Source: Chloracidobacterium validum (lineage in GTDB: Bacteria > Acidobacteriota > Blastocatellia > Chloracidobacteriales > Chloracidobacteriaceae). From it: DNA of 64,000 nucleotides. Where the stretch lies: positions 665,501 through 729,500 of the forward strand of contig NZ_CP072648.1 of the NCBI RefSeq assembly GCF_018304825.1, in the 5' to 3' direction. Positions 1 to 64,000 of the stretch are shown here, one piece after another (the first letter of the stretch is position 1; each line of letters starts with the position of its first letter). A program made the position numbers and the translations under genes. Under the pieces are notes generated by a model. That model was not told where the DNA came from and did no database searches. It was given only the letters and a program-made list of their open reading frames with translations.

Positions 1-881
1 TTGACCAAAGCTTCAAAAATGGCTTGGGAGTGATGAGGACGCACGAAATCGTCGGCGAGTCCGTGGACAAGTTGAACCGGGCAGGTGATTTTTCCGGCGA
101 TCGCCAGCGGGTTGACATCCGAAACTGAAAAGTTGCCCCGGTAGTTGGCGATGAGTTCCGCCACCCACGTCGTCGGCGCAAGTGCCGTGGATGGCACGCG
201 CAAAATATCGGCCACGTACTCGCGGGAAATTTTCTGTAGCGATGAAAAGGGGCTTTCAGCCCAAACCGCGGCAATACGTGGATCGCGGGCCGCCGCCTGG
301 AGGGCAATGGCCGCGCCCATGGAGATACCGACGAGTCCGAACCGCTGATCGCGCAGGCGAAACTTTTTTGAAATGTGGTCGAGCGCGGCGCTGACATCAC
401 GAACTTCGTGATAGCCGTAGGTGACAAAGCGTCCGCCACTGTGCCCGTGCGCGCGCCCGTCATAGAGGAACACATTGAAGCCGGCCGTATAAAGTATCGC
501 TCCAAATCGGATGAGGCTCGTGCGGTTGCCCGTCACGCCATGGAGTGCCACCACCGTCGGCCGCCACCAGCCGCGGTCAAGAAACCAGCCCGTGAGTTTC
601 GTCCCGTCATAGGACGTGAACTGGGTTTCACGATAGGGAATGCGCCGCGCCCAGAGGTAGTCCCGTAACCGCATGCTTTCCAAGTGCCGCCGGCGCTTGG
701 GGCGGGGTGAAACCAGCATGATCGAAAGCGGGATGGCAACGGCGACGGAGGCCAACACATAGCCGGCCGTTGCGCCTGCCACAGCAATGCCAAGCCGACG
801 AAACCAACGCCCGAGGTGCGATGCTGTTTTTGGGGCGGCAGTGGGCGGGGTTTCAGGTGACAAAGGCGAAGGTTGCGACAT
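1..881 (-). CDS. alpha/beta hydrolase, membrane-anchored (C-terminus cut by window edge)
   Basis: The reading frame starts at the ATG at 881 (MSQPSPLSPETPP...) and stays open to base 1, so the C-terminus is missing. Residues about 30-55 form a hydrophobic segment, likely a signal anchor. After it comes a serine-hydrolase core: an ALHGVTGNR oxyanion-type loop, an YDGRAHGHS segment and the nucleophile elbow GISMG. The segment LVHGLADDFVRPHHS near the edge carries the typical acid Asp, and the catalytic His probably follows, perhaps the visible HH pair. The layout matches the BEM46/abhydrolase-type esterase-peptidase group; substrate is unknown. It is transcribed away from the Uma2 gene. Confidence 0.8.
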   Translation of the reverse strand, partial: MSQPSPLSPETPPTAAPKTASHLGRWFRRLGIAVAGATAGYVLASVAVAIPLSIMLVSPRPKRRRHLESMRLRDYLWARRIPYRETQFTSYDGTKLTGWFLDRGWWRPTVVALHGVTGNRTSLIRFGAILYTAGFNVFLYDGRAHGHSGGRFVTYGYHEVRDVSAALDHISKKFRLRDQRFGLVGISMGAAIALQAAARDPRIAAVWAESPFSSLQKISREYVADILRVPSTALAPTTWVAELIANYRGNFSVSDVNPLAIAGKITCPVQLVHGLADDFVRPHHSQAIFEALV

Positions 882-1211
882 GGATGTGACTCCAAGTTTG
901 GTTCTGGATCAAAGAAGCGTGCCGTTCGTCCATTTCATGTGCAAGGCTGACCGAGCAAAGCATGGGATTTGCAGGCTGTGCTAGGTTCCGACCCTGACGC
1001 AGAGCCGAGGTTACCAACGCATCGTTATGGTCATGGAGTGGTCTGCGCGGTAAACCCTGAATGGTACGTCAAGCTTTGCAGCCAAGATTCCGTCAGATAG
1101 CCTGCTCGAATGCATATTGACCACTGCGTATTGATTGACCACTGCGTATTGGAAGTTGAACTACCAACCATTACACTTGCCAAGCTTCACTCGTGAAAAA
1201 GGAGGCGCGGT
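882..1211. other. intergenic region between divergent genes
   Basis: About 330 bases lie between the divergently transcribed hydrolase and the Uma2 gene. I see no convincing gene. The region must hold both promoters, but no clear -35/-10 pair stands out. The one visible structure is a perfect 18-base tandem duplication at 1116-1151 (listed separately). A Shine-Dalgarno AAGGAGG lies just before the ATG at 1212. Confidence 0.6.
1116..1151. repeat. perfect 18-bp tandem duplication
   Basis: The unit attgaccactgcgtattg occurs twice head to tail (1116-1133 and 1134-1151) with no mismatch. It sits 60-95 bases upstream of the Uma2 start, where promoter or operator elements would lie. It may be a recent slippage duplication or a doubled binding site. 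Confidence 0.9.
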
Positions 1212-2081
1212 ATGTCCACCTCGTACAAGTCGGTGCTTCCGACCATGGATGACCTCCCCAGCGAGTTTGAAGGAGAGGAAGCCTTGCCCGACGAGTTTCA
1301 CGCTTTCCTGGCTTACTTGCTCATCGAGACCTTCCGTCCCCCCAAGTTCCTCCCCGACCGCTACTTCTCGGCACTCGACATGTATCTCTACTACCAGGCG
1401 CAGCCGACCTTGCACGGGCTGCGTCCCGACTGGTTTGGCGTCGTGGATGTGCCGCTGCTGCGCGATGGGCGGCAGCGGACAAGCTTCGTGGTGTGGGAGG
1501 AAAAGGCCACGCCGCTCATCATCGTGGAGGCGCTTTCGCCCGGCACGACGCGGAATGACCTTGGCCGGGGGGCGTTGCCGGCGCAGGACGGCCCGACGAA
1601 GTGGGAGGTGTATGAGCGGCATTTGAAAGTACCGTACTACGTGACGGTGAATCACCATCGGCGGCCGGCGGAGGTGCGGTTTTTCCGGCACGATGGGGTT
1701 GGGTTGCGGGAGGTGACGAGTGGGGAGGGGCGGCTGTGGCTGCCGGAAGCCGGGTTGGGGATCGGGATTTGGCGTGGGCGGTTCAAGCGGCTGGAGGGAG
1801 ATTGGGTGAGGTTTTACGACGCGGAAGGGCGGTGGCTACCGACGGACGAGGAGCGGGCGGCGGCGGAACAGGCGGCAAAGGAACGCGAACGAGCAGAGAA
1901 AGAGCTGGCTTGGCGGCAAGCTGAACAAGAGCGCGCCGAGAAAGAGCGTGAGCGCGCTGAGAAAGAGCGTGAGCGCGCTGAGAAAGAGCGTGAGCGTGCC
2001 GAAAAAGAGCGTGAGCGTGCCGAGAAGGAACGCCTGGCAGCGAAGCTTCGCGCCCTAGGTATTGACCTGGATACCTTGTGA
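1212..2081 (+). CDS. Uma2-family (DUF820) putative nuclease with charged coiled-coil tail
   Basis: This 289-residue protein begins at an ATG with a strong Shine-Dalgarno (AAGGAGG). Residues about 1-200 match the Uma2/DUF820 family, a PD-(D/E)XK-like fold: PDWFGVVDVPLL supplies the acidic residue after a beta strand, and FVVWEEKATPLIIVEALSP the second acidic patch. From about residue 215 the chain becomes a highly charged helix made of near-identical seven-residue units of the type EKERERA, encoded by a 21-base direct repeat. The family is abundant in cyanobacteria and some acidobacteria. Its cellular role is not established; nuclease activity is inferred from fold. Confidence 0.75.
   Translation: MSTSYKSVLPTMDDLPSEFEGEEALPDEFHAFLAYLLIETFRPPKFLPDRYFSALDMYLYYQAQPTLHGLRPDWFGVVDVPLLRDGRQRTSFVVWEEKATPLIIVEALSPGTTRNDLGRGALPAQDGPTKWEVYERHLKVPYYVTVNHHRRPAEVRFFRHDGVGLREVTSGEGRLWLPEAGLGIGIWRGRFKRLEGDWVRFYDAEGRWLPTDEERAAAEQAAKERERAEKELAWRQAEQERAEKERERAEKERERAEKERERAEKERERAEKERLAAKLRALGIDLDTL
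1924..2031 (+). repeat. 21-bp coding repeats (EKERERA heptads)
   Basis: Near-identical 21-base units encode the heptad EKERERA about five times at the C-terminal end of the Uma2-family gene. Units differ mainly at synonymous sites (cgc/cgt, gct/gcc, gag/gaa). The period equals one coiled-coil heptad, so unit gain or loss lengthens the helix without a frameshift. Confidence 0.85.
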
Positions 2082-2222
2082 ATCAGGCAAGCACACCGCC
2101 AACTTCAGAAGCGAGCCTGAAAAAAAGTAATATAACTTTCTTCCAGATATGCGCGCGGCGGGGCTTTTATATGGCGCTATACGCTTTTCAATAAGCCCAA
2201 CCAGAAAAAACGGCACAGTGCG

Positions 2223-2236
2223 TTTCCAAGTGGAAA
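2223..2236. promoter_or_regulatory. short palindrome upstream of the pilus operon
   Basis: TTTCCA-AG-TGGAAA is a perfect inverted repeat in an AT-rich gap about 60-100 bases before the first gene of the secretion/pilus operon. A TATAGT hexamer follows at 2267-2272 and could be a -10 element, but no good -35 box is seen. It may be an operator; the sequence alone does not name a regulator. Confidence 0.25.
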
Positions 2237-2294
2237 ACTTCGGAACTTTCCTTATCCACGGCGTGCTATAGTCCTGAGCCTATGATTTGGTTAG

Positions 2295-3539
2295 ATGTCT
2301 TCTTCCCACACGGTTTGCCTCATGCCTGAGTTCACTTGTCGCTTGGGAACACCCGGTGGCGATATTGTCACCCGCGTTGTTGAAGCTAATGGCATTGAAG
2401 AGCTGCGGGCGCGTCTTCAGACGGAAGGCTTTCGGGTTTTTGCGATTGAACGCCCGATGCGTCGCGCCCTACAGCAATCCTTGTTCGGTGGCGTCAAGGT
2501 CAAGCCGCAGGAGTTTCTCCTATATAATCAGCAGCTAGCGACGCTTCTGCGAGCCGGGCTGCCGCTCCTTCAGGTGTTGAGCATCCTCATCCGCCGTCAG
2601 CCGCCGGGTGCGTTCCGCACCGTGTTGGAAGACGTGGAGCGGCGAATCACGCGCGGCGGCCTGCTCTCGGAAGCCTACGGCGAGCATCCAGATGTCTTCC
2701 CCCGGTTGTTGACGGCTTCGGTGCTGGCCGGCGAACGCTCTGGCGAGCTAGATACGGTGCTGGAGCGCTACGTCAACCATGCCAAAGCGACGGCTGAAGT
2801 TCGGCGCAAGCTGATCAAGACGTTGACCTATCCAGTGATTCTCATCGTCGCTTCGGTGGCACTGGTGGCCTTGCTCACAACCTACGTGATTCCAAAGTTC
2901 GCTACTTTGTATGAATCTTCCAATACTGAATTGCCACTCGTGACGGTCTATGTGGTGACGGTATCAAAAGCGGTTGAAGGCAACTTGGTGTGGCTGGGTC
3001 CGACGCTTTTTATCACGATCGTTGGGTTTTTCATTTGGCGACGCACCACCCATGGACGCAGCACATTGGACGCTTTTTTCCTCAAGCTGCCGATTATTGG
3101 GGACATCATTCGACAGTCCACCACCGCGCGTTTCTGCCGGAGTGCTGCAACACTGCTCAACGGTGGGTTGCCGCTCCTCGAATCCCTCGACATCGCATCG
3201 GAAGTGATCGGCAACCGACGCATCGCCAGAACGATGCCGGATGTCGTGCGCGGTATTCAGGAAGGCCAAACGCTCGTGGACGTGCTTGAACGGGCAAACT
3301 GGATGCCAGCCCTCGCTACCGACATGATCGGCGTAGGGGAAAAATCCGGATCGCTGGTGACGATGCTCGATGAAGTTGCTCAGTTTTACGAAGCCGAACT
3401 GGATGTCAAAATTGCCTCGCTGACGGCGCTCATCGAACCCATCGTTCTGGGCTTTATGGGAACGATTGTGCTGATTGTCGTGATGGCGCTTTACTTACCA
3501 ATCCTGAGTTTTGCAACCGGAGGCGCGGCTGTCCGCTAA
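2295..3539 (+). CDS. pilC: type II secretion/type IV pilus inner-membrane protein (PilC/GspF family)
   Basis: Polytopic platform protein that couples the assembly ATPase to pseudopilin extraction. The protein has the two repeated T2SSF domains: residues about 80-200 (QQLATLLRAGLPLLQVL...VLAGERSGELDTVLERY) and about 280-405 (ARFCRSAATLLNGGLPLLESL...IGVGEKSGSLVTMLDEVAQFYE). Three hydrophobic segments sit in the family positions (about 165-190, 220-245, 375-400). Length of about 405-414 is normal. The true start may be the ATG at 2322 (MPEFTCRLGTPGG), since the nine residues before it look unlike the family. It is the first gene of a six-gene cluster; the ATPase gene follows after 29 bases. Confidence 0.92.
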   Translation: MSSSHTVCLMPEFTCRLGTPGGDIVTRVVEANGIEELRARLQTEGFRVFAIERPMRRALQQSLFGGVKVKPQEFLLYNQQLATLLRAGLPLLQVLSILIRRQPPGAFRTVLEDVERRITRGGLLSEAYGEHPDVFPRLLTASVLAGERSGELDTVLERYVNHAKATAEVRRKLIKTLTYPVILIVASVALVALLTTYVIPKFATLYESSNTELPLVTVYVVTVSKAVEGNLVWLGPTLFITIVGFFIWRRTTHGRSTLDAFFLKLPIIGDIIRQSTTARFCRSAATLLNGGLPLLESLDIASEVIGNRRIARTMPDVVRGIQEGQTLVDVLERANWMPALATDMIGVGEKSGSLVTMLDEVAQFYEAELDVKIASLTALIEPIVLGFMGTIVLIVVMALYLPILSFATGGAAVR

Positions 3540-3568
3540 CCAGCGAGCGCGCCAATGGCCAGACGAAT

Positions 3569-5203
3569 ATGTCTCTAGATACAACCCCTGATTTACCTTC
3601 GATGCTCCCGTCGGCGGAAGAAGCTGACCGGGAGCTGGCGGCTGCCCAGGAACTGGCGCGACGCTACCGGCTGGAGTTCGTGGATTTGACCACGGCCAAC
3701 CTAGACTATGAGCTGATCCACACGCATCCAGTGGATTTGATGACCCGCTATAAATTCGTTCCCCTGCGGCGGGAAAACGGTCGGCTTTTTGCCGCCATGG
3801 CCGACCCGACCAACCTCGACGCGCTGGATGAGCTATCTGCGCAGTTGAAAGTGCGCATCAAGCCGGCGGTCGCCACGCGCTCGGCGATTGAAAATGCGCT
3901 GCGGCGCAGTGACTCAGCGCAAAGAGTGTTGGAAGGCGCGACCGAGTCGTTTCGTATCAAGCTGGTCAAGGAAACCGAGCAGGGCGAGCAGGACCTTGAC
4001 CTTGACCGTCTGGCTGATGAAACCGCGCCGGTGATCAAGCTTGTGGACACCATCGTGCTGACGGCACTTGAGCGCCGGGTTTCTGACATCCACATCGAAG
4101 CCCATGAGTCGGAAGTCCACGTGAAGTACCGGATTGATGGCGCACTGTACCCGGCTATGAATCCAATTGATGCCAGCTATCACCAAATGCTGATTTCCCG
4201 GATCAAGGTCATGTCGGAGCTTGACATTGCCGAGCGCCGTACCCCACAGGACGGCCGGTTCCGCGTGCGCGTCAAGGGACGCACGATTGATTTTCGGGTC
4301 TCCATCATTCCGTCCGCCTTTGGTGAAAACTGCGTCATCCGTATTCTGGACAAGGAACAAATCAACGAAGCCTTTCGTGAACTCACGCTCAACGTCGTGG
4401 GGTTTGACCCGGCCGATCTGATCCGGTTTCGACGGTTCATCAGTGAACCCTACGGGATGGTGCTCGTCACCGGGCCAACCGGCTCCGGCAAAACAACGAC
4501 GTTGTATGCCGCACTCAACGAAATCGCTAACCCAGAAGACAAAATCATCACGATTGAAGACCCAGTGGAGTATCAGTTGCGCGGTATCATGCAGATTCCG
4601 GTCAACGAGAAGAAGGGACTCACCTTTGCCCGCGGACTGCGCGCCATCTTGCGCCACGATCCCGATAAGGTCATGGTCGGCGAAATCCGCGATACGGAAA
4701 CCGCTCAGATTGCCATCAACGCGGCGTTGACCGGGCATTTGGTGTTTACGACGGTTCACGCCAACAATGTCATTGACGTTATCGGCCGATTTGTCAATAT
4801 GGGCGTTGAAGTGTACAACTTTGTCAGCTCGCTCAACTGTGTGCTGGCGCAACGCTTGGTGCGGCAGTTATGCCCGGCTTGCAAGCGCCAGTACCAACCG
4901 ACTGACCGCGAACTCGAGGAAGCCGGTCTCAATCCAAGCAAGTTTCGTGACCAGGTCTTTTACGAAAACGTTGGCTGCCCGGAGTGTAACGGCACAGGGT
5001 ATCGTGGGCGAACCGCCATTCATGAGATGCTTGATCTAACTGATCGAATTCGGGAACTCATTCTTGACCGCCGCCCCGGCTCCGAAATCCGCCGTGCGGC
5101 GCGCGAAGAAGGACTTGGGTCGCTGCGCGAGTCAGCTTTAAAGAAAGTTTTTGCTGGGATTTCAACGTTGCGTGAAATCAATCGTGTGACGTTTGTCGAG
5201 TAA
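3569..5203 (+). CDS. pilB: assembly ATPase, PilB/GspE family
   Basis: Cytoplasmic hexameric ATPase that drives pseudopilin polymerisation. Residues about 30-115 form the MshEN/GspE N-terminal domain. The core carries Walker A GPTGSGKTTT near residue 302, an Asp box (IITIEDPVEYQL), Walker B-type MVGEIRD and the His box GHLVFTTVHAN. Two CxxC pairs, CPAC near residue 434 and CPEC near 471, form the zinc knuckle found in extension ATPases and absent from PilT. Length (544) is normal for GspE, slightly short for PilB. The stop codon lies inside a four-copy 14-base tandem repeat. Confidence 0.95.
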   Translation: MSLDTTPDLPSMLPSAEEADRELAAAQELARRYRLEFVDLTTANLDYELIHTHPVDLMTRYKFVPLRRENGRLFAAMADPTNLDALDELSAQLKVRIKPAVATRSAIENALRRSDSAQRVLEGATESFRIKLVKETEQGEQDLDLDRLADETAPVIKLVDTIVLTALERRVSDIHIEAHESEVHVKYRIDGALYPAMNPIDASYHQMLISRIKVMSELDIAERRTPQDGRFRVRVKGRTIDFRVSIIPSAFGENCVIRILDKEQINEAFRELTLNVVGFDPADLIRFRRFISEPYGMVLVTGPTGSGKTTTLYAALNEIANPEDKIITIEDPVEYQLRGIMQIPVNEKKGLTFARGLRAILRHDPDKVMVGEIRDTETAQIAINAALTGHLVFTTVHANNVIDVIGRFVNMGVEVYNFVSSLNCVLAQRLVRQLCPACKRQYQPTDRELEEAGLNPSKFRDQVFYENVGCPECNGTGYRGRTAIHEMLDLTDRIRELILDRRPGSEIRRAAREEGLGSLRESALKKVFAGISTLREINRVTFVE

Positions 5204-5249
5204 GTTCTGTCGAGTAAGTTCTGTCGAGTAAGTTCTGTCGAGTAAGTTT
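5194..5249. repeat. 14-bp tandem repeat, four copies, spanning the pilB stop codon
   Basis: The unit tgtcgagtaagttc occurs at 5194-5207, 5208-5221, 5222-5235 and, with one change, 5236-5249. The first copy contains the TAA stop of the ATPase gene, so the stop region has been duplicated three more times into the spacer before the secretin gene. Because 14 is not a multiple of three, the extra TAA triplets fall in different frames. Confidence 0.95.
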
Positions 5250-5289
5250 GGACTCTGTTGATTAGGTGATCCATCGCGCCGAGCGAGGT

Positions 5290-7989
5290 ATGCTTATGTT
5301 GAAATTAATGCTGGTCTCTAACGTTTTGTCCTGTGCGCGCCGTGCCGCCGCCATGGGGATGGCCACCGCGTTGATCTTCGTCACCTTGTCGCCGGCGGTG
5401 CTTGCTGGCAACGGCAAGAAGTACTTCAAAGAAGGTCTCAAGTACGAAGCTGTCAAGCAGTGGGACAAGGCGGCTGAACTGTTTGCCCAAGCGCTCCAGG
5501 AAGAGCCGGCAAATGTGGAGTATCAGCTTCACCTTCAGCGGTCGCTGTTCAATGCCTCGGTGCTCTGCGCCATGCGCGCACGCCAAATGGAAGAGCAGGG
5601 CGATTATGAAGGGGCTTATCACGCCTACCGGGAAGCCTATCGCTACGACCAGACCAACGAGGTTGCCTTCGCCAAAATGAAAGAGATGCTCAAAAAGCAG
5701 GGCATTGACGCAACCCCACAGGGCGAGCCGTCCCCTTACCAGCGAACGGCTGCTGAGGCCACCGAAGCCGAGACCCGTAAGGCGGCTGAACTCGCGGCGC
5801 GCCAACGCTACGTTGGACGCTGGCAAGGGTTCATGAACCAGCCGGTTGAAACCATCGTCCGTACGCTCTGTGACAAGATGCGCTTGAATGTCGTCTTTGA
5901 AAGCACGACGCTTCAGCAGATTGCCAACACGCGCTTCACGCTCGACATCAAGCAGGACATGACGGCCGGCAAAGCCCTGGAGCTGGTCCTGGATGCCAAT
6001 GGGTTTCAGTATTTTCGCGTGGATACCCGCACGATCCTGATCGTCAAGCGTGGGTTGGGACAATTTCCCAACGGCGGCTCGCTGGCCCAAAAGTATGAAG
6101 ATTCGCTCGTCAAGCCCTTCTATATCAAAAATGCCAAGCTGGATGACGTCAAGCAAATGCTCACGTTGCTCGGTCCGGCCATGGCCCAGCAGGTCGTGGC
6201 TGTGCCGCAGTCAAACATGCTGCTCGTTCGCTCGTCAGGTGAAAACCTGAAAATCATCGAGCGGATGATCAACACCGTGGATCGCCCCCAGGCTGAAGTC
6301 GTCATGGATGTCAATATCTATGAGGTCACGCAGCAGGAAGCGCTACAGTTGGGAAATCAGTTTGCAACTCAACCACCGACTATCAGTAGCACGGGCGGAA
6401 CGGCCGTTACACTGACCCCCCCAAGCGCTTCCAACTTGGGCGGGATTGGTCAGGGGCCGCTACTGCGTCCGGTCTCGCCGGCCGGGGTTTTTAGCAGCAC
6501 CCTTGGGTTTGGACTGGGTTTGCCGCCGTCAACCATTACCGCCCTTCAGAGCCGCGGACTGGGGCGGCTCATCTCGCAAATCCAAGTTCGGGCCTTTGAA
6601 GACAAGGAAGGCAAAGTCAACATTGGCCAGTCGGTGCCCATCCAAATTGGCAACCCTGGCTTTGGTCCGGGACAACCCCCACCACCTGGGCAAATCTTCT
6701 TTCCTGGTTTTAATCAGGTGCAGTACCGCGACGTTGGGTTGAATATCGCGGTCAAGCCGCACATCACAGACGACATTGTTCAGATGGACATCTCGATTGA
6801 AACCTCAACCGTGCCACCGTCCACTGGAGCTACCCAGGACTTGACCCCAACCATCTCACAGCGCAAAGTGACAGGCGTGGCGCGGGTGCGCGATGGTTAC
6901 ACGGCTTTGGCAGCCAGCGTCATGCGCGTGGACGATACCGATTCACGTACCGGGTTGCCCGTATTGAGCTTTATTCCGGTTTTTGGTCGGTTGTTCTCCG
7001 CGCCTTCTCGGAATAAACAGGCCACGCACATTGTCATTACGATTACCCCGCACATTGTGCGGGGCGGTGCCGTCACCGAAGAAGAACTCAAGACGGCCTT
7101 TGGTCCGCTGGATGTATCGGTTGGCGTCGGCGGGTTGAGCTATGGTCGGTTTCTCACGATTGATGAAATCGTGGCGGATGCCGACCGCGAAGAAATGCGT
7201 GAGGCCAATCAGCTTCGGGAGACGCCGGTCACAAGCCAGCCTCCAGACAAGTCCGTAGGGACACCTGCCGCCGCTCCACCGGTGAGCGCGAATGGAGAAA
7301 ATGGGCGTTTTACCATTGCCTCTCCTGGGACGGTTAGCTCACCACCGACGGCGCCAGTTGTGGCCACGCCTAGTATGACGCCGAATATGATGCCCTCCGG
7401 TGGGGGAGGAAGCTTTGGCGGCACGATTCAGCCCGCGCCGGTGTCTGACCTGCCGGCGACTGGCATGGCTCCCGCAGGTGGTGTGCCGGCCAACCAACCC
7501 TTCAACCCCAACGACCCCACTTCACCCACGCCACAGCGTCCATCGTCTGGCACCGGGGCCCCGGTGCGCTCCCTGCTGATGGTGTCACCGAGTTTGCGCC
7601 CAATGGTTGGCCAGGTTGTCTCCGTGGCGGTCATTCTCAATAGCGAAGGCACAAACATCTCGGCGGCTTCTATCTTTCTGCACTACAACCAGGCGGTACT
7701 CAAGCTGGTCGGCATCCGGGACGGTGGGCTGTTGTCGCCCGGCAACTTCCAGACTGGCGATAATGGGGGACAGGCCTTTGCCACCGCCCTCATCTCGTCA
7801 AGCCTGACCAGTGGTCGTCCGGCAAATGGTCCGGTCGCAATTTTTGATTTTCAGGTTCTTGCGCCGGGCAATGGGGATATCCGCCTCGATGTGCTCGATC
7901 TACGTGGACTCACCAACGAACTGGTCCCGGTCATCCCAAGCCCTGCGCCACCGGTCATCGCCGGTGGTGCGCCCAACGGCAAGCAGTAA
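5290..7989 (+). CDS. outer-membrane secretin (GspD/PilQ type) with C-terminal cohesin-like domain
   Basis: Gated outer-membrane channel of the secretion/pilus machine. In order: signal peptide (AMGMATALIFVTLSPAVLAGN), a TPR-like helical region (about 45-140), an N0/STN domain (about 190-255, with FTLDIKQDMTAGKALELVL), an N1-type domain (about 270-345), and the secretin barrel (about 420-620) with VPIQIG, the RDGYTALAASVM turn and the end motif LPVLSFIPVFGRLFS...THIVITITPHIVRG. A Pro/Ser/Gly-rich linker follows, then a cohesin-like beta domain (about 758-890: MVSPSLRPMVGQVVSVAVIL...FLHYNQAVLKLVGI). ATG 5290 or ATG 5296 fits best with the upstream GAGG; an upstream GTG at 5266 is also in frame. 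Confidence 0.9.
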   Translation: MLMLKLMLVSNVLSCARRAAAMGMATALIFVTLSPAVLAGNGKKYFKEGLKYEAVKQWDKAAELFAQALQEEPANVEYQLHLQRSLFNASVLCAMRARQMEEQGDYEGAYHAYREAYRYDQTNEVAFAKMKEMLKKQGIDATPQGEPSPYQRTAAEATEAETRKAAELAARQRYVGRWQGFMNQPVETIVRTLCDKMRLNVVFESTTLQQIANTRFTLDIKQDMTAGKALELVLDANGFQYFRVDTRTILIVKRGLGQFPNGGSLAQKYEDSLVKPFYIKNAKLDDVKQMLTLLGPAMAQQVVAVPQSNMLLVRSSGENLKIIERMINTVDRPQAEVVMDVNIYEVTQQEALQLGNQFATQPPTISSTGGTAVTLTPPSASNLGGIGQGPLLRPVSPAGVFSSTLGFGLGLPPSTITALQSRGLGRLISQIQVRAFEDKEGKVNIGQSVPIQIGNPGFGPGQPPPPGQIFFPGFNQVQYRDVGLNIAVKPHITDDIVQMDISIETSTVPPSTGATQDLTPTISQRKVTGVARVRDGYTALAASVMRVDDTDSRTGLPVLSFIPVFGRLFSAPSRNKQATHIVITITPHIVRGGAVTEEELKTAFGPLDVSVGVGGLSYGRFLTIDEIVADADREEMREANQLRETPVTSQPPDKSVGTPAAAPPVSANGENGRFTIASPGTVSSPPTAPVVATPSMTPNMMPSGGGGSFGGTIQPAPVSDLPATGMAPAGGVPANQPFNPNDPTSPTPQRPSSGTGAPVRSLLMVSPSLRPMVGQVVSVAVILNSEGTNISAASIFLHYNQAVLKLVGIRDGGLLSPGNFQTGDNGGQAFATALISSSLTSGRPANGPVAIFDFQVLAPGNGDIRLDVLDLRGLTNELVPVIPSPAPPVIAGGAPNGKQ

Positions 7990-8004
7990 CCCAAGCCGTA
8001 ACCA
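7981..8004. repeat. 12-bp imperfect tandem duplication spanning the secretin stop codon
   Basis: aagcagtaaccc (7981-7992) is followed by aagccgtaacca (7993-8004), 10 of 12 bases alike. The first copy holds the TAA stop of the secretin gene, and the second copy gives an in-frame back-up TAA twelve bases later. Confidence 0.7.
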
Positions 8005-8007
8005 AGG

Positions 8008-8559
8008 ATGACAAGCATGTGCCGCCGCAACACCAGGGTACTTGAAAGAGCGCTGCCGGTTTGCTTGGAGAGGCAAACCAGGCAGCGTCGCCTCGCCCAA
8101 GCTGGGTCGTCATTGCTCGAAATGATCATCACGCTGGCGATCTTGGCCGTGTTGACGAGTGCGGCCCTGCCACTGGCGCGGACGGCGGCTCGCAGCCGCC
8201 AAGAGACAGAGCTTCGCCGGGCGCTGCGTGAAATTCGCTTTGCGATTGACCGCTACAAGGAATTCAACGACCAGAGTGGCGGGCAGCGCGTTCCGGCTGA
8301 ACTGCGCACAACCAGCGGCTACCCTAAACGTTTGGAAGTGCTTTATGAAGGATTTGTTCCGGCCGGCAACGTGGACGGAAAGAAGATCTTCTTTCTGCGG
8401 CGGTTGCCAAAAGACCCAATGACTGGCAAAGCAGACTGGCAAATTCGTACCTCAACCGATGATCCAGATTCGGCGCTTTCGACGGGCGATGATGTTTTTG
8501 ATGTTCGGTCGCGTTCAACCGCCGTCGCTTTGGATGGGACGCGCTACGACGAATGGTAA
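8008..8559 (+). CDS. pseudopilin, GspG-like
   Basis: A 183-residue type IV pilin-like protein. A basic leader of about 34 residues ends at QAG, then SSLLEMIITLAILAVLTSAALPLA gives the class III cleavage site with Glu at +5 and the hydrophobic N-terminal helix. The C-terminal part (SALSTGDDVFDVRSRST...DGTRYDEW) resembles the acidic loop of GspG-type major pseudopilins. The leader is long compared with the usual 6-15 residues, so an internal start is possible. It lies 18 bases after the secretin and is probably cotranscribed. Confidence 0.82.
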   Translation: MTSMCRRNTRVLERALPVCLERQTRQRRLAQAGSSLLEMIITLAILAVLTSAALPLARTAARSRQETELRRALREIRFAIDRYKEFNDQSGGQRVPAELRTTSGYPKRLEVLYEGFVPAGNVDGKKIFFLRRLPKDPMTGKADWQIRTSTDDPDSALSTGDDVFDVRSRSTAVALDGTRYDEW

Positions 8560-8568
8560 TGGTGATCA

Positions 8569-8985
8569 ATGGTGAGAGTTATGAAGCTGGGCCGCGTTAG
8601 TCGAAAAAGCCGTGGGTTTACTTTGCTGGAACTGGTCATCGTGATGACCATCATGGTGATTCTGCTGGCGGTGAGTATTCCGATCTACCGCAACCTTTTG
8701 TTGCGGGCGCGTGAAACCGTGCTGCGCGATGATCTTTTCAAGATGCGGGACGCCATCAACCGCTACACCTACGATAAGAATCGCGCTCCAGAAAGCCTCA
8801 AGGACCTTGAGCGAGCCAAGTACCTACGCGAAATTCCGATTGACCCGCTGACGGAGAGCCGTGATACCTGGGTGGTACGTTTGGAAGATGAACCCGTTGT
8901 CCCGTCGGCGCCACGCGGGATTGTAGATGTTTTCAGCGGCGCCGAAGGGATTGGCACGGATGGCGTTCCCTACAATGAGTGGTAA
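8569..8985 (+). CDS. gspG: pseudopilin, GspG-like
   Basis: A 138-residue pseudopilin. The class III signal is clear: basic leader ending SRG, then FTLLELVIVMTIMVILLAVSIPIY with Phe at +1 and Glu at +5. The body (LRDDLFKMRDAINRYTYDKNRAPESLKDL...YLREIPIDPLT) and the C-terminal FSGAEGIGTDGVPYNEW match GspG-family proteins. Alternative start ATG at 8581. It shares its C-terminal pattern with the preceding gene, so the two look like a tandem duplication that has diverged. It follows that gene by 9 bases. Confidence 0.88.
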   Translation: MVRVMKLGRVSRKSRGFTLLELVIVMTIMVILLAVSIPIYRNLLLRARETVLRDDLFKMRDAINRYTYDKNRAPESLKDLERAKYLREIPIDPLTESRDTWVVRLEDEPVVPSAPRGIVDVFSGAEGIGTDGVPYNEW

Positions 8986-9017
8986 GTCAGCCGGGCTTGC
9001 TACTGCGAACGGTTTGG

Positions 9018-9962
9018 ATGCGTATGAATGTATTTGAATGGGCTTGGCGACGGTTGGTGTCTCCGATACCATCGCGGGCGCTGTGCGCACTGGTGGCGGA
9101 TGGCGTTGTCATGCTAGACCGACGCAGCCAGCAATCTATCTTTCGTCCGTGGCTCGAAAACGTCTTTCAGCCGTCGTTTGACGCAGAAAACGTCCTCCTC
9201 CCAGAAGCTTTTACTGCTGCGTTGCAGACCGCCGCCGAGACGCTAGGGCTAGCCGGAGAACGCCGCTGGTCGGTGCTTTTGCCCGCATCCACCGCGCGCA
9301 CCCATGTCATCACGATTGAGGCTCCGACGCCACGCCAGGACGTGCCACAGGTAATGGTCTGGAAGGCCGAGCGCCTGACCGGCCTTGCCGCCGGTGATAT
9401 TTGGATGACGACATCCGAGCTTGGTCGAACTGAGTTCGAGGCTGGGCGTGTCGGACGAAGGTTTTTGATGGTAGCCATGCACCGGCGGGTCGCTTTGGAT
9501 TTGCAGTCCCACTTGCAGCGGTTGAACTGGCAGCCTGGACTGGTTCTTCCCCAGCTCCTGTGTGAATCGCTGTGGTTGCAGCGCGCGCCAAGGCAAGACC
9601 ACCAGATGCTGATTAGCGTTGAGGGCGATGCCTTGGCGGTCATGCTGCTGCGCAAAGGCCTTCCGTTGGCGGTACGAACATTACCCCTGGCTGGTGAAGC
9701 ACCGGCCGAGCAGTTGTTGCGCTTGCTGCTTTTCTTCCGGGAGCATGCCGCTGAAATTGGTCTCAGCCAGGGAGCAGCGGACATCCACTTTGAGGTTTTG
9801 GCGATCAATGTGCCCCTTGACGTGGAAGACATCCGCCAGCCTGTTGCCGAGACGTTTGGCGCCTCCCCAAGCGTGATCGAGCCGCGTCACCTTGGGTTTG
9901 CATCGCCACTTGAATTTTCTCGACTGGCCGGGGTTGCTGGATTGGCTGCGGCGACCGCCTGA
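9018..9962 (+). CDS. PilM/GspL-like actin-fold protein of the pilus/secretion operon
   Basis: About 314 residues, last gene of the cluster. It begins FEWAWRRLVSPIPSRALCALVADGVVMLDR, a pattern like the first phosphate loop of actin-fold PilM/GspL proteins. Further on are SVLLPASTARTHVITIEAP, QVMVWKAERLT and an internal LISVEGDALAVMLLRKGLPLAVRTLPL strand pair typical of that fold. No transmembrane segment is obvious, so it resembles cytoplasmic PilM more than full-length GspL. No PilN/PilO genes follow. An in-frame ATG at 8979 would overlap the pseudopilin gene; 9018 or 9024 is more likely. Assignment rests on position and fold pattern. Confidence 0.6.
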   Translation: MRMNVFEWAWRRLVSPIPSRALCALVADGVVMLDRRSQQSIFRPWLENVFQPSFDAENVLLPEAFTAALQTAAETLGLAGERRWSVLLPASTARTHVITIEAPTPRQDVPQVMVWKAERLTGLAAGDIWMTTSELGRTEFEAGRVGRRFLMVAMHRRVALDLQSHLQRLNWQPGLVLPQLLCESLWLQRAPRQDHQMLISVEGDALAVMLLRKGLPLAVRTLPLAGEAPAEQLLRLLLFFREHAAEIGLSQGAADIHFEVLAINVPLDVEDIRQPVAETFGASPSVIEPRHLGFASPLEFSRLAGVAGLAAATA

Positions 9963-9977
9963 TCGGAGTGACTGTTT

Positions 9978-11204
9978 GTGTCTGTCCAGCTTGCCAAGCC
10001 GACACCAGAGGCAGTCGTCCAGTTCTTATCCCAGTCACCGCTCCTGGAGCAGCTCCGGGAGCACTTCACGGCATCGGCTGAAGCTATTACCTGCGAGCAA
10101 ATCGCCATCACTGAAATTCCGGCGCCACCCTTTCACGAGTCCGTGCGGTCTGGATTTGTGGCTGCCCAGTTACGCGAGGCAGGGCTAACTGGTGTGCGGC
10201 AGGATGCCGAAGGAAATGTTTATGGCTGGTTGCCGGGGGCGGATACCACGCATCCGCCAGTGGTCGTTGCGGCGCACTTGGATACGGTGTTCCCGCCGGG
10301 AACGGAGGTCAAGGTCCGCCGCCAAGGACCACGGCTCCACGCGCCAGGTATTGCCGATAACGCTTGTGGTGTTGCCGGACTACTGGCGCTGGCGCGCGCG
10401 TTTGTCCGGTATGAGGTGCAACCGTCCGTCCCGCTGTGCTTTGTGGGTACTGTCGGCGAGGAAGGACCCGGCAATCTCCGAGGCGTCCGTGCTGTGGTGA
10501 AGGACATCGCCCCAATGCTGTGTTTCATCGCCCTTGATGGGCCTGGAATAGAGCGAATCACGCACCGCGCAATCGGCTCGCGCCGCTTCCGGGTGACATT
10601 TGGCGGGCCAGGCGGACACTCTTGGGCAAACTTTGGCATCGTCAACCCGGTTCACGCCCTAGGTGAGTTTATCAGCTTGTTGCGACAAATCCCGTTGCGG
10701 CGCGCCATGACCTGTACGGTCGCTGCCGTTGGCGGTGGCACAGGGATTAATGCCATTCCAGCCGAAGCGCACGGGGACATTGACTGCCGCGCTCCGGCCC
10801 TGACTGACCTGAACTATCTGGAGACCGAGTTGCGACTGGCAGCCGTCAAGGCTCAGCAAGCCGAGCTACAACGTGCAACCCAGCAAAGCCATTTGACGAC
10901 TACGGTTCAGCGATTGGGTGATCGTCCGGCCGGGGAAACCCCACGAACCTCCGACCTCGTACGTTGTGCGGTAGCGGCAACCCGCATTTGTGGGCAGCGC
11001 CCAGTTCTGGACAGCGGTTCAACGGATGCCAACGTGCCAATGGCGCTGGGCATTCCGGCGATTGTGATCGGCGCTGGTGGCGAGTATGGGGGCTGCCATA
11101 CGCTGGAAGAATGGTACGATCCGGTCGGTCGCCCCCAAAGTTTGGCACGCGCGGCACTCCTGCTGCTGTCGCTTGATCGTTTGGCGGCTGAGGCCGTTGA
11201 ATGA
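9978..11204 (+). CDS. M20-family zinc metallopeptidase (tripeptidase/acetylornithine-deacetylase-like)
   Basis: A 408-residue M20 peptidase, probably cytoplasmic. Zinc ligands are visible in order: His in VVAAHLDTVFPPG, Asp in PGIADNACGVAG, the general base and ligand pair Glu-Glu in GTVGEEGPGN, Asp in FIALDG, and the last His in GGCHTLEEWYDP. Between them lies the dimerisation (lid) domain with GGPGGHSWANFG. It starts at a GTG 16 bases after the operon above, so it may be cotranscribed, though function gives no link. Exact substrate cannot be told; the GEEGPGNLRG sequence recalls peptidase T-like tripeptidases. Confidence 0.85.
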   Translation: MSVQLAKPTPEAVVQFLSQSPLLEQLREHFTASAEAITCEQIAITEIPAPPFHESVRSGFVAAQLREAGLTGVRQDAEGNVYGWLPGADTTHPPVVVAAHLDTVFPPGTEVKVRRQGPRLHAPGIADNACGVAGLLALARAFVRYEVQPSVPLCFVGTVGEEGPGNLRGVRAVVKDIAPMLCFIALDGPGIERITHRAIGSRRFRVTFGGPGGHSWANFGIVNPVHALGEFISLLRQIPLRRAMTCTVAAVGGGTGINAIPAEAHGDIDCRAPALTDLNYLETELRLAAVKAQQAELQRATQQSHLTTTVQRLGDRPAGETPRTSDLVRCAVAATRICGQRPVLDSGSTDANVPMALGIPAIVIGAGGEYGGCHTLEEWYDPVGRPQSLARAALLLLSLDRLAAEAVE

Positions 11205-11267
11205 CACTCACTCACCGATCCCAAGTCCAGCACGTCGGTTGTCCGGCGGGTTCGCAGCCCTTCAGCC

Positions 11268-11750
11268 ATGGCACGCTACTGGTTACTCAAGTCTGAGCCA
11301 AGCGTCTTTTCGATTGATGACCTACGTCGCGCACCGCGCCAAACCACAAGCTGGGAAGGTGTGCGCAACTACCAGGCGCGCAACTTTCTGCGCGACGACA
11401 TGCAGGTTGGCGACCAGGCGTTGTTCTACCATAGCAACGTAACCCCGGCCGGCATTGCCGGTATCGTTGAGGTTGTGCGGGCGGGCTACCCGGACCATAC
11501 GGCGTTCGACCCAGAGAGCCGCTACTACGATGTGAAAAGTGACCCGGCGCGTCCAACTTGGTTCATGGTGGATGTCCGCTTGGTGCGAGTGTTTCCGCGC
11601 CTGATTACGCTCGATGAACTCAAACGAACGCCCGGATTAGAAACCATGCTGGTGATTCGGCGTGGGATGCGGCTTTCCGTCCAGCCCGTGACTGAATCGG
11701 AATGGCACGTCGTACTGGCATTGGCTGGTGGTGAGCCTGCCCTCGCCTGA
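11268..11750 (+). CDS. EVE-domain protein
   Basis: A 160-residue single-domain protein. The start MARYWLLKSEPSVFSIDDL, the WEGVRNYQARNFLRDDMQVGD segment and FYHSN are hallmark features of EVE (thymocyte nuclear protein 1-like) proteins, a PUA/YTH-related fold thought to bind modified bases in DNA or RNA. The conserved aromatic-cage residues (W in SWEG, Y and N in RNYQARN) are present. It starts 63 bases after the M20 gene and converges on groEL. Cellular role is not known. Confidence 0.88.
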   Translation: MARYWLLKSEPSVFSIDDLRRAPRQTTSWEGVRNYQARNFLRDDMQVGDQALFYHSNVTPAGIAGIVEVVRAGYPDHTAFDPESRYYDVKSDPARPTWFMVDVRLVRVFPRLITLDELKRTPGLETMLVIRRGMRLSVQPVTESEWHVVLALAGGEPALA

Positions 11751-11853
11751 AGGCCTGCGTGGCGGAGACTGGGTTGCCTTGAGTCGAAGCGCGGCCATAC
11801 TGTTGACCTACGTGTTCGCGGCGCTCTGTCGCTCTCTCCGGCGCACTGGGGAA

Positions 11854-11884
11854 GAAAAAAGGCGGCGCTTGGTGAGCGCCGCCC
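11854..11884 (-). terminator. rho-independent terminator of groES-groEL
   Basis: On the minus strand a stem GGCGGCGCT / AGCGCCGCC with a small loop is followed by TTTTTTC. It lies 25 bases after the groEL stop codon, in the right orientation. It may also act in part on the convergent EVE gene. Confidence 0.9.
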
Positions 11885-11908
11885 GGAGGACAACACAGAG
11901 GCTGCGGA

Positions 11909-13573
<1,665 letters not shown>

Positions 13574-13639
13574 CTAAAGCTGTTTCCTGCTGTCTTGTTT
13601 CTTGCCTGTCTGGCGCTTGTGGGCTCCTGAACGCTCAAA

Positions 13640-13668
13640 CGGGCAAGCTCACTGAATGAACTTGCCCG
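13640..13668 (-). promoter_or_regulatory. intercistronic hairpin between groES and groEL
   Basis: CGGGCAAG and CTTGCCCG form an eight-base perfect stem, extended by TCA/TGA after one mismatch, around a five-base loop. There is no U-tract, so this is not a terminator. Hairpins in the groES-groEL spacer of other bacteria are known processing or stability sites; that role here is inference. Confidence 0.45.
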
Positions 13669-13683
13669 TATCACGTCGAACCA

Positions 13684-14007
13684 TCACTTGGCTGCGGCTT
13701 TGCCTTTGCCCGCGCTCTCAAGAATGCCGAGAATTTCGTCCTCCCGCATGATGAGGAACTCTTCGCCATCAATCTTGACTTCCGAACCGGAATACTTGCC
13801 AAACAACACTCGGTCGCCAACCTGTACATCAAGCGGCGTCCGGCTGCCATCTTCCCGCAGCTTCCCGCTGCCAACAGCAATCACTTCACCTTCCTGTGGC
13901 TTTTCCTTCGCCGTGTCGGGGATGATGATGCCCCCGCGAACCTGCTCTGTTTCCGTGATGCGTTTGACAATCACGCGGTCATAGAGCGGACGAATCGTCG
14001 TAGCCAT
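13684..14007 (-). CDS. groES: co-chaperonin GroES (Hsp10)
   Basis: A 107-residue Gro[39 protein letters not shown] carries the domain start and the mobile-loop GGIIIPD motif that docks on Gro[33 protein letters not shown] is the family C-terminal signature. A short Ala/Lys/Gly tail ([11 protein letters not shown]) extends about ten residues beyond most homologues. It is the first gene of the groE operon, with promoter and CIRCE just upstream. Confidence 0.98.
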
Positions 14008-14058
14008 ATCCTGTACTCCTTGCCTAAATGTTGATTCGACTTATGATAGCGGCGCGGA

Positions 14059-14085
14059 TTAGCACCCGCACCACACGAGTGCTAA
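14059..14085. promoter_or_regulatory. CIRCE operator (HrcA-binding inverted repeat)
   Basis: TTAGCACCC-N9-GAGTGCTAA matches the CIRCE consensus TTAGCACTC-N9-GAGTGCTAA with one change in the arm nearer groES. It begins 52 bases upstream of the groES start and overlaps the end of the predicted -10 box, the expected place for repression by HrcA. No hrcA gene is in the window. Confidence 0.95.
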
Positions 14086-14111
14086 TATAGCGAAAAATAC
14101 AAGCCTGTCAA
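14084..14111 (-). promoter_or_regulatory. sigma-70 type promoter of groES-groEL
   Basis: On the minus strand TTGACA (14111-14106) is followed after 16 bases by TATATT (14089-14084). The -10 box abuts the CIRCE operator, so HrcA binding would block the start site. Confidence 0.8.
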
Positions 14112-14214
14112 GCCACGTCCTGGCGCCACTACCGCCGGACAGAGGTTGCCTTGGTGCGGTCTTGACGAGATATGCCGTGCGGCTGGCGAGGTTGATGGCA
14201 GGGGCGTGCCGGCC

Positions 14215-14910
14215 TCAGTGTTTTCTGGTCTGGCCAAGTCCCAGCGGCCGCCCATGCGCCCACCAGATGCCGTACGTCACAAATAACAGGCCGGCAAAGC
14301 CAAGCGTCATGGCAATCGCTCGCGCGGCACTCTGTGGCGTGGTGAGCTGAATGGCGACATCCGTCAGCAAAGCCACCGGACGCTGAACGACATCCCAGCT
14401 ATTCCACCGTCCGAAGCGGCCCAAGTAAACTCCAAAACCAGCCAGGGGGCAGATCAGAATGGTCACGGTCCAGCCGATGAGGGCCGAAAACTGAGCTTCC
14501 ACCCACTCGTGGACGAGTTGCAAAGACGCTAATCCCATCCCGAGTGCCGCCATGGCGAACGAGGCCAGCAACAGCACGTCAAACCAGAGTGGGGCGCGTC
14601 CGTACGGCGACAGGTGGATGAGGTCCGTTACCACGTAGGGAGCATTGGGGAAGAAGACGAGCCATCCAAGCAACACCACCAGTCCCAGCGGGCGCTGGTG
14701 AATACGTGACAACCACAGGGCCAGCCCAAGCGGCACGACGGCCAGAAAGAGATTCCAGGCTAAAAAAGCGTAGTGCAGGTTGTTGGTCAAGCGCCACCGC
14801 AGGCACAGCAGCCCAAGACACCACAACGTGGCAAATCCAAGCGCCGCCAGCGTAAGTGGTAACCTAGCTCGGTTGTCGCGCCCTGTCGGAAGAAGTGGTT
14901 CAGAATTCAT
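14215..14910 (-). CDS. DUF1361 multi-pass membrane protein
   Basis: A 231-residue inner-membrane protein with about seven hydrophobic segments. The FFPNAPYVVTDLIHL motif and the later GVYLGRFGRWNSWDV motif are the signatures of the DUF1361 family, whose function is unknown. The start codon overlaps the fabF stop by four bases (ATGA), so translation is probably coupled to fabF. No biochemical link between the two is known. Confidence 0.88.
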   Translation of the reverse strand: MNSEPLLPTGRDNRARLPLTLAALGFATLWCLGLLCLRWRLTNNLHYAFLAWNLFLAVVPLGLALWLSRIHQRPLGLVVLLGWLVFFPNAPYVVTDLIHLSPYGRAPLWFDVLLLASFAMAALGMGLASLQLVHEWVEAQFSALIGWTVTILICPLAGFGVYLGRFGRWNSWDVVQRPVALLTDVAIQLTTPQSAARAIAMTLGFAGLLFVTYGIWWAHGRPLGLGQTRKH

Positions 14911-16160
14911 TCAACCCGCTTGAAGAGGAGCCCACCGTTGGTTCCACCAAACCCGGCCGCGTTGGAAAGCACGTACCTAAGCTCGGCCGGGCGCGGCTCA
15001 TTTGGCGTATAGTCAAGGTCACATTCCGGGTCTGGCGTCTCATAGTTGATGGTCGGCGGAATCATTTGGCGGGCAACCGCCAGGGCGCTGTAGCAGGCCT
15101 CGATGCCGCCCGCCGCCCCCAGGGTATGTCCGGTCATGGATTTGGTCGAACTGACGGCCAACCGGTACGCATGGTCTCCAAACGCTCGCTTGATGGCCAC
15201 GGTTTCAAACTTATCGTTATACGGCGTCGAAGTCCCATGGGCATTGATGTAGTCCACTTGGTCTGGCGTCACGCCCGCATCCTGGAGCGTGGCGAGCATC
15301 ATCCGGTACATGCCATCCCCTTCCGGGGCTGGCGCGGTGATGTGGTAGGCGTCGCCGCTCAGGCCGTACCCGACCAGTTCGGCGTAGATTGACGCGCCGC
15401 GTGCCAGGGCCTGCTCATACGCTTCAAGCACCATGACACCAGCCCCTTCGCCCAACAGAAAGCCATCTCGCTGGGCGTCGAACGGCCGCGAGGCGCGTTG
15501 TGGGTCATCGTTGCGCGTGGACATCGCCTTGGCGGCTGAGAAGCCGCCTACTCCCATTGGGGTAATCGCGCCTTCGGTGCCCCCGCATACCATGACTTCA
15601 GCTTCGCCGCGCTGGATAATCCGGAAGGCTTCGCCAATGGCGTGAACGCCAGCGGCGCAGGCCGTCGCGGTTGCGCCCAGGGGGCCCTGCAGGCCGTGGC
15701 GAATCGAGATGTGACCGGCCGCCATGTTGACGAGAAAACTGATCATGAAGTACGGCGAAATATGGCGTGGGCCTTCATCGAGAATCCGCGCGTTTTCCCG
15801 TTCAATGACGTTGAAGCCGCCAATGCCGCTACTGACATAGACGCCGCACCGCTGGCGATCGAGCCGAGTGAAATCAAGCTGGCTGTCGGCCAGGGCTTCT
15901 TCAGCCGCTGCCACGGCATAGTGGATGTAAGGGGCGGTGCGCTTGACTTCACGGGCGTCAAAGTACTGACGCGGGTCGAAGTTCTTGACTTCCGCCGCAA
16001 AGCGGACCTCATACCCGGTGGCGTCAAAATGCGTGATGGGTCCGGCACCGGAGCGCCCAGCCATCAGCGACTGCCAATTGTCCTCGCGGGTGTTGCCGAT
16101 GGGGGTAACCAGGCCAATGCCTGTCACCACCACACGTTTCTTTTGGGGGAGTGGATTCAT
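14907..16160 (-). CDS. fabF: beta-ketoacyl-ACP synthase II (FabF)
   Basis: Condensing enzyme that elongates acyl-ACP with malonyl-ACP in fatty-acid synthesis. Starting at ATG 16160 (MNPLPQKKRVVVTGIG) gives 417 residues, the usual size; the frame is open further upstream but those residues are unlike the family. The catalytic triad is present: Cys168 in TATACAAGVHAIG, His308 in INAHGTSTPYND and His345 in STKSMTGHTLGAAGG. C-terminal NAAGFGGTNGGLLFKR is canonical. No acpP or other fab gene is adjacent. Confidence 0.97.
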   Translation of the reverse strand: MNPLPQKKRVVVTGIGLVTPIGNTREDNWQSLMAGRSGAGPITHFDATGYEVRFAAEVKNFDPRQYFDAREVKRTAPYIHYAVAAAEEALADSQLDFTRLDRQRCGVYVSSGIGGFNVIERENARILDEGPRHISPYFMISFLVNMAAGHISIRHGLQGPLGATATACAAGVHAIGEAFRIIQRGEAEVMVCGGTEGAITPMGVGGFSAAKAMSTRNDDPQRASRPFDAQRDGFLLGEGAGVMVLEAYEQALARGASIYAELVGYGLSGDAYHITAPAPEGDGMYRMMLATLQDAGVTPDQVDYINAHGTSTPYNDKFETVAIKRAFGDHAYRLAVSSTKSMTGHTLGAAGGIEACYSALAVARQMIPPTINYETPDPECDLDYTPNEPRPAELRYVLSNAAGFGGTNGGLLFKRVE

Positions 16161-16340
16161 GTTCGCTGACCTGATGACAGCCTTCCGGCATCCGGGATTG
16201 AGGAAGTCTCCCGACATAGGTCTTGGCGACCTAACGCCAGCAGAGCCAGTTTGCGGGACGCACTCTGGTATCAACGGCTCTGCTTGAGCTTCCGCCCTTC
16301 AGGGCAAAGGCCAACTAATAAACCAGAGAAAAACGTTGTT

Positions 16341-16907
16341 TCAAGCCGTCGGTGGCCCGACGAGCATGGCCGCGGCTAGTTTCTGAGCTGCTGTTTCATC
16401 CACCAGTTGAGCCACGAGCGCCAGGGCAAACTCGAATGCCGTGCCGGGACTGCGACTGGTGACCGTACGACCATCTGTGACGACGCGCTCCTCGACATAC
16501 GTGCCACCGGCGTCTGACAATCGCTCACGAACGCTTGGATGCGAAGTGAAGCGCTTTTCGCGCAACATACCAAACGCCGCCAGCGCCAGCGGCGCGGCGC
16601 AGATGGCCGCCGTCCAGCCGCCTTGTTCGGCCGTCCGCTGAACAAGCGCCGCCACTCGCGTATCATCACGCAGGTTGGTCGCGCCAGGCAGCCCACCGGG
16701 GAGAACCACCGCGTCAAAATGGTCATTCAGCACTTGGTCCAGGGTCGTATCGGCCACGACCGGAATGCAGTGGGAGCCGGTGACGGTCAGTGCTGGCGTC
16801 AGTGAAGCCGTGACCACGGCGATGTCGGCGCGGCGGAGAACGTCCACGACGATAACCGCTTCCATTTCCTCGAAACCTTCCGCGAGGGGAACCAAGACCT
16901 TCGGCAT
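16341..16907 (-). CDS. DJ-1/PfpI family protein
   Basis: With the start at ATG 16907 (MPKVLVPLAEGFEEMEAVIVVDVLRRA) the protein is 188 residues, the family norm. The Glu-rich GFEEMEA turn and the nucleophile elbow AAICAAPLALAAFGML (Cys103) form the conserved DJ-1 active site, and VVLPGGLPGATNLRD is the other family block. Relatives include the oxidative-stress protein DJ-1, YajL and protein/nucleotide deglycase candidates; enzymatic role is debated. It lies divergent to endonuclease III, sharing about 130 bases of upstream sequence. Confidence 0.92.
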   Translation of the reverse strand: MPKVLVPLAEGFEEMEAVIVVDVLRRADIAVVTASLTPALTVTGSHCIPVVADTTLDQVLNDHFDAVVLPGGLPGATNLRDDTRVAALVQRTAEQGGWTAAICAAPLALAAFGMLREKRFTSHPSVRERLSDAGGTYVEERVVTDGRTVTSRSPGTAFEFALALVAQLVDETAAQKLAAAMLVGPPTA

Positions 16908-17035
16908 GACACGATGTACTGTGAAGCGTGTTGAAATAGACCGTGACATATATTCACGTCTGGAAAGATAGCGGTATGCTGGTGGCAAATACTCCCCACC
17001 GTCAAGTGGTTTCCTACACTTGAGTAGGCCAACCA

Positions 17036-17713
17036 ATGCCCAAACCAACAGGTCATACGGTGAACGAACTAAATCTTGCGTCCCAGCGCCGGCGAATGCG
17101 GACGGTCATCGGGCGCTTACGCCGGGCCTACCCGGATGCCCGCTGCTCGCTCAACTACACGACGCCGCTTGAACTGCTGGTGGCGACAATCCTTTCTGCC
17201 CAGTGCACAGATGAACGGGTCAATCTCGTCACGAGAGAACTCTTTCAGAAGTACCGTACGGCGGCAGATTACGCCAACGCTGACCTTGAAGCGTTGCAGT
17301 CCGACATCCGCCCAACCGGCTTTTACCGAAACAAAGCCAAGGCCCTGCAAGGCATGGGACGCCAGCTCGTTGAGCGCTTTGGCGGCGAGGTTCCGCGCGC
17401 GATGGACGATTTGCTTGCGTTACCGGGCGTTGCCCGGAAAACAGCGAATGTCGTTCTGGGCAATGCTTTTGGACGAGCGCCGGGCGTGGTGGTGGATACC
17501 CATGTGACGCGGCTTTCCGCGCGACTAGGTTTTTCAACCGCGCCGACGCCTGAAAAGATCGAGCGTGACCTGATGGCAATTGTGCCGGAGCGGCACTACG
17601 TCATGTTGCCGCACTGGTTGATCTTTCACGGGCGGGCAGTCTGCCGCGCGCGCAGTCCCCGCTGCCAAGATTGCGTTTTGGCCGACCTGTGTCCATCGGC
17701 GGGCGCGGTCTAA
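17036..17713 (+). CDS. nth: endonuclease III (DNA glycosylase/AP lyase)
   Basis: Base-excision repair enzyme that removes oxidised pyrimidines and cleaves at abasic sites. The 225 residues include the helix-hairpin-helix LPGVARKTANVV with catalytic Lys135, the catalytic Asp154 in VVDTHVTRLSARLG, and the C-terminal [4Fe-4S] loop with Cys203, Cys210, Cys213 and Cys219 in the exact Cx6Cx2Cx5C spacing. The N-terminal 20 residues before RMRTVIGRLRRAYP are probably disordered. Confidence 0.97.
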   Translation: MPKPTGHTVNELNLASQRRRMRTVIGRLRRAYPDARCSLNYTTPLELLVATILSAQCTDERVNLVTRELFQKYRTAADYANADLEALQSDIRPTGFYRNKAKALQGMGRQLVERFGGEVPRAMDDLLALPGVARKTANVVLGNAFGRAPGVVVDTHVTRLSARLGFSTAPTPEKIERDLMAIVPERHYVMLPHWLIFHGRAVCRARSPRCQDCVLADLCPSAGAV

Positions 17714-17734
17714 ACCCGAATGGTTGGGTTGGCC

Positions 17735-18922
17735 TCACCGTCGTTCCCGCTGGCGCTGGCGCCAATAGATGACCCCACCCCCAAGGATGAGCAGTAATGC
17801 TTCACCTGGGATGATGGCCGGCTGCTCACGGACGACGATATTGGCTGGCGGGCGAATCGTTGCCTGCGTCGTGGCTGGGACGATGACCGGATTGGTCTGA
17901 AACAGCCGCTGGTCGCGTTCGGTGTGAAAGAAGGTCGTCAGAAAGGTATCGCCGGTTGGTTGAAATTCGGGCTGCGTCGGAGCCAGCACGCGCTTCATCC
18001 AGTCAGCCGCCGGAATCCGGTCAGCAAATGGCGCGGCGGCCGGATCGAACAACACTGCGCCATCCGCGCGCACTTCCTTTCGCTCATCGGCAACGATGAA
18101 CACCTTGAAGTTTCGGTATTGCGGTCCGTCCGTAAGCGCCGGGATGGGCGCTGGGCAAACCAGCGGCACGACTGGCTGATCCGTGGTGAAGGATACCGCA
18201 AAGGGTTGAATGGAAGCTTGCTCGTCGTAGCCAAGCGAAACGTCAGGCACATCCGTGCGCGCCGTCACGACGACCCAGGTGGCTTTCTGAGCGAAGTATG
18301 GCTTTGCCCAGGCCAGAAATGGCTCGGAGAGCCGAAGCGGCTTGTCTGGTTTTGGCGGCTTGGTGGGGTCAAATGGTATTTCGTCAGGGTCACGCGATAC
18401 GGCTCGCTGCAGGGCCTTTTCGACTTCTTCCTGCGTACCGCGGGGAAAGGTTTCAATCCCGGCTTCAACCACCCGCCGCGCCACAACGACCTGACCCGGT
18501 TGCGGCTTGGGAAGCTCACTTGGTTTGACGACGGGCTTTGGCTTGAGCCACTCCCACGACCAAAAGGCTAGTTTCCACCGCAGCTTGGTTTCGATGATGG
18601 TGGGCGCGAGGTATTCACTCAAACGCAGAAAAATCTGCGGCCCGGCCGCCGCCAACTGCACCTCACCGGGGAAGGGCATGGCCCAGGCGAAGCGGTCTCC
18701 CCGAAAGCGGATGGTTGGTTCAAAAATGACGGTCTCCCGCTTCGTCGCCGGGTCGTAGTAGATCAGCAGCCGGTCTTCGGCGTAGTTGAACGGTGCTTCA
18801 TCACGTGTCACCACACCTGCCGCATTCGCTTGATAAGCGGTGAGACCATACCCTAACCAAAGTCCACCGATGCCAATGACCACAATGGCCAGGATTCGCC
18901 AAACAAACGAGAGATTGCTCAT
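17735..18922 (-). CDS. DUF2330 membrane-anchored exported protein
   Basis: From ATG 18922 the protein has 395 residues. An N-terminal hydrophobic segment (WRILAIVVIGIGGLWLGYGL) and a C-terminal one (PGEALLLILGGGVIYW) followed by RQRQRERR suggest export with a C-terminal anchor. The body begins EAPFNYAEDRLLIYYDPATKRETVIFEPTIRFRGD...FAWAMPFPGEVQ, which is the DUF2330 signature. Function is unknown. Its start codon overlaps the stop of the OPT transporter gene by four bases, so the two are translationally coupled. Confidence 0.8.
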   Translation of the reverse strand: MSNLSFVWRILAIVVIGIGGLWLGYGLTAYQANAAGVVTRDEAPFNYAEDRLLIYYDPATKRETVIFEPTIRFRGDRFAWAMPFPGEVQLAAAGPQIFLRLSEYLAPTIIETKLRWKLAFWSWEWLKPKPVVKPSELPKPQPGQVVVARRVVEAGIETFPRGTQEEVEKALQRAVSRDPDEIPFDPTKPPKPDKPLRLSEPFLAWAKPYFAQKATWVVVTARTDVPDVSLGYDEQASIQPFAVSFTTDQPVVPLVCPAPIPALTDGPQYRNFKVFIVADERKEVRADGAVLFDPAAAPFADRIPAADWMKRVLAPTQPEFQPTGDTFLTTFFHTERDQRLFQTNPVIVPATTQATIRPPANIVVREQPAIIPGEALLLILGGGVIYWRQRQRERR

Positions 18923-21234
18923 GATTTCGTTCCGACTGAAGACCACCGCGCAATTTGATAAAGCCCAATCCCCAGAAGAAGGAAGACGGCCACGGCCCAC
19001 AGGTCGGCGAACGCGCCACGTTCGATTGCCGGCCAATGCTCGGCGATGTTGAGCTTGGCCAGCGCGTCTCCGGCAACGACGGTCAAGGCAGCCAAAAGGA
19101 GTCCACCAATCGAGCCGCCGGCAATCAACCCGGAGCTGAACAAGACACCACTCCCGGCTTCCGCCTCGGCCTCTGAGGCTGCGCCACCGGTTCGGCGGTC
19201 AACCAACCAACGGATGAATCCCCCGGCAAAAATCGCGGCGGAGGTTGAAAATGGCAAATACAGCCCGACGGCAAAGGGCAACGCCGCCACCCCGCACAAC
19301 TCCATCGTGATTGAAATGAACATTCCTAAAAGGACCAAGCCCCACGGCAGCTTTTGGGTCAAGATACCGTCAATGATGAGCTTCATCAGACTGGCCTTTG
19401 GAGCCGAATAGGGCAGGTCGCGTTTGTCAAGCCGGTAGTGGGCTTGGCCGGCGCCGTCCACGAGGTACGAGACAACCAGCCCGTCAGGTTGGGTGACCTT
19501 CACAACTTGGTAGGGCTGATCGTCAAGCCCGCGCAACGTTTCACCGGTCGCTGCCCCCGCGACAGGCCCCTGGGTCTCGACGAGCTTTTGCGTCTCGACG
19601 CCGCCGACGCCGGGATCAATCACGAACCGTATCTGTCCGGCGTCGTTGATCAGGTAACGCCCCGGCAACAGCCCAGCAATCGGTTCGGTGACGTTGTGAA
19701 CCCGATAGGTCTGGCCAGCCAGCGTGATCGTTCGATTTTCCGTCGTGGATGCCGTGTAGCCCGGCGCTTCCTTGGGGAAGTAGATGGTGTTGGAATCGTT
19801 GAGAAACGATAGGACCCAACCAATCGCCAGCGCCGATGTCGTGACCCCGATGACGAGTCCGATTTGCTGTCGTTGGGGTGTTGCTCCCACCAGGAAACCG
19901 GTTTTCAGGTCCTGTGAGGTTGCTCCGCCAATCGCGGCCGCGATGCACACCACCGCGCCGACCGACAACGCCACGACCCGCGCCTCGATGCCAACCTTGC
20001 CGATGACGAGAAAAATCAGGCACGTGAGCAAAATCGTGGCGACGGTCATGCCCGAAATCGGGTTGGACGACGAACCAATTTCACCGGTGATGCGCGATGA
20101 CACCGTAACGAAGAAAAAACCAAACGCAATGATCATCCCCGCTGCCAGCACGCTAAACCCCAGTTCGGCCGCCGTGAAGTAAATGACGGCGCTGAGGATG
20201 ATCCATAGCAGCCCAGCGCCACCCAGCACGAGGTTCATCGGCAAGTCGCGTTCGGTTCGCGCAACGGTCGTCTCTCCGGCTGCCTTGAAGCCTCCGACGC
20301 CAGCGCGGAAGGCTGCCAAAATCATCGGCAGTGAACGGATCAAGCTGATGACACCACCAGTCGCTACGGCCCCGGCCCCGATGTAAAGCACAAAGTTGGT
20401 CCGCACCTCGCTTGGCGTCATGCCGTTGATGAGCTTGGTCGCCGGAAACAGGGGTTCGGTGAGTCCGCTGCCAAAAAAGACAATCGTGGGGATGATGACC
20501 AAGTACGACATGGCCCCGCCGGCCAGCATGATCCCGGCCACGCGCGGCCCGATGATATAACCCACCCCCATCAATTCCGGGGAAACTTCGGCGCTGACGG
20601 TCGCGCCCGGCAGTACCTTGCCCAGCGCTTTTTCGGGGTACTCTTTCCACAGGTGCAGCCCCGACATCAGGAACTTGTACAGCAACGCCAGCCCAAAGCC
20701 ACCAAAGACGAGCTTGGCCTGGCTGCCGCCTTTTTCACCCACAATGAGCACTTCGGCGCAGGCCGTGCCCTCCGGGTACGTCAACTTGCCGTGTTCCTTG
20801 ACGATGAGCGCCCGTCGCAACGGAATCATCAGGAGCACGCCGAGCCAGCCGCCAGTGAGTGCCGTGAGCGTGGTGCGCGACAGATCGAGCGAGTAGCCCA
20901 TCAGAAGCAGCGCCGGCACGGTAAAGACAACACCCGCCGCGACCGATTCCCCGGCCGAGCCAACTGTTTGCGTCATGTTGTTTTCAAGAATGGAACTTTT
21001 GCCCAGCGCCCGGAAAATCGTGATAGATAGCACGGCAATTGGAATCGAAGCCGAAACTGTCAGTCCGACCTTGAGCGCCAGATAAACTGACGAAGCCCCA
21101 AAGATGATACCTAGGATGACACCAACCAGCACACTGCGAAGCGTAAATTCCGGCAGGATGGCTTCACTGGTGACGAAGGGTTTGAAGGTTGTCTCCGTCG
21201 TCGTGTTTGTTGACACATCGAGTCGCGCTGCCAT
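18919..21234 (-). CDS. OPT-family oligopeptide transporter
   Basis: A 771-residue inner-membrane protein from ATG 21234 (MAARLDVSTNTTTETTFKPFV). It has about 15 hydrophobic segments and the OPT family motifs: LTVSASIPIAVLSITIFRAL near the start, NNMTQTVGSAGESVAAGVVFTVPALLLMG, LTYPEGTACAEVLIVGEKGG, and later ISGMTVATILL. OPT proteins take up small peptides or metal chelates with protons. A soluble-looking insert of roughly 110 residues (FPKEAPGYTASTTENRTITLAGQTYRVHNV...YLVDGAGQAHYRLDKRD) interrupts the membrane domain, which is unusual. The DUF2330 gene is coupled downstream. Confidence 0.9.
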   Translation of the reverse strand: MAARLDVSTNTTTETTFKPFVTSEAILPEFTLRSVLVGVILGIIFGASSVYLALKVGLTVSASIPIAVLSITIFRALGKSSILENNMTQTVGSAGESVAAGVVFTVPALLLMGYSLDLSRTTLTALTGGWLGVLLMIPLRRALIVKEHGKLTYPEGTACAEVLIVGEKGGSQAKLVFGGFGLALLYKFLMSGLHLWKEYPEKALGKVLPGATVSAEVSPELMGVGYIIGPRVAGIMLAGGAMSYLVIIPTIVFFGSGLTEPLFPATKLINGMTPSEVRTNFVLYIGAGAVATGGVISLIRSLPMILAAFRAGVGGFKAAGETTVARTERDLPMNLVLGGAGLLWIILSAVIYFTAAELGFSVLAAGMIIAFGFFFVTVSSRITGEIGSSSNPISGMTVATILLTCLIFLVIGKVGIEARVVALSVGAVVCIAAAIGGATSQDLKTGFLVGATPQRQQIGLVIGVTTSALAIGWVLSFLNDSNTIYFPKEAPGYTASTTENRTITLAGQTYRVHNVTEPIAGLLPGRYLINDAGQIRFVIDPGVGGVETQKLVETQGPVAGAATGETLRGLDDQPYQVVKVTQPDGLVVSYLVDGAGQAHYRLDKRDLPYSAPKASLMKLIIDGILTQKLPWGLVLLGMFISITMELCGVAALPFAVGLYLPFSTSAAIFAGGFIRWLVDRRTGGAASEAEAEAGSGVLFSSGLIAGGSIGGLLLAALTVVAGDALAKLNIAEHWPAIERGAFADLWAVAVFLLLGIGLYQIARWSSVGTKS

Positions 21235-21262
21235 GAGCGAATGGTTGCTCCCTTTGGGATGA

Positions 21263-22933
21263 TTAAGTCTTCTTGCGCTGAAACGCTTCACCCGGCAGCC
21301 AGTCGGGCATCGCTGGGTCGTCAGCGATGGTGGCCACAATCAGTAAAGCAAACTGGGCGTGTTGAGCTGCGCCCTGAAAGTCCCAGTCATCTTGAATGAC
21401 ATCCGTCGGTTGGTGATAGTCGCGCCGCACATACGTGTCGAACCGCTGTTTACCCCAGCCTTCGGGCTTGCCTTCAACCTCGACGCCAAAGTTGAGCGAA
21501 AGGCAGGGCACGCCGGCCTTGGCAAAGCAAAAGTGATCCGAACGGAAAAAAGACCCGTTTTGCGGGAAGGGATCGGGCTTCATCACCAAGCCTTCGAGTT
21601 TGGCCAAGGCGTCAATCGTTTTGCCCAGCGTCGAGCGTTCGGCTCCAAGCGGGACGAAATCGCGCGTGCGCCCAAAGACGTTGACTTCATCGAGGTTGAT
21701 ATTGGCGGCGGTCTTTTCGAGCGGAATGAGCGGACGTTCGCAGTAATACTGTGCTCCGAGCAAGCCTTGCTCTTCGGCGGTGACGGCCAGAAACAACACC
21801 GACCGCCGTGGACGCCACGGCGATTTGGCCAGCGCTTCCGCCATGGCCAGCAGCGCCGCGACGCCCGAAGCGTTATCCAACGCGCCGTGATAAATGAGCT
21901 TTTGTCCGGTCGGGGCGTCTTCCTTGACGCCAAAGTGGTCGTAGTGGGCTGTGACCACGACGCATTCATCGCGGAGCTGGGGATCGCGTCCCGGTAACCA
22001 GCCGACGACATTGGGGGATTCGAGCGTGGAAACCTCGCTTTTCAGGTCGAGCGAAAGCGTGACATCGAGCGATACCGGACGAAAATCACGCCGCTCGGCT
22101 TGTTCGATGAGCATCGCCAGGTTCTTGCCGGTGAGTTTGGCGACGCGAACCGCCGCGTCGTCGGTAATCCACGATTTGAGCGCCACGACTGGTGGTGAAT
22201 TGGCATCCCGAACCAACTCTGACCGCACCCCGGTGTTTGAGCTTTGCACCACCTGCCACGGATAGGTCGCGCTTTCGGTGGTGTGAATGAGCAGCACCCC
22301 CCGCGCGCCCTGGCGGGCCGCCTCCTCGTACTTGTACGTCCACCGCCCATAGTAGGTCAGCGTCCGCCCCTGAAAAATGTTTGGGTTGCGCAGTCCGGGA
22401 TCGTTGACGAGCAGCATGACGATTTTGCCGCGCACATCCACGTCCTTGTAGTCATTCCAATCATATTCCGGCGCGACAATGCCATAACCGGCAAAGATCA
22501 CCGGAACATCGTCGAGTTTGACTTCCGGGACGCACTCGCCGGATTGCGCCGTGAATTCCGAACCGTAGGCCAACTGGACGGCTTGTCCCTGGTTGGTCCG
22601 TAACGTCATCACGGTCGGTTGGGCGCGCAAGTTCGTGATCGGGACGTTTTGAAAATACGAGCCGTGACGTGGTTCCAGCCCGTAGGCTTGAAATTGGGTA
22701 GCAATGTACTTGGCCGCCAGCAGTCCACCACGCGCGCCGGGTGCGCGTCCCTCGAACAGGTCATCGGAAAGGAGTTCGGTATGGGCGCGAAGGGCAGCCG
22801 GTTGAATCCGGGCGAGCGCGGCCCGTAGCTCATCCGAGACCGCGACTTGTGGGTTGGCAGCCTGTGCGCCAATCTGGATGACCAACCAGAGCAGCCACCA
22901 GCCCACAACGCCCAAACGAAGCGTTCTCATCAC
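21263..22933 (-). CDS. M28-family zinc peptidase with PA domain, exported
   Basis: A 556-residue exopeptidase with signal peptide MMRTLRLGVVGWWLLWLVIQIGAQAA. A protease-associated (PA) domain occupies about 130-290. The di-zinc site of M28 follows: His in VVVTAHYDHFG, bridging Asp in HGALDNASGVA, the Glu pair in AVTAEEQGLLG, Asp in ININLDEVN-type ANINLDEVN, and His in FFRSDHFCFAKAGVP. The protein likely acts in the periplasm or outside the cell on peptide N-termini. It lies 28 bases upstream of the OPT gene on the same strand, so export, digestion and peptide uptake could form one unit. Confidence 0.92.
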   Translation of the reverse strand: MMRTLRLGVVGWWLLWLVIQIGAQAANPQVAVSDELRAALARIQPAALRAHTELLSDDLFEGRAPGARGGLLAAKYIATQFQAYGLEPRHGSYFQNVPITNLRAQPTVMTLRTNQGQAVQLAYGSEFTAQSGECVPEVKLDDVPVIFAGYGIVAPEYDWNDYKDVDVRGKIVMLLVNDPGLRNPNIFQGRTLTYYGRWTYKYEEAARQGARGVLLIHTTESATYPWQVVQSSNTGVRSELVRDANSPPVVALKSWITDDAAVRVAKLTGKNLAMLIEQAERRDFRPVSLDVTLSLDLKSEVSTLESPNVVGWLPGRDPQLRDECVVVTAHYDHFGVKEDAPTGQKLIYHGALDNASGVAALLAMAEALAKSPWRPRRSVLFLAVTAEEQGLLGAQYYCERPLIPLEKTAANINLDEVNVFGRTRDFVPLGAERSTLGKTIDALAKLEGLVMKPDPFPQNGSFFRSDHFCFAKAGVPCLSLNFGVEVEGKPEGWGKQRFDTYVRRDYHQPTDVIQDDWDFQGAAQHAQFALLIVATIADDPAMPDWLPGEAFQRKKT

Positions 22934-23115
22934 TGCGTTGACCTCATAGAAACCAAAAGCTTTGTGCGATTTGACGAATGGTACTGTGTGGCGTCATTCT
23001 CATCGCGCCACCGTTGGATTTCAACCGCGAAAAACACGCGCTACACTAAAAAGCCCTATCGTTTGGCACTTATTCTTATTTGTTATGGGATTGCGCTGGT
23101 TTTTCTGGAGACGCG

Positions 23116-24921
23116 ATGCAGCCTGGTGATGCCCTTGGACCCTATACGCTGGTTCGCTTGCTGGGGCGTGGCGCATTTGGTCAGGTCTGGCTCGCGGAGC
23201 GGCGGACGGCGCTGGCCGTGACCCGGGTTGCCCTCAAGACGCCGCTCACGGATGACGTCGATCTTGATGCCATTCGCAAAGAGGCCGCCGTGTGGGCCCA
23301 GGCCAGTGGGCATCCGAACGTGCTGCCCATCATCGAGGCTGACATCTACGATGGGCGGGTGGTCATCGTGAGCGAATATGCCCCGGATGGCTCGCTGGTG
23401 GATTGGTTGGCGCGCAAGGGCGGCGTTGTGACGCTACCCGAAGCTGCCCGCATGCTGGATGGTATTTTGGCGGGGTTGGAGCACCTCCATGCCCGCCAGA
23501 TCGTGCACCGTGACCTCAAGCCGGCCAATGTGCTGTTGCAAGGTGAAACCCCACGCCTGGCCGATTTTGGCATCGCCCGCGTCATTCGCGTGACTTCGCA
23601 CACCGGACTCATTGCCGGTACGCCATCATACATGCCACCCGAAGCTTTTGATGGCGTGCGAACCGAGTCGGGCGACCTCTGGGCCGCCGGCGTGCTTTTC
23701 CAACAACTCCTCACCGGGGGACTCCCCTTTCCACAAACCGACTTGACGGCATTGATGGCGGCGATTGTCGCCCGCGAACCGGTCCCGCTGCCACCGGCGT
23801 TCCCGTCAGCCGTACACCGTTTTCTGGCAACTGCCCTGTGTAAAGACCCTCGCCAGCGATTTGCCTCAGCGACCATCATGCGCCAGGCGCTGGCCCGGCT
23901 GACCACGCACCCAGCGTCGGTTGCGCCGCCGGAACGGGTTGCGCCGGCGACTGTGCTGCACCGCCCGGCCACGGATGGCCAAGCTGTGGTTTCCACGTCC
24001 GCGCCGACGGCACTTCAGCCGCCGGCGAGCGTCCCTCCCGTTGGCATGGCGTTCGCGCCAACGGCGGATACCCTGCCATTGCCGCCAGCCCAAGCCGTTG
24101 ATCACCCGCCATCTGAAGCGCGGGGCACCGGTGGTTGGTGGTGGGTCGCGGCTGGTATCGCCGTGACCCTGGTGCTTGGCGCGACGTTGTTTTTGGCGCT
24201 GCTCATCTATTTTCAAGGCGCGGCATCACGGCCCCCGTCCACCGGGACATCGCCGGTCGCTCCGGTCGGCAAGCCATCCGACCCGCCACTGCCGCAATCG
24301 CCGCCCGCATCTTCTGAGGTGCCGGATGCCCCGTCAGACCTGCCGGTGTCGCGCGCGCCCGGTTCAGAGGGCATCTACGTGATTGGTTTTTCAGCGAAAA
24401 CGCCGGGAGCGGCCGAAGCCAAGCGAGCTGACTATGCCAAGGCCGGCCTTCAGCCCTTTGTCGTGAAGACAGATGAATGGACAAACTTTGAGCCGGGTTT
24501 TTACATCGTGGCCCTGGGGATTTACGGCACTGAGGCCGAAGCCCAGTCCGCGGTCGCTGTCATTCGTCAAAAAGGCATCAGCGTCTATACCAAGGCGTCG
24601 GGCCCGCCGCGCCAACCAGAAGATGGAACCGCCACGCCTGAAGACCTGCCCGGTGATTTTCCTGAAGCTTCCCTTCGTGACCTCACCACCGAGGACTTGG
24701 CTGACCTGACCCTCGATGAGTTGCGTCTGATGCGGAGCGAAATCCTGGCCCGCCATGGCTATCGCTTTGCCGAACCTGAACTTGCCGAGCATTTCCAGGC
24801 GCAGCCATGGTACCGTCCCACAAGCGATGATGTGGATGCCAAGCTGACGCCGGTTGAACGCCGCAACATCGAGCGTATTCGGCGCGCCGAAAAAAATGCC
24901 GAACGCGCCCCGCAGGACTAA
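23116..24921 (+). CDS. Hanks-type Ser/Thr protein kinase with extracytoplasmic SPOR-like and YARHG domains
   Basis: From ATG 23116 (MQPGDALGPYTLVRLLGRG) the protein has 601 residues. The kinase domain (about 8-265) has the Gly loop GRGAFG, the ALK lysine, HRDLKPANVLL, DFG and the GTPSYMPPE activation segment, so it should be active. A Pro/Ala-rich linker leads to one membrane helix (WWWVAAGIAVTLVLGATLFLALLIYF). Outside the membrane are a SPOR-like repeat (about 415-500: FYIVALGIYGTEAEAQSAVAVI) and a C-terminal YARHG domain (about 535-600: LRLMRSEILARHGYRF...WYRPTSDDVDAKLTPVERRNIERI). This suggests a peptidoglycan- or envelope-sensing kinase; ligand is inference. Confidence 0.93.
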   Translation: MQPGDALGPYTLVRLLGRGAFGQVWLAERRTALAVTRVALKTPLTDDVDLDAIRKEAAVWAQASGHPNVLPIIEADIYDGRVVIVSEYAPDGSLVDWLARKGGVVTLPEAARMLDGILAGLEHLHARQIVHRDLKPANVLLQGETPRLADFGIARVIRVTSHTGLIAGTPSYMPPEAFDGVRTESGDLWAAGVLFQQLLTGGLPFPQTDLTALMAAIVAREPVPLPPAFPSAVHRFLATALCKDPRQRFASATIMRQALARLTTHPASVAPPERVAPATVLHRPATDGQAVVSTSAPTALQPPASVPPVGMAFAPTADTLPLPPAQAVDHPPSEARGTGGWWWVAAGIAVTLVLGATLFLALLIYFQGAASRPPSTGTSPVAPVGKPSDPPLPQSPPASSEVPDAPSDLPVSRAPGSEGIYVIGFSAKTPGAAEAKRADYAKAGLQPFVVKTDEWTNFEPGFYIVALGIYGTEAEAQSAVAVIRQKGISVYTKASGPPRQPEDGTATPEDLPGDFPEASLRDLTTEDLADLTLDELRLMRSEILARHGYRFAEPELAEHFQAQPWYRPTSDDVDAKLTPVERRNIERIRRAEKNAERAPQD

Positions 24922-24948
24922 GCAAGCCGGACTGAAGGAAACGACAGC

Positions 24949-25068
24949 GTGGCTGGCTTATTGAGCTACGCGGCACAACCGGCTATCGTCAGATGCCCCA
25001 CCTGCGCAAGGCTGGTTATGTGGCGAGCGGCGTCCGTCCTGCGTATGGCCTGCACCAACTGCTGTTGA
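24949..25068 (+). CDS. possible 39-residue protein with two CxxC pairs
   Basis: A short GTG-initiated frame begins 28 bases after the kinase stop, preceded at eight bases by a good Shine-Dalgarno (GAAGGAA). It would encode 39 residues with CPTC in the middle and CTNCC at the very end, a pattern like a minimal zinc ribbon. It ends 16 bases before the SpoVR start, which fits a kinase-small protein-SpoVR operon. No homologue is recognised, and a 40-codon frame can arise by chance, so this is tentative. Confidence 0.35.
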
Positions 25069-25084
25069 GCGAGGTGTTCTTGCC

Positions 25085-26494
25085 GTGGATAAAGAAATCA
25101 CTGCTCTTGAAAAAGCACTTGAACGCATCTGGGAGATTGCCCGTGGATTCGGACTTGATCCGTTTCCTGTGAACTTTGAGATCGTTCCGGCAACGGTGAT
25201 GTATGAAATTGGCTCCTATGCACTGCCGGGGCGTTTCTCCCACTGGACGTTCGGCAAGGCCTATCACCGGATGAAAACCATGTATGACTTTGGGCTGTCG
25301 CGCATTTACGAAGTCGTCATCAATACCAATCCGGCCTATGGGTTCTTGCTCGAAACCAACTCGCCGTTGCAGAACAAGTTGGTTATGGCGCATGTGCTCG
25401 GTCACGTGGATTTCTTCAAAAACAACGCCTACTTTGCCCACACCAACCGCCGGATGGTGGATGAAGTCAACCTGCATGCCGCGCGTATCGAGGAATACGA
25501 GTTCAAGTATGGGCGCAAGACCGTCGAGGCGTTTCTCGATGCGGTGCTCTCGATAGAGGAGCACATTGACCCGAACTTTCTCATCCGCAAGGAGCGTGAC
25601 TTGCCGCCGCCGGAGAAGAAGGCGAAAACCGGCAAAGAAAATCCGTTTGAAGACATTTTGCGGCTGGGTGAGCCGTCGTCGAGCGCATCGGCTGAATCAC
25701 CGAAACGTCAGCCTGGTGATCCGGTGTACCCGGAAAAGGACTTGGTGTGGTTCATTGCGACCTACTCGCCAACGCTCGAAGCCTGGCAGCGCGACGTGAT
25801 GACGATGATTCACGCTGAAATGCTCTACTTCGTACCCCAGATGCAGACCAAAATCATGAACGAGGGCTGGGCGAGTTACTGGCACTCGCGCATCATGCGT
25901 GAACTGTGTGACGGGACGGACGAGTTCGTTGAATTTGCCGAACTGCACGCTTCGGTTGTCTCGCCGCACAAAGGGCAACTCAATCCATACTATCTGGGCT
26001 ACAAAATCTTTGAAGACATTGAGCAGCGCTGGGATCACCCAACGGCGGAAGAACGCGAAATCTATGGGCGCACTGGCGGACAGGGGCGCGAAAAAATTTT
26101 TGAAGTCCGGGAAGTGGATAACGATGTGTCCTTCCTGCGCAACTATCTAACCGAGGCGCTGGTCGAGGAACTGGACCTTTATGTTTATGAGCTTGTGGAC
26201 GACGAAGAGTGGACCATCACCGAAAAGCGTTGGGAGCGCGTCCGAAACCAGCTTGTGACCAACATGACCAACTTTGGCTTTCCCTACATCGAGGTGACGG
26301 ATGGCGATTACAACCGCAACCGCGAGTTGTATCTGACCCATCGCTTTGACGGCGCGGAGCTGGATTTGAAGTACGCGCGCAAGGTGCTGGAATACGTTTA
26401 CAGCCTGTGGGGACGGCCGGTACACCTTGAAACGCGCGCGGATAATGAATCGCTCGTCCTGCACTATGATGGAAGCAGCCACAGTGAAGACTAG
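25085..26494 (+). CDS. SpoVR family protein
   Basis: A 469-residue SpoVR-family protein. The N-terminal block ([53 protein letters not shown]), the H-rich [15 protein letters not shown] segment and [17 protein letters not shown] are the family hallmarks. In B. subtilis SpoVR affects spore cortex; in proteobacteria it usually sits with prkA and a VWA (YeaH) gene and is stress-induced. Here it stands after a Hanks-type kinase instead, and neither prkA nor yeaH is adjacent. It starts at GTG 25085 with GAGG upstream. Confidence 0.95.
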
Positions 26495-26619
26495 GGCGCG
26501 ACCGGTGCCCGCGCGCGGCAAAGCCACGTCCACAGGCAGGAATGCCTATGTTACTTTTGCCCGATGCCCACGCGCGGCACAAACCACGACTTCAGGTTAC
26601 GTATCAGGAGGACAACACC

Positions 26620-27975
26620 GTGCGCGGTGAATACCAGACGCTTCGCATGCTTGCCCTGGAAGGCAAGATTACCGAGGAAATGATCGCTGTTGCCGAGGAT
26701 GAGCGGCTCGACCCGGAATATATCCGGCAGGGGCTGGCGGACGGCACGATGGTGATTCCAAAAAACATCCGCCACAACTTTCGTCCAATCGGCATCGGCA
26801 AGGGACTGCGCACCAAGGTCAATGCCAACATTGGGGCGTCGGGCTATCACCAGTTGGTTGAGGAAGAACTCATCAAGCTCCATACCGCAGTGCAGTATGG
26901 GGCAGATAGCGTCATGGACCTTTCAACCGGCACGGACCTGGACCTCATCCGTGAGACACTCATTCAAGAAAGCCCGCTCATGCTCGGCACCGTGCCAATC
27001 TATCAGGTTGCCTCGGAGGGTTCGATTCTGAAGATGGACCCGGAAGCGCTCTTTGCCGTCATTGAAAAGCAAGCCCAGCAGGGCGTGGACTATATGACCG
27101 TCCACTGCGGGGTGACGAAGGAGACGGTCAAGAAATTACGCAACCACCAACGTATCGAAGGCATTGTCAGTCGGGGCGGCGCGCTGTTGGCGGCGTACAT
27201 CGAGGCGACCGGCAATGAAAATCCGCTTTACGAACAGTTTGACCGTTTGTGCGACATCTTTGCGCGGTATGATGTGACGTTTTCGCTGGGCGACGGCCTG
27301 CGTCCTGGCGCGACGGGCGATGCCAGCGACCGCGGCCAGTTAGCCGAACTGCTTGTGCTGGGCGAACTCGTCGCCCGCGCCCGTGAAAAGGGTTGTCAGG
27401 TGATGGTGGAGGGGCCTGGACACGTCCCACTCGATCAGATCGTGGCCAACGTTCAGCTCCAGAAGCGGGTCTGTGACGGCGCGCCGTTTTACGTGCTTGG
27501 CCCGCTGACCTGTGATGTCGCGCCAGGCTATGACCATATTACGGGCGCAATTGGCGGAGCGATTGCCGCCGGTGCCGGGACGGACATGCTGTGCTACGTG
27601 ACGCCGGCCGAACACCTGCGGCTGCCGGATCGTCAGGATGTCATCGAAGGCGTCATCGCCACCCGCATTGCCGCCCACTCTGGCGACTTGGTGAAGGGCG
27701 TCAAAGGCGCAAAGGCCTGGAACGACCAGATGTCGCGTTACCGGAAGCAGCTCGATTGGGATGGCATGTTCCGCTTGGCGATGGACCCGGAAAAAGCGCG
27801 CCGCTACAAGGAAGAATCGGAAGCCGCCAACGCCAAGGTCTGCTCGATGTGCGGTAGCTTGTGCTCAATCAACATAGACAACGCGGCTATCGAGAAATTT
27901 TCCAGGGAAAAACCGGACACATCAGAGAAGGTTCTCGCGGCGCGTCCGGCGGTTGCGGCCGTTGCCGGAGACTGA
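26620..27975 (+). CDS. thiC: phosphomethylpyrimidine synthase ThiC (short type)
   Basis: Radical-SAM enzyme that turns aminoimidazole ribotide into the pyrimidine of thiamine. The GTG at 26620 has a strong Shine-Dalgarno (AGGAGG), giving 451 residues, the short form without the N-terminal extension of enterobacterial ThiC. Core motifs are clear: GTVPIYQV, DYMTVHCGVTKE, SRGGALLAAY, EGPGHVPLDQI and GPLTCDVAPGYDHITGAIGGA. The C-terminal cluster motif is CSMCGSLC, spacing Cx2Cx3C. The anaerobic hydroxybenzimidazole synthase BzaF is a close paralogue and cannot be excluded by eye. No TPP riboswitch is visible upstream. Confidence 0.92.
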   Translation: MRGEYQTLRMLALEGKITEEMIAVAEDERLDPEYIRQGLADGTMVIPKNIRHNFRPIGIGKGLRTKVNANIGASGYHQLVEEELIKLHTAVQYGADSVMDLSTGTDLDLIRETLIQESPLMLGTVPIYQVASEGSILKMDPEALFAVIEKQAQQGVDYMTVHCGVTKETVKKLRNHQRIEGIVSRGGALLAAYIEATGNENPLYEQFDRLCDIFARYDVTFSLGDGLRPGATGDASDRGQLAELLVLGELVARAREKGCQVMVEGPGHVPLDQIVANVQLQKRVCDGAPFYVLGPLTCDVAPGYDHITGAIGGAIAAGAGTDMLCYVTPAEHLRLPDRQDVIEGVIATRIAAHSGDLVKGVKGAKAWNDQMSRYRKQLDWDGMFRLAMDPEKARRYKEESEAANAKVCSMCGSLCSINIDNAAIEKFSREKPDTSEKVLAARPAVAAVAGD

Positions 27976-28085
27976 ATTGTGGAGCGAGACGGCAGGCTTG
28001 GTTTCGGAGGAACAAGCGAGTGGTAGCGCTTCCCAGTCAAGCCTGGACCGGCTCGTTTTCAAGTTTGTTTTTGGAGAAAAGGCGC

Positions 28086-28114
28086 TTGACAGGCAGTGAC
28101 TTGCCGCCTACTCT
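28086..28114 (+). promoter_or_regulatory. sigma-70 type promoter of the tRNA-Val/tRNA-Asp unit
   Basis: TTGACA (28086-28091), a 17-base spacer and TACTCT (28109-28114) lie 29 bases before the first tRNA. The -35 box is perfect and the spacing ideal. Confidence 0.75.
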
Positions 28115-28143
28115 GAGCGTTCCCCGACGACGGGTGCGGTCAC

Positions 28144-28218
28144 GGGCGGTTAGCTCAGTGGTAGAGCATCGGTCTTACAAACCGGGGGTCACTGGTTCGA
28201 GCCCAGTACCGCCCACCA
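28144..28218 (+). tRNA. tRNA-Val (anticodon TAC)
   Basis: The sequence folds as a full cloverleaf: acceptor GGGCGGT/ACCGCCC, D stem GCTC/GAGC, anticodon stem TCGGT/ACCGG with loop CTTACAA (anticodon TAC), T stem ACTGG/CCAGT with TTCGAGC loop. Discriminator A and an encoded CCA end are present. Confidence 0.97.
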
Positions 28219-28273
28219 CGTCGTATCGCGGACAGGCGCGTAAGACGTGAGCGTTTGGGGAGTTATGGTTTGC

Positions 28274-28350
<77 letters not shown>

Positions 28351-28364
28351 CATGTTTTCAGGGG

Positions 28365-28399
28365 AAAAGCCGTTCTTCAGTTCGGGAGAGCGGCTTTTT
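28365..28399 (+). terminator. rho-independent terminator after the tRNA pair
   Basis: AAAAGCCG and CGGCTTTT pair to form the base of a stem extended to about 12 pairs (with one G-U), closed by a ten-base loop and ending in TTTTT. It starts 15 bases after tRNA-Asp. Confidence 0.88.
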
Positions 28400-28428
28400 C
28401 GCTTCTAACTGTTTGATCAGGCTGTTCC

Positions 28429-28905
28429 ATGCCGCTCAGTCACGTTGACGAAGCTGGTCGTCTTGCGATGGTGGATGTCAGCGCCAAGCCGCCGACTGAC
28501 CGAACCGCTACGGCTTCGGGAATCGTCCATATGCAGCCAGCCACCATTGCTGCCATCCGCGCCCGGACGACACCAAAAGGTGATCCCCTCGAGACGGCCC
28601 GCTTGGCTGGCATTCTGGCCGCCAAGCAGACCGACCGGCTGATTCCGCTCTGTCATACCCTGCCACTCGCGCACGTCAACGTTGAGCTGGCGCTTGAGAC
28701 TGACCACATCGCCATCACGGCCACCGCGCGCGCTCACGCCAGCACTGGGGTCGAAATGGAGGCGCTGACGGCGGTCAGTGTCGCCGCGCTGACGCTCTTT
28801 GACATGTGCAAGGCGGTTGACCGTACGATGCGGATTACAGACATTCAAGTGCAGTCGAAAACCGGTGGAAAATCAGATTGGAACGCACCGCCCAACGAGG
28901 CCTGA
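28429..28905 (+). CDS. moaC: cyclic pyranopterin monophosphate synthase MoaC
   Basis: Second step of molybdenum-cofactor synthesis: conversion of the MoaA product to cyclic pyranopterin monophosphate. The 158-residue protein has the family blocks [43 protein letters not shown] and [27 protein letters not shown], including the active-site Lys, His and Asp region. No other moa or mob gene is near. It is followed after three bases by the methyltransferase gene, so both are likely cotranscribed. Confidence 0.97.
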
Positions 28906-28908
28906 GCC

Positions 28909-29754
28909 ATGCCGGTCAAAAAGCGTAACCTGGCCAATCCACACTTGCCCCAGCTCGAAGCGGCCCTTGCCAACGTTTATGGCTGGGCCGCGAATATGTC
29001 GTTGCGGACGGCGCTGCAAGCGGTTGTCACCGATAAGTCGCGGCGCTTGCTGTTCGATGAGATGACCTACTGCCGCGTCGCGGCACAGTCGCCGGGTGAG
29101 CTGCACTCCGTTGCCGAAGAAATCGCGCTTGGCGAAACCAGCTTTTTCCGCGAACCTGAGCAGTTTCGTGCGCTGTGGCGAATGGCGCTTCCCGATCTCA
29201 TTGAAAAACGCGCTGGCGTGAAGCGCCTGCGGCTGTGGAGTGCCGGTTGCTCGACTGGGGAAGAGCCGTTCTCACTTGCCATGATCTTGGAAGACTTGTT
29301 AGGCGACGCGGCCGACTGGCGGATTGAAATTCTGGCCGTGGACTTGCGTAGCAAGGCGCTTCTACAAGCCAGCCAGGGACGGTATCATCCGCTCCAGATG
29401 CGCAATCTCGATCCGACCTTGCGTGAACGGTTTTTCCACGGTGTTTACGCGCCAGACGCTCCGCCCGGTGAGCTTGACCGGCGGCTGCGGCGCAACATTC
29501 GCCTCCGCCACGCCAATCTCTACGATCCGCACCTGTGGCAACATCTACCGGGTCCGTTTGATGTCATTGTGTGCAGCAATGTGCTCACACACATGCACTA
29601 CACCGCGATTCAGCAGACGACGGCCCGGATTCAGCAGGCGCTCTTGCCCGGCGGCTATTTGCTTGTGGGGAGTACCGAGGCCGGACTGGTCAGCCAACCG
29701 CGCCTCCGGGCTGTACAAACCTTGCCGAGCGGATTTTTCCAGCGTTGCGCATAA
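28909..29754 (+). CDS. CheR-type SAM-dependent methyltransferase
   Basis: A 281-residue CheR family enzyme, which methylates glutamates of chemoreceptors or related proteins. Visible are ETSFFREPEQF, motif I LWSAGCSTGEEPFSLAMIL, EILAVDLRSKAL, the RNIRLRHANLYD strand and the FDVIVCSNVLTHMHYTAIQQ motif. The N-terminal helical domain is short. No chemotaxis gene (cheA, cheW, cheB, mcp) is adjacent, so the target is unknown. Confidence 0.9.
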   Translation: MPVKKRNLANPHLPQLEAALANVYGWAANMSLRTALQAVVTDKSRRLLFDEMTYCRVAAQSPGELHSVAEEIALGETSFFREPEQFRALWRMALPDLIEKRAGVKRLRLWSAGCSTGEEPFSLAMILEDLLGDAADWRIEILAVDLRSKALLQASQGRYHPLQMRNLDPTLRERFFHGVYAPDAPPGELDRRLRRNIRLRHANLYDPHLWQHLPGPFDVIVCSNVLTHMHYTAIQQTTARIQQALLPGGYLLVGSTEAGLVSQPRLRAVQTLPSGFFQRCA

Positions 29755-29800
29755 GGGGCGGGTAGCGCATCGCCCCGTGATCGCGCTACAAACGTTGGGC

Positions 29801-31987
29801 ATGATGAATCGTCGGCATTTTTTGTACTTATGCTGTTTAGCGTCAGGACTCTGGCTTGACGCGCCCGCGCAGCGTCGTCGCCCCAGCACGCCGCCCGTGC
29901 TGGGGCGGGCCAACTCGGCGCAACGGGCCTTTGCGCGGCTACTCCAGCTTGAAGACCAGCGATATTACCAGGAGGAAGCGTTCATAGACTTTCTTGGTTC
30001 CGCCAACGCGCGGGTGCGGCGGCGGGCCTGCTTGGCGCTGGGGCGGATTGGCGATAGCCAAGCCTATCGCCTGTTGCTGGAGCGGCTCTACGATGATGGC
30101 AACGCTCGTGTGCGGAGCGCCGCTGCCTTTGCCCTGGGTGAACTCGAAATCACCGAACCGCTGGAAGACCTGCGACGCACGCTCCTGCGCGAAGCTGAAG
30201 TGCGGCCGGTGCGGGGACGCTGCGCCGAAGCGTTGGGTAAAATTGTTGCCGCCAATGCCAAAACACTCGATGCCGACACCGTCCAGAACATGCTCGCCGC
30301 CGTGCTGGCGGCTCTTCCGCAACCGACCGAAGCCATCCCGGCTGACAGCGAACTGGAAACGTTCACGGGGCTGTGCCTGACGGCCGTAATGCGGATGCGC
30401 CAGGCGACCAGCCTGCCAACGCTCGTCAAGCAGTTGGCGTCGCCAAATGCGGCCATTCGCTTCCACGCGGCAAATGCGCTGGCACGGCTAAGCGATTTGC
30501 CTGAAGCTCAGCCGGCGCTCACCGGTGTGAGTGAGAAGCTGTTGCTTCACTTTCAAGCCGAGGAAACATCGGTTGTCCAGGCCGCGCTGGCGCGAACGCT
30601 GGGCCTGTTGGGAGACGCTGAAGCCACCCGCGCCTTGCTGAACCAATTGGTTTCGGAAGACGCTACCGTTCGGATTGCCGTTATCCGGGGGCTGGCCGCC
30701 ACGCGCGTTCCAGAGGAAGTCATCCCCCCGCTTGTGAAGCAGTTGGAAGCCGACCTGTCCGCTTATGTCGCCGTTGCCGAGCCTGACCGTCCGACGTGGT
30801 CAGGTCTCCCCCAGCTACTTACCTTAGCGGAAACGCTTGGCCGCTTGAAGGCGACGGCCGCTCAGTCGCAACTGGAGCGTTTGCGGACGTTGCCAACTGG
30901 GCGACTGGGCGCAAACCCGGAGGTTGAAGTCGCGCTGGCCCGGCTTGGCGCCGACGCCTTCTTCGGATCCGATGTGGAGTTCCCTTTGCTCCCGCCAGGT
31001 GATGATTGGCGCGCGCAGGCAAACTACTTTGCCGGTTTATCGGTTCTACCCTTAGATGAGCCACGCCGTCGCCATATCCTGGAGCAGTTTTTGGCGCAGG
31101 GTGATTTGGACGGCCGGGCACGGACGGCATTACTGGCAGCCGTGCCGAAAACGGTTGCGTGGGTTGCCGTTTGGGAAGCCGAGTTACGGCATCCAGATGT
31201 CATGGTGAGGTCGGCGGCCGCGACGGCGTTGAGCGCCTTGCCAGCCAAGGACACAACCCGTCAGGCGCTGATTGCCGCCTATGCCGCTGCCAAGGATGAC
31301 CCACAGAATGACGCTAAGCTGGCCGTGTTGGGCGCGTTGGCCCAGGACACCCACCCGGCTGCCCAGGATTGCCTAGAAGCCGCATTGCGTGATGCCGACT
31401 GGCTCGTACGCAAGCAGGTTGGTGAGGCACTGATTCGTCGGCTCACCTCTGCATCGGACGAAGAAGCCTATCAGTCGCAAGTGGAGGCGATTCGTCGCCG
31501 AATCGGGATTTGCCGCGTGAACCGCGCCGAGGCGTTTTACGGCCGGCTCATCCGCCAGTACGCGCGCCATCCCCGCGCCATCGTCACGACAACCAAAGGC
31601 GATCTGACGCTAGAGCTGTTTTCCGAAGACGCTCCGCTGACGGTTGAAAACTTCATCACGCTTGCCGAGCGTGGTTTTTTCAATGGGCTGACATTTCATC
31701 GGGTTGTGCCAAATTTTGTTGTCCAAGGTGGCGATCCACGAGGTGATGGCGATGGCGGACCAGGCTATCAAATCCGCTGTGAGATCAACGAACGTCCATA
31801 CCTTCGAGGTAGCGTTGGCATGGCCCTTTCGGGGAAGGACACCGGGGGCAGCCAGTGGTTTATCTGCCACCTCCCACAGCCACACTTGGACGGTGGCTAT
31901 ACCTGCTTCGCCCAAGTGGTTGAGGGCTTGGAGACACTTGACCGGCTTGTGCGTCAGGATCGGATCCTGGAAATCCGCGTTGTGTAG
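29801..31987 (+). CDS. HEAT-repeat protein fused to a C-terminal cyclophilin-type peptidyl-prolyl isomerase
   Basis: From ATG 29801 (MMNRRHFLYLCCLASGLWLDAPAQRRR, a signal peptide with possible lipobox-like Cys pair) the product has 728 residues. Residues about 45-550 are a run of HEAT/PBS-lyase-type helical repeats (VRRRACLALGRIGDSQAYRLLLERLYDDG, VRSAAAFALGELE, and so on). Residues about 585-728 are a cyclophilin: FITLAERGFFNGLTFHRVVPNFVVQGGDPRGDG, then GSVGMALSGKDTGGSQWFICHLPQPHLDGGYTCFAQVVEG. The catalytic Arg of FHRVVP and the Gln of VQGG are kept. It is likely a periplasmic folding factor with a large scaffold. Confidence 0.93.
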   Translation: MMNRRHFLYLCCLASGLWLDAPAQRRRPSTPPVLGRANSAQRAFARLLQLEDQRYYQEEAFIDFLGSANARVRRRACLALGRIGDSQAYRLLLERLYDDGNARVRSAAAFALGELEITEPLEDLRRTLLREAEVRPVRGRCAEALGKIVAANAKTLDADTVQNMLAAVLAALPQPTEAIPADSELETFTGLCLTAVMRMRQATSLPTLVKQLASPNAAIRFHAANALARLSDLPEAQPALTGVSEKLLLHFQAEETSVVQAALARTLGLLGDAEATRALLNQLVSEDATVRIAVIRGLAATRVPEEVIPPLVKQLEADLSAYVAVAEPDRPTWSGLPQLLTLAETLGRLKATAAQSQLERLRTLPTGRLGANPEVEVALARLGADAFFGSDVEFPLLPPGDDWRAQANYFAGLSVLPLDEPRRRHILEQFLAQGDLDGRARTALLAAVPKTVAWVAVWEAELRHPDVMVRSAAATALSALPAKDTTRQALIAAYAAAKDDPQNDAKLAVLGALAQDTHPAAQDCLEAALRDADWLVRKQVGEALIRRLTSASDEEAYQSQVEAIRRRIGICRVNRAEAFYGRLIRQYARHPRAIVTTTKGDLTLELFSEDAPLTVENFITLAERGFFNGLTFHRVVPNFVVQGGDPRGDGDGGPGYQIRCEINERPYLRGSVGMALSGKDTGGSQWFICHLPQPHLDGGYTCFAQVVEGLETLDRLVRQDRILEIRVV

Positions 31988-32090
31988 CGAGCACACCCAT
32001 CCAGAAGCCACGATGCACGGGCTAGCCGAGGAGAACCGCCCTGGCTGGCGGGTGCAGGCGCTGGAATAGAACTCAACGTGAAGCGGTGTG

Positions 32091-32166
<76 letters not shown>

Positions 32167-32178
32167 CCATTCGAGATG

Positions 32179-32207
32179 ACAAGCAACGATGGTAGCACGC
32201 TTGTCAA
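32179..32207 (-). promoter_or_regulatory. possible promoter of tRNA-Thr
   Basis: On the minus strand a perfect TTGACA (32207-32202) lies 36 bases upstream of the tRNA. The hexamer 17 bases downstream is GCTTGT, a poor -10 box, so the assignment rests on the -35 box and position. Confidence 0.4.
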
Positions 32208-32326
32208 GTCACTGATGACAGACTCATGAGCCTTGGTCAATCGGGCGGGCGTTGCACAGTGGGTTTTTGGCCTTTACACTGCACTACCGCAGGGCTAGCG
32301 AAACCTGGGCCACGGAGGGCAACGGC

Positions 32327-32614
32327 ATGGAGACGAAGCCAACCATTGAAACGGTATTGGAACGGATGGCTGAACAGACGGCGATACTACAAGCCCTAGC
32401 AGCGGAAGTCGCCGGACTGAAGACGGAAGTTGCCGGACTGAAGACGGAAGTCGCCGGACTGAAGACTTGGGTTCAGGAACTTGATACCCGTGCTCGGCGG
32501 ATCGAAAACCGCGTCAACGTCCTTGGCCAAGACGTGCTTGACGTGCGCGCTTACCTCCAGCGGATCGACATGAGGCTCGACACTGAAGTCGCCAGCATCA
32601 AAGTTGCCGGGTAG
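32327..32614 (+). CDS. small coiled-coil protein with EVAGLKT heptad repeats
   Basis: From ATG 32327, with GGAGGG upstream, the protein has 95 residues. Three identical seven-residue units (EVAGLKT, 21-base DNA repeat) sit in a long helix that continues to LDTRARRIENRVNVLGQDVLDVRAYLQRIDMRLDTEV. The whole protein is probably one coiled coil. No enzymatic domain is seen and no function can be named. It is convergent with the MauE/DoxX gene, 12 bases apart. Confidence 0.7.
   Translation: METKPTIETVLERMAEQTAILQALAAEVAGLKTEVAGLKTEVAGLKTWVQELDTRARRIENRVNVLGQDVLDVRAYLQRIDMRLDTEVASIKVAG
32403..32465 (+). repeat. 21-bp coding direct repeats (EVAGLKT x3)
   Basis: Three consecutive 21-base units, nearly identical, encode EVAGLKT in the small coiled-coil gene. 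As in the Uma2 tail, the period equals one heptad. Confidence 0.85.
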
Positions 32615-32626
32615 CCACACCAGGCA

Positions 32627-33583
32627 TCACTTTCTGGCGCGGACCCGACGCACTTCCTCCGGCGTTGGGGGATCGATATTCCACGTCGCCAGAACCTTTC
32701 CGTTGCGCAGCAACACCAGCCGGGGCGTATCGCCATCCGCGAGCAGGCGCTTGAAGTCGTCCTTGGAAATTTCACCTAACTCAAACTTGGCGCTAAACCG
32801 CTGGACAAAAAACTTGCGGCGCCAATCTTCATTCGAGCAAAGCGCCACGAAGGTTGGAAAATCCTTCAGTCCGACATAGGCATTGAGCTTAGGAACGCTC
32901 TCCTGGCAGTGGGTACACTCGGTGTCGATCAGGGCCACGAGCCGCTCGCCGGCTGCCACACTGATCGTCGTTCCAGAGACTTTGACACTCGACCAGTTGT
33001 CTCCGCCCAGCGGAAAACCAAACGCCAGCGGCGTCAACAACCCAACCGCTGCGCATAACGCAACGACCACCCCGCGCCAGCGGGTTCGCTCGGCGTGGGG
33101 TGGTGTATTCGACCGCCAGACAAGCCATCCGGCGACCAGCGTTACAGTCAACATCACCATATCCTCCACGATGGCTTCCTTGGGGCTGCGTTTGAACTGC
33201 GACCCAAAGCAGCCACAATCTTCAACTGGAATCCCGGCCACGACGACCCAACCCAAAGCTCCGAGAAATACCAGCGTTAGCAACCCGGCCCCAATCAGCG
33301 CCCACCGCAGACGATAGCCAATGATGAGCGCACCGCCGAGTGTGCACTCCACCACGAGCAGTCCCCAGGCCGTTACCGTTTGAAGCCGTCCACTGGGTAC
33401 GAGTTGGAAGCTGGCAACTTGCCGCGCGAAGTCAAAGGGCTCAAGTGCCTTGGTGACACCAGCAAAAAGCCAGACAACGCCAAGCAGCACAGCTAGGAAC
33501 CAGCCGACATAGGCGCGGCGGGGCAGCGTCGTGGCGGTAGCCAGCGGCGATTGGGTAGTTGGGTGAGTTTGTTCGTCAGTCAT
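32627..33583 (-). CDS. MauE/DoxX-type membrane protein fused to a thioredoxin-like domain
   Basis: A 318-residue protein. Residues about 25-160 are a four-helix DoxX/MauE domain with the redox motif DCGCFG (Cys123, Cys125) in a loop, as in MauE-like electron carriers. A fifth helix (about 170-190) leads to a periplasmic thioredoxin-like domain with a CTHC active site (Cys223, Cys226) after VALIDTE, and the cis-Pro-like segment GDTPRLVLLRNGKV. It probably passes electrons or disulfides across the membrane. The start codon overlaps the E2-like gene's stop by four bases (ATGA), so the two are translationally coupled. Confidence 0.85.
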   Translation of the reverse strand: MTDEQTHPTTQSPLATATTLPRRAYVGWFLAVLLGVVWLFAGVTKALEPFDFARQVASFQLVPSGRLQTVTAWGLLVVECTLGGALIIGYRLRWALIGAGLLTLVFLGALGWVVVAGIPVEDCGCFGSQFKRSPKEAIVEDMVMLTVTLVAGWLVWRSNTPPHAERTRWRGVVVALCAAVGLLTPLAFGFPLGGDNWSSVKVSGTTISVAAGERLVALIDTECTHCQESVPKLNAYVGLKDFPTFVALCSNEDWRRKFFVQRFSAKFELGEISKDDFKRLLADGDTPRLVLLRNGKVLATWNIDPPTPEEVRRVRARK

Positions 33584-34167
33584 GAGCGAATTTGAAAGCG
33601 ATGGCCAGGTTGTGCGCGGTCGCCAGTTGGGTTGTTGGTCGTGCGCGGCGGTATGACACGCTTAACCACAAAGGTGTGGGTCGGCTTGTCACCGGGGAGC
33701 GGCAACTGCGTTTGATCGCAGGGAAACAAGGTCGGGTTGGCATAGAACCAGTCAGCGGCCTTGTAGTTGGCAATGCTGTGGGGATCGATCAGTTGTGGGT
33801 CAAACTGAAACAACCGCGCCAGCTTGATCACGAATGAAGCCAGCCCTTCGCGGAAATCCCACTGTCCGATGCAAATTTTCCCGTCTGGCCACACGTGGGG
33901 ATGAAAGATTGGTGTCATGCCATGCATCATCACTGTCGGTTTCTCAAAGGGGTGATTCGGTGACAGGAGGATCCGAATCTGGTGCTCGTCGCGGGTTGTG
34001 TTGGGTCCGATATAGCTGCGTACCCGAAAAGTCACAATGTAATCCGTCGCCGGAAAATCATTGTTTTGCCAATGAACGTATTCACCCCGAATGGTGCGCA
34101 TCTCCTCGTAGTCGGCCGCAAGTCGGGCGCGACGAACATCATCAGGCGTCGCCATGAGAACCGTCAT
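33580..34167 (-). CDS. ubiquitin-conjugating enzyme E2-like (UBC fold) protein
   Basis: The 195 residues follow the E2 plan closely: N-terminal helix (about 8-25), strands YIVTFRVRSYIG and EHQIRILLSPNHPFEKPTVMM, the diagnostic block IFHPHVWPDGKICIGQW with a candidate catalytic Cys99, then helices with FQFDPQLIDPHSIANYKAADWFY. Eukaryotic E2s read HPN where this reads HPH (89-91), so the oxyanion Asn is replaced by His. A 50-residue polar tail follows. ATG 34155 is an alternative start. It is coupled to the MauE/DoxX-thioredoxin gene; no E1, JAB or ubiquitin-like gene is adjacent. Family membership is by motif; activity is unknown. Confidence 0.8.
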   Translation of the reverse strand: MTVLMATPDDVRRARLAADYEEMRTIRGEYVHWQNNDFPATDYIVTFRVRSYIGPNTTRDEHQIRILLSPNHPFEKPTVMMHGMTPIFHPHVWPDGKICIGQWDFREGLASFVIKLARLFQFDPQLIDPHSIANYKAADWFYANPTLFPCDQTQLPLPGDKPTHTFVVKRVIPPRTTNNPTGDRAQPGHRFQIRS

Positions 34168-34277
34168 CCCCCATTCCCCTGGAATCCTAGCATTAGTAAA
34201 GTAAGGCTGATTGTAGCCCGGACTGGGTCAATCAAAAAATCAATAGCGACGACCCCCCAGTCTGCGCTGCGTGCATT

Positions 34278-35012
34278 ATGGAAAGTCCCATCGTTTTTCA
34301 AGGTTCAGAAAAAGCGCAACGTATCCAAGCGATGTTTGCTGGTATTGCGCCGACATACGACCAGCTCAATCACTGGCTATCACTCAACATTGATAAACGC
34401 TGGCGACGCGCGGCCGTTCAAGAAGTTGCCGATGCCTTGGCTCGTCCTGGCGCACAAGCTCTCGATGTATGTTGTGGCACAGCCGACTTGGCTATCGAGC
34501 TTGGTCGGCTCGTGCCAACCGTTGGGGTGGACTTCTGCCAACCCATGCTCAAGCGTGGGATGGAAAAAGTCCGCCAGAGTGGTCATCCGGTGACGTTGCT
34601 GGCAGGTGATGCGCTGGCACTCCCCTTTGCCGATGCAAGTTTTGACGCCGTTACGGTTGCTTTTGGCATCCGTAACGTCGTGGACTTAGACGGTGCGCTA
34701 GCCGAAATGCACCGTGTTCTGAAGCCAGGTGGCAAGGTGGCTATTCTAGAGTTCTCCCACCCGGTTGTTCCGGGCCTCAAACAGTTGTTCGGATTGTACT
34801 TCACCCAGATTTTGCCACGCATTGGCAATGCCATCTCAGGGTCGGGCTATGCGTACTCATACTTGCCGGAGTCGGTGCAGCACTTTCCAAGTCAGTCCGC
34901 GCTGGCTGCGCATATGAGACAGGCTGGCTTTGAGAATGTACGGTGGCGCAATTTGTCCGGTGGGATTGCGGCGTTGCACACTGGGCTGAAACCAGTGGTT
35001 GCCTGTTCGTAG
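34278..35012 (+). CDS. ubiE: demethylmenaquinone/ubiquinone methyltransferase UbiE/MenG
   Basis: SAM-dependent C-methyltransferase of the last step(s) of menaquinone synthesis. The 244 residues contain MFAGIAPTYDQLNHWLSLNIDKRWRR, SAM motif I (ALDVCCGTADLAIELG), FADASFDAVTVAFGIRNVVDLDGALAEMHRVLKPGG and the second signature YAYSYLPESVQHFPSQSALAAHM. All are canonical. It is divergent from the E2-like gene. The stop codon lies in a perfect 12-base tandem duplication. In an acidobacterium the product is expected to act on menaquinone (MenG). Confidence 0.95.
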   Translation: MESPIVFQGSEKAQRIQAMFAGIAPTYDQLNHWLSLNIDKRWRRAAVQEVADALARPGAQALDVCCGTADLAIELGRLVPTVGVDFCQPMLKRGMEKVRQSGHPVTLLAGDALALPFADASFDAVTVAFGIRNVVDLDGALAEMHRVLKPGGKVAILEFSHPVVPGLKQLFGLYFTQILPRIGNAISGSGYAYSYLPESVQHFPSQSALAAHMRQAGFENVRWRNLSGGIAALHTGLKPVVACS

Positions 35013-35024
35013 GCCTGTTCGTAG
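35001..35024. repeat. perfect 12-bp tandem duplication spanning the ubiE stop codon
   Basis: gcctgttcgtag occurs twice (35001-35012 and 35013-35024). The first copy ends with the TAG stop, and the second repeats Ala-Cys-Ser-stop in frame, giving a back-up stop codon. Confidence 0.92.
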
Positions 35025-35168
35025 TCCGACCTGGTTGCCACGTTGCGTCAAATCCATTGTCTTTGCCGGTGTCCCTCTTGGTGAGAGATTGAGTTGCTAC
35101 AGCCGATGAGATGCACGTAGGTTGGGGATACAGGGTCAACCAACATTCGGATTCCCCAGGCGGCAGCG

Positions 35169-35498
35169 GTGAAAAACGCAGTCAATCAAATACTCAACTT
35201 TGCTCTGTATAGCCTTTTCTGCCTGATGGTCGGAACAGGCTGTATTTTAGAGTTTCGGCTACCTCCGCGGAGTGGAGGTCGGCAGGTTTTGGGCTTGAGC
35301 CGCCATGAGTGGTCAGATATCCATGCCTGGATTTCATTTGGTTTTATACTCCTAATCATTGTTCACCTGATTGTTCATAGAGTGTGGTTGGTAAAAATTG
35401 CCTCGTCTAATCAGACCTGGCGCTTATGGGTGGGTTTATCCTTTGGTCTGTTCATGATTTTGTTTCTTTTGCTCTATCCAGTGACGGGTTCACCGTAA
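35169..35498 (+). CDS. small DUF4405-like membrane protein, candidate b-type haem protein
   Basis: The 109 residues have three hydrophobic helices (about 8-27, 52-75, 85-105). Histidines at 46, 52, 66 and 70 lie in and before the second helix (HEWSDIHAW...IVHLIVH), the DUF4405 pattern seen in small cytochrome b561-like proteins, where such His residues bind haem. It starts at a GTG. The coding sequence is visibly richer in A+T than its neighbours, which could mean recent acquisition. Haem binding is inference. Confidence 0.65.
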   Translation: MKNAVNQILNFALYSLFCLMVGTGCILEFRLPPRSGGRQVLGLSRHEWSDIHAWISFGFILLIIVHLIVHRVWLVKIASSNQTWRLWVGLSFGLFMILFLLLYPVTGSP

Positions 35499-35697
35499 GG
35501 ATACTAGGTGGCGCTCACCTGGGCATTATCTGTCTTTTGATCGTTGGGTTGAAAAGGTTGGTTATTTGCCATCTGTTCACCTAGCATACTTGTGCGCGGC
35601 AATTGCCAGTGCTGGCGGATGGCTTGCTCCCCAGCCGGGACGTGGATTGTAACGTTGCGGAAATCAGCTGAAATTCAGTGAGCCTGGGAGATGATGG
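35499..35697. other. gap with a short inverted repeat
   Basis: No gene is seen in these 200 bases. atactaggtg (35501-35510) and cacctagcat (35578-35587) form an inverted repeat with one mismatch around 67 bases, and AGGTG/CACCT make a small hairpin at 35506-35520. Meaning is unclear. Confidence 0.35.
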
Positions 35698-36281
35698 ATG
35701 GCAGCTTTACAAAAACCGATTTCGGGTGACTACACCATCGAGGAATATCTGGCACTCGAAGCGGCTTCCGACCGGCGGCATGAATTCTGGTACGGCGAAA
35801 TTTTCGCCCTGTCAGGCGGTACCCGCGCCCACGCGCGTATCGGAACCAATGTCGTGGGCGAGTGCTATCGCCAGCTTCTGGACAAGGAATATCGCCCGAT
35901 TTCGGAAAACGGGGCGGTCAAGAACACGCTCGCGCCGCGGCCCGACTGGCCATTGTTTGTTTATCCTGATGCGACAGTGGTGTGCGACGAGCCAGTGTAT
36001 GAGTCGATCAAGGGCATTGATGTACTGGTCAACCCGACGCTGGTCGTCGAGGTGATTTCACCGACCAGCGCGGTTCGGGACATAGGCGACAAATTCACCA
36101 TCTACACGTCAAATCCCGCGATTCGGCATTACCTTTTGATTGAAAGCGAGACGGTTCGGGTAACGCACTGGTTTCGTAACGACTCTGGAACGTAGTCAAA
36201 GAAGTTCAGGCTGACCAGGACGACGTCATCCAGATTGAGCGTCCGCCGCTGGCACTTTCGCTTCGCCGGTGGTATGCCTGA
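35698..36281 (+). pseudogene. Uma2-family (DUF820) nuclease gene, frameshifted near its 3' end
   Basis: The open frame encodes 165 residues with the Uma2 signatures YTIEEYLALEAASDRRHEFWYGEIFALSGGT, the PDATVVCDEPVYE strand and LVVEVISPTSAVRDIGDKFTIYTSNPAIRHYLLIESETVRVTHWFRND, then stops at 36195. In another frame the expected family ending continues without a break (KEVQADQDDVIQIERPPLALSLRRWYA, stop at 36279-36281). The shift lies at about 36180-36190. Either a small indel has removed the last 30 residues, or there is a sequencing error. The core catalytic segments precede the shift. Confidence 0.8.
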
Positions 36282-36375
36282 AGGTTTTTCCTTTGTTGGG
36301 TGACTTTGTATGCGTCAAACCATGGATCAAGTCGTTGAAGCGGACTGAGGCTTGCCCCCGACCCAAGGCGCACCT

Positions 36376-36397
36376 GCCACGCCCTCACGGGCGTGGC
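36376..36397. terminator. strong hairpin in the gap between the Uma2 remnant and purH
   Basis: GCCACGCCC-TCAC-GGGCGTGGC is a perfect nine-pair stem with a four-base loop between two convergent genes. There is no U-tract, so it is at best a weak or factor-dependent terminator. Confidence 0.35.
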
Positions 36398-36509
36398 GAA
36401 AAGCTTCGTCCTGGCGCGCGGAGAATGTCAGTTCTTCTATCCATGTATCCAGGAGCCTTATTCAGACACGCTTGAGAAAAACCTAGCGGAGCTAAACGTC
36501 TCTGGTCGG

Positions 36510-38093
36510 TTAATGCCGGAAATGGCGCATGCCGGTTAGCACCAATGCCATGCCGTGCTCGTCAGCGGCTGCAATAACCTCCTCGTCCCGAATCGAACCG
36601 CCTGGCTGAATCACAGCCCGAACCCCATGCCGCGCCGCTTCATCCAACCCATCCCGGAAGGGAAAAAACGCATCGGATGCAACGACTGCCCCGGCCAGTG
36701 GTAATGTGGCTTTCAGGGCGCCCAGTTTGACGGCATCTACCCGGCTCATCTGGCCTGCCCCAACCCCGATGAGTTGGCCCTGCCGGGCGTACACAATCGC
36801 GTTTGACTTGACGTGCTTGCAGACTGTCCAAGCAAATGTCAGATCACGCCACTCATCCTCTGAAGGCGACCGCCGGGTGACAACCCGCATCTCGGCTGGC
36901 GACGCCAGCCGAGTATCCGCCGATTGCAGCAGGAATCCCCCGGAGATCGTTCGCAGGTTGATGCCGTCTCCCTTGTGCGCGGCCACCACCAGCAATCGCA
37001 AGTTCTTCTTGGCGGCAAGTACCTTTTGCGCCGCATCGTCAAAGCCAGGCGCAATGACGACTTCCAAGAAAATTTCTGAAAGCTCCGTTGCCGTCCCCGC
37101 GTCAACGGGCTGATTGAAGGCCACGATACCACCAAAGGCGGCTGTCGGATCGGTTGCCCGCGCCAAGCGAAACGCCTCGAGCGGAACCGCCGCCAATCCC
37201 ACGCCACACGGGTTGGTGTGCTTGACAATGACGCATGCCGCAGCTTCTCGAAACTCACAGGCAAGCCCCCACGCTGCGTCGGCGTCAAGCAGATTGTTGA
37301 ACGAAAGCTCTTTGCCTTGTAGCTGGCGGGCCGCTGCCACGCCATCGGTCGCGCCTTCGTCCGTAACGTACAAAGCTGCCGCCTGGTGCGGATTTTCACC
37401 GTACCGCAGCGGCTGTCGGCGCGTCAGCGTCAGGGAAAGACGTGGGGGGAATGGTTCACTTGGCTGGGTGACGATGCGCCCAGTGGTTTGTTCAAAGTCC
37501 GTGCGGTTGGCGAAAAAGTCAGCAATCATGGCGTCGTAGCGCGCCGTATGCGCAAAGGCCTTGCAAGCCAGGCGGTAACGGGTGTCAGCCGTGATCCCGC
37601 CGGCGTTGTTGAGTTCAGCCAGGATCAAGTCGTAATCTGCCGGGTCCGTGACCACGGCGACGTGCTGAAAGTTTTTAGCCGCTGCGCGAATGAGGGATGG
37701 CCCGCCAATGTCGATGTTTTCAATGGCCTCCTCGATGGTCACGTCCGGGCGGGCAATGGCGTCGGCGAACGGGTAAAGATTCACCACGACCAGATCAAAA
37801 CAGTCGAGGTCGTGCAGGGCGAGTTGTTGTAGGTGTTCCGGCAGGTCACGCCGCGCCAAAATGCCAGCATGAATGCGTGGGTGGAGGGTTTTGACCCGCC
37901 CATCGAGCATTTCCGGGAATCCTGTCACCGAAGCGACATCGCGGACAGCAAGTCCAGCGGCGGTCAATGCCTGTGCCGTACCGCCGGTTGAAACGAGTTC
38001 AACTTGGTGGGACTGAAGCACACGGGCAAAATCAATGAGTCCAGTTTTATTGGAAACGCTCAACAAAGCGCGGGAAAGCGAAGTCGTCGTCAT
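36510..38093 (-). CDS. purH: bifunctional AICAR transformylase/IMP cyclohydrolase PurH
   Basis: Catalyses the last two steps of de novo IMP synthesis. The 527 residues start with the MGS-like IMP cyclohydrolase domain ([59 protein letters not shown]). The AICAR transformylase domain follows with [13 protein letters not shown], the catalytic KHTNPCG and, near the end, [35 protein letters not shown]. Length and motifs are normal. No other pur gene is adjacent, so purine genes are dispersed. Confidence 0.98.
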
Positions 38094-38287
38094 AGAAGTT
38101 CAAATGTCAGGCTCGTCACAGGTGGGGACTGGCATCGCCAGGGACGTCGCCAGAGATAATCACCAGGAACGGAAGCAAAGCTTCTGACTGGGAAGGGGAG
38201 ATACGATAGCAAAATCCGCCCCCTCTTGTCTTTCGCCTAGTATTCGACATAAAAGCTTGACATCCGCCACCAAGGACTGGCTTGCGC

Positions 38288-39520
38288 ATGTTCATTTCAA
38301 TTGTCGAACTCCACGACAGCATCCCGCTCTGGTTTTGGGCCATTTGGTTTTTTATTTTGGGGAGCTGCATCGGGAGCTTTCTCAATGTCGTAATTTACCG
38401 CCTGCCACGCGGTGGTTCAGTCAACACCCCGGCACGCTCCTATTGTCCGAGCTGCAACACAACGATTGCGTGGTATGACAACCTTCCGCTGGTTAGCTTC
38501 CTGGCGCTGGGAGGGCGGTGTCGGTCCTGTGGTGTGCGGATTTCCTGGCAGTACCCGTTGGTTGAGTTAGCAACCGGACTGCTGTTTGTGGGGGCGCTGC
38601 TTTATTTCGGACTAACGTTGCAATGTGTGCTCAACTGCGCTTTTGGGGCAGCGCTCGTGGCATTGATTGTGACCGACTTCAACGAGCAGATTCTCCCAGA
38701 CGCCATTACCTTGCCCGGCACCGCACTGGCCATAGCTGCCCGGATGGTTGACCACAATTTGGTTGGCCTCCCCTGGATGAACTTATTTTTTGAAGGACTG
38801 GTTGGGCGTCCGCTCCCAATGACCGGACTGACCGGCTCACTGATCAACGTCACGCTCGGGATGGCAATTGGTGCAGGTACCCTGTGGGTGCTGGGCGTCG
38901 GTTATTTCCGATTGCGGGCATTTCCCATTCGTACCTTAGAAGATTTGACAGATTTTCTTAAGAGGCGCTGTGTGGTCGGCACGCTGGCCCGGTTGAAAGT
39001 GCGACGGGCAAATGGGAAACGCGGCGCTGTGTATATTCTTGGGGGCGACTTCAGCACGCTCTCCCCAGAAGAACTGGCCGAGGCCGAATTTGCCTCGTCG
39101 GATACCGGCTCACCCGAACTGAGCATGACAGCGCTCGATGGCGTTCAGGTTGAGGTCGGCGAGCGGGGGGTTCGGATTACCAGCCTGCCCGATGACCTAG
39201 AAAGCACCGTTGATGGTCGCCTCGAAGCCGGTGATACCATCGTGTCTGGCAACCTGGAAGGCATGGGATTGGGCGACGTAAAAATGATGCTGTTTGTCGG
39301 CGCTTTTCTGGGCGGTGGCATGACCTTCTTTGTGCTCCTTGTGGCTTCACTCATGGGCGTTCTCGTGGCCCTGCCGCGCCTGGTGGCGCGCGGACAAGCC
39401 GCGCTTCAATATGCCATGCCCTTTGGTGTTATGCTGGGCATCGCTTCCCTAGTGGCGCTCTTTTTCGGAGAAAAAGGGCTGACGGCCTACCTTGATTTTA
39501 TTTCCAGTTTGATCAGCTAG
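38288..39520 (+). CDS. pilD: prepilin peptidase/N-methyltransferase PilD with a large insert
   Basis: Aspartic protease of the inner membrane that cleaves class III signals of pilins and pseudopilins and methylates the new N-terminus. The zinc-binding pairs CPSC and CRSC and the [14 protein letters not shown] motif are present. The catalytic aspartates are in [10 protein letters not shown] and [10 protein letters not shown], about 200 residues apart. The usual spacing is near 65, so roughly 115-130 residues of soluble, acidic sequence (from about [21 protein letters not shown] to DTIVSGNLE) are inserted between them. It serves the pseudopilins at 8.0-9.0 kb. Start taken as ATG 38288; TTG 38282 is possible. 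Confidence 0.93.
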
Positions 39521-39534
39521 CTTGGCTCACCGCT

Positions 39535-40617
39535 ATGATTGATGCACCAACCCTTCAGGCTGCCATTGCTGATTCGCACCAGTGCTTAGCTACGGCTTTC
39601 CGCGAACGCTTTCCCGAATGGACGTTGCCGCCCCTAGACCTGCCATCCGCGCCACCACGGCGTCAGTGGCAAGTTGTCAACGACTATTGGCTATCCCGCA
39701 AGCAAGGGGTTCTGGCGCTCAAGCTCAAAGAACTCGGCACGCTGCCGCCCGAACTGCGTCCAGTCCGGGGCGCTGCGCTCAACGCCTTCAAAGCGGAAGT
39801 TGATACTGCGCTGACCGGCCTCGAACAGCAGCTTCAGGCGTATGAGGCGGCCGAAACGATCCGCCGTGAGGCAGTGGATGTCACGTTGCCAGGGTTGGCG
39901 CGGCGGCCGGGACGGGCCCATCCACTAACCCAGATTCGGGAGCGTATCGAGGACATTTTTGTGGCTATGGGCTATGCCGTCGAGGATGGCCCAGAAGTGG
40001 ATACTGTTTTTTACAACTTTGATGCGCTCAACATTCCGCCGGACCATCCGGCGCGTGAGATGACCGATACGTTCTACATCAACGAGGAGCTGGCCCTTCG
40101 GTCGCAAACCTCAAATGTCCAAATTCACGCCATGCAGCGCCGCCGACCGCCGCTGCGCGTGATTGCGCCAGGGCGTGTCTTTCGGCGCGATGAGCCGGAT
40201 GCAACCCATAATCCAATGTTTTTTCAGGTTGAAGGTCTGAATGTCGGTCGTGGTATCACCATGGCGGACCTCAAAGGCACGCTCCAAGTATTTTTGACCA
40301 AGCTCTTTGAGCGTCCGGTGACACTGCGCTTTCGTCCCAGTTATTTTCCCTTTGTCGAGCCGGGCGCGGAAACCGATTTTCAGTGCATTTTCTGTGGCGG
40401 GACAGGCTGTCGGGTATGCAAGCATACCGGATGGATTGAGTTAGGTGGTTCGGGGATGGTTCATCCCAATGTCCTACGGGCATGCCAGATTGACCCGGCC
40501 GAATTTTCCGGTTTTGCCTTTGGCTTTGGCATAGACCGGATGGCCGCACTGCTTTACGGCATTGATGACATCCGGCTGTATTTTGAAAACGACCTGCGGT
40601 TTTTGAGTCAGTTTTAG
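39535..40617 (+). CDS. pheS: phenylalanyl-tRNA synthetase alpha subunit
   Basis: Catalytic subunit of the class II synthetase that charges tRNA-Phe. The 360 residues hold an N-terminal coiled-coil region, then the class II core: [21 protein letters not shown], the motif 2 [36 protein letters not shown] and the motif 3 [23 protein letters not shown] four-cysteine cluster ([12 protein letters not shown]) sits where many bacterial PheS proteins have CxxC motifs. The gene for the beta subunit, pheT, does not follow; the next gene is a small exported protein, so pheT must be elsewhere. Confidence 0.97.
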
Positions 40618-40652
40618 TATCAAGTCAGGCGCTTGGCGCGGGGAGTCAAACG

Positions 40653-41156
40653 ATGTTGCTGCGTGTGTTCGCATTCCTTGCGCTGTTTGCAAGTGTCGGT
40701 TTCGCTGCCCAAGCGCAAGTTGTTGACCGGGCCGCGCTGCGGGACTGGCAGGGACGTTACCCACACCACGAAGTCAAAGGTCCCCGCGGACGAAAGCAAA
40801 CAGTGAGCTTTTTCAAGCTGCCAGCCGTTCGCGGCCCGCTCGCTGATTTGCTTGGGCCGCCCTTTCTCGATGGCGTTGAGGAAGGTGACTACCTTGAAGA
40901 AAAAATTGAGCTAATAGGCGACTACTTGGTGATTCGGCTCTACCCTAACTTGCGCCGGATCGAGGACGAACGGAATCTCATCATTATTGTTCCGCTTGGC
41001 AATCCAGGCTTGCACGCTGTGTACTATCAGCAAGAACCGACCCCTGATGGACAGCTCAGTATCCAGACCGATTGGAAGCATAGCGCTGGTACATCGCTGG
41101 ACGACCTGCCAAAGTCGCTCAAGGTCGCGCTGGCAACCATGATGGGTTTTCCCTGA
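40653..41156 (+). CDS. exported protein of unknown function
   Basis: A 167-residue protein with a clear signal peptide (MLLRVFAFLALFASVGFAAQAQ). The mature part has no recognised motif; it alternates charged and hydrophobic stretches (EEKIELIGDYLVIRLYPNLRRIEDERNLIIIVPLG) consistent with a small beta-rich periplasmic domain. It lies 35 bases after pheS and may be cotranscribed. Confidence 0.75.
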   Translation: MLLRVFAFLALFASVGFAAQAQVVDRAALRDWQGRYPHHEVKGPRGRKQTVSFFKLPAVRGPLADLLGPPFLDGVEEGDYLEEKIELIGDYLVIRLYPNLRRIEDERNLIIIVPLGNPGLHAVYYQQEPTPDGQLSIQTDWKHSAGTSLDDLPKSLKVALATMMGFP

Positions 41157-41166
41157 GCACGGTCTG

Positions 41167-42156
41167 TCAGCTATCTTTCTGCCCACTTGCCTTGAGACGT
41201 TCGGCCAGATAGGCCTGAATTTCATCCAGTGGCAGGTCCTTCAACACCTTGAGCCGTTCCTCGACGGGCAGTCCCTTGAGCCGTTCCTCGACGGGCAGCC
41301 CCTTGAGGCGTTCCTCGACGGGCAGCCCCTTGAGGCGTTCCTCGACGGGCAGTCCCTTGAGCCGTTCCTCGACAGGCAGCCCCTTGAGCCGTTCCTCGAC
41401 GGGCAGTCCCTTGAGCCGTTCCTCGGCCGGAATATCTTCCAACAATCCTTCGTCCAGAATGCCTTTCAAAAGCAAATGTCGTGGGAGCTTCCGAATAAAC
41501 TCCGGCATCGTTTCCTCTACGAAGTCTTCAATGGTGTATGGCATCGCCAAGCCCTCCAGTCGGTAGTAAGCAAACAACCGGTCAAGAACCGAACTTGTAT
41601 CTGCGCGTTTCGGCTGAAAATTCCACGCCGCCTGGCGCACCTTGGCCTCAACGCCGCTAAATATCCCCCACAGCCGATTGGCGGGTGTGTCCCGAATCTC
41701 ACTCAGCACGATGACCCGCATCCCCAACGTTCCTAAGCTGATATGGTAAACACCCGGACGGTCGGCATCAATCCGCTGGAGTTTCACTTGATGGTTGAGC
41801 TTTTCAGGAAACCGCGTGCAGATAGCGTAAAGTGACAGCGCCGCTTTAGGCAGCCATTCGCCGGTTGATGACATCTGCTTCCGGTAGTTTACCGTGTGGC
41901 CGATGAATTCCTCGATGGCATCTTCGTCGAGTGCCTCGCGTAAGGATTTATAGGTGATCAGGTTGTGGTCGGCGAGGTTGTCAAGTCCGTCGGGAAGGTC
42001 TTGCTGGATGTCACCTGGACCTTTGCGGATGACCACGACATCGAGCAATTGCTGGCGGAGTGACAGGTCTTTCTCCAGCTCAACGGTGAAGGGAAGATCA
42101 GAAAAAAAGTCCGCTAGCGCAACACCAAAGAGCCGATGCCAGTTGAGATTGCCCAT
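41167..42156 (-). CDS. Rpn-like PD-(D/E)XK family protein with nine-residue tandem repeats
   Basis: A 329-residue protein. Residues about 15-100 have the pattern of the Rpn/transposase-like PD-(D/E)XK group: FTVELEKDLSLRQQLLDVVVIRKG, then HNLITYKSLREALDEDAIEEFIGH, giving candidate acidic residues and Lys. The middle is helical. From about residue 243 the chain is six copies of EERLKGLPV and a seventh, diverged copy, encoded by a 27-base repeat. Rpn proteins promote recombination or act as nucleases in other bacteria; here activity is inference. The C-terminal repeats resemble an amphipathic helix with a Pro break in every unit. Confidence 0.65.
   Translation of the reverse strand: MGNLNWHRLFGVALADFFSDLPFTVELEKDLSLRQQLLDVVVIRKGPGDIQQDLPDGLDNLADHNLITYKSLREALDEDAIEEFIGHTVNYRKQMSSTGEWLPKAALSLYAICTRFPEKLNHQVKLQRIDADRPGVYHISLGTLGMRVIVLSEIRDTPANRLWGIFSGVEAKVRQAAWNFQPKRADTSSVLDRLFAYYRLEGLAMPYTIEDFVEETMPEFIRKLPRHLLLKGILDEGLLEDIPAEERLKGLPVEERLKGLPVEERLKGLPVEERLKGLPVEERLKGLPVEERLKGLPVEERLKVLKDLPLDEIQAYLAERLKASGQKDS
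41249..41430 (-). repeat. 27-bp coding tandem repeat, six full copies plus a partial one
   Basis: Units run 41249-41275, 41276-41302, and on in 27-base steps to 41410, then a partial copy. They differ by only a few bases each, mostly synonymous, and encode the nine-residue unit EERLKGLPV in the Rpn-like gene. High identity at the DNA level points to recent expansion. Confidence 0.95.
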
Positions 42157-42343
42157 GACACTTTGAAGTCCACAGAGGATGACGATGCTGTGGCAGGATA
42201 TACCAACTTTTTTTCAGCCATCTCTGAAAACGTGGCGTAAGACGCGGAGATGTTCCCAATAAGCGTCACTGGGCAAACAAGAAAAGAGCTTAGAAAAAAC
42301 GCTCCAGCGCTTCTGCACTGGGGCGCGCTTGCTGGACGCGCTT

Positions 42344-43357
42344 ATGCTAACCGAACGCATCATCTGTGACCCGCACCACCCTGATCCAGTGGCTTTGATG
42401 AAGGCCGCTGACTTGTTGCGCGCCGGTCAGTTGGTTGCTTTCCCAACTGAAACAGTGTATGGGCTTGGCGCGCTGGCGTTTGATGAGACGGCGGTGGCGC
42501 GGGTGTTTGCCGCCAAAGGACGCCCACCGAACAACCCCCTCATTGTGCACATTGCCGAGCGAAGCTGGATAGAACGGGTTGCTGTTGACATCCCACCCGT
42601 GGCGTATCGGCTGATGGATGTCTTCTTTCCAGGCCCACTCACACTCATCTTGCACAAGCAAGCGCGTGTGCCCCCCAACGTCACCGGCGGTGGGGCGACA
42701 GTTGGGGTTCGCTTGCCAGCCCACCCCTTAGCCCAGTCCCTCATCCGGGCAGTTGGCGCGCCGTTGGCCGCGCCAAGCGCCAACCGCTTCACCGAAGTGT
42801 CGCCAACGACGGCCGACCATGTGCTCAAGAGTCTGGGCGGTCGGATTGCCGCCGTGCTCGATGGCGGACCTTGCGCCGTTGGCATCGAGTCGGCCGTACT
42901 CGATGTTACGACCACGCCGCCAACGCTCTGGCGGGCTGGTGTTTTGGCGCAATCCACGTTGGAGGCGTCTGCTGGGGAACCTTTTCAGTCTCCACCGCAT
43001 ACAGCGACTGCGCCTAGTCCGGGACAGTTCCCGCGCCATTACGCTCCCCGCGCGCGTGTTGAGTTGCAGCCGTTTGGCGACATCAAAGGCATTGAAAAGC
43101 GGTTGGCCTTCTGGTCCGCGCGGGGACGGCGACTAGGTGCGGTTGTTCTCTCGGAGGTTGATGTTCCCCCCGACGTAACGCAGATCCGCCTACCGAGCGT
43201 GGTGGCTGCCTACGCCCAGCAACTTTACGCGGCCTTGCACGCACTCGATGGGCAGCTTGTGGATATCATCGTCATCGAGCAGGTCCCAGCCACTGCTGAG
43301 TGGGATGGCGTGCGTGACCGTCTCATCCGCGCTGCCCATGAGCCACTACCCTCATAG
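42344..43357 (+). CDS. sua5: L-threonylcarbamoyladenylate synthase (Sua5 type)
   Basis: Makes the threonylcarbamoyl-AMP used for the t6A modification at position 37 of ANN-decoding tRNAs. The YrdC domain (about 10-200) shows FPTETVYGLGALAF, KGRPPNNPLIVHI, FPGPLTLIL, VGVRLPAHPLAQ and APSANRFTEVSPTTADHV. The linker SPGQFPRHYAPRA and the C-terminal Sua5 domain make this the long, two-domain form of 337 residues. ATG 42344 is preferred over the in-frame TTG at 42329. Confidence 0.96.
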   Translation: MLTERIICDPHHPDPVALMKAADLLRAGQLVAFPTETVYGLGALAFDETAVARVFAAKGRPPNNPLIVHIAERSWIERVAVDIPPVAYRLMDVFFPGPLTLILHKQARVPPNVTGGGATVGVRLPAHPLAQSLIRAVGAPLAAPSANRFTEVSPTTADHVLKSLGGRIAAVLDGGPCAVGIESAVLDVTTTPPTLWRAGVLAQSTLEASAGEPFQSPPHTATAPSPGQFPRHYAPRARVELQPFGDIKGIEKRLAFWSARGRRLGAVVLSEVDVPPDVTQIRLPSVVAAYAQQLYAALHALDGQLVDIIVIEQVPATAEWDGVRDRLIRAAHEPLPS

Positions 43358-43458
43358 CCTTGCTTCAATGGCTTCGTAACTTCCACGAGCAGACCACGGC
43401 GGGTAATGGTACTATTGCCGGTGAATCAATCTTTTGTGCGCCGGCTTTTGTCGCCTGC

Positions 43459-44412
43459 ATGGACATTTTTCACGATTGGCAAGCGCCTGGCATCCAAACG
43501 CCCTCGGTTCTGACCATGGGGGTGTTTGATGGGTTGCATCTGGGACACCAAACAATTATTCGCCGTGTGGTGGAGCGGGCGGCCGCGCTTGAATGTGCCT
43601 CAACGGTTGTTACGTTTGACCCACACCCACGCGCTGTACTCTACCCGGATGCCGCGCCACCGCTGCTTCAGACCCTGGGCCAGCGACTCGAAGCCCTCAA
43701 GATTCTGGGAGTCCGGCAAACACTCGTTCTGCATTTCGACCAGGACTTGGCAGCGCTGACGGCTGCCGAATTTGCCGAGCGCCTGCTTTTCAAGGCGCTG
43801 GGGGCGCGGGAAATCCATCTGGGTGAAAATTTTGTCTTCGGCCGAGGACGCCAGGGCAACATTGCTACCCTCCGCTGCCTTGGCGTGGACTACGGCTGCG
43901 CGGCATACGAAGTTGAGTCTGTTGTCCTGCGCGGCCGGCGCGTCAGCTCAACGCGCCTGCGTGAAGCCATTCAATCTGGCCAGATTAACTTGGCGCGGCG
44001 CATGCTCAGTCGCCCCTATGGCGTCGAAGGCGAAGTCGTTGCCGGCCGCCGTTTGGGGCGGACGCTCGATTTCCCAACGGCGAATATCGCCGTCATCAAT
44101 CGAGTGCTGCCGGCCGATGGCGTCTATGTGACCGCAACGCTCATTCGCGGAGTGTGGCGGCGTAGCGTTACCAACATTGGTGTCCGTCCAACCGTGAGTG
44201 GTGACCGGATGCGCGTGGTAGAAACCCACATTCTGGATTTCAGCGGCGAACTCTACGGCACCTCCCTCCGCACCCGCTTCCTGCACCGCCTGCGACCGGA
44301 ACAGAAGTTTGCCAGCCTGGATGACCTCCGCGCCCAAATCGGACGCGATGTCGCCCGCGCCCGCCGCTACTTCCGACATCCCGGCGTACGGCGCTCGCTG
44401 GCCGTCGAGTGA
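43459..44412 (+). CDS. ribF: bifunctional riboflavin kinase/FAD synthetase
   Basis: Converts riboflavin to FMN and FAD. From ATG 43459 (MDIFHDWQAPGIQTPSVLTMGVFDG) the protein has 317 residues. The N-terminal nucleotidyltransferase domain has GVFDGLHLGHQTII, FDPHPRAVL and VSSTRLREAIQSGQI. The C-terminal kinase domain has GRTLDFPTANI, DGVYVTATL and the NIGVRPTV and ETHILDFSGELYG segments. The frame is open upstream to 43360, but those residues are unlike the family. The stop codon sits in a short imperfect duplication. Confidence 0.96.
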   Translation: MDIFHDWQAPGIQTPSVLTMGVFDGLHLGHQTIIRRVVERAAALECASTVVTFDPHPRAVLYPDAAPPLLQTLGQRLEALKILGVRQTLVLHFDQDLAALTAAEFAERLLFKALGAREIHLGENFVFGRGRQGNIATLRCLGVDYGCAAYEVESVVLRGRRVSSTRLREAIQSGQINLARRMLSRPYGVEGEVVAGRRLGRTLDFPTANIAVINRVLPADGVYVTATLIRGVWRRSVTNIGVRPTVSGDRMRVVETHILDFSGELYGTSLRTRFLHRLRPEQKFASLDDLRAQIGRDVARARRYFRHPGVRRSLAVE

Positions 44413-44429
44413 CAGAGCCAAGTGACAGA
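44408..44429. repeat. imperfect 13-bp tandem duplication spanning the ribF stop codon
   Basis: agtgacaga occurs at 44408-44416 and again at 44421-44429, 13 bases apart. The first contains the TGA stop. It is a weaker example of the stop-region duplications seen after pilB and ubiE. Confidence 0.5.
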
Positions 44430-44439
44430 ACTGGGCTGG

Positions 44440-46938
44440 CTATCGCTTCGACAGCACGAACTGGTCGAGGCGATCAACCATCCATCCGTTGCCCACACGC
44501 CGGAGCGTTATCAATCCGGTGCCAGACTGTTCTTCCTTGGTGGCCGAAACGACGGTCACGTTGACATCGAGCAGGACGCGCTGTGCGTCAAGCCGTTCCA
44601 TGCGTGTGGCTTGGGTGGTCCAGGCGTCGGGCTTGGAAACGACGATACCCAAGACGAATTTTGCCGTATCTGGCCGAATGAAGCAGGTTTCCAGTGCCTT
44701 GGACGTTCCCGCGCGAATGGCCTTGTCCATGGTCGCAAGAAACGCGCGGATGTCCTCCTCCGGTGGCCGTGACTGCCCGGCGGCTACTTCGCTGCTCAGT
44801 AGTCCACGGCGTGCCTGTTCATCGAGCGTTGGGCCAGCCTCCATGTCAAACGCTGCTTTGTAGGCCATCCGTGCTTGGTCATAGGCCTGGCGGGTCATGG
44901 CCAGTTCACCCTCGACAAGCAGCGCCACTGCCAGCGGATAGCGGGAAGGCGGGTTGGCCTGGCGAATGGCTGTGATTTCTGCCATAGCCGCCTCACCCTT
45001 GCCCTGAAAAGCCAGAATTCGAGCCAGATAGGCGCGGGCCAGAGCAAAGCCCGGTTCACGGGCAATGGCCGCGCGCAACAGGCTTTCGGCTTCGGCCTGG
45101 CGTTGGGCCTCGGTCTCATTGGTTTTCAGCCGGCGTGTCAGTGTGGCTTCTGCATCCAGAACCAACCCAAAGGCATAGCGCTGTTCGGGCCGGGCGTCGT
45201 TATCGAACTGTTTGGAGTTGCGGTCGTAGCCAAAGCGTACCTGTGGGTAAACTTTTTCCGGGTCTAGCTCCACGCTGACAATGGTTGCCGAGGTTTCAAA
45301 GGTGGCGGTGGCATAGCCTTTGGAGGGCAGATCCACGGTAGTCGTCAGTTTTTCCCCCTTGTCGGTCACGGCGACGACCGGCAGCCGGGCGTCACCCGTG
45401 CCAAGGTTGCGCAGCGCGCAGCTCCAGCCCGGGCCATCCTCGCGTTTGACAGGAACACCAATCACGAAATCCGGTTCGCTGAGTTCCTCGAACCACTGTT
45501 TGAAAAAGTTGGCGCGGCGCTCGTCTGGCGGATCGCCAACGAGGCGGCTGCGCAACATGTCGTAGGTTGCCACACCGCTGGCGTCCAGGACGATGGACTT
45601 GACGGCAGCCAGCAACGTATCGCGTCCCACGAGGCGTTCTAGGAGCCGGAAGACAAGCGCGCCTTTGGTTGGCAGGCTGGCATAGTAGTCGGGCAAGGCC
45701 GGGTGTTGCAGGGTCAGAATCGGGTCAATGCCACGCTCAAAGCCTTGCTGTGAAACCCGAATGCCCGCCAACCTTCCATGGGCGAAGCTCCGCCGTAACC
45801 AGAAATCGCGCTCGGCAGCGGCTCCGTATTGCTGTTGAAGGTACTGTGCTGTGAGGTAGGCTGGCAGGGCATCGGCCAGCACGCCCCACCCACGCCCCCG
45901 CAGGCGGGTCTGTCCACCGAGCCAAGTCTGCGCAACATTAGCCGTCAGCCATTCGACAGTTTCAGCATCCAGTGTCGGACGTCGCAGGGTTGCCGCTTCG
46001 AGCACCACCACGCCTGGCGCGCTATAGCGTATGGCGCGGTCGGTATCGAAGTCCCGCCCCCGTAGCTCCGGGCTGCGGCGGTCGGCAACGACCCGCCGGG
46101 GAGTGGTCAACACCTGGAACTCACGCACCGGAACGGCTCCCCAGAGTGACTGGTAAAAGCCCAGAATCCGCGCAACCTCTTCGGCGAGGCGCTGGGCTTG
46201 TCGGGAACTTTCTTCCGGGAGTCCCCGCGTGCCATGGACGTTGACAACTGTTGGCTCACCACTGGCCGGCGTGAAGCGGCGCGTGACCGGTGGCGCCAAG
46301 GGCTGTACGAGTAGCCACGGTTCGCCGGCCAGTGATGAGGTGAAACTGATACTCCCGCCGGCTTCCTGTCGCGTGCCACTGGACCAGACTTCGCCATCGG
46401 TCGGCTTCGTAACGGTCAAGACGTATGGGGCGGTGTCGGGTCCATGGCTACTTTGGGGCAGATGGATGAAGGGCGTCCACCCGGCTTCCGGCAAAAGCAG
46501 GCTGTCGCCGGGCGTAAGGGCAGCGTAGTTGGTGCTTTCCCGGTACGTCAGTGTGTACACCAGTTTGGCCGTGACGTTTTTGCCCGGCCCAAGTGGTGGG
46601 GAGAGTTCCGCCACGTACGTGGCAATCGCGGTGTCACCCCCTGGTTGTTTCTTCTCATCCGTCGGCATGGGGCGGTCATTGACTGTAAAGGAGGTCACTT
46701 GGGCCGCTTTGGTGAGCCGCAAGGTGAGCGTCCGTGCTTCGGCTTGCTTGGCGATGTTGGTAAGTTCGAGGGTCGCCGTGACATCGGCGCTGTAATCCGC
46801 CGGCCGAAGCGTGACGTTGACGGTGGAACGAATGATTCCAAAGTCGGCGAACTCCTGAGCCTGGGCCACGCCAGTCGCCAGCCACAACCAGAACAGTCCG
46901 CCAAGCCAGTGCCAGGTAAAGCCTTGAAGTCGTTTCAT
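44440..46938 (-). CDS. M1-aminopeptidase-like protein lacking the zinc site, with C-terminal TPR
   Basis: An 832-residue exported protein (signal peptide ending ATGVAQA). Residues about 35-215 resemble the M1 N-terminal beta domain, and 245-480 the catalytic domain. The zinc motif is gone: where M1 enzymes have HELAHQW this has ANVAQTW (333-339), and the third ligand Glu in the NEGFA block is replaced by Asp (ADALPAY, 355-361). No HExxH occurs elsewhere. Residues about 600-720 are TPR-like (ESLLRAAIAREPGFALARAYLARILAFQGKGEAAMAEI), followed by a small alpha/beta domain at the end. It may be a binding or scaffold protein rather than a peptidase. Confidence 0.8.
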   Translation of the reverse strand: MKRLQGFTWHWLGGLFWLWLATGVAQAQEFADFGIIRSTVNVTLRPADYSADVTATLELTNIAKQAEARTLTLRLTKAAQVTSFTVNDRPMPTDEKKQPGGDTAIATYVAELSPPLGPGKNVTAKLVYTLTYRESTNYAALTPGDSLLLPEAGWTPFIHLPQSSHGPDTAPYVLTVTKPTDGEVWSSGTRQEAGGSISFTSSLAGEPWLLVQPLAPPVTRRFTPASGEPTVVNVHGTRGLPEESSRQAQRLAEEVARILGFYQSLWGAVPVREFQVLTTPRRVVADRRSPELRGRDFDTDRAIRYSAPGVVVLEAATLRRPTLDAETVEWLTANVAQTWLGGQTRLRGRGWGVLADALPAYLTAQYLQQQYGAAAERDFWLRRSFAHGRLAGIRVSQQGFERGIDPILTLQHPALPDYYASLPTKGALVFRLLERLVGRDTLLAAVKSIVLDASGVATYDMLRSRLVGDPPDERRANFFKQWFEELSEPDFVIGVPVKREDGPGWSCALRNLGTGDARLPVVAVTDKGEKLTTTVDLPSKGYATATFETSATIVSVELDPEKVYPQVRFGYDRNSKQFDNDARPEQRYAFGLVLDAEATLTRRLKTNETEAQRQAEAESLLRAAIAREPGFALARAYLARILAFQGKGEAAMAEITAIRQANPPSRYPLAVALLVEGELAMTRQAYDQARMAYKAAFDMEAGPTLDEQARRGLLSSEVAAGQSRPPEEDIRAFLATMDKAIRAGTSKALETCFIRPDTAKFVLGIVVSKPDAWTTQATRMERLDAQRVLLDVNVTVVSATKEEQSGTGLITLRRVGNGWMVDRLDQFVLSKR

Positions 46939-47135
46939 CAGAGATTGAACTTAGGTGATTTAGCAGGTAGAAGATTTGGTCGCCGTGCGACACAGTGGCT
47001 AGACGCCGTTAGGCAAACCTACTATGGTTGCCTGCGTTTCTCCCACCTTTTCTTGCGCTGAATGACTGACCTGATGCCAGTCCCCGGTAGTGCAATGAGG
47101 TGGTTTTCCCGCAAGTTTTCCTGGGGTTTGCCGCC

Positions 47136-47984
47136 ATGGCTTGGTTTAGACGTAAACGCAACATCACCGATGAAACACCACCGGCTGACCGCAAGGTTCG
47201 GACTGAAGGTCTTTTTGTCAAGTGCCCGGCCTGTGGCACGACGCACTTCAAAAAAGACCTTGAAGCCAACCTAAACGTCTGCCCAAACTGCGGCCACCAC
47301 ATGAAGTGGCCGACGCGACAGCGCCTGGCCCATCTTTTTGATGATGGGCAATACACAACCTTTGACGACAACATTGTTTCGACCGACATTCTGGAGTTTT
47401 TTGATACCAAGTCCTACGCCGACCGGATTGTTCAAGCGCGGAAGAGCACGGGTTTCAACGATGCGATTGTCTGCGCTGAAGGAAATCTCGGAGGACGACC
47501 CCTGATTGGCTGCGTCATGGTGATGGAGTTCATCGGTGGGAGCATGGGGTCAGTGGTTGGCGAAAAAGTCACCCGCGCCATTGAGCGGGCAATTGCTAAA
47601 CAGCGACCGCTCGTCATCGTTTCCGCTTCCGGCGGCGCGCGCATGATGGAAGGCACGTATAGCCTGATGCAACTTGCTAAAATCTGCGGCGCGTTAGCCC
47701 GTTTGGATGCTGCCCGCGTGCCTTATATTTCCGTACTGACCGATCCAACGACGGGTGGCGTCACGGCCAGTTTTGCCATGCTTGGCGACATCAATATCGC
47801 CGAACCGGGTGCGCTCATCGGTTTTGCCGGACCGCGCGTCATCGAGCAAACCATCCGCCAGAAGCTTCCCGTCGGATTTCAACGTTCGGAGTTTCTTCTG
47901 GAGCACGGCATGCTTGACGCCGTCGTGGACCGCCGCGACCTGCGGAAGTTCCTCATCGATGCACTGGCTTTCATGGCGCACTGA
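47136..47984 (+). CDS. accD: acetyl-CoA carboxylase carboxyltransferase subunit beta
   Basis: Transfers the carboxyl group from biotin to acetyl-CoA as a partner of AccA, the first committed step of fatty-acid synthesis. From ATG 47136 (MAWFRRKRNITDETPP) it has 282 residues. The N-terminal zinc ribbon has Cys30, Cys33, Cys49 and Cys52. The crotonase-like core shows GGSMGSVVGEKVTRAIE, VSASGGARMMEGTYSLMQLAK, PYISVLTDPTTGGVTASFAMLGDI and AGPRVIEQTI. accA, accB and accC are not near. Confidence 0.97.
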   Translation: MAWFRRKRNITDETPPADRKVRTEGLFVKCPACGTTHFKKDLEANLNVCPNCGHHMKWPTRQRLAHLFDDGQYTTFDDNIVSTDILEFFDTKSYADRIVQARKSTGFNDAIVCAEGNLGGRPLIGCVMVMEFIGGSMGSVVGEKVTRAIERAIAKQRPLVIVSASGGARMMEGTYSLMQLAKICGALARLDAARVPYISVLTDPTTGGVTASFAMLGDINIAEPGALIGFAGPRVIEQTIRQKLPVGFQRSEFLLEHGMLDAVVDRRDLRKFLIDALAFMAH

Positions 47985-48058
47985 TTCAACCAAGCTGCCG
48001 CGTCACAATGCTGACAAGGCCCGGTCTTCAAGGCAAAATCTCATTGGGAGAGTTTGGA

Positions 48059-48991
48059 ATGCTGTCTTGTTTCTCAAGTCAACGGTTGACGCTCGTCCTG
48101 GTCGGTTTGGCGCTTGCCACAACGAGTTTCTTCGTCCGGCCGGTGCCGGGCGTTGTTATTTTGGATAGTGCCTGGCGTAAACACGGGGGCAACGCCGACA
48201 ACAAGCCGGCCGGCTTCGCCAAGCATATTGCGCTCGCTAATCAACCGCAGTTTCGCGCAACCATCCAACTGGTTGGTGAAAGTGCTGGCGCGTCTGGAAC
48301 CTGGATTGGTAACGACGCCAAACATGGTTACGTCCTGACGGCGGGCCACAACTTCACCAAGGGTGGCAATGCCACTGAGTATGCGTACGTTGCTACGGAT
48401 GGCACGACCTACAAGGGGGTTGAGCTTATCGTTCATCCGGCGTGGAATGGCGACAACAACACCCGCACGGGCTATGACTTTGCCATTGTCGTCTTAGATC
48501 GCCCAGTCAGAGGTGTTGGGCAACCGGCGCTGCTTTACGCTGGCTCAGATGAGATGGATCGGCTTTGTACCATTGTCGGTTATGGCATGCGCGGTACTGG
48601 TTCCTCAGGCGAACAGGCCGACTACTACGACGACGACAACCCCAAAGCTGCTGCGCAGAACCTGATTGAAAATGTAACTGAAGCGGTCAAACCGCTGCCC
48701 AGCGATGAAGACGGCGGCAACTACCTTGGGATAGACTTCGATAAAGAAGACGGAAGCGCCAAGAACACCTACGGCGACCCGACGCCGGTGAATGAGTATG
48801 AGGGCGCGTTGGGTTCAGGCGATAGCGGTGGTTCCTGCTGGATGGAGTACGATAGGCAGTGGTGCGTTATCGGCGTCAATGCCAATGGTGACACTTCGAC
48901 ATACGGCGCAGTGTCGTATTTTGCTCGTGTCTCCGGAGAGGTAGCGTGGATCAAGTCGGTCTTTCCGGGCGCAAAGTTTATTGGTAACTAA
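48059..48991 (+). CDS. exported trypsin-like serine protease
   Basis: From ATG 48059 (MLSCFSSQRLTLVLVGLALATT) the protein has 310 residues, beginning with a signal peptide. The chymotrypsin-fold triad is intact: His97 in LTAGHNF, Asp140 in GYDFAIVVLD and Ser256 in LGSGDSGGSCW. Between Asp and Ser lies an Asp/Glu-rich stretch (DYYDDDNPKAAAQ...FDKEDGSAKN) that may bind calcium. Most likely secreted. An upstream ATG at 48008 is less likely as it precedes the signal peptide by 17 residues. Confidence 0.9.
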   Translation: MLSCFSSQRLTLVLVGLALATTSFFVRPVPGVVILDSAWRKHGGNADNKPAGFAKHIALANQPQFRATIQLVGESAGASGTWIGNDAKHGYVLTAGHNFTKGGNATEYAYVATDGTTYKGVELIVHPAWNGDNNTRTGYDFAIVVLDRPVRGVGQPALLYAGSDEMDRLCTIVGYGMRGTGSSGEQADYYDDDNPKAAAQNLIENVTEAVKPLPSDEDGGNYLGIDFDKEDGSAKNTYGDPTPVNEYEGALGSGDSGGSCWMEYDRQWCVIGVNANGDTSTYGAVSYFARVSGEVAWIKSVFPGAKFIGN

Positions 48992-49021
48992 GTCTCGTGA
49001 CTGACAGTCCCAGGCTCAAGC

Positions 49022-50353
49022 GTGAATTTTGAAGCATCGGTCGGGTATTTGTATTCATTAGGCAATGAGGTCACGACCATGAAGCTTGGTCTTGACGCAG
49101 TTGCCACCCTATTGGATGCGCTCGGCCGTCCAGACCGCGCGTTCAGCGCCATCCACGTTGCTGGAACCAATGGCAAAGGCTCAACCTGCGCATTTCTGGC
49201 CAGCATTCTGCGCAGAGCCGGCTTGCAAGTTGGGCTATATACCTCACCGCACTTAATCAGCCTCACCGAGCGTATTCGGTTCAACGACCGAGATATTGCT
49301 GAAGGCGACTTTGCGCGTGTCATGACGCATGTTCGTGACGCGGTTGAAGCCTTACTGAAGCAGGGCCGCTTGCTCGCTCGACCAACCTTCTTCGAGCATC
49401 TGACAGCAGCAGCATTTTGTTATTTTGCGGAACGGTCGCCGGATGTGGTTGTGGTCGAAGTTGGGCTTGGTGGCCGACTTGACGCAACCAATGTGCTCGT
49501 CCCGGCTGCCTCAGTTATCAGCTCCATCGGAGATGACCACCGCGAGTGGCTTGGCCCGACGCTGACGCACATTGCCCGTGAAAAAGCAGGCATCATCAAG
49601 CCTGGTGTACCGGTGTACATTGCCGACACGCAGCCTGAAGAAGCCCGCCAAGCGCTTGCCCAAGCGGCCCTCGAAAGGCAATGCGAACCAAGGTGGGTCG
49701 AGCCGCTCGACATCATTTGTTATGACACAACTGGTCGCCCTGTGGTCTGCCTTGACAGTCAGACGTCACGAACCTATGGGCGAGAATGTCGTCTGGCGTT
49801 GCATGGCCGTCACCAGTCTCAGAATGCCGCGTTGGCAACTCGTGTGGCGCAGGATTACCTGCGGGTGCTCGATATGAGCGATGGCGCGGTCGAAGAAGCT
49901 GTATGTTCCGGGCTTGAACAGACCCACTGGCCAGGCCGCTTGCAATGGATAGACGGAAATCCACCGATCCTGCTGGATGGCGCGCATAATCCAGAAGGTG
50001 TACAGGCATTGGCCGACTTCCTTGAAACGACTTGCCGGCGGCGACCGGTCACCACTGTTTTTGCTGCTATGCGTGATAAGCCGGTGATCGAGTTGCTGTC
50101 TCCGTTGGCGACCATCGCCGAGCGGTTGATTGTGACGGAAGTGACCGGACAATCACGCGCGATGCCATGCGACAGCCTGGAAGTCATTGCCCTCGGGTAT
50201 TGGCTTCCGTCGAATGTGATCCAGTCCCCAGATGTCGCTACGGCGCTGAGGCTGGCGCGCGCGTCAACCCCCCCGGATGGTCTGATTGTCGTGTATGGGT
50301 CAATCTACTTGATTGGCGAAGTCCTGAGCTTACTTCAGTGCCAAGGCGCATAA
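49022..50353 (+). CDS. folC: bifunctional folylpolyglutamate synthase/dihydrofolate synthase
   Basis: Adds glutamate to dihydropteroate and to reduced folates. The 443 residues have the Mur-ligase fold: VAGTNGKGSTCAFLASIL (P-loop at about 47-54), GLYTSPHLISLTERIRFND, the EVGLGGRLDATNVL motif, GDDHREWLGPTLTHIAREKAGIIKPG and GAHNPEGVQAL in the C-terminal domain. It starts at a GTG; the later ATG at 49079 would cut off the N-terminal helix. bioD begins eight bases after the stop, so the two are probably in one transcript. Confidence 0.96.
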   Translation: MNFEASVGYLYSLGNEVTTMKLGLDAVATLLDALGRPDRAFSAIHVAGTNGKGSTCAFLASILRRAGLQVGLYTSPHLISLTERIRFNDRDIAEGDFARVMTHVRDAVEALLKQGRLLARPTFFEHLTAAAFCYFAERSPDVVVVEVGLGGRLDATNVLVPAASVISSIGDDHREWLGPTLTHIAREKAGIIKPGVPVYIADTQPEEARQALAQAALERQCEPRWVEPLDIICYDTTGRPVVCLDSQTSRTYGRECRLALHGRHQSQNAALATRVAQDYLRVLDMSDGAVEEAVCSGLEQTHWPGRLQWIDGNPPILLDGAHNPEGVQALADFLETTCRRRPVTTVFAAMRDKPVIELLSPLATIAERLIVTEVTGQSRAMPCDSLEVIALGYWLPSNVIQSPDVATALRLARASTPPDGLIVVYGSIYLIGEVLSLLQCQGA

Positions 50354-50361
50354 CGCATGCC

Positions 50362-51075
50362 ATGACGCAAACCTTCTTTGTGACCGGAACCGATACGGGC
50401 GTTGGCAAAACGGCAGTGACCTGCGCATTGGTACGGTCTCTGACGGCTGCCGGGTATCGCGCGCGCGCCATCAAACCGATTGAAACTGGTTGCGCCGTGA
50501 GCGCTGACGGTGAACTGCTTCCGGCTGACGCGTTAGCGCATCGGGCCGCCTCTGGTCTTGCCGAGCTGCCGCTCGAGCGGTTTATCCGCTACCGGCTGCG
50601 TGAGCCGCTGGCGCCGGCGGTTGCGGCCGAGCGCGCCGGTGTTGACCTTGACATTAGCACTTGCCTGGAGCTGATACGTACGGCCCAAACTGAAACGGAT
50701 ATTCTTTTGGTCGAGGGGGCCGGAGGATTGCTGGTTCCCTTCACGGGAACAGCGCGGAACGGTTATCAAACCGTGGCCGATGTTATTGAGACGCTTGGCG
50801 TTCCCGTTTTAGTTGTGGCGCGGGCGCGGCTGGGAACGCTCAACCACGTCCTGCTGACGTGGGAGGAGCTGCGGCGGCGGAACCTGGTTTGCGCCGGGGT
50901 GATCCTCAATGATGTTGATGCGGAAGCCGGTTTGGAGCGTGAGGATAACGCGCGCGTGCTGCGCACATTTGGCGTCCCGGTGCTGGCTGAATTACCATAC
51001 ACCGCGCACCTCGAATCGCACCTTGCTGATGTCGTGCGCTGCATTACCGGATCTCCCCGCCGTGAACGGAGCTAA
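50362..51075 (+). CDS. bioD: dethiobiotin synthetase
   Basis: Closes the ureido ring of dethiobiotin from diaminopelargonate, CO2 and ATP. From ATG 50362 the protein has 237 residues with the P-loop GTDTGVGKT (9-17), KPIETG (38-43), and VEGAGGLLVPF (117-127). The frame extends upstream but only as overlap with folC. No other bio gene is in the window. The next gene starts six bases after its stop. Confidence 0.96.
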   Translation: MTQTFFVTGTDTGVGKTAVTCALVRSLTAAGYRARAIKPIETGCAVSADGELLPADALAHRAASGLAELPLERFIRYRLREPLAPAVAAERAGVDLDISTCLELIRTAQTETDILLVEGAGGLLVPFTGTARNGYQTVADVIETLGVPVLVVARARLGTLNHVLLTWEELRRRNLVCAGVILNDVDAEAGLEREDNARVLRTFGVPVLAELPYTAHLESHLADVVRCITGSPRRERS

Positions 51076-51081
51076 ACGATC

Positions 51082-52038
51082 ATGACCGAGGCGCGCACGC
51101 TCTATCCGCCAATTGAACCCTATATGACTGGCATGTTACCGGTTTCGGCGCTGCACACGCTTTACTACGAAGTGAGTGGCAATCCGCAGGGGAAGCCCGT
51201 TGTGTTCCTGCATGGCGGGCCGGGTGGCGGCACATCGCCTGACCACCGGCGCTATTTTGACCCGGAACGCTATCGCATCGTGCTGTTTGACCAGCGTGGA
51301 GCCGGTAAAAGCACGCCTTACGCCTGCCTCGAAGAAAACACGACCTGGGATTTGGTGGCTGACATCGAGCAGCTACGCCAGCACCTAGACGTGGAGAAAT
51401 GGGTAGTGTTTGGCGGTTCCTGGGGCAGCACGCTCGCGCTCGCGTATGCGGAGACGCATCCAGATCGGGTGCGCGGGCTGGTGCTGCGTGGGATTTTTCT
51501 ATGCCGGAAAAAGGAAATTGATTGGTTTTACCAGGAGGGTGCCAACGCCTTGTTTCCCGATGCCTGGGAACCGTATGTCACCTTGATTCCACCCGATGAG
51601 CGCCATGATCTGGTTGCTGCCTATTACCGCCGACTGACGAGTGACGATGAGGAACTGCGCCACGCGGCAGCCCGGGCCTGGAGTGTTTGGGAAGGCAGCA
51701 CATCCAAACTGCTGCCTGACCCAGAACTCGTCAAGGATTTTGACGAGCGCTCACTGGCCATTGCGCGCATCGAGTGTCATTACTTCATCAACCGCATCTT
51801 TATGGAATCCGAGCACTACTTGATTGAACATGTGCACCGGATTCGCCACATTCCGACCGTCATCGTGCAGGGGCGGTACGATGTGGTGTGCCCGATGATG
51901 ACGGCCTGGGACCTCCACAAGGCTTTTCCTGAAGCTGATTTTCAGATTATTGCCAATGCCGGACACTCGGCGTCCGAGCCGGGCACGACTGCCGCACTCG
52001 TAGCGGCGACGGATCGCTTCGCTTTGCTGCCTGACTAG
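51082..52038 (+). CDS. pip: proline iminopeptidase (S33 family)
   Basis: Cleaves N-terminal proline from peptides. The 318-residue alpha/beta hydrolase begins YPPIEPYMTGMLPVSALHTLYYEVSGNPQGKPVVFLHGGPGGGTS, typical of Pip, with the HGGPGGG oxyanion motif, FDQRGAGKSTP, the nucleophile Ser in VVFGGSWGSTLALAYAETHP, the Asp in VQGRYDVVCPMM and the His in ANAGHSASEPG. It is most likely the last or middle gene of the folC-bioD-pip run, and the SpoIID-like gene follows after 22 bases. Confidence 0.96.
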   Translation: MTEARTLYPPIEPYMTGMLPVSALHTLYYEVSGNPQGKPVVFLHGGPGGGTSPDHRRYFDPERYRIVLFDQRGAGKSTPYACLEENTTWDLVADIEQLRQHLDVEKWVVFGGSWGSTLALAYAETHPDRVRGLVLRGIFLCRKKEIDWFYQEGANALFPDAWEPYVTLIPPDERHDLVAAYYRRLTSDDEELRHAAARAWSVWEGSTSKLLPDPELVKDFDERSLAIARIECHYFINRIFMESEHYLIEHVHRIRHIPTVIVQGRYDVVCPMMTAWDLHKAFPEADFQIIANAGHSASEPGTTAALVAATDRFALLPD

Positions 52039-52060
52039 TCACTCGCAGCCTGGACTGCCT

Positions 52061-53317
52061 ATGGCCGGACGGCGTCTTTCCAGATGGGGCAGGGTTTGGC
52101 TGGCCGGGCTGTGGTGGCTGGCCCTACCGTTCACTGTCACCGAAAGCCATGGCTGTTCTTTAGCTGCCCATGCCACCTTGCCGGTCACGTTGCGGATGGG
52201 TGTGTTCACGCTTTTTCAGCCCCGGTTCGTCTGGCTTCGCGCCCATGACCGACCGGCTGCACTTCAGCTTACAGGACAGACATTTCGCCTCTCGCCACAG
52301 ATGACCTGCCGCATCGAGCATACCGCGTCGGGACTGGTGATTTGGCAGGGGAACCAACTGATGGCCGCTAGCGATCGCTTGACGGTTGCGGCCGCGGACG
52401 TGACCTTGGAGGTGGTTGGTCGGAAAACGCGCGTGCAGCGCCAGTTTCAGGGTACGCTCGCCATCACGGCGCTCGAAAAATGCCTTCAACTGGTTGTGAC
52501 CCAGCCGGTTGACGCGGTTGTGGCGGCGGTGGTGAGCGCGGAGTTGCCACCCGACGCGCCGCTTGAAGCCAGCAAGGCGCTGGCAATCGTGGTTCGCAGC
52601 TATGTGGCGCATCAGGTCGGACGGCATGCCGGCGAAGGCTTCGATCTTTGTGACTCAACCCATTGCCAACTGTTTCTGGGCGACCAGTGGATTCGCCAGG
52701 AAGCCGGTGGCAAGACCGGCGGGAAGCTTTCGGTAGTGGCGCAAAAGGTGGCCGCCGATACGGCCGGGGAGGTTCTCCAAAACGTGGACGCCACCATCTA
52801 TTCAGCCTATTTCGCGGCCTGTTGTGGCGGGCGGACAACCTCCCCGGACGTGGCTTTCGGCGCCGGACTTGACCAGTCCGGCGTCGCGTGTCGCTGGTGC
52901 AAGGCATCACGGTTTTTTACCTGGACGCGCCAAGTTGACCGCCGACGCCTCGCCAGAGCCTTGCTTGCCGAAACATCCGTGACCGACGACATCCGAATTG
53001 AAGTTGCCAACCGCACGGCGGATGGCTTTGTTGCAAGCTTGGCCGTCACCATCGGGTCGCGGCAAATAGTTGTGCCGAACCACCGGTTTCGCCACCTTGT
53101 CGGACAACAGTTAGGTTGGAACCTCGTGCTTTCGAGTCGGTATGTCATTGAACCGCGCGGAGACGCGCTGGTTTTACGTGGTCACGGTTTTGGCCACCAC
53201 GTTGGGCTTTGTCTGGATGGGTCCCTCGCCCAGGCGCGGGCTGGACGCACCCACCAAGACATCCTGAGGTACTACTTTCCACAAGCTACTGTCGGGCCGT
53301 GCCGAGTGGGACGTTAG
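52061..53317 (+). CDS. SpoIID/LytB-domain protein, exported
   Basis: A 418-residue protein with an N-terminal hydrophobic signal (VWLAGLWWLALPFTVTESHG). Residues about 150-415 contain the SpoIID/LytB domain: PLEASKALAIVVRSYVAHQVGRHAGEGFDLCDSTHCQLFLGD, then AYFAACCGGRTTSPDVAFG and the end motif LVLRGHGFGHHVGLCLDGSLAQARAGRTHQDILRYYFP. In Bacillus, SpoIID is a lytic transglycosylase that acts on denuded glycan. In non-sporulating bacteria these proteins are thought to remodel peptidoglycan; that role is inferred here. Confidence 0.9.
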   Translation: MAGRRLSRWGRVWLAGLWWLALPFTVTESHGCSLAAHATLPVTLRMGVFTLFQPRFVWLRAHDRPAALQLTGQTFRLSPQMTCRIEHTASGLVIWQGNQLMAASDRLTVAAADVTLEVVGRKTRVQRQFQGTLAITALEKCLQLVVTQPVDAVVAAVVSAELPPDAPLEASKALAIVVRSYVAHQVGRHAGEGFDLCDSTHCQLFLGDQWIRQEAGGKTGGKLSVVAQKVAADTAGEVLQNVDATIYSAYFAACCGGRTTSPDVAFGAGLDQSGVACRWCKASRFFTWTRQVDRRRLARALLAETSVTDDIRIEVANRTADGFVASLAVTIGSRQIVVPNHRFRHLVGQQLGWNLVLSSRYVIEPRGDALVLRGHGFGHHVGLCLDGSLAQARAGRTHQDILRYYFPQATVGPCRVGR

Positions 53318-53326
53318 GCAACTTGG

Positions 53327-53752
53327 CTAGGACTGCTCGCTCCGTGCTTTGAGGCCTGAGACTTCTGTCCTCAGCAGGTTTTCGGTCAGGTCTTTGAGAA
53401 ACCGCCCGATGAGCCATCCGAGCCAGCCTTCGACACGGAAGCTCACTTCGGCGCGAGCGCCGCCCTCCGGTCTCGGCACGACGAGATGATCGGCCGTGAC
53501 CGTGAAGCCGGTCGAACGAGTTGCCCAGGTGAAACGCCGGCGCGGTTCCCAGTAGGTCATGCGCCAGACGACCGGTTGTGCGCTCATCCGCTGGATGGAG
53601 ACGCTTGACCCAACCCCAACTGGGGCCATATCAAGCCGCTTGACATGCTGTATGGTGGGCGTCCACTCAGGCCAGCGTTCAAAGTCAGTCCAAACTTGCC
53701 AAACACGCCGTGGTTCCGCTGCGATGTCAACTGCCACCGTGAATGCTGGCAT
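53327..53752 (-). CDS. SRPBCC (START-like) family protein
   Basis: A 141-residue single-domain protein with the SRPBCC pattern VDIAAEPRRVWQVWTDFERWPEWTPTIQHVKRL, a central strand run (SVSIQRMSAQPVVWRMTYWEPRRRFTWAT) and a long C-terminal helix (GWLIGRFLKDLTENLLRTEVSGLKARSE). Such proteins bind hydrophobic ligands in a deep pocket. Ligand unknown. The gene is 41 bases downstream of the peroxiredoxin gene on the same strand. Confidence 0.85.
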   Translation of the reverse strand: MPAFTVAVDIAAEPRRVWQVWTDFERWPEWTPTIQHVKRLDMAPVGVGSSVSIQRMSAQPVVWRMTYWEPRRRFTWATRSTGFTVTADHLVVPRPEGGARAEVSFRVEGWLGWLIGRFLKDLTENLLRTEVSGLKARSEQS

Positions 53753-53793
53753 CGGTTATAACCCTTCGTTGCCCCAGATGACCAAGCCGTGCT

Positions 53794-54258
53794 TCAGTCC
53801 GCGAGCTTGCGGAGTGCGTCGAGTAGTTCGCCCCGACTACGCTTGAAAATTGGTATGGTTTCAACGTGGCGATAGCGAATCACACCCTGCTTGTCAATGA
53901 TGAACACGGCACGGTTCGCAACCGGAAGCAATCCGCCTAGCATCAGAACGCCATAGGCTTTGCACAGTTGGCGCTCTGGGTCCTCGAGCAAGGGAAACGG
54001 AAACGCAAACTTTTCGGCGAACTTCTGGTGCGCTGCTAGGTCGTTGGTGCTGACGCCCAAGATGACCGCATCGAGTTCCTGGAATTCACTCCAGCCGTCC
54101 CGGTAATCGCACAACTGGGCCGTGCACGTTGGCGTGTCATCACCTGGATAAAACACCAGCACGACATGGCGCTTACCCCGAAACTGGGACAGGGAATAGG
54201 TCTTGCCGTCGTTGGCGGTAAGCGAGAAATCCGGTGCTGTATCTCCCACATTGGGCAT
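53794..54258 (-). CDS. peroxiredoxin (BCP/PrxQ type)
   Basis: Thiol peroxidase of 154 residues that reduces hydrogen peroxide and organic peroxides. [54 protein letters not shown] shows the active site with peroxidatic Cys45 and resolving Cys50 in the Cx4C spacing of PrxQ. The later [27 protein letters not shown] is the Arg-containing family block. It lies between nuoG and the SRPBCC gene, all on one strand. Confidence 0.93.
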
Positions 54259-54311
54259 GGTCGGTTTTCCTGTGCGGCGCGCTGGTGGCTGGCGCGCGCT
54301 CGAATCGAAGA

Positions 54312-56552
54312 TCAGTTTCCATTCGCGACGAAATCATGTTCCAGGTTCATGGCTTCCCACTCGCCGCGGTGCGCTTCCCAGAAGGGTTGCGCGTCGTCAA
54401 AGACCTTGACGTGATTGAGTAGCGTGCCACGCGCGAAGAGGCCTTCGCCCATTTCGACGATTCGGTGGTCATGCGAGGCGCTTGGGTCAATCAACGCGGT
54501 TTGTTCGCGCAGCGCGGACTGGAGCGCCACCCGGTCAGCCGAACTCGCCAGTGGTCGCGCTACCGGATATGCGCCCTTAGGCGCTTGCTTGATGGCCGCA
54601 AAGCTCACGCCGGCGTAGCCGGGCACGTCCAGCGCAATATCGTTGAGCAGCGCGCTGGACGAGCCTTTGGCGTTGACATCGAGCCGCATGGCCTTGGCCA
54701 GTGCCTGAATGATCAGCCAGTCTGGGCGACCGCTTCCACCACGTTCAACCACCCGCGCCACGCGCTGCACCTGACCGACATGGTTGGTGAACGTGCCGTC
54801 TTGCTCGGCATAGCTCGTGGCCGGAAACACCACCTTCGCCAGCTTGGCCGTTTCCGTCAGGAAAAGTTCGCTCACAATCAGACATTCGAGCTTGGCTAGC
54901 GCCGCGCGCCAGTGGTGGCCGAGATTCGTGATTGGGTCGGCCCCGGCCAGGTAAGCCGCGCGAATGGTGCCGCCAAAATCGGACATGAGCGTGGTAGCAT
55001 TGACGGCAAGCCCCATGTCAAAAGCTCCGGCCGCGTTGTTGTCGTCGGCCAGCGCCAGGAGGTGAACCGTGGCGTCAGGGCGCGTCAGCGCGCGAATCTG
55101 CGCCACAGCCCGTAACGTTGCCCCGCGCACCTCGGGTCCGGCGATGACAACCAACCGCTCAGCGGTCATTATCGCTTCATGCAGCGCGCGCAAGTCGTGG
55201 CTGGCAACGCCGGCCAGCGCCGCCATAGCTTCCAGACTGGTTTCCTCAAAGAGCGCGCGCACAACGGCGCTTTCACCGTCGGGACGAACATGCAGGAAGA
55301 CATCGGCTTGTCGCCGCGCAATTTTGGTGGCCCGCTGGTTGACCACCAGGATGCGCGCCCCATGCTTGCGCTTGGCGTAGCGCATGGCAAATCCCGTCAG
55401 CGGGCTGTGCTCGGTAGGATCGCCACCAAGTTGGACGATGGTAGTAGCTTGCTTGATATCGTCATGCGTTGCCAGCGGCGCGGAGAGGTGTGCGTAGAAC
55501 TCACCCAGTTCGACGTTACGAAAGTGAGCCAAGTGCGGTGTGTCGAGGGCGCGTCCAAATCGCGCCAAGGCAAAGTTGGCTTCGTTCGTCAGTCGTGGTG
55601 AGCCAACCACCGCTACGGCACGGCCGCCATGCTTGGCGTGAAGATCGCCTAACAGCCGGGCCGCCGTAGCGAGCGCATCGTCCCAGCTCACGGGCTTCAA
55701 GTCGTCGCCCTGGCGAACGAGCGGTTGGGTGAGGCGCGCCGGATTTGAGATGTACGCGCTACCGTAGCGCCCTTTGACACACAGGAATTCGCCGTTGATA
55801 CCGGTCAGGTCTTTCGAGGCCGCCCGGACGTAGGTCTGACCACGAACGCCGAGTTCAAGCTGGCAGCCGTCGGCGCAAAATGAGCAGGTGGTTTGCTGTT
55901 CGCGCATATCCCACGGGCGCGACTTGAAGCGTGAATCCACCGAGAGCAGCGCCCCGACCGGGCAAACCTCGACGCAGTTGCCACACTGCTCGCAGTGCAG
56001 GTCTTGCCCGTAAAAGCCAATCACTTCTTTTGTTCCGCGGAAGACCTTGGTGAGAGCGTGCACGTCCATCCAGTCTTCACACACGCGCACGCAGCGGTAG
56101 CACTTCACGCACCGTTGCTCATCATAAGCAATGAAAGGGGAGAGGCGGCGCTCGTCCTTGGCGTTTTTGGCAACTTCATAGCCGGCGTACAGCGCTCCAT
56201 GCTGGAACGCCATATCCTGAAGTTCGCACTGACCACCCTTGTCGCACACCGGACAGTCAAGCGGGTGATTGCCCAGAATGAAGTCAAGCATCCCTTTGCG
56301 CGCTTCGATGACCTCATCCGAGCTGGCTGTGACCACCATGCCATCCGTGATGGTGACTGTGCAGGCCGTGGCCAGCTTCGGAATCTTCTCGACGCGCACC
56401 AGGCACATCCGGCAGGCCGCTTGCGACGTGAGGTCGGGGTAGTAGCAAAAGTTCGGAATGTCAATGCCCTGTGAAGCACAAAACTCCAGCAGCAGCATGC
56501 CCTTTGGGGCCTGGTAGGTCTTACCGTCGATCGTGAGCGTGACAAGTTCCAT
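54312..56552 (-). CDS. nuoG: NADH-quinone oxidoreductase subunit G
   Basis: Iron-sulfur subunit of the peripheral arm of complex I. The 746 residues carry a [2Fe-2S] site (Cys36, Cys47, Cys50, Cys64), the His-ligated [4Fe-4S] N5 site (His96, Cys100, Cys103, Cys109), two [4Fe-4S] sets around Cys148-158 and Cys187-197, and an extra set (Cys223, Cys226, Cys230, Cys258) corresponding to N7. A molybdopterin-like domain without cofactor role follows. No other nuo gene is adjacent, so this subunit is unlinked here. A formate-dehydrogenase-like role is less likely given the gene order of clusters. Confidence 0.9.
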
Positions 56553-56834
56553 CGTGGGACAGTTGAGAAATCAGACGAGCGGAGTTTTGAGCACACAAAG
56601 TGTGGGTTATAGTACCGTCGCATTTTCAGAGCTGACAAGCTGGCTTGCCTCCCACAAGCCGTGAACTCCATTCATTCCAGAGCTTGGTTTCAAGTCTTGC
56701 CCGGTGCGTGCACCCCAGACCAACACAAATCAGTCAACCTGCATCAATGGCTACAGTCATAGTAGCTACTGCGGCATTGGCTTACGCAAGATGACTGACT
56801 AGATCTCTTACTAGAGAGGAAAGGAATCCCGATC

Positions 56835-58058
56835 ATGAAACGTTGCTTTACTCAAAGCATTGCCACCAGTCTTGGCCTCATCGCGCTCTTTGGAGCCGCG
56901 TGGCCGGTGCTTCCCGCTCGTCAGTCGGCGCTCGGCGGGGTCGTTTTCGCTCAACGCTTTCGGGACGTCATTGTGCCCACCGGAACCATTTTGCGGGTCC
57001 AAATGGACCGCACCATTTCGTCGCGCACGGCGCGCGTCGGCGATACCTTCACGGCCACCGTTTTTGAGCCAGTCATCGTGGACGGCCGCACGGTAATTCC
57101 ACAGGGCACACAGGTTCAGGGCCGCGTAACCCAAGTGCAACCTGCCGAGCGGCGCGGACGCTCCGGGTCCATTGCCGTGGACTTCGATCGCATCATTTTT
57201 GCCAATGGCGTATCGCGCGACATCCGTGCCTCGCTCACCAGCCTTGATCCCAATGAGCGCGAGCAAATTGATAGTGAGGGGCGCGCACGTGGCGGCAGTT
57301 CGACCAAGCGCAACGTTATCTTTGTTGGTGGCGGCGCGGGTGCTGGCGCGGCCATCGGCGCGATTGCTGGTGGCGGCAAAGGCGCGGCCATTGGCGCTGG
57401 CATTGGCGCTGCGGCTGGGGTTCTCGGTGCGTTGCTTTCCAAGGGACAAGAAGCCCAGGTGAAGAGTGGGTATCGCTTTGGCGTCGAACTCGACCAATCG
57501 CTGCGCGTGCCAAGTGACGTGGATAGTGGAGGTGTCGGTGGCAGCAGTGGAGGCACTGGCGGCGGCTTGGATGACTATGGCTACGATGCGGCACGGGGGG
57601 AATACACGGCCTCTGACATCGTCCGGCGGGCGCAAACCGAACTACGACGGCAGGGTTTCTACACCGGCGACATCACGGGTAACTTGGGGCAGCTTACCCG
57701 TCAGGCAATCGGCGAGTTTCAGCGTCAACAGGGACTTTCTGTTACACGCCGTCTCGACCGTGAAACGGCGCGCGCGTTGGGCCTGCTCTTCGGCAGTGGA
57801 AATACGACCGGACCGAATGATCCAAACGAAGACTTTGGCTTTGGATATGACCCGAATGCCGGCGAATACACGGCCAGTGAGATTGTGCGTCGGGCGCAGA
57901 CGGAGTTGCGGCGGGAGCGGCTTTACAATGGACGTATCTCCGGCCGCCTCGACGCCGAGACCCGCGACGCCATCCAGCGTTTTCAGGAAGAACGCGGCCT
58001 CCCAACAACCGGCCGCCTCGACCGGGAAACCGCTTTAGCAATGGGTGTGGTGTACTAG
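56835..58058 (+). CDS. exported protein with glycine zipper and two peptidoglycan-binding domains
   Basis: A 407-residue protein with a strong Shine-Dalgarno (GAGAGGAAAGGA) and a signal peptide. Residues about 45-145 form a beta-rich domain (GTILRVQMDRTISSRTARVGDTFTATVFEPVIVDGRTVIPQGTQVQGRVTQV) seen in many acidobacterial exported proteins. A glycine zipper (about 165-205: GGGAGAGAAIGAIAGGGKGAAIGAGIGAAAGVLGALL) follows. Two PG_binding_1 domains (about 258-315 and 350-405) share ASDIVRRAQTELRRQGFYTGDITG-type sequence. It probably anchors something to the cell wall; exact role is unknown. Confidence 0.88.
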   Translation: MKRCFTQSIATSLGLIALFGAAWPVLPARQSALGGVVFAQRFRDVIVPTGTILRVQMDRTISSRTARVGDTFTATVFEPVIVDGRTVIPQGTQVQGRVTQVQPAERRGRSGSIAVDFDRIIFANGVSRDIRASLTSLDPNEREQIDSEGRARGGSSTKRNVIFVGGGAGAGAAIGAIAGGGKGAAIGAGIGAAAGVLGALLSKGQEAQVKSGYRFGVELDQSLRVPSDVDSGGVGGSSGGTGGGLDDYGYDAARGEYTASDIVRRAQTELRRQGFYTGDITGNLGQLTRQAIGEFQRQQGLSVTRRLDRETARALGLLFGSGNTTGPNDPNEDFGFGYDPNAGEYTASEIVRRAQTELRRERLYNGRISGRLDAETRDAIQRFQEERGLPTTGRLDRETALAMGVVY

Positions 58059-58085
58059 CGCCCATCCCCATGCCCAAACAATCGG

Positions 58086-58121
58086 CGCCGGGAGCCTGGC
58101 GCGAATGCCAGGCTCCCGGCG
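58086..58121. terminator. bidirectional terminator hairpin
   Basis: A perfect 15-pair stem (CGCCGGGAGCCTGGC and its complement) closes on a six-base loop, between two convergent genes. Only a short TTT follows on the plus strand, so it is a strong hairpin with a weak U-tract. Confidence 0.75.
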
Positions 58122-58152
58122 TTTGCTTGGCTTGGGTTTCAAAGCTCAGGTT

Positions 58153-59571
58153 TCAAGTGAAGCGGCGGACGGTGCGGTGACCAAGGAAGCGCCGGATTTC
58201 ATCCACGGCGGTGTTGAGCAATCCCTCGCGGTTCAAGAGCGACTTGACATACTGCGGCGCAAGCGCCTCCTGCATCGGCTCAAAGCCGTGTTCGATAAGG
58301 CTCCAGCCGGGCCGCAACTTGGACGCCATGCCCTCCAGCAGCGATAGGCTGCGAAAAACATAGACGAGTTCAGGTGGCAGGTTCAGCCCCAGCTCGCGAG
58401 CCGTCCGCTCAATTGCCAGACCAACGCCGAGCATCCGGCTCTGGGCATTCAGCCCGCGTTGGTGAAGCTGGATGATTTCCTCGATGAAAGCGTGGATGCG
58501 GCGGCGATTCGTGCCTTCCGAGACAATACCGGTTTCATAGAGGCCGTCCACGAGGCGCTCCCGGTCGCCGCGCAGTCCGGCGACAACCGAATCAAGGATG
58601 ATGGCCCGTGTCTCGCGCGATAGACGGCAGACCATGCCGTAATCAAGCAAAATCAACTGCCCCCCATCGCCAACGAGAATGTTCCCAGGGTGTGGGTCGG
58701 CGTGATACACGCCAGCCACGAAAATCATTTCGGCATAAAGCTTCACCAAGCGCGCAATCAGGTCGTCAAAGTCAAAACCGGCTGCTCGGAGGCGTTCAAC
58801 ATCAGTGAACTTCACGCCTGGGCAGTATTCCATGACGATGACTTGGGAACCCGAGACCTCTGGGTAGATGAGCGGCACGGTCACGTCTTCCCGCCGGGCC
58901 AACACCCGCGCCAGGGTTTCGAGGTTTTCCATTTCATTGGTCAAGTCCAGTTCCTGCGCCATGCCCTTTGAGCCTTCCGCAATCGCGGTTGACAGCATGC
59001 GCGTCAACGAGTTGGAAAACCGCTGATCGAGTTGCCGCATGACAAAACCAGCGATCTTGAGATCAATGGCCATTTGCGCCGGGATGTCGGGCCGGACAAA
59101 CTTGACGGCAACATCCTGCCCCTGCCAAACCGCATAGTGAACCTGTGCCAGCGAGGCCGCTGCCAGTGCCTGGTCGTCAAAGCGGTCAAACACGGCTTCA
59201 AGGCGCGTTCCGTAAATCGCTTCGAGCGTCCGGCGGGCTTCCCGGCCGGGGAGTGGCGTAATGCCATCCTGGAGTTTGGCAATTTCTTCGATATAGACCG
59301 CTGGCACGAGGTCAGGGCGGGTGCTGACGAGTTGCCCCAGCTTAATGAAGGCCGTGCCCAGCGTTTCGATATGCTGCTTGATAGTCTGCGCCCGCTGCCG
59401 GTGGATTTGCTCCGAAACGTGACGCGGTGCGCCAAATGCTAGATACCGCCGCTGGTCGCGTACGAACGCTAGCGTGGTCGGGAGTGCCAGCCGCAGCATG
59501 GCGGTTGCCCGCCGGGCAAGATGCACCTGCTGAACAAGGGACGCAAATCGGGATGAAGGACGATGTGACAT
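58153..59571 (-). CDS. UbiB/ABC1 (AarF-family) atypical kinase
   Basis: A 472-residue member of the ABC1/UbiB family, which uses a kinase-like fold with ATPase activity and supports quinone synthesis or lipid trafficking. The family KxGQ motif is in GTAFIKLGQLVSTRPDLVP, the Ala-rich nucleotide loop in ALAAASLAQVH, and the kinase DPHPGN and LDYG motifs in YHADPHPGNILVGDGGQLILLDYGMV. A membrane anchor at the end is weak or absent. It is convergent with the peptidoglycan-binding protein; the CYTH gene lies 37 bases upstream on the same strand. Confidence 0.92.
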   Translation of the reverse strand: MSHRPSSRFASLVQQVHLARRATAMLRLALPTTLAFVRDQRRYLAFGAPRHVSEQIHRQRAQTIKQHIETLGTAFIKLGQLVSTRPDLVPAVYIEEIAKLQDGITPLPGREARRTLEAIYGTRLEAVFDRFDDQALAAASLAQVHYAVWQGQDVAVKFVRPDIPAQMAIDLKIAGFVMRQLDQRFSNSLTRMLSTAIAEGSKGMAQELDLTNEMENLETLARVLARREDVTVPLIYPEVSGSQVIVMEYCPGVKFTDVERLRAAGFDFDDLIARLVKLYAEMIFVAGVYHADPHPGNILVGDGGQLILLDYGMVCRLSRETRAIILDSVVAGLRGDRERLVDGLYETGIVSEGTNRRRIHAFIEEIIQLHQRGLNAQSRMLGVGLAIERTARELGLNLPPELVYVFRSLSLLEGMASKLRPGWSLIEHGFEPMQEALAPQYVKSLLNREGLLNTAVDEIRRFLGHRTVRRFT

Positions 59572-59608
59572 GGCAAAAACGTAGCATCAACAGTCAAGCG
59601 AGCTATTT

Positions 59609-60217
59609 CTATCGTCCATCACCAACCGCCAAAGCGAAAGTCATATCTTCAAGTGGCCGTCCCATTGCCTGGCAACGTTCAAATTGGAGTCGTGGGTAAG
59701 AGGCGGTAATGTAGTCATCGCGCGCCAGTCCAAGCTGCTGAATCAGGCGCTCAATGGCTGCTTGGTCGCCTTCGAGTTCAACAAAGCATCCAATCGGGGT
59801 CTCGTCAAACATGGCCCATAGGTCAAGACCGGTTGAGTGGCGGAGCCGATAGATTGTGCGGAACTTCTGGTAACGAAAGGTTTTTTCAAAACCTAGCTTC
59901 TTGAATAACTGGATGAGCGTGTGACCATCGGAGACGGTTAATTCAAGCTCCTCACGAACCTTGACGCCACTTGCCGGGGTTTCGACTGGTTTACCTTTAT
60001 GCGTCACCGTCGCGCCATCCAGGTCATCCCGAAGACGAACCCGCAGCGCCTGACGTGTGTTGAAGAGCGACCGGGTAGGCGTGTCAAAGAGCCAGTTGTC
60101 CTCGAAGTGGCGCGGTGTGGTGAGTTCCAGCGTAAACCCGGCCGCTGTCAGTCGTTGCTGGAGCGCATCGAGCGTCGGGCCAGCCAACTTAATTTCAGCT
60201 TCGATCTGCGATGGCAT
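59609..60217 (-). CDS. CYTH-domain protein (class IV adenylate cyclase/thiamine triphosphatase fold)
   Basis: A 202-residue CYTH protein, which acts on triphosphates with a divalent metal. The N-terminal IEAEIKL holds the ExExK signature, followed by YFEDNWLFDTP-type text (HFEDNWLFDTPTRSL), the basic RQALRVRLRDD strand and THKGK. Further family blocks are VREELELTV, KTFRYQKFRTIYRL and CFVELEGDQAAIERLIQQLGL with the acidic pair. Substrate cannot be told apart by eye: cyclic AMP synthesis, thiamine triphosphate hydrolysis and polyphosphate hydrolysis all occur. Confidence 0.92.
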   Translation of the reverse strand: MPSQIEAEIKLAGPTLDALQQRLTAAGFTLELTTPRHFEDNWLFDTPTRSLFNTRQALRVRLRDDLDGATVTHKGKPVETPASGVKVREELELTVSDGHTLIQLFKKLGFEKTFRYQKFRTIYRLRHSTGLDLWAMFDETPIGCFVELEGDQAAIERLIQQLGLARDDYITASYPRLQFERCQAMGRPLEDMTFALAVGDGR

Positions 60218-60487
60218 GGATACGTTCCAGCAGTCGTTGAAGATAGCTCTTGAAGTTCCGCTCAGAAAACAGCATTGGTAGTTAGGGCAAACCTAGCGAT
60301 CGCCTCGATTATCGTCAAAATTATCGCTAAGCGGTTGCCGAAACCCATTTCGACGTTAGAAAGTATAAGTTGCAACCAGGAAAACTCAATCTTGCGTGAT
60401 AGCTCTCATCTACCATCCGCAAAAGTCACGTTTGCGGGCCTTGCCGTCTATTTCCGCCAGTCGTTTCGATTGAGGTGATTACCAGCG

Positions 60488-63400
60488 ATGTCGGAGCCAA
60501 TCCAGAACCAACTTGAAGCACCGCCTATACCGCCGTTTGATGGAGAGGTCGTCAAATTTGAAAGCGAAACATACGCTTTTGTCCATCCAGCTCAGTGGGA
60601 AGTGATTCACCTGAGAGGCTTCAAGTATGGTGCACGGAGCACTGATGGTATGGCTGCGCTTTTCCGGTTTGTTGCCGACTACTTACCAGACGTTTCTGAA
60701 GAGGGGACGCTGGCATCGGCGCTGAATGACCTGCTGGATGAGCTGCCACCAAGCATTCGCGGGGACAAGTTCACAACCGGATTGTACACCGGCCTTACCG
60801 CGCAACTGGAAGCGGTGTGGCAAGGCATCCCGTACCTGTTTTGGGGAGTCGTGATTACTCGCACCGGTTCGTCTCCGGCAACGCTTTCGCGCGGGCTTCT
60901 GATGGTTGCCGTTCCGGTCGCGGCGCTCGATGTCGGAGAGAGCGTCGCCCGATTCATACTCGACAGCTTTGCCGTTGCTGGGCAGTCGGTCACTGACGCC
61001 CGGATTTCCATGAGTCAAATCGAAGCCGTTGAGTTTGACCCGAGTAGCTTGGTTGAGACCCGTCGCCTAGCCGAGGAAACCAATATCTCGACCCTGGAAG
61101 ACCTGCCAGCCCACCCACCAGAGCGAGAGCGACTACCAGATTGGAAGATTGCGGTCAGCACCCTGACGATAAGTGACGGAGGCTACGGCGACGGGCCGCT
61201 GTCGGTTGCCAAGTTTTTGCGTCCAAACGGAATTACCTGTGACCCGCAGGGCAATCTCTATGTTGCCGACTTCGGTGGCCATCGCATTCGGCAAATCTCG
61301 GTGGACGGCATGGTGCGCACCTTGGCCGGCAACGGTCGCGCCGGCAACCGGGATGACCTCGGACTGCTGGCTGAGTTCAATGGGCCACGCGGAGTCGCCT
61401 ATGCGTCGGGTTATCTTTATGTCGCCGATCTCAATAACGCCTGTATTCGTCGGGTGACACTGGATGGTGCCGTGACGACGTTGGCCGGCGACGGCGTTGA
61501 AGGGACGCGCGATGGCGTCGGCAAGCAGGCGCGCTTCAAATCGCCGCGCGCTATCGCGGTGGACGCGCTTGGCACGGTGTATGTGGCGGATGATGCGCGG
61601 ATTCGCTGTATTTCCCCGAATGGCATGGTGACAACCCGGGCTGGTAGCGAACCAGGTTGTCTGGACGGCCCGGCCGCCACAGCGCAGTTCGATACCCTGA
61701 GTGGGTTGGCGCTTGACCGGGTCGGCAACCTCTACCTCGCCGATGCCGGCAACCGCCGCCTGCGTAAACTAAGCCGGGACGGCCAAGTAACGACCTTGCC
61801 GGTCGGCCCGGATGCCCAAACGGATACACCGATTTTGCACCCCGTGGCGGTTTGCGTCGGCCCGGATGGCACGCTGTATGTACTCGATGTTGCTGACTTC
61901 TCACTCAAGGCTGTATTGCCTGGAGGCCAAGTCGTACGGATCGCCGGTGACCAGCAAGGAAACAGTGATGGCGATGAAAAAACAGCCAAGTTCTGGATGC
62001 CGACGGCGCTCGCGCACTTCAATGATCGGTTGTATGTCACCGACCGTGAGCAGCATGCCATCCGACTGGTTCGACTGTACCACGGCGCTTCGCCACTCAA
62101 TGTGGCGCTGGAGGGTCCTACCGAACAGTTTGGTGCGCCGCCGGCACCCGAAGACAGCAAGCAGACTAAGCCTTCCGTCGCGGTGATCGTTCCTCAGCCA
62201 GGCACGGTGGTTCCACATGGCGTTCCACCCTTCGCCGCGCAAGCCGGATTAACGACAACCGATCTCGATGATTTGGTTGTCGAGGTTGTGACAGGGAGGG
62301 CGGCTGGGTTGGTGGATGGCGTTGGCGCCGTCGCTCAACTCAACCATCCCGTCGGCTTGGCCCTTGACGCCGAGGGGGTACTCTACATTGCCGATCACTT
62401 CAACCATGCCATTCGCAAGCTCACTCCCGATGGCTATCTACAGACGGTGGCTGGCGGTCACCAGCGCGGGTTTCGGGACGGACGCGGCAATGAAGCCGAA
62501 TTCAACGGGCCACTCGGCATTGCCGTCGGGCGACAGGGTGAAGTCTATGTGGCCGACCATCTCAACGCCCGCGTCCGCGTCGTGACACCAGATGGCGAGG
62601 TGCGAACCCTTGCCGGAACGGGCGTACCCACAATCGAAGACGGCCCGGTGACCGCTGCCAGCTTTGAAGGACCCAAAGGCCTTGCCGTGGATATGCATGG
62701 CATCGTGTATGTTACGGATGGGGTTGTGGTTCGCGTGATAACGCCGGATGGGCAAGTACAAACCCTTGCCGGACAAGCGCGTGGTTTTCGGGACGGTATC
62801 GGCGCGCGGGCAATGTTTGGCTGGGTGTATGCCATTACACTCGATGTGTCCGGGCGGTGCTATGTCACGGATGCCGCCAACCATGCCATCCGCTGTGTTT
62901 TTCCAGATGGCACGGTAAAAACCGTGTTTGGCGGCGGCCAAGAGCGCCAGTTGAACTTTCCAAACGGATTATCCGCGGATGTGTTTGGCAACCTCTACGT
63001 GGCCGATACCAATCACCATCGCGTCCTGCGTTTGACCCCAACTGGGACAGATACCTACACGGCGGCGCTGATTTGTGGCCAGCGCCGTGGCCGCCAGACT
63101 GGACCCGCACGCGAGGCTGAACTCGATGCTCCACGCGGAATCGTTGTGGGTTTTCACCATGACCTTTACGTTGCGGATTCCAATGCAAACCGCATTCTAC
63201 GGGTTCGATCAGTTCGACTGGAGTCTCCCCCTTCGCCCAGCCACTGGCAGGCAGCTCCGTTGTCTGCGGCTCCGTTGTCTGTTGCTGCGGACGCCCAGAC
63301 TCCGGAGGGGGCACTGAGTGAAGCTGAAACTGTCAGCGAATCGCTGTCCTCACTTGCATTATCTTCCCGACCAAGTTCGGCGCCGGCTGACGTAGCGGCC

Positions 63401-64000
63401 TTTACGAAAGAGACAGAGCATGGCGCCGCAGCCCAGCCGTCCGAGCTATCCAGCACGCCGCCCCTGAGCATGCCACCCAGCCAACCAGTTTTAGTCCAAC
63501 CTAGTTTGGTTTCACCGGCAACCCCGCCCGCCTCACACCCGCGGCATGCCGCCGCCACAATACTTGGGTGGGGCGTCGAGCTGTCGGGCAACAATCTCAT
63601 TCGGACCGAGCCAGATGGGTCCCTGTTGCTTGATACGACCTACAGCGCGGAAAACAGTGCTTTCTTTTACTTGCCGTGGGATGTCACCGCCGAGCAGAAG
63701 GTCGTTATTGAAGTCAGGATGCAGCTTGTGGCTTACGTCGGTGAGCGCGATGCCACTGGTTGCGCCATCTGGTTTGAAAATGACCGTCACGCTGATGCGC
63801 TGTTGATTCAGCCAGAGGGCATCCGGTTGCTGCGTGTGCCGACATTGGCCTATGCGTGCAATCCCTGCGCCGGCATCAACACCTATACCATCGTGCTGCA
63901 CGGGGCTGATCTCCGCATTGGCTTCAACGGGGTGGCACGGATTCACGGCGATGGCAAGTTTTGGTCGCGCCCGGCTGCCCGCGATGGTCGTCCGCTTCGG
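60488..64000 (+). CDS. very large NHL-repeat protein with LamG-like domain (C-terminus cut by window edge)
   Basis: The frame opens at ATG 60488 (GAGGTG nine bases upstream) and runs to the last base without a stop, at least 1171 residues. Residues about 1-230 form an unrecognised mixed alpha/beta domain with no signal peptide. From about 235 to 530 and 600 to 905 come two blocks of NHL-type beta-propeller repeats (NGITCDPQGNLYVADFGGHRIRQI, and alike), separated by a Pro-rich linker. A Ser/Pro/Thr-rich linker (about 905-1015) leads to a concanavalin-like (LamG-type) domain (GSLLLDTTYSAENSAFFYLPWDVTAEQKVVIEVRMQL...). Probably a large binding scaffold. Confidence 0.88.
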   Translation, partial: MSEPIQNQLEAPPIPPFDGEVVKFESETYAFVHPAQWEVIHLRGFKYGARSTDGMAALFRFVADYLPDVSEEGTLASALNDLLDELPPSIRGDKFTTGLYTGLTAQLEAVWQGIPYLFWGVVITRTGSSPATLSRGLLMVAVPVAALDVGESVARFILDSFAVAGQSVTDARISMSQIEAVEFDPSSLVETRRLAEETNISTLEDLPAHPPERERLPDWKIAVSTLTISDGGYGDGPLSVAKFLRPNGITCDPQGNLYVADFGGHRIRQISVDGMVRTLAGNGRAGNRDDLGLLAEFNGPRGVAYASGYLYVADLNNACIRRVTLDGAVTTLAGDGVEGTRDGVGKQARFKSPRAIAVDALGTVYVADDARIRCISPNGMVTTRAGSEPGCLDGPAATAQFDTLSGLALDRVGNLYLADAGNRRLRKLSRDGQVTTLPVGPDAQTDTPILHPVAVCVGPDGTLYVLDVADFSLKAVLPGGQVVRIAGDQQGNSDGDEKTAKFWMPTALAHFNDRLYVTDREQHAIRLVRLYHGASPLNVALEGPTEQFGAPPAPEDSKQTKPSVAVIVPQPGTVVPHGVPPFAAQAGLTTTDLDDLVVEVVTGRAAGLVDGVGAVAQLNHPVGLALDAEGVLYIADHFNHAIRKLTPDGYLQTVAGGHQRGFRDGRGNEAEFNGPLGIAVGRQGEVYVADHLNARVRVVTPDGEVRTLAGTGVPTIEDGPVTAASFEGPKGLAVDMHGIVYVTDGVVVRVITPDGQVQTLAGQARGFRDGIGARAMFGWVYAITLDVSGRCYVTDAANHAIRCVFPDGTVKTVFGGGQERQLNFPNGLSADVFGNLYVADTNHHRVLRLTPTGTDTYTAALICGQRRGRQTGPAREAELDAPRGIVVGFHHDLYVADSNANRILRVRSVRLESPPSPSHWQAAPLSAAPLSVAADAQTPEGALSEAETVSESLSSLALSSRPSSAPADVAAFTKETEHGAAAQPSELSSTPPLSMPPSQPVLVQPSLVSPATPPASHPRHAAATILGWGVELSGNNLIRTEPDGSLLLDTTYSAENSAFFYLPWDVTAEQKVVIEVRMQLVAYVGERDATGCAIWFENDRHADALLIQPEGIRLLRVPTLAYACNPCAGINTYTIVLHGADLRIGFNGVARIHGDGKFWSRPAARDGRPLR

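Follow-up and report, generated by a model that had tools for sequence, protein, structure and literature searches.

An E2-type protein of Chloracidobacterium validum and its probable place in a dispersed ubiquitin-like conjugation pathway

Most of what is known of bacterial conjugation of ubiquitin-like proteins (UBLs) comes from clustered operons linked with phage defence or stress. The stretch of Chloracidobacterium validum DNA analysed here (contig NZ_CP072648.1, positions 665,501 to 729,500; 64,000 nucleotides, hereafter 'the window') encodes an E2-like protein with none of the usual genes around it, and this raises the question of whether such a protein acts alone or belongs to a pathway whose other genes lie elsewhere.

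The E2-type gene and its neighbours

The open frame at window positions 33580–34167 on the minus strand (C1, 699083–699667 in the coordinates of its own genome) encodes 195 aa; since the orthologues begin M[AG]TP, translation probably starts at the second ATG, position 34155, giving a predicted UBL-conjugating enzyme of 191 aa (33580–34155). The gene is single-copy in its genome. The window protein matches Pfam UQ_con at E=6e-5 with 23.1 bits, against a curated cut-off of 27, and PDB sequences of the Rad6/Ube2 type at E~2e-4; a relative encoded at an acidobacterial locus, L046, scores 37.6 bits with UQ_con. Structure prediction with AF2, for which an alignment of 30 homologues served as input (a model from the 14 close orthologues alone was poor, with a pLDDT of 43, and was superseded), yielded a pLDDT of 83.6 and a pTM of 0.75, with core values above 90. 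The model has the UBC fold, comprising a helix, a four-strand meander, an active-site flap and two C-terminal helices; every top match in the PDB was an E2 (Foldseek E 3e-7), and VIA comparison with PDB E2s gave Z scores of up to 13.7 over 129 residues. Sequence and predicted structure together confirm that the gene encodes a genuine E2-type UBC-fold protein, in agreement with a preliminary description that had recognised an E2 core at family spacing from the letters alone.

That description had also placed a cysteine at the thioester position, and had named beforehand a predicted structure lacking the UBC fold, or loss of this cysteine among close homologues, as grounds for abandoning its reading; the fold is found and the cysteine is kept. 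Cys99 of the 195-aa frame (Cys95 of the 191-aa form; codon 33871–33873, minus strand) is invariant in all 14 orthologues of the order and in all 30 divergent homologues aligned, the thioester itself being a prediction, and His85 (191-aa numbering) is equally invariant in the same 30. This histidine position belongs to an HPH motif (33895–33903, minus strand) that replaces the HPN of classical E2s, as had been noted before; the replacement is invariant across the order, the motif aligns with that of PDB entry 2a7l, and with the cysteine at His+10 the HPH-x7-C spacing equals the HPN-x7-C spacing of eukaryotic E2s. Residues 157–191 (33583–33687, minus strand) form a tail predicted to be disordered (pLDDT <50) that carries THTFVVK and a terminal RFQIR; the corresponding patterns are TFxxK, present in 14/14 genomes, and a terminal [RKT]Fx[ILV][RK], present in 13/14. 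Within the genus, pN/pS of the gene is 0.094.

Downstream, a MauE/DoxX-thioredoxin gene (32627–33583, minus strand; Pfam MauE, 2.5e-24) shares four bases with the E2 gene (33583–33580). The overlap is just as the preliminary description had it; the redox or membrane coupling that it derived from this overlap is not borne out. The MauE gene lies next to E2 in five of the seven genomes of the genus, does not adjoin it in G004, in G006 or in any other genus (0/7 in the rest of the order), and was rejected as a conserved E2 partner because only 5 of the 14 order genomes have it there. It stands outside the conjugation system. On the other side, a divergent ubiE/menG methyltransferase gene (34278–35012, plus strand; TIGR01934, 4e-76) adjoins E2 in 9 of the 10 genomes of family f1; it marks the flank of the E2 locus in that family and is not part of the system. 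Two further window genes deserve mention in their own right: one on the plus strand (29324–31987) whose product joins HEAT repeats to a cyclophilin-type prolyl isomerase domain at its C-terminus, with relatives in two congeners, and a coiled-coil ORF (32252–32614, plus strand) with internal 'AGLKTEV' repeats that is kept in some congeners.

Partner genes and gene order

The E2 was searched for in 98 relatives, namely the 14 sampled genomes of the order (G000–G013, in families f1 and f2, with G000 being the C. validum genome itself) and 84 others of the class. Each of the 14 has one E2 orthologue, and a single weak relative was found among the 84. In the four f2 genomes, E2 lies on the same strand as, and downstream of, genes for a ThiF-type E1, one or two small zinc-ribbon/transmembrane (Zn/TM) proteins and a UBL of 82–92 aa ending ...NTRGG-x. 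The order E1-Zn/TM-UBL-E2-JAB is contiguous in G011 and G013; in G012 a gap of ~1.9 kb precedes JAB, and in G010 JAB is on another contig. Profiles built from these f2 operon proteins and run on the 14 order genomes detected UBL, JAB and Zn/TM in all of them, as is the case for E2, and a full-length system-type E1 in 13; in G008 the UBL contig breaks off at this point, and the E1 matches are therefore no better than paralogue-level. The C. validum genes fall at three loci on C1: E1 (159888–161099), Zn/TM (161252–161545) and UBL (161584–161829) at ~160 kb, E2 at 699 kb, and JAB (1391780–1392430) at 1,392 kb. UBL and JAB are each single-copy, and further ThiF/MoeB-type proteins are encoded. The earlier remark that no E1, JAB or UBL gene lies beside E2 is right, the nearest UBL, JAB and system-type E1 all being >500 kb away by profile search; its corollary, a stand-alone lineage, fails, as the f2 orthologues sit in E1-Zn/TM-UBL-E2-JAB operons and every partner is found elsewhere in the same genome. 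The survey of homologue neighbourhoods that it had proposed turned up no conserved redox partner and led, through the f2 operons, to the distant E1 and UBL genes of C. validum.

The intermediate arrangements lie in the sister genera. E1-Zn/TM-UBL are adjacent throughout the order wherever the contig permits. In the f1 genera g2–g4, E2 adjoins JAB, and both are away from E1-Zn/TM-UBL; in genus g1, E2 is parted from JAB, which keeps the RNase D gene that follows JAB in G008, and E2 keeps as its neighbour the divergent ubiE gene, which adjoins it in G007 and G009 too. By gene order, a single operon has been broken up stepwise, with intermediates surviving in sister genera. Trees of E1, JAB and E2 each split f2, f1 and g1 with high support, as would be the case under vertical inheritance. 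Given that the genes are dispersed in C. validum and are not co-transcribed, the link between E2 and its partners rests on orthology with f2 and on co-occurrence, the latter being measured within one clade, where co-inheritance is confounded with functional coupling. 

Some other genes were encountered near these loci. A 127-aa gene matching no Pfam family (L140:8901–9284, plus strand) overlaps the start of JAB by 4 bp in all seven genomes of the genus. A divergent PP2C phosphatase gene (L027:3518–5656, minus strand, and equivalents) accompanies the E1 operon in G011, G012 and G013, and in G011 and G013 an FHA/zinc-ribbon gene is present as well, a possible link to Ser/Thr phosphorylation. Most order genomes encode PF00227 proteins, one HslV-sized and one weaker match of ~246 aa (C1:657626 and C2:333020 in C. 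validum); a proteasome link was considered and rejected, as nothing about these matches pointed to a 20S proteasome.

The UBL has a core of exactly 81 residues that forms a single domain and shows no indels in 14/14 genomes. Core identity between f1 and f2 is 78.7%, and at equal distance the UBL is 84.6% identical versus 68.0% for the product of the neighbouring S1-like gene. Conservation stops at RGG, beyond which tails of 0–21 unrelated residues follow: in three genomes the stop codon comes directly after RGG, and in the others 1–21 residues intervene. Core, RGG and variable tail are what ubiquitin-like precursors look like, and we regard the protein as a putative one. Its Pfam matches are weak (YukD, 9e-5; Rad60-SLD, which is SUMO-like, 9e-5; ubiquitin, 0.018). 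In all 14 genomes the core contains no cysteine and a single lysine, K15, so that chains would be possible only via K15 or the N-terminus. Within the genus, pN/pS is 0.07 for UBL and ~0.22 for E1 and JAB. 

The E1 (Pfam ThiF, 3e-44) is a protein of its own, about 420 aa long (396–439 aa in f2), with a single ThiF domain and an intact adenylation domain. Its sequence includes the motifs GAGALGNE and LSR; a YDSC cysteine before a P-x-[VI]QVTSA segment is present in 12 of 13 genomes, the one E1 not fitting the pattern used being that of G012. By its position, this cysteine is a candidate for the catalytic residue. The JAB protein (Pfam JAB, 2e-7) has its JAMM motif, HTHPGFGVFMSGTD (HxHx7Sx2D), intact in 14/14 genomes. 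The Zn/TM protein, which matched no Pfam family, is small, with an N-terminal transmembrane segment and a C-terminal CxxCH...CxxC zinc ribbon, and its gene adjoins that of UBL in 14/14 genomes. A single zinc ribbon has fewer ligands than a RING requires, and an E3 label would therefore be unfounded; that the protein serves as an adaptor or membrane anchor is our guess.

Its zinc ribbon has counterparts throughout the order. An order-specific domain of the form [FL]x[IV][KR]x7RCE[IV]CHQxDxF...CxRC, in most cases joined to transmembrane segments (L139:10229–10549, L125, L131 and L184–L199 among others), has two copies in each genome of genus g1 and up to 46 elsewhere; at 1e-6 it was found in none of 29 sister genomes, and its spread coincides with that of the UBL system, both within one clade. 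Separately, an F-x-[VI]-[KR] motif occurs twice in the E2 tail, in the JAB N-terminus and in the Zn/TM protein, against a background of 0.37 per 1000 residues. We rejected it as a common docking motif: the copy in the Zn/TM protein stands at a constant spacing ahead of the zinc ribbon and recurs across a large family, which leaves those of E2 and JAB as the only possible linear motifs.

Outside the order, relatives of the window E2 are scattered. Close database records come from Chloracidobacterium and Blastocatellia MAGs (75–91% identity), a single-sequence search of genome contigs returned 5 close relatives only, and the E2 profile hit 24 of 396 genomes of the phylum Acidobacteriota, 7 from this order and the remainder sporadic. 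Most of the divergent E2s of the phylum with a readable neighbourhood adjoin UBL, E1 or JAB genes; UBL/E1/JAB operons could be read in G259, G121, G017, G132 and G015, and E1, UBL or JAB lay within the short flanks read for L174–L178 and L181. No recognised UBL, E1 or JAB gene was present within 1.5 kb of the relatives at L170–L172. A search with E2 of 72,556 plasmids and of viral contigs gave no match. Two of these loci have features of their own. In G015 (L030:5777–11504, plus strand) a UBL-E2 fusion is clustered with genes for E1 and JAB, for a RING-like zinc protein and for a TIR protein carrying UBL-like domains. In G259 (L046:7765–10228 onward, plus strand) a complete E1-UBL-E2(HPH)-JAB operon stands just upstream of T6SS genes (tssK/L/M-like).

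Proposed pathway and competing readings

Taken together, these comparisons suggest that the window protein is very probably the E2 of a complete, vertically inherited UBL pathway whose genes are dispersed on the chromosome. In such a pathway, JAB or a similar peptidase would trim the UBL tail, where one exists, after the diglycine; E1 would adenylate the UBL C-terminus and load the UBL onto a cysteine, for which that of YDSC is the candidate; the UBL would then pass to Cys99 of E2 and on to an amino group of substrates, from which JAB could take it off again for recycling. The Zn/TM protein, always encoded next to UBL, probably acts at the membrane by recruiting E2 or substrate. Vertical inheritance and strong purifying selection make a role in normal cell physiology most likely, rather than one in a mobile defence island. 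Order-wide vertical inheritance, dispersal and a UBL among the most conserved proteins examined is, as far as sequences can tell, the pattern of a housekeeping modifier. A fuller picture, which we offer tentatively as a possibility that the balance is somewhat against, is that of an order-wide housekeeping ubiquitin system with a tailed, near-invariant UBL, a dedicated E1, an HPH E2 marking N-termini rather than lysines in the manner of Ube2w, a membrane zinc-ribbon adaptor, and genes that have left their ancestral operon as in eukaryotes.

The pathway might instead be an anti-phage system of the Bil, Bub or CBASS kind that has become fixed in the order and protects the cell by putting UBL on phage proteins. 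E1, E2 and JAB do match the PADLOC models E1-E2, E2 and JAB, weakly to moderately, and acidobacterial relatives have TIR, RING-like or T6SS genes as neighbours (L030, L046). Defence systems are, however, usually patchy and clustered, and this one is present in 14/14 order genomes, vertically inherited and spread over up to three loci, with an E2 that has no counterpart in the plasmids or viral contigs searched and a UBL that evolves more slowly than the ribosomal S1-like protein; we consider a defence role unlikely. 

More improbable still is that the UBL is a sulphur carrier of the MoaD/ThiS type, served by E1 and JAB, with an E2-like protein that has lost its conjugating function. E1s of this size are relatives of ThiF and MoeB, and JABs are found in sulphur-carrier operons too; yet the E2 retains its cysteine, HPH motif and whole core at a pN/pS of 0.09, the genome has other ThiF/MoeB-type proteins, and tails that vary beyond GG are a typical trait of protein modifiers. 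Finally, a stand-alone E2-like protein acting with MauE/thioredoxin in a redox or membrane thiol pathway, to which the ATGA overlap and the shared neighbourhood in five congeners had pointed, is hardly credible when MauE is missing beside E2 in two congeners and in the other genera and UBL, E1 and JAB are found in every genome.

If the window protein does belong to a dispersed conjugation pathway, an E2 that looks like an 'orphan' can reveal a system that operon surveys overlook, and the cultivated relatives within the genus would provide a test bed for why a bacterium depends on ubiquitin-like modification.

Comparison with known systems

Bacterial sets of UBL, E1, E2 and JAB have been predicted since 2006 (Iyer type 6d being among them; PMC1779556). 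The present system resembles type 6d in having separate UBL, E1-like, E2-like and JAB proteins that would form a conjugation/deconjugation set. Type 6d E2s lack the classical histidine, have a histidine after the cysteine and are accompanied by a rapidly evolving helical protein (PMC1779556), whereas this system has the HPx histidine, a TM/zinc-ribbon partner and, in C. validum, three loci. Conjugation has been proven in Bil and related systems (PMC11354881). Bil likewise combines UBL, E1, E2 and JAB, but there BilA has two UBL domains, BilB a CEHH active site and BilD an inactive and an active adenylation domain (PMC11354881), in contrast to a single 81-aa UBL, an HPH E2 and an E1 with one ThiF domain here. 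In CBASS type II (Cap2/Cap3), E2 and E1 are fused and lie beside a cGAS-like gene, unlike the separate 191-aa E2 and ~420-aa E1 of the order. Bub comprises operons from diverse bacteria that encode ubiquitination-like conjugation and are putatively immune, with the immune role given as not demonstrated (PMC13373217), and these operons often include CapW, CapH/P or CapK/S stress regulators; the comparison with Bub is by description only. Surveys based on operons would miss a system dispersed like that of C. validum. Bacterial UBL conjugation sets as such are already known; the order-wide, dispersed form with an HPH E2 is apparently undescribed, no account of it having been found in the literature searched.

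A close likeness is to the G259 operon at L046, which encodes an HPH E2 with HPHVWPNGTVCLG, a UBL, an E1 of equal architecture and a JAB. Its E2 is 31–32% identical, it is one sporadic locus by T6SS genes rather than an order-wide dispersed set, and no zinc-ribbon/TM partner for it was found at 1e-6. The HPH motif is not peculiar to the window protein: it occurs in this operon as well and is the signature of the eukaryotic Ube2w family, whose members modify N-terminal α-amino groups and in which the second histidine replaces the oxyanion-stabilising asparagine (PMC4630614, PMC11649903). Human Ube2w (2a7l) is the best PDB match of the E2 orthologue profile (E 3e-4; HPHVYSNGHICL in 2a7l versus HPHVWPDGKVCI), and the window E2 shares with UbcA1 and human UBE2W both HPH in place of HPN and the His-to-Cys spacing. 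It differs in having its tryptophan at Cys+4 (CIGQW) and none at Cys+8, where UbcA1 (C93, W101) has one (PMC4630614). With the Cys+8 tryptophan of Ube2w missing, HPH is a lead rather than a sign of membership in that family, and by analogy transfer to N-termini would be a possible mode of action.

Follow-up and report, generated by a model that had tools for sequence, protein, structure and literature searches.

A secreted M1-fold pseudopeptidase conserved in Blastocatellia and its probable link to lipopolysaccharide genes

Introduction

What use does a bacterium have for an aminopeptidase that has lost its catalytic center? The question is raised by an open reading frame in the window, i.e., the whole stretch of 64,000 nucleotides that was analyzed. 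The frame occupies positions 44440-46938 of the minus strand, starts with ATG and encodes 832 amino acids without interruption. An earlier note, based on reading the sequence by eye, had described its product as an M1 peptidase relative devoid of zinc ligands and reused as a binding or assembly protein in the periplasm. The window genome is 3.66 Mb long in two contigs, and its named relatives with 78-79% protein identity are members of Chloracidobacterium (Acidobacteriota, class Blastocatellia).

Pseudo-M1 proteins as such are already known. TAF2 of TFIID, which is eukaryotic and nuclear, uses a non-catalytic M1 fold as a scaffold; the non-catalytic fold is what it shares with the window protein, a likeness that does not imply orthology. 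A second case is the yeast M1 homologue Tma108, which binds nascent chains and was proposed to bind proteins, perhaps non-enzymatically (PMC11266112); it is the sole M1 pseudopeptidase described in section 4 of that review. We did not find a report of a bacterial one tied to genes of lipopolysaccharide (LPS) synthesis: in the open-license PMC literature we recognized no account of an acidobacterial pseudo-M1 protein encoded next to kdsA or lpxB, and the word "peptidase" is absent from the main text of an article on the evolution of Kdo2-lipid A (PMC3087551). What is new here is the adjacency of the window protein's family, called family A, to kdsA and kdsC, and that of a sister family, B, to lpxB.

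Results

An M1 fold followed by TPR and NTF2-like domains

The gene, its parts and its immediate neighbors are as follows.

44440..46938, minus strand: entire gene for the secreted M1-fold pseudopeptidase of 832 aa, including its TPR and NTF2-like domains (from the ORF, the fold and its presence in 58/58 genomes)
46855..46938, minus strand: signal peptide, residues about 1-28 (from the sequence and the signal-peptide rule applied to the family)
46219..46851, minus strand: M1 N-terminal beta domain, residues 30-240 (DSSP of the model; the VIA-align range starts at residue 30)
45484..46218, minus strand: catalytic-like helical domain, residues 241-485 (model, VIA-align, profile alignment)
46036..46089, minus strand: low-confidence loop, residues 284-301 (pLDDT under 50; alignment gap)
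45928..45942, minus strand: former HExxH, residues 333-337, ANVAQ (sequence and profile alignments)
45871..45873, minus strand: former third zinc ligand, Asp356, Glu in active M1 (alignments)
45670..45672, minus strand: former catalytic Tyr, Pro423 (alignments)
45259..45477, minus strand: beta-sandwich domain, residues 488-560 (DSSP of the model)
44779..45174, minus strand: helical TPR region, residues 589-720 (Pfam, model, family matches)
44443..44775, minus strand: NTF2-like C-terminal domain, residues 722-832 (separate model with pLDDT 93.9; VIA-align Z 12.8)
47100..47984, plus strand: neighbor accD, divergent; the Chloracidobacterium context, not a Kdo operon
43360..44412, plus strand: neighbor ribF, convergent with the pseudo-M1 gene

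The window protein was modeled with AlphaFold2 from 46 aligned sequences (pLDDT 89.4, pTM 0.89). M1 aminopeptidases were the best among the Foldseek matches listed for this model (top E value 1.2e-25). With VIA-align, the best superposition was on ERAP1 (6mgq; Z 24.0 over 515 residues at 4.7 A), and E. coli aminopeptidase N gave a Z of 22.5. A profile of the family aligned with a profile of seven HExxH-bearing M1 proteins of the same phylum over 485 columns (P 100, E value 8e-44). The identification as M1 rests on these fold and profile comparisons because a PDB search with the single protein yielded TPR and ClpP matches at chance level and nothing credible. A Pfam search of the window protein itself gave no M1 match, and Peptidase_M1 was found individually, at an E value of 0.01 or better, in 16/46 members of family A. 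Descent of the window protein from M1 is thereby established independently of the reading by eye, whose statement that the surrounding fold is kept proved correct.

The protein shares its fold and its domain order up to the beta-sandwich with peptidase family M1 (PF01433; aminopeptidase N, ERAP1 and LTA4 hydrolase), from which it differs by its extra C-terminal TPR and NTF2-like domains. The loop of residues 284-301 is missing from the alignment in many other families of Blastocatellia. Searches of Pfam and NCBIfam with the window protein returned TPR alone above doubt (TPR_19, residues 611-668, E value 1.5e-5). The TPR repeats that were said to have been added are thus real, but they are no novelty of this gene, as the M1-TPR layout is shared with the sister family. 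The C-terminal domain had been overlooked. Modeled alone, residues 722-832 gave a pLDDT of 93.9 and matched the NTF2-like fold, a curved beta-sheet with helices, over the whole domain (VIA-align Z 12.8, 105/111 residues at 2.4 A), as expected of a member of the NTF2-like superfamily; the best Foldseek E value against NTF2-like proteins was 2e-4.

A crude signal-peptide rule combining a hydrophobic core and AxA was passed by 51/55 rows of family A. The N-terminus of the window protein falls just below the threshold of that rule, yet it looks signal-like by eye. The signal peptide places the protein outside the cytoplasm, which fits the periplasmic location proposed for it.

The catalytic center is lost throughout family A

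The HELAHQW of an active M1 protein encoded in the window genome (L001) corresponds to ANVAQTW, residues 333-339, in the window protein, and in the profile alignment with the seven ligand-bearing M1 rows the two motifs fall in the same columns. There is no intact HExxH on the M1 core. The third ligand, Glu in active enzymes, is Asp356; the Glu of GxMEN is also absent, and Pro423 stands in the column of the catalytic Tyr, which is kept in 9/56 family members. Thus, the fold and homology of an M1 enzyme are present, and HExxH with the Glu of the third ligand, GxMEN and the catalytic Tyr are all missing, more than the loss of the zinc ligands that had first been noticed.

None of the 56 aligned members of family A has HExxH at the site. 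This alignment leaves out two contig-end fragments (G029 and G047), includes one row without its N-terminus (G008), and was used in subsets of 46 (A1) and 44 (A3) rows. The second His column holds Arg in 38 members, Lys in 11, Gln in six and Glu in one, and the column of the third ligand is occupied by Asp (36 members), Glu (14), Gln (five) or Gly (one). A basic residue in the former is combined with an acidic residue in the latter in 44/56 members, and the window protein represents the rarer Gln-Asp form. The natural reading, with proximity taken from the fold, is that a basic-acidic ion pair would replace the zinc ion. Trp339 is kept in 51/56 members; apart from it, Arg/Lys337 and Asp/Glu356, the metal-site columns are variable. 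Conservation along the former HExxH helix is close to that of the domain as a whole (2.40 versus 2.24 bits).

The gene is maintained by selection across the class

The gene was present in all 58 genomes searched, namely the window genome and relatives in and around its family and class. In a draw of 247 Acidobacteriota genomes, the 26 genomes of the same class all gave matches of 725 bits or more, and the best match beyond Blastocatellia reached 166.7 bits, for a protein with an intact HELSH. That top-scoring out-of-class relative (L104:405-2789) is an M1 protein whose C-terminal domain resembles that of family A by eye and which has no TPR.

Pairwise dN/dS values over the whole gene were 0.06-0.12 between the window gene and five orthologues of the genus, with dS near saturation. 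Such values indicate that the gene is under strong purifying selection. The protein therefore combines a homologous fold, lost catalytic residues and a gene kept by selection, as a non-peptidase M1 homologue does, and it is almost certainly a pseudoenzyme, as first supposed. The ligand-less form is shared by the relatives and is not a single degenerate copy. Decay of the gene or a misread frame, in whose favor nothing was found, has a negligible probability and is ruled out by full-length frames, low dN/dS and class-wide presence; simple decay had already been argued against from the uninterrupted frame.

Two further features of the window were seen in passing. A 27-base tandem unit is repeated 6.6 times with 94% matches at 41247-41425, within an ORF on the minus strand (41167-42156), where it encodes repeated EERLKGLPV. 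At 48008-48991, a secreted-looking protein with GDSGG resembles, from its sequence, a trypsin-type serine protease, and a relative of it also lies near the pseudo-M1 gene in locus L035.

Family A lies beside Kdo genes in most of the class

The gene for KDO-8-phosphate synthase, kdsA (NCBIfam TIGR01362), scored over the cut-off in 55/58 genomes. In 41/58 genomes and 7/9 taxonomic families, the pseudo-M1 gene follows it in the same orientation, with 38-1014 nt between the matches. The 17 genomes without this linkage comprise 10 of the window's own family, in which the gene is unlinked, three without kdsA over the cut-off, and four in which kdsA and the pseudo-M1 gene are on different contigs. 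Neighbors were clustered in the 42 genomes with long enough loci, using a crude ORF caller that missed some of the kdsA genes counted above, and gene identities at the Kdo locus were assigned by NCBIfam on one locus. On the same strand, kdsC is next or next but one downstream in 20/42 loci, and gene ends often overlap there. The preceding genes include pyrG in 14 and kdsB in 10 of the 42 loci with enough flank. The fullest form, in L055, reads kdsB-orf-pyrG-kdsA-A-kdsC with small gaps or overlaps.

Adjacency to kdsA, kdsC or both is thus a feature of most families of the class and is absent from the window's own family, where all 10 genomes lack the kdsA linkage, which counts against a role in LPS. 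The window genome does encode kdsA, kdsB, kdsC and a waaA-type gene, at sites away from the pseudo-M1 gene. Three genomes of another family (G018, G030 and G041; loci L134, L135 and L072 of f7) keep the pseudo-M1 gene with neither kdsA nor kdsC over the cut-off, and therefore the gene does not depend on Kdo synthesis alone. All three have kdsB and two have a waaA-type gene. The pseudo-M1 gene directly follows pyrG in G018 and G030, an arrangement suggestive of the loss of an intervening kdsA, and does not do so in G041.

Other genes recur at these loci. The frame between kdsB and pyrG (L055:3008-3289), of 92-108 aa, is found in seven loci, and its L055 copy has no NCBIfam match. In L042 (8271-9443), L070, L076 and L077, a gene for a protein of 390-423 aa directly follows the pseudo-M1 gene in place of kdsC; the protein is membrane-like by eye, and the L042 copy has no NCBIfam match. 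Two genomes of the window family have a gene for an M17 leucyl aminopeptidase immediately before the pseudo-M1 gene, in the same orientation (L065:6380-7873 and L066:5314-6816), the identity of the L066 copy being based on resemblance alone.

A sister family of ligand-less M1-TPR proteins lies beside lpxB outside Blastocatellia

The window genome encodes a second ligand-less M1-TPR protein (L002), which belongs to family B. An alignment of 19 rows of this family (A5) matched family A over 599 columns including TPR (E value 3.1e-53). Like family A, family B joins M1 and TPR without zinc ligands and, outside Blastocatellia, adjoins an LPS gene; its match to A stops before the NTF2-like domain and the substitutions differ, the first His being replaced by Arg, Asn or Lys. 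Pfam recognized both Peptidase_M1 and TPR in 19/19 rows of A5, and HExxH occurs in 0/34 distinct proteins of the family.

Of 109 genomes sampled from the phylum, 33 encode full-length B (420 bits or more). The gene lies downstream of lpxB (TIGR00215) on the same strand in 21 of these 33 genomes, or 21 of the 23 outside Blastocatellia, in 10 families; the two are 17-266 nt apart in 20 of these genomes and 1494 nt apart in the other. In a loose control by eye, no matches other than B were seen within 2 kb of lpxB among the matches listed. Two observations count against a role in LPS: B adjoins lpxB in none of the 10 Blastocatellia genomes, and lpxB was matched in 104/109 genomes, many of which have no B.

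Phylogenetic trees of 18 family A, 21 family B, two other ligand-less and 10 HExxH-bearing proteins recovered A and B each as one clade (support 99.7/100 and 100/100). The free tree separates A from B and contains several long branches, and a single A+B clade is not rejected (p-AU 0.067). Both one and two losses of the zinc site are compatible with these trees. The two other ligand-less proteins (L142:1464-2360 and L143:1175-2185), M1-like and from Blastocatellia, group with neither A nor B.

Discussion

The status of the window protein as a pseudoenzyme is firm, and its link to LPS is good. The mechanism is one that we infer, as is the earlier description of a binding or assembly protein; the context of Kdo and lipid A genes makes a role in envelope assembly more likely. 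Two families of dead M1-TPR proteins beside different steps of the Kdo-lipid A pathway point to the cell envelope, and a function connected with LPS or the outer membrane is probable.

The main rival to this reading is a general periplasmic role, for instance in protein quality control or as an adaptor for a protease or transporter, the neighborhood of LPS genes being an inherited order only. Conserved gene order can indeed outlast any common function, and the unlinked gene in the window family and the three genomes that keep it without kdsA and kdsC fit such a role well. Against it stand two families that carry different substitutions and, in many taxonomic families, each adjoin LPS genes of their own (kdsA/kdsC in one case and lpxB in the other), and we regard it as rather unlikely. 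The protein might instead have gained a new catalytic activity replacing metallopeptidase chemistry, e.g., in the NTF2-like domain or directed at sugars or lipids of the envelope. SnoaL and ketosteroid-isomerase-like folds are among those similar to the C-terminal model, the NTF2-like fold hosts isomerases, dehydratases and cyclases, and in this domain Trp773 is invariant and Asp738 nearly so. However, no catalytic motif was identified, the domain has a single invariant column, and NTF2-like domains often merely bind or oligomerize, so that a new activity appears improbable.

More improbable still is a decoy or inhibitor, in which the dead M1 fold would bind peptides and shield them from, or regulate, active periplasmic M1 aminopeptidases. 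HExxH-bearing M1 proteins are encoded in the same genome (L001, L003 and L004), and the regulation of active cousins is a known role of pseudopeptidases (PMC11266112). Against this, there is no consistent linkage to active peptidases, the leucyl aminopeptidase gene being adjacent in two genomes only, and the metal site varies outside the three columns named above.

We therefore return to LPS and the outer membrane. Kds enzymes are cytoplasmic. With operon enzymes in the cytoplasm and the window protein outside it, the link would be to their product, LPS, or to its export or assembly, rather than a direct partnership. The reading that we favor, with some confidence, is that of a periplasmic pseudopeptidase that acts as a binding factor in the export of LPS or the assembly of the outer membrane, perhaps as BepA does. 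In place of the zinc ion, an ion pair of a basic and an acidic residue would hold the fold closed, and the former substrate groove, the TPR and the NTF2-like domain would bind proteins or lipid. LPS (Kdo-lipid A) might thus be helped to reach, or to assemble in, the outer membrane, perhaps through a chaperone-like action on a component of the Lpt or beta-barrel machinery in the manner of BepA minus its proteolysis. In Chloracidobacterium, the gene is unlinked from the Kdo genes, with a Kdo pathway still encoded.

BepA, an M48-TPR protein of the E. coli periplasm, acts in a chaperone-like fashion to promote maturation of the LPS translocon LptD, and its protease-dead form retains part of this activity, according to PMC8423444. 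Like BepA as described there, the window protein combines a metallopeptidase-type domain with TPR and, by its signal peptide, is periplasmic. BepA, however, belongs to M48 and has an active site, whereas the window protein has an M1 fold with a dead site and is tied to LPS by gene context only; the BepA-type HExxH zinc site is absent from its family, and the structural matches listed are M1. It also stands apart from Tma108, which retains all active-site residues but one (PMC11266112): the window protein retains none of them and carries a signal peptide. On the BepA precedent, a chaperone-like or scaffold role is, with modest probability, the mechanism that we rank first, and by analogy a chaperone-like assembly factor is a tentative proposal.

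More broadly, and still doubtfully, Acidobacteriota may have dead M1-TPR aminopeptidases dedicated to LPS assembly in the periplasm. The two families, which would go back to one or two recruitments, would then have taken over a step, as chaperone or scaffold, that lies between the synthesis of Kdo-lipid A and the outer membrane, with an Arg/Lys-Asp/Glu pair replacing zinc in one of the families. If this is true, a family found across a bacterial class and its sister family across the phylum would be a concrete candidate for LPS assembly in Acidobacteriota, and the site would be a clean case of a metal center replaced by an ion pair. It poses the question of what a dead aminopeptidase does in an LPS operon.
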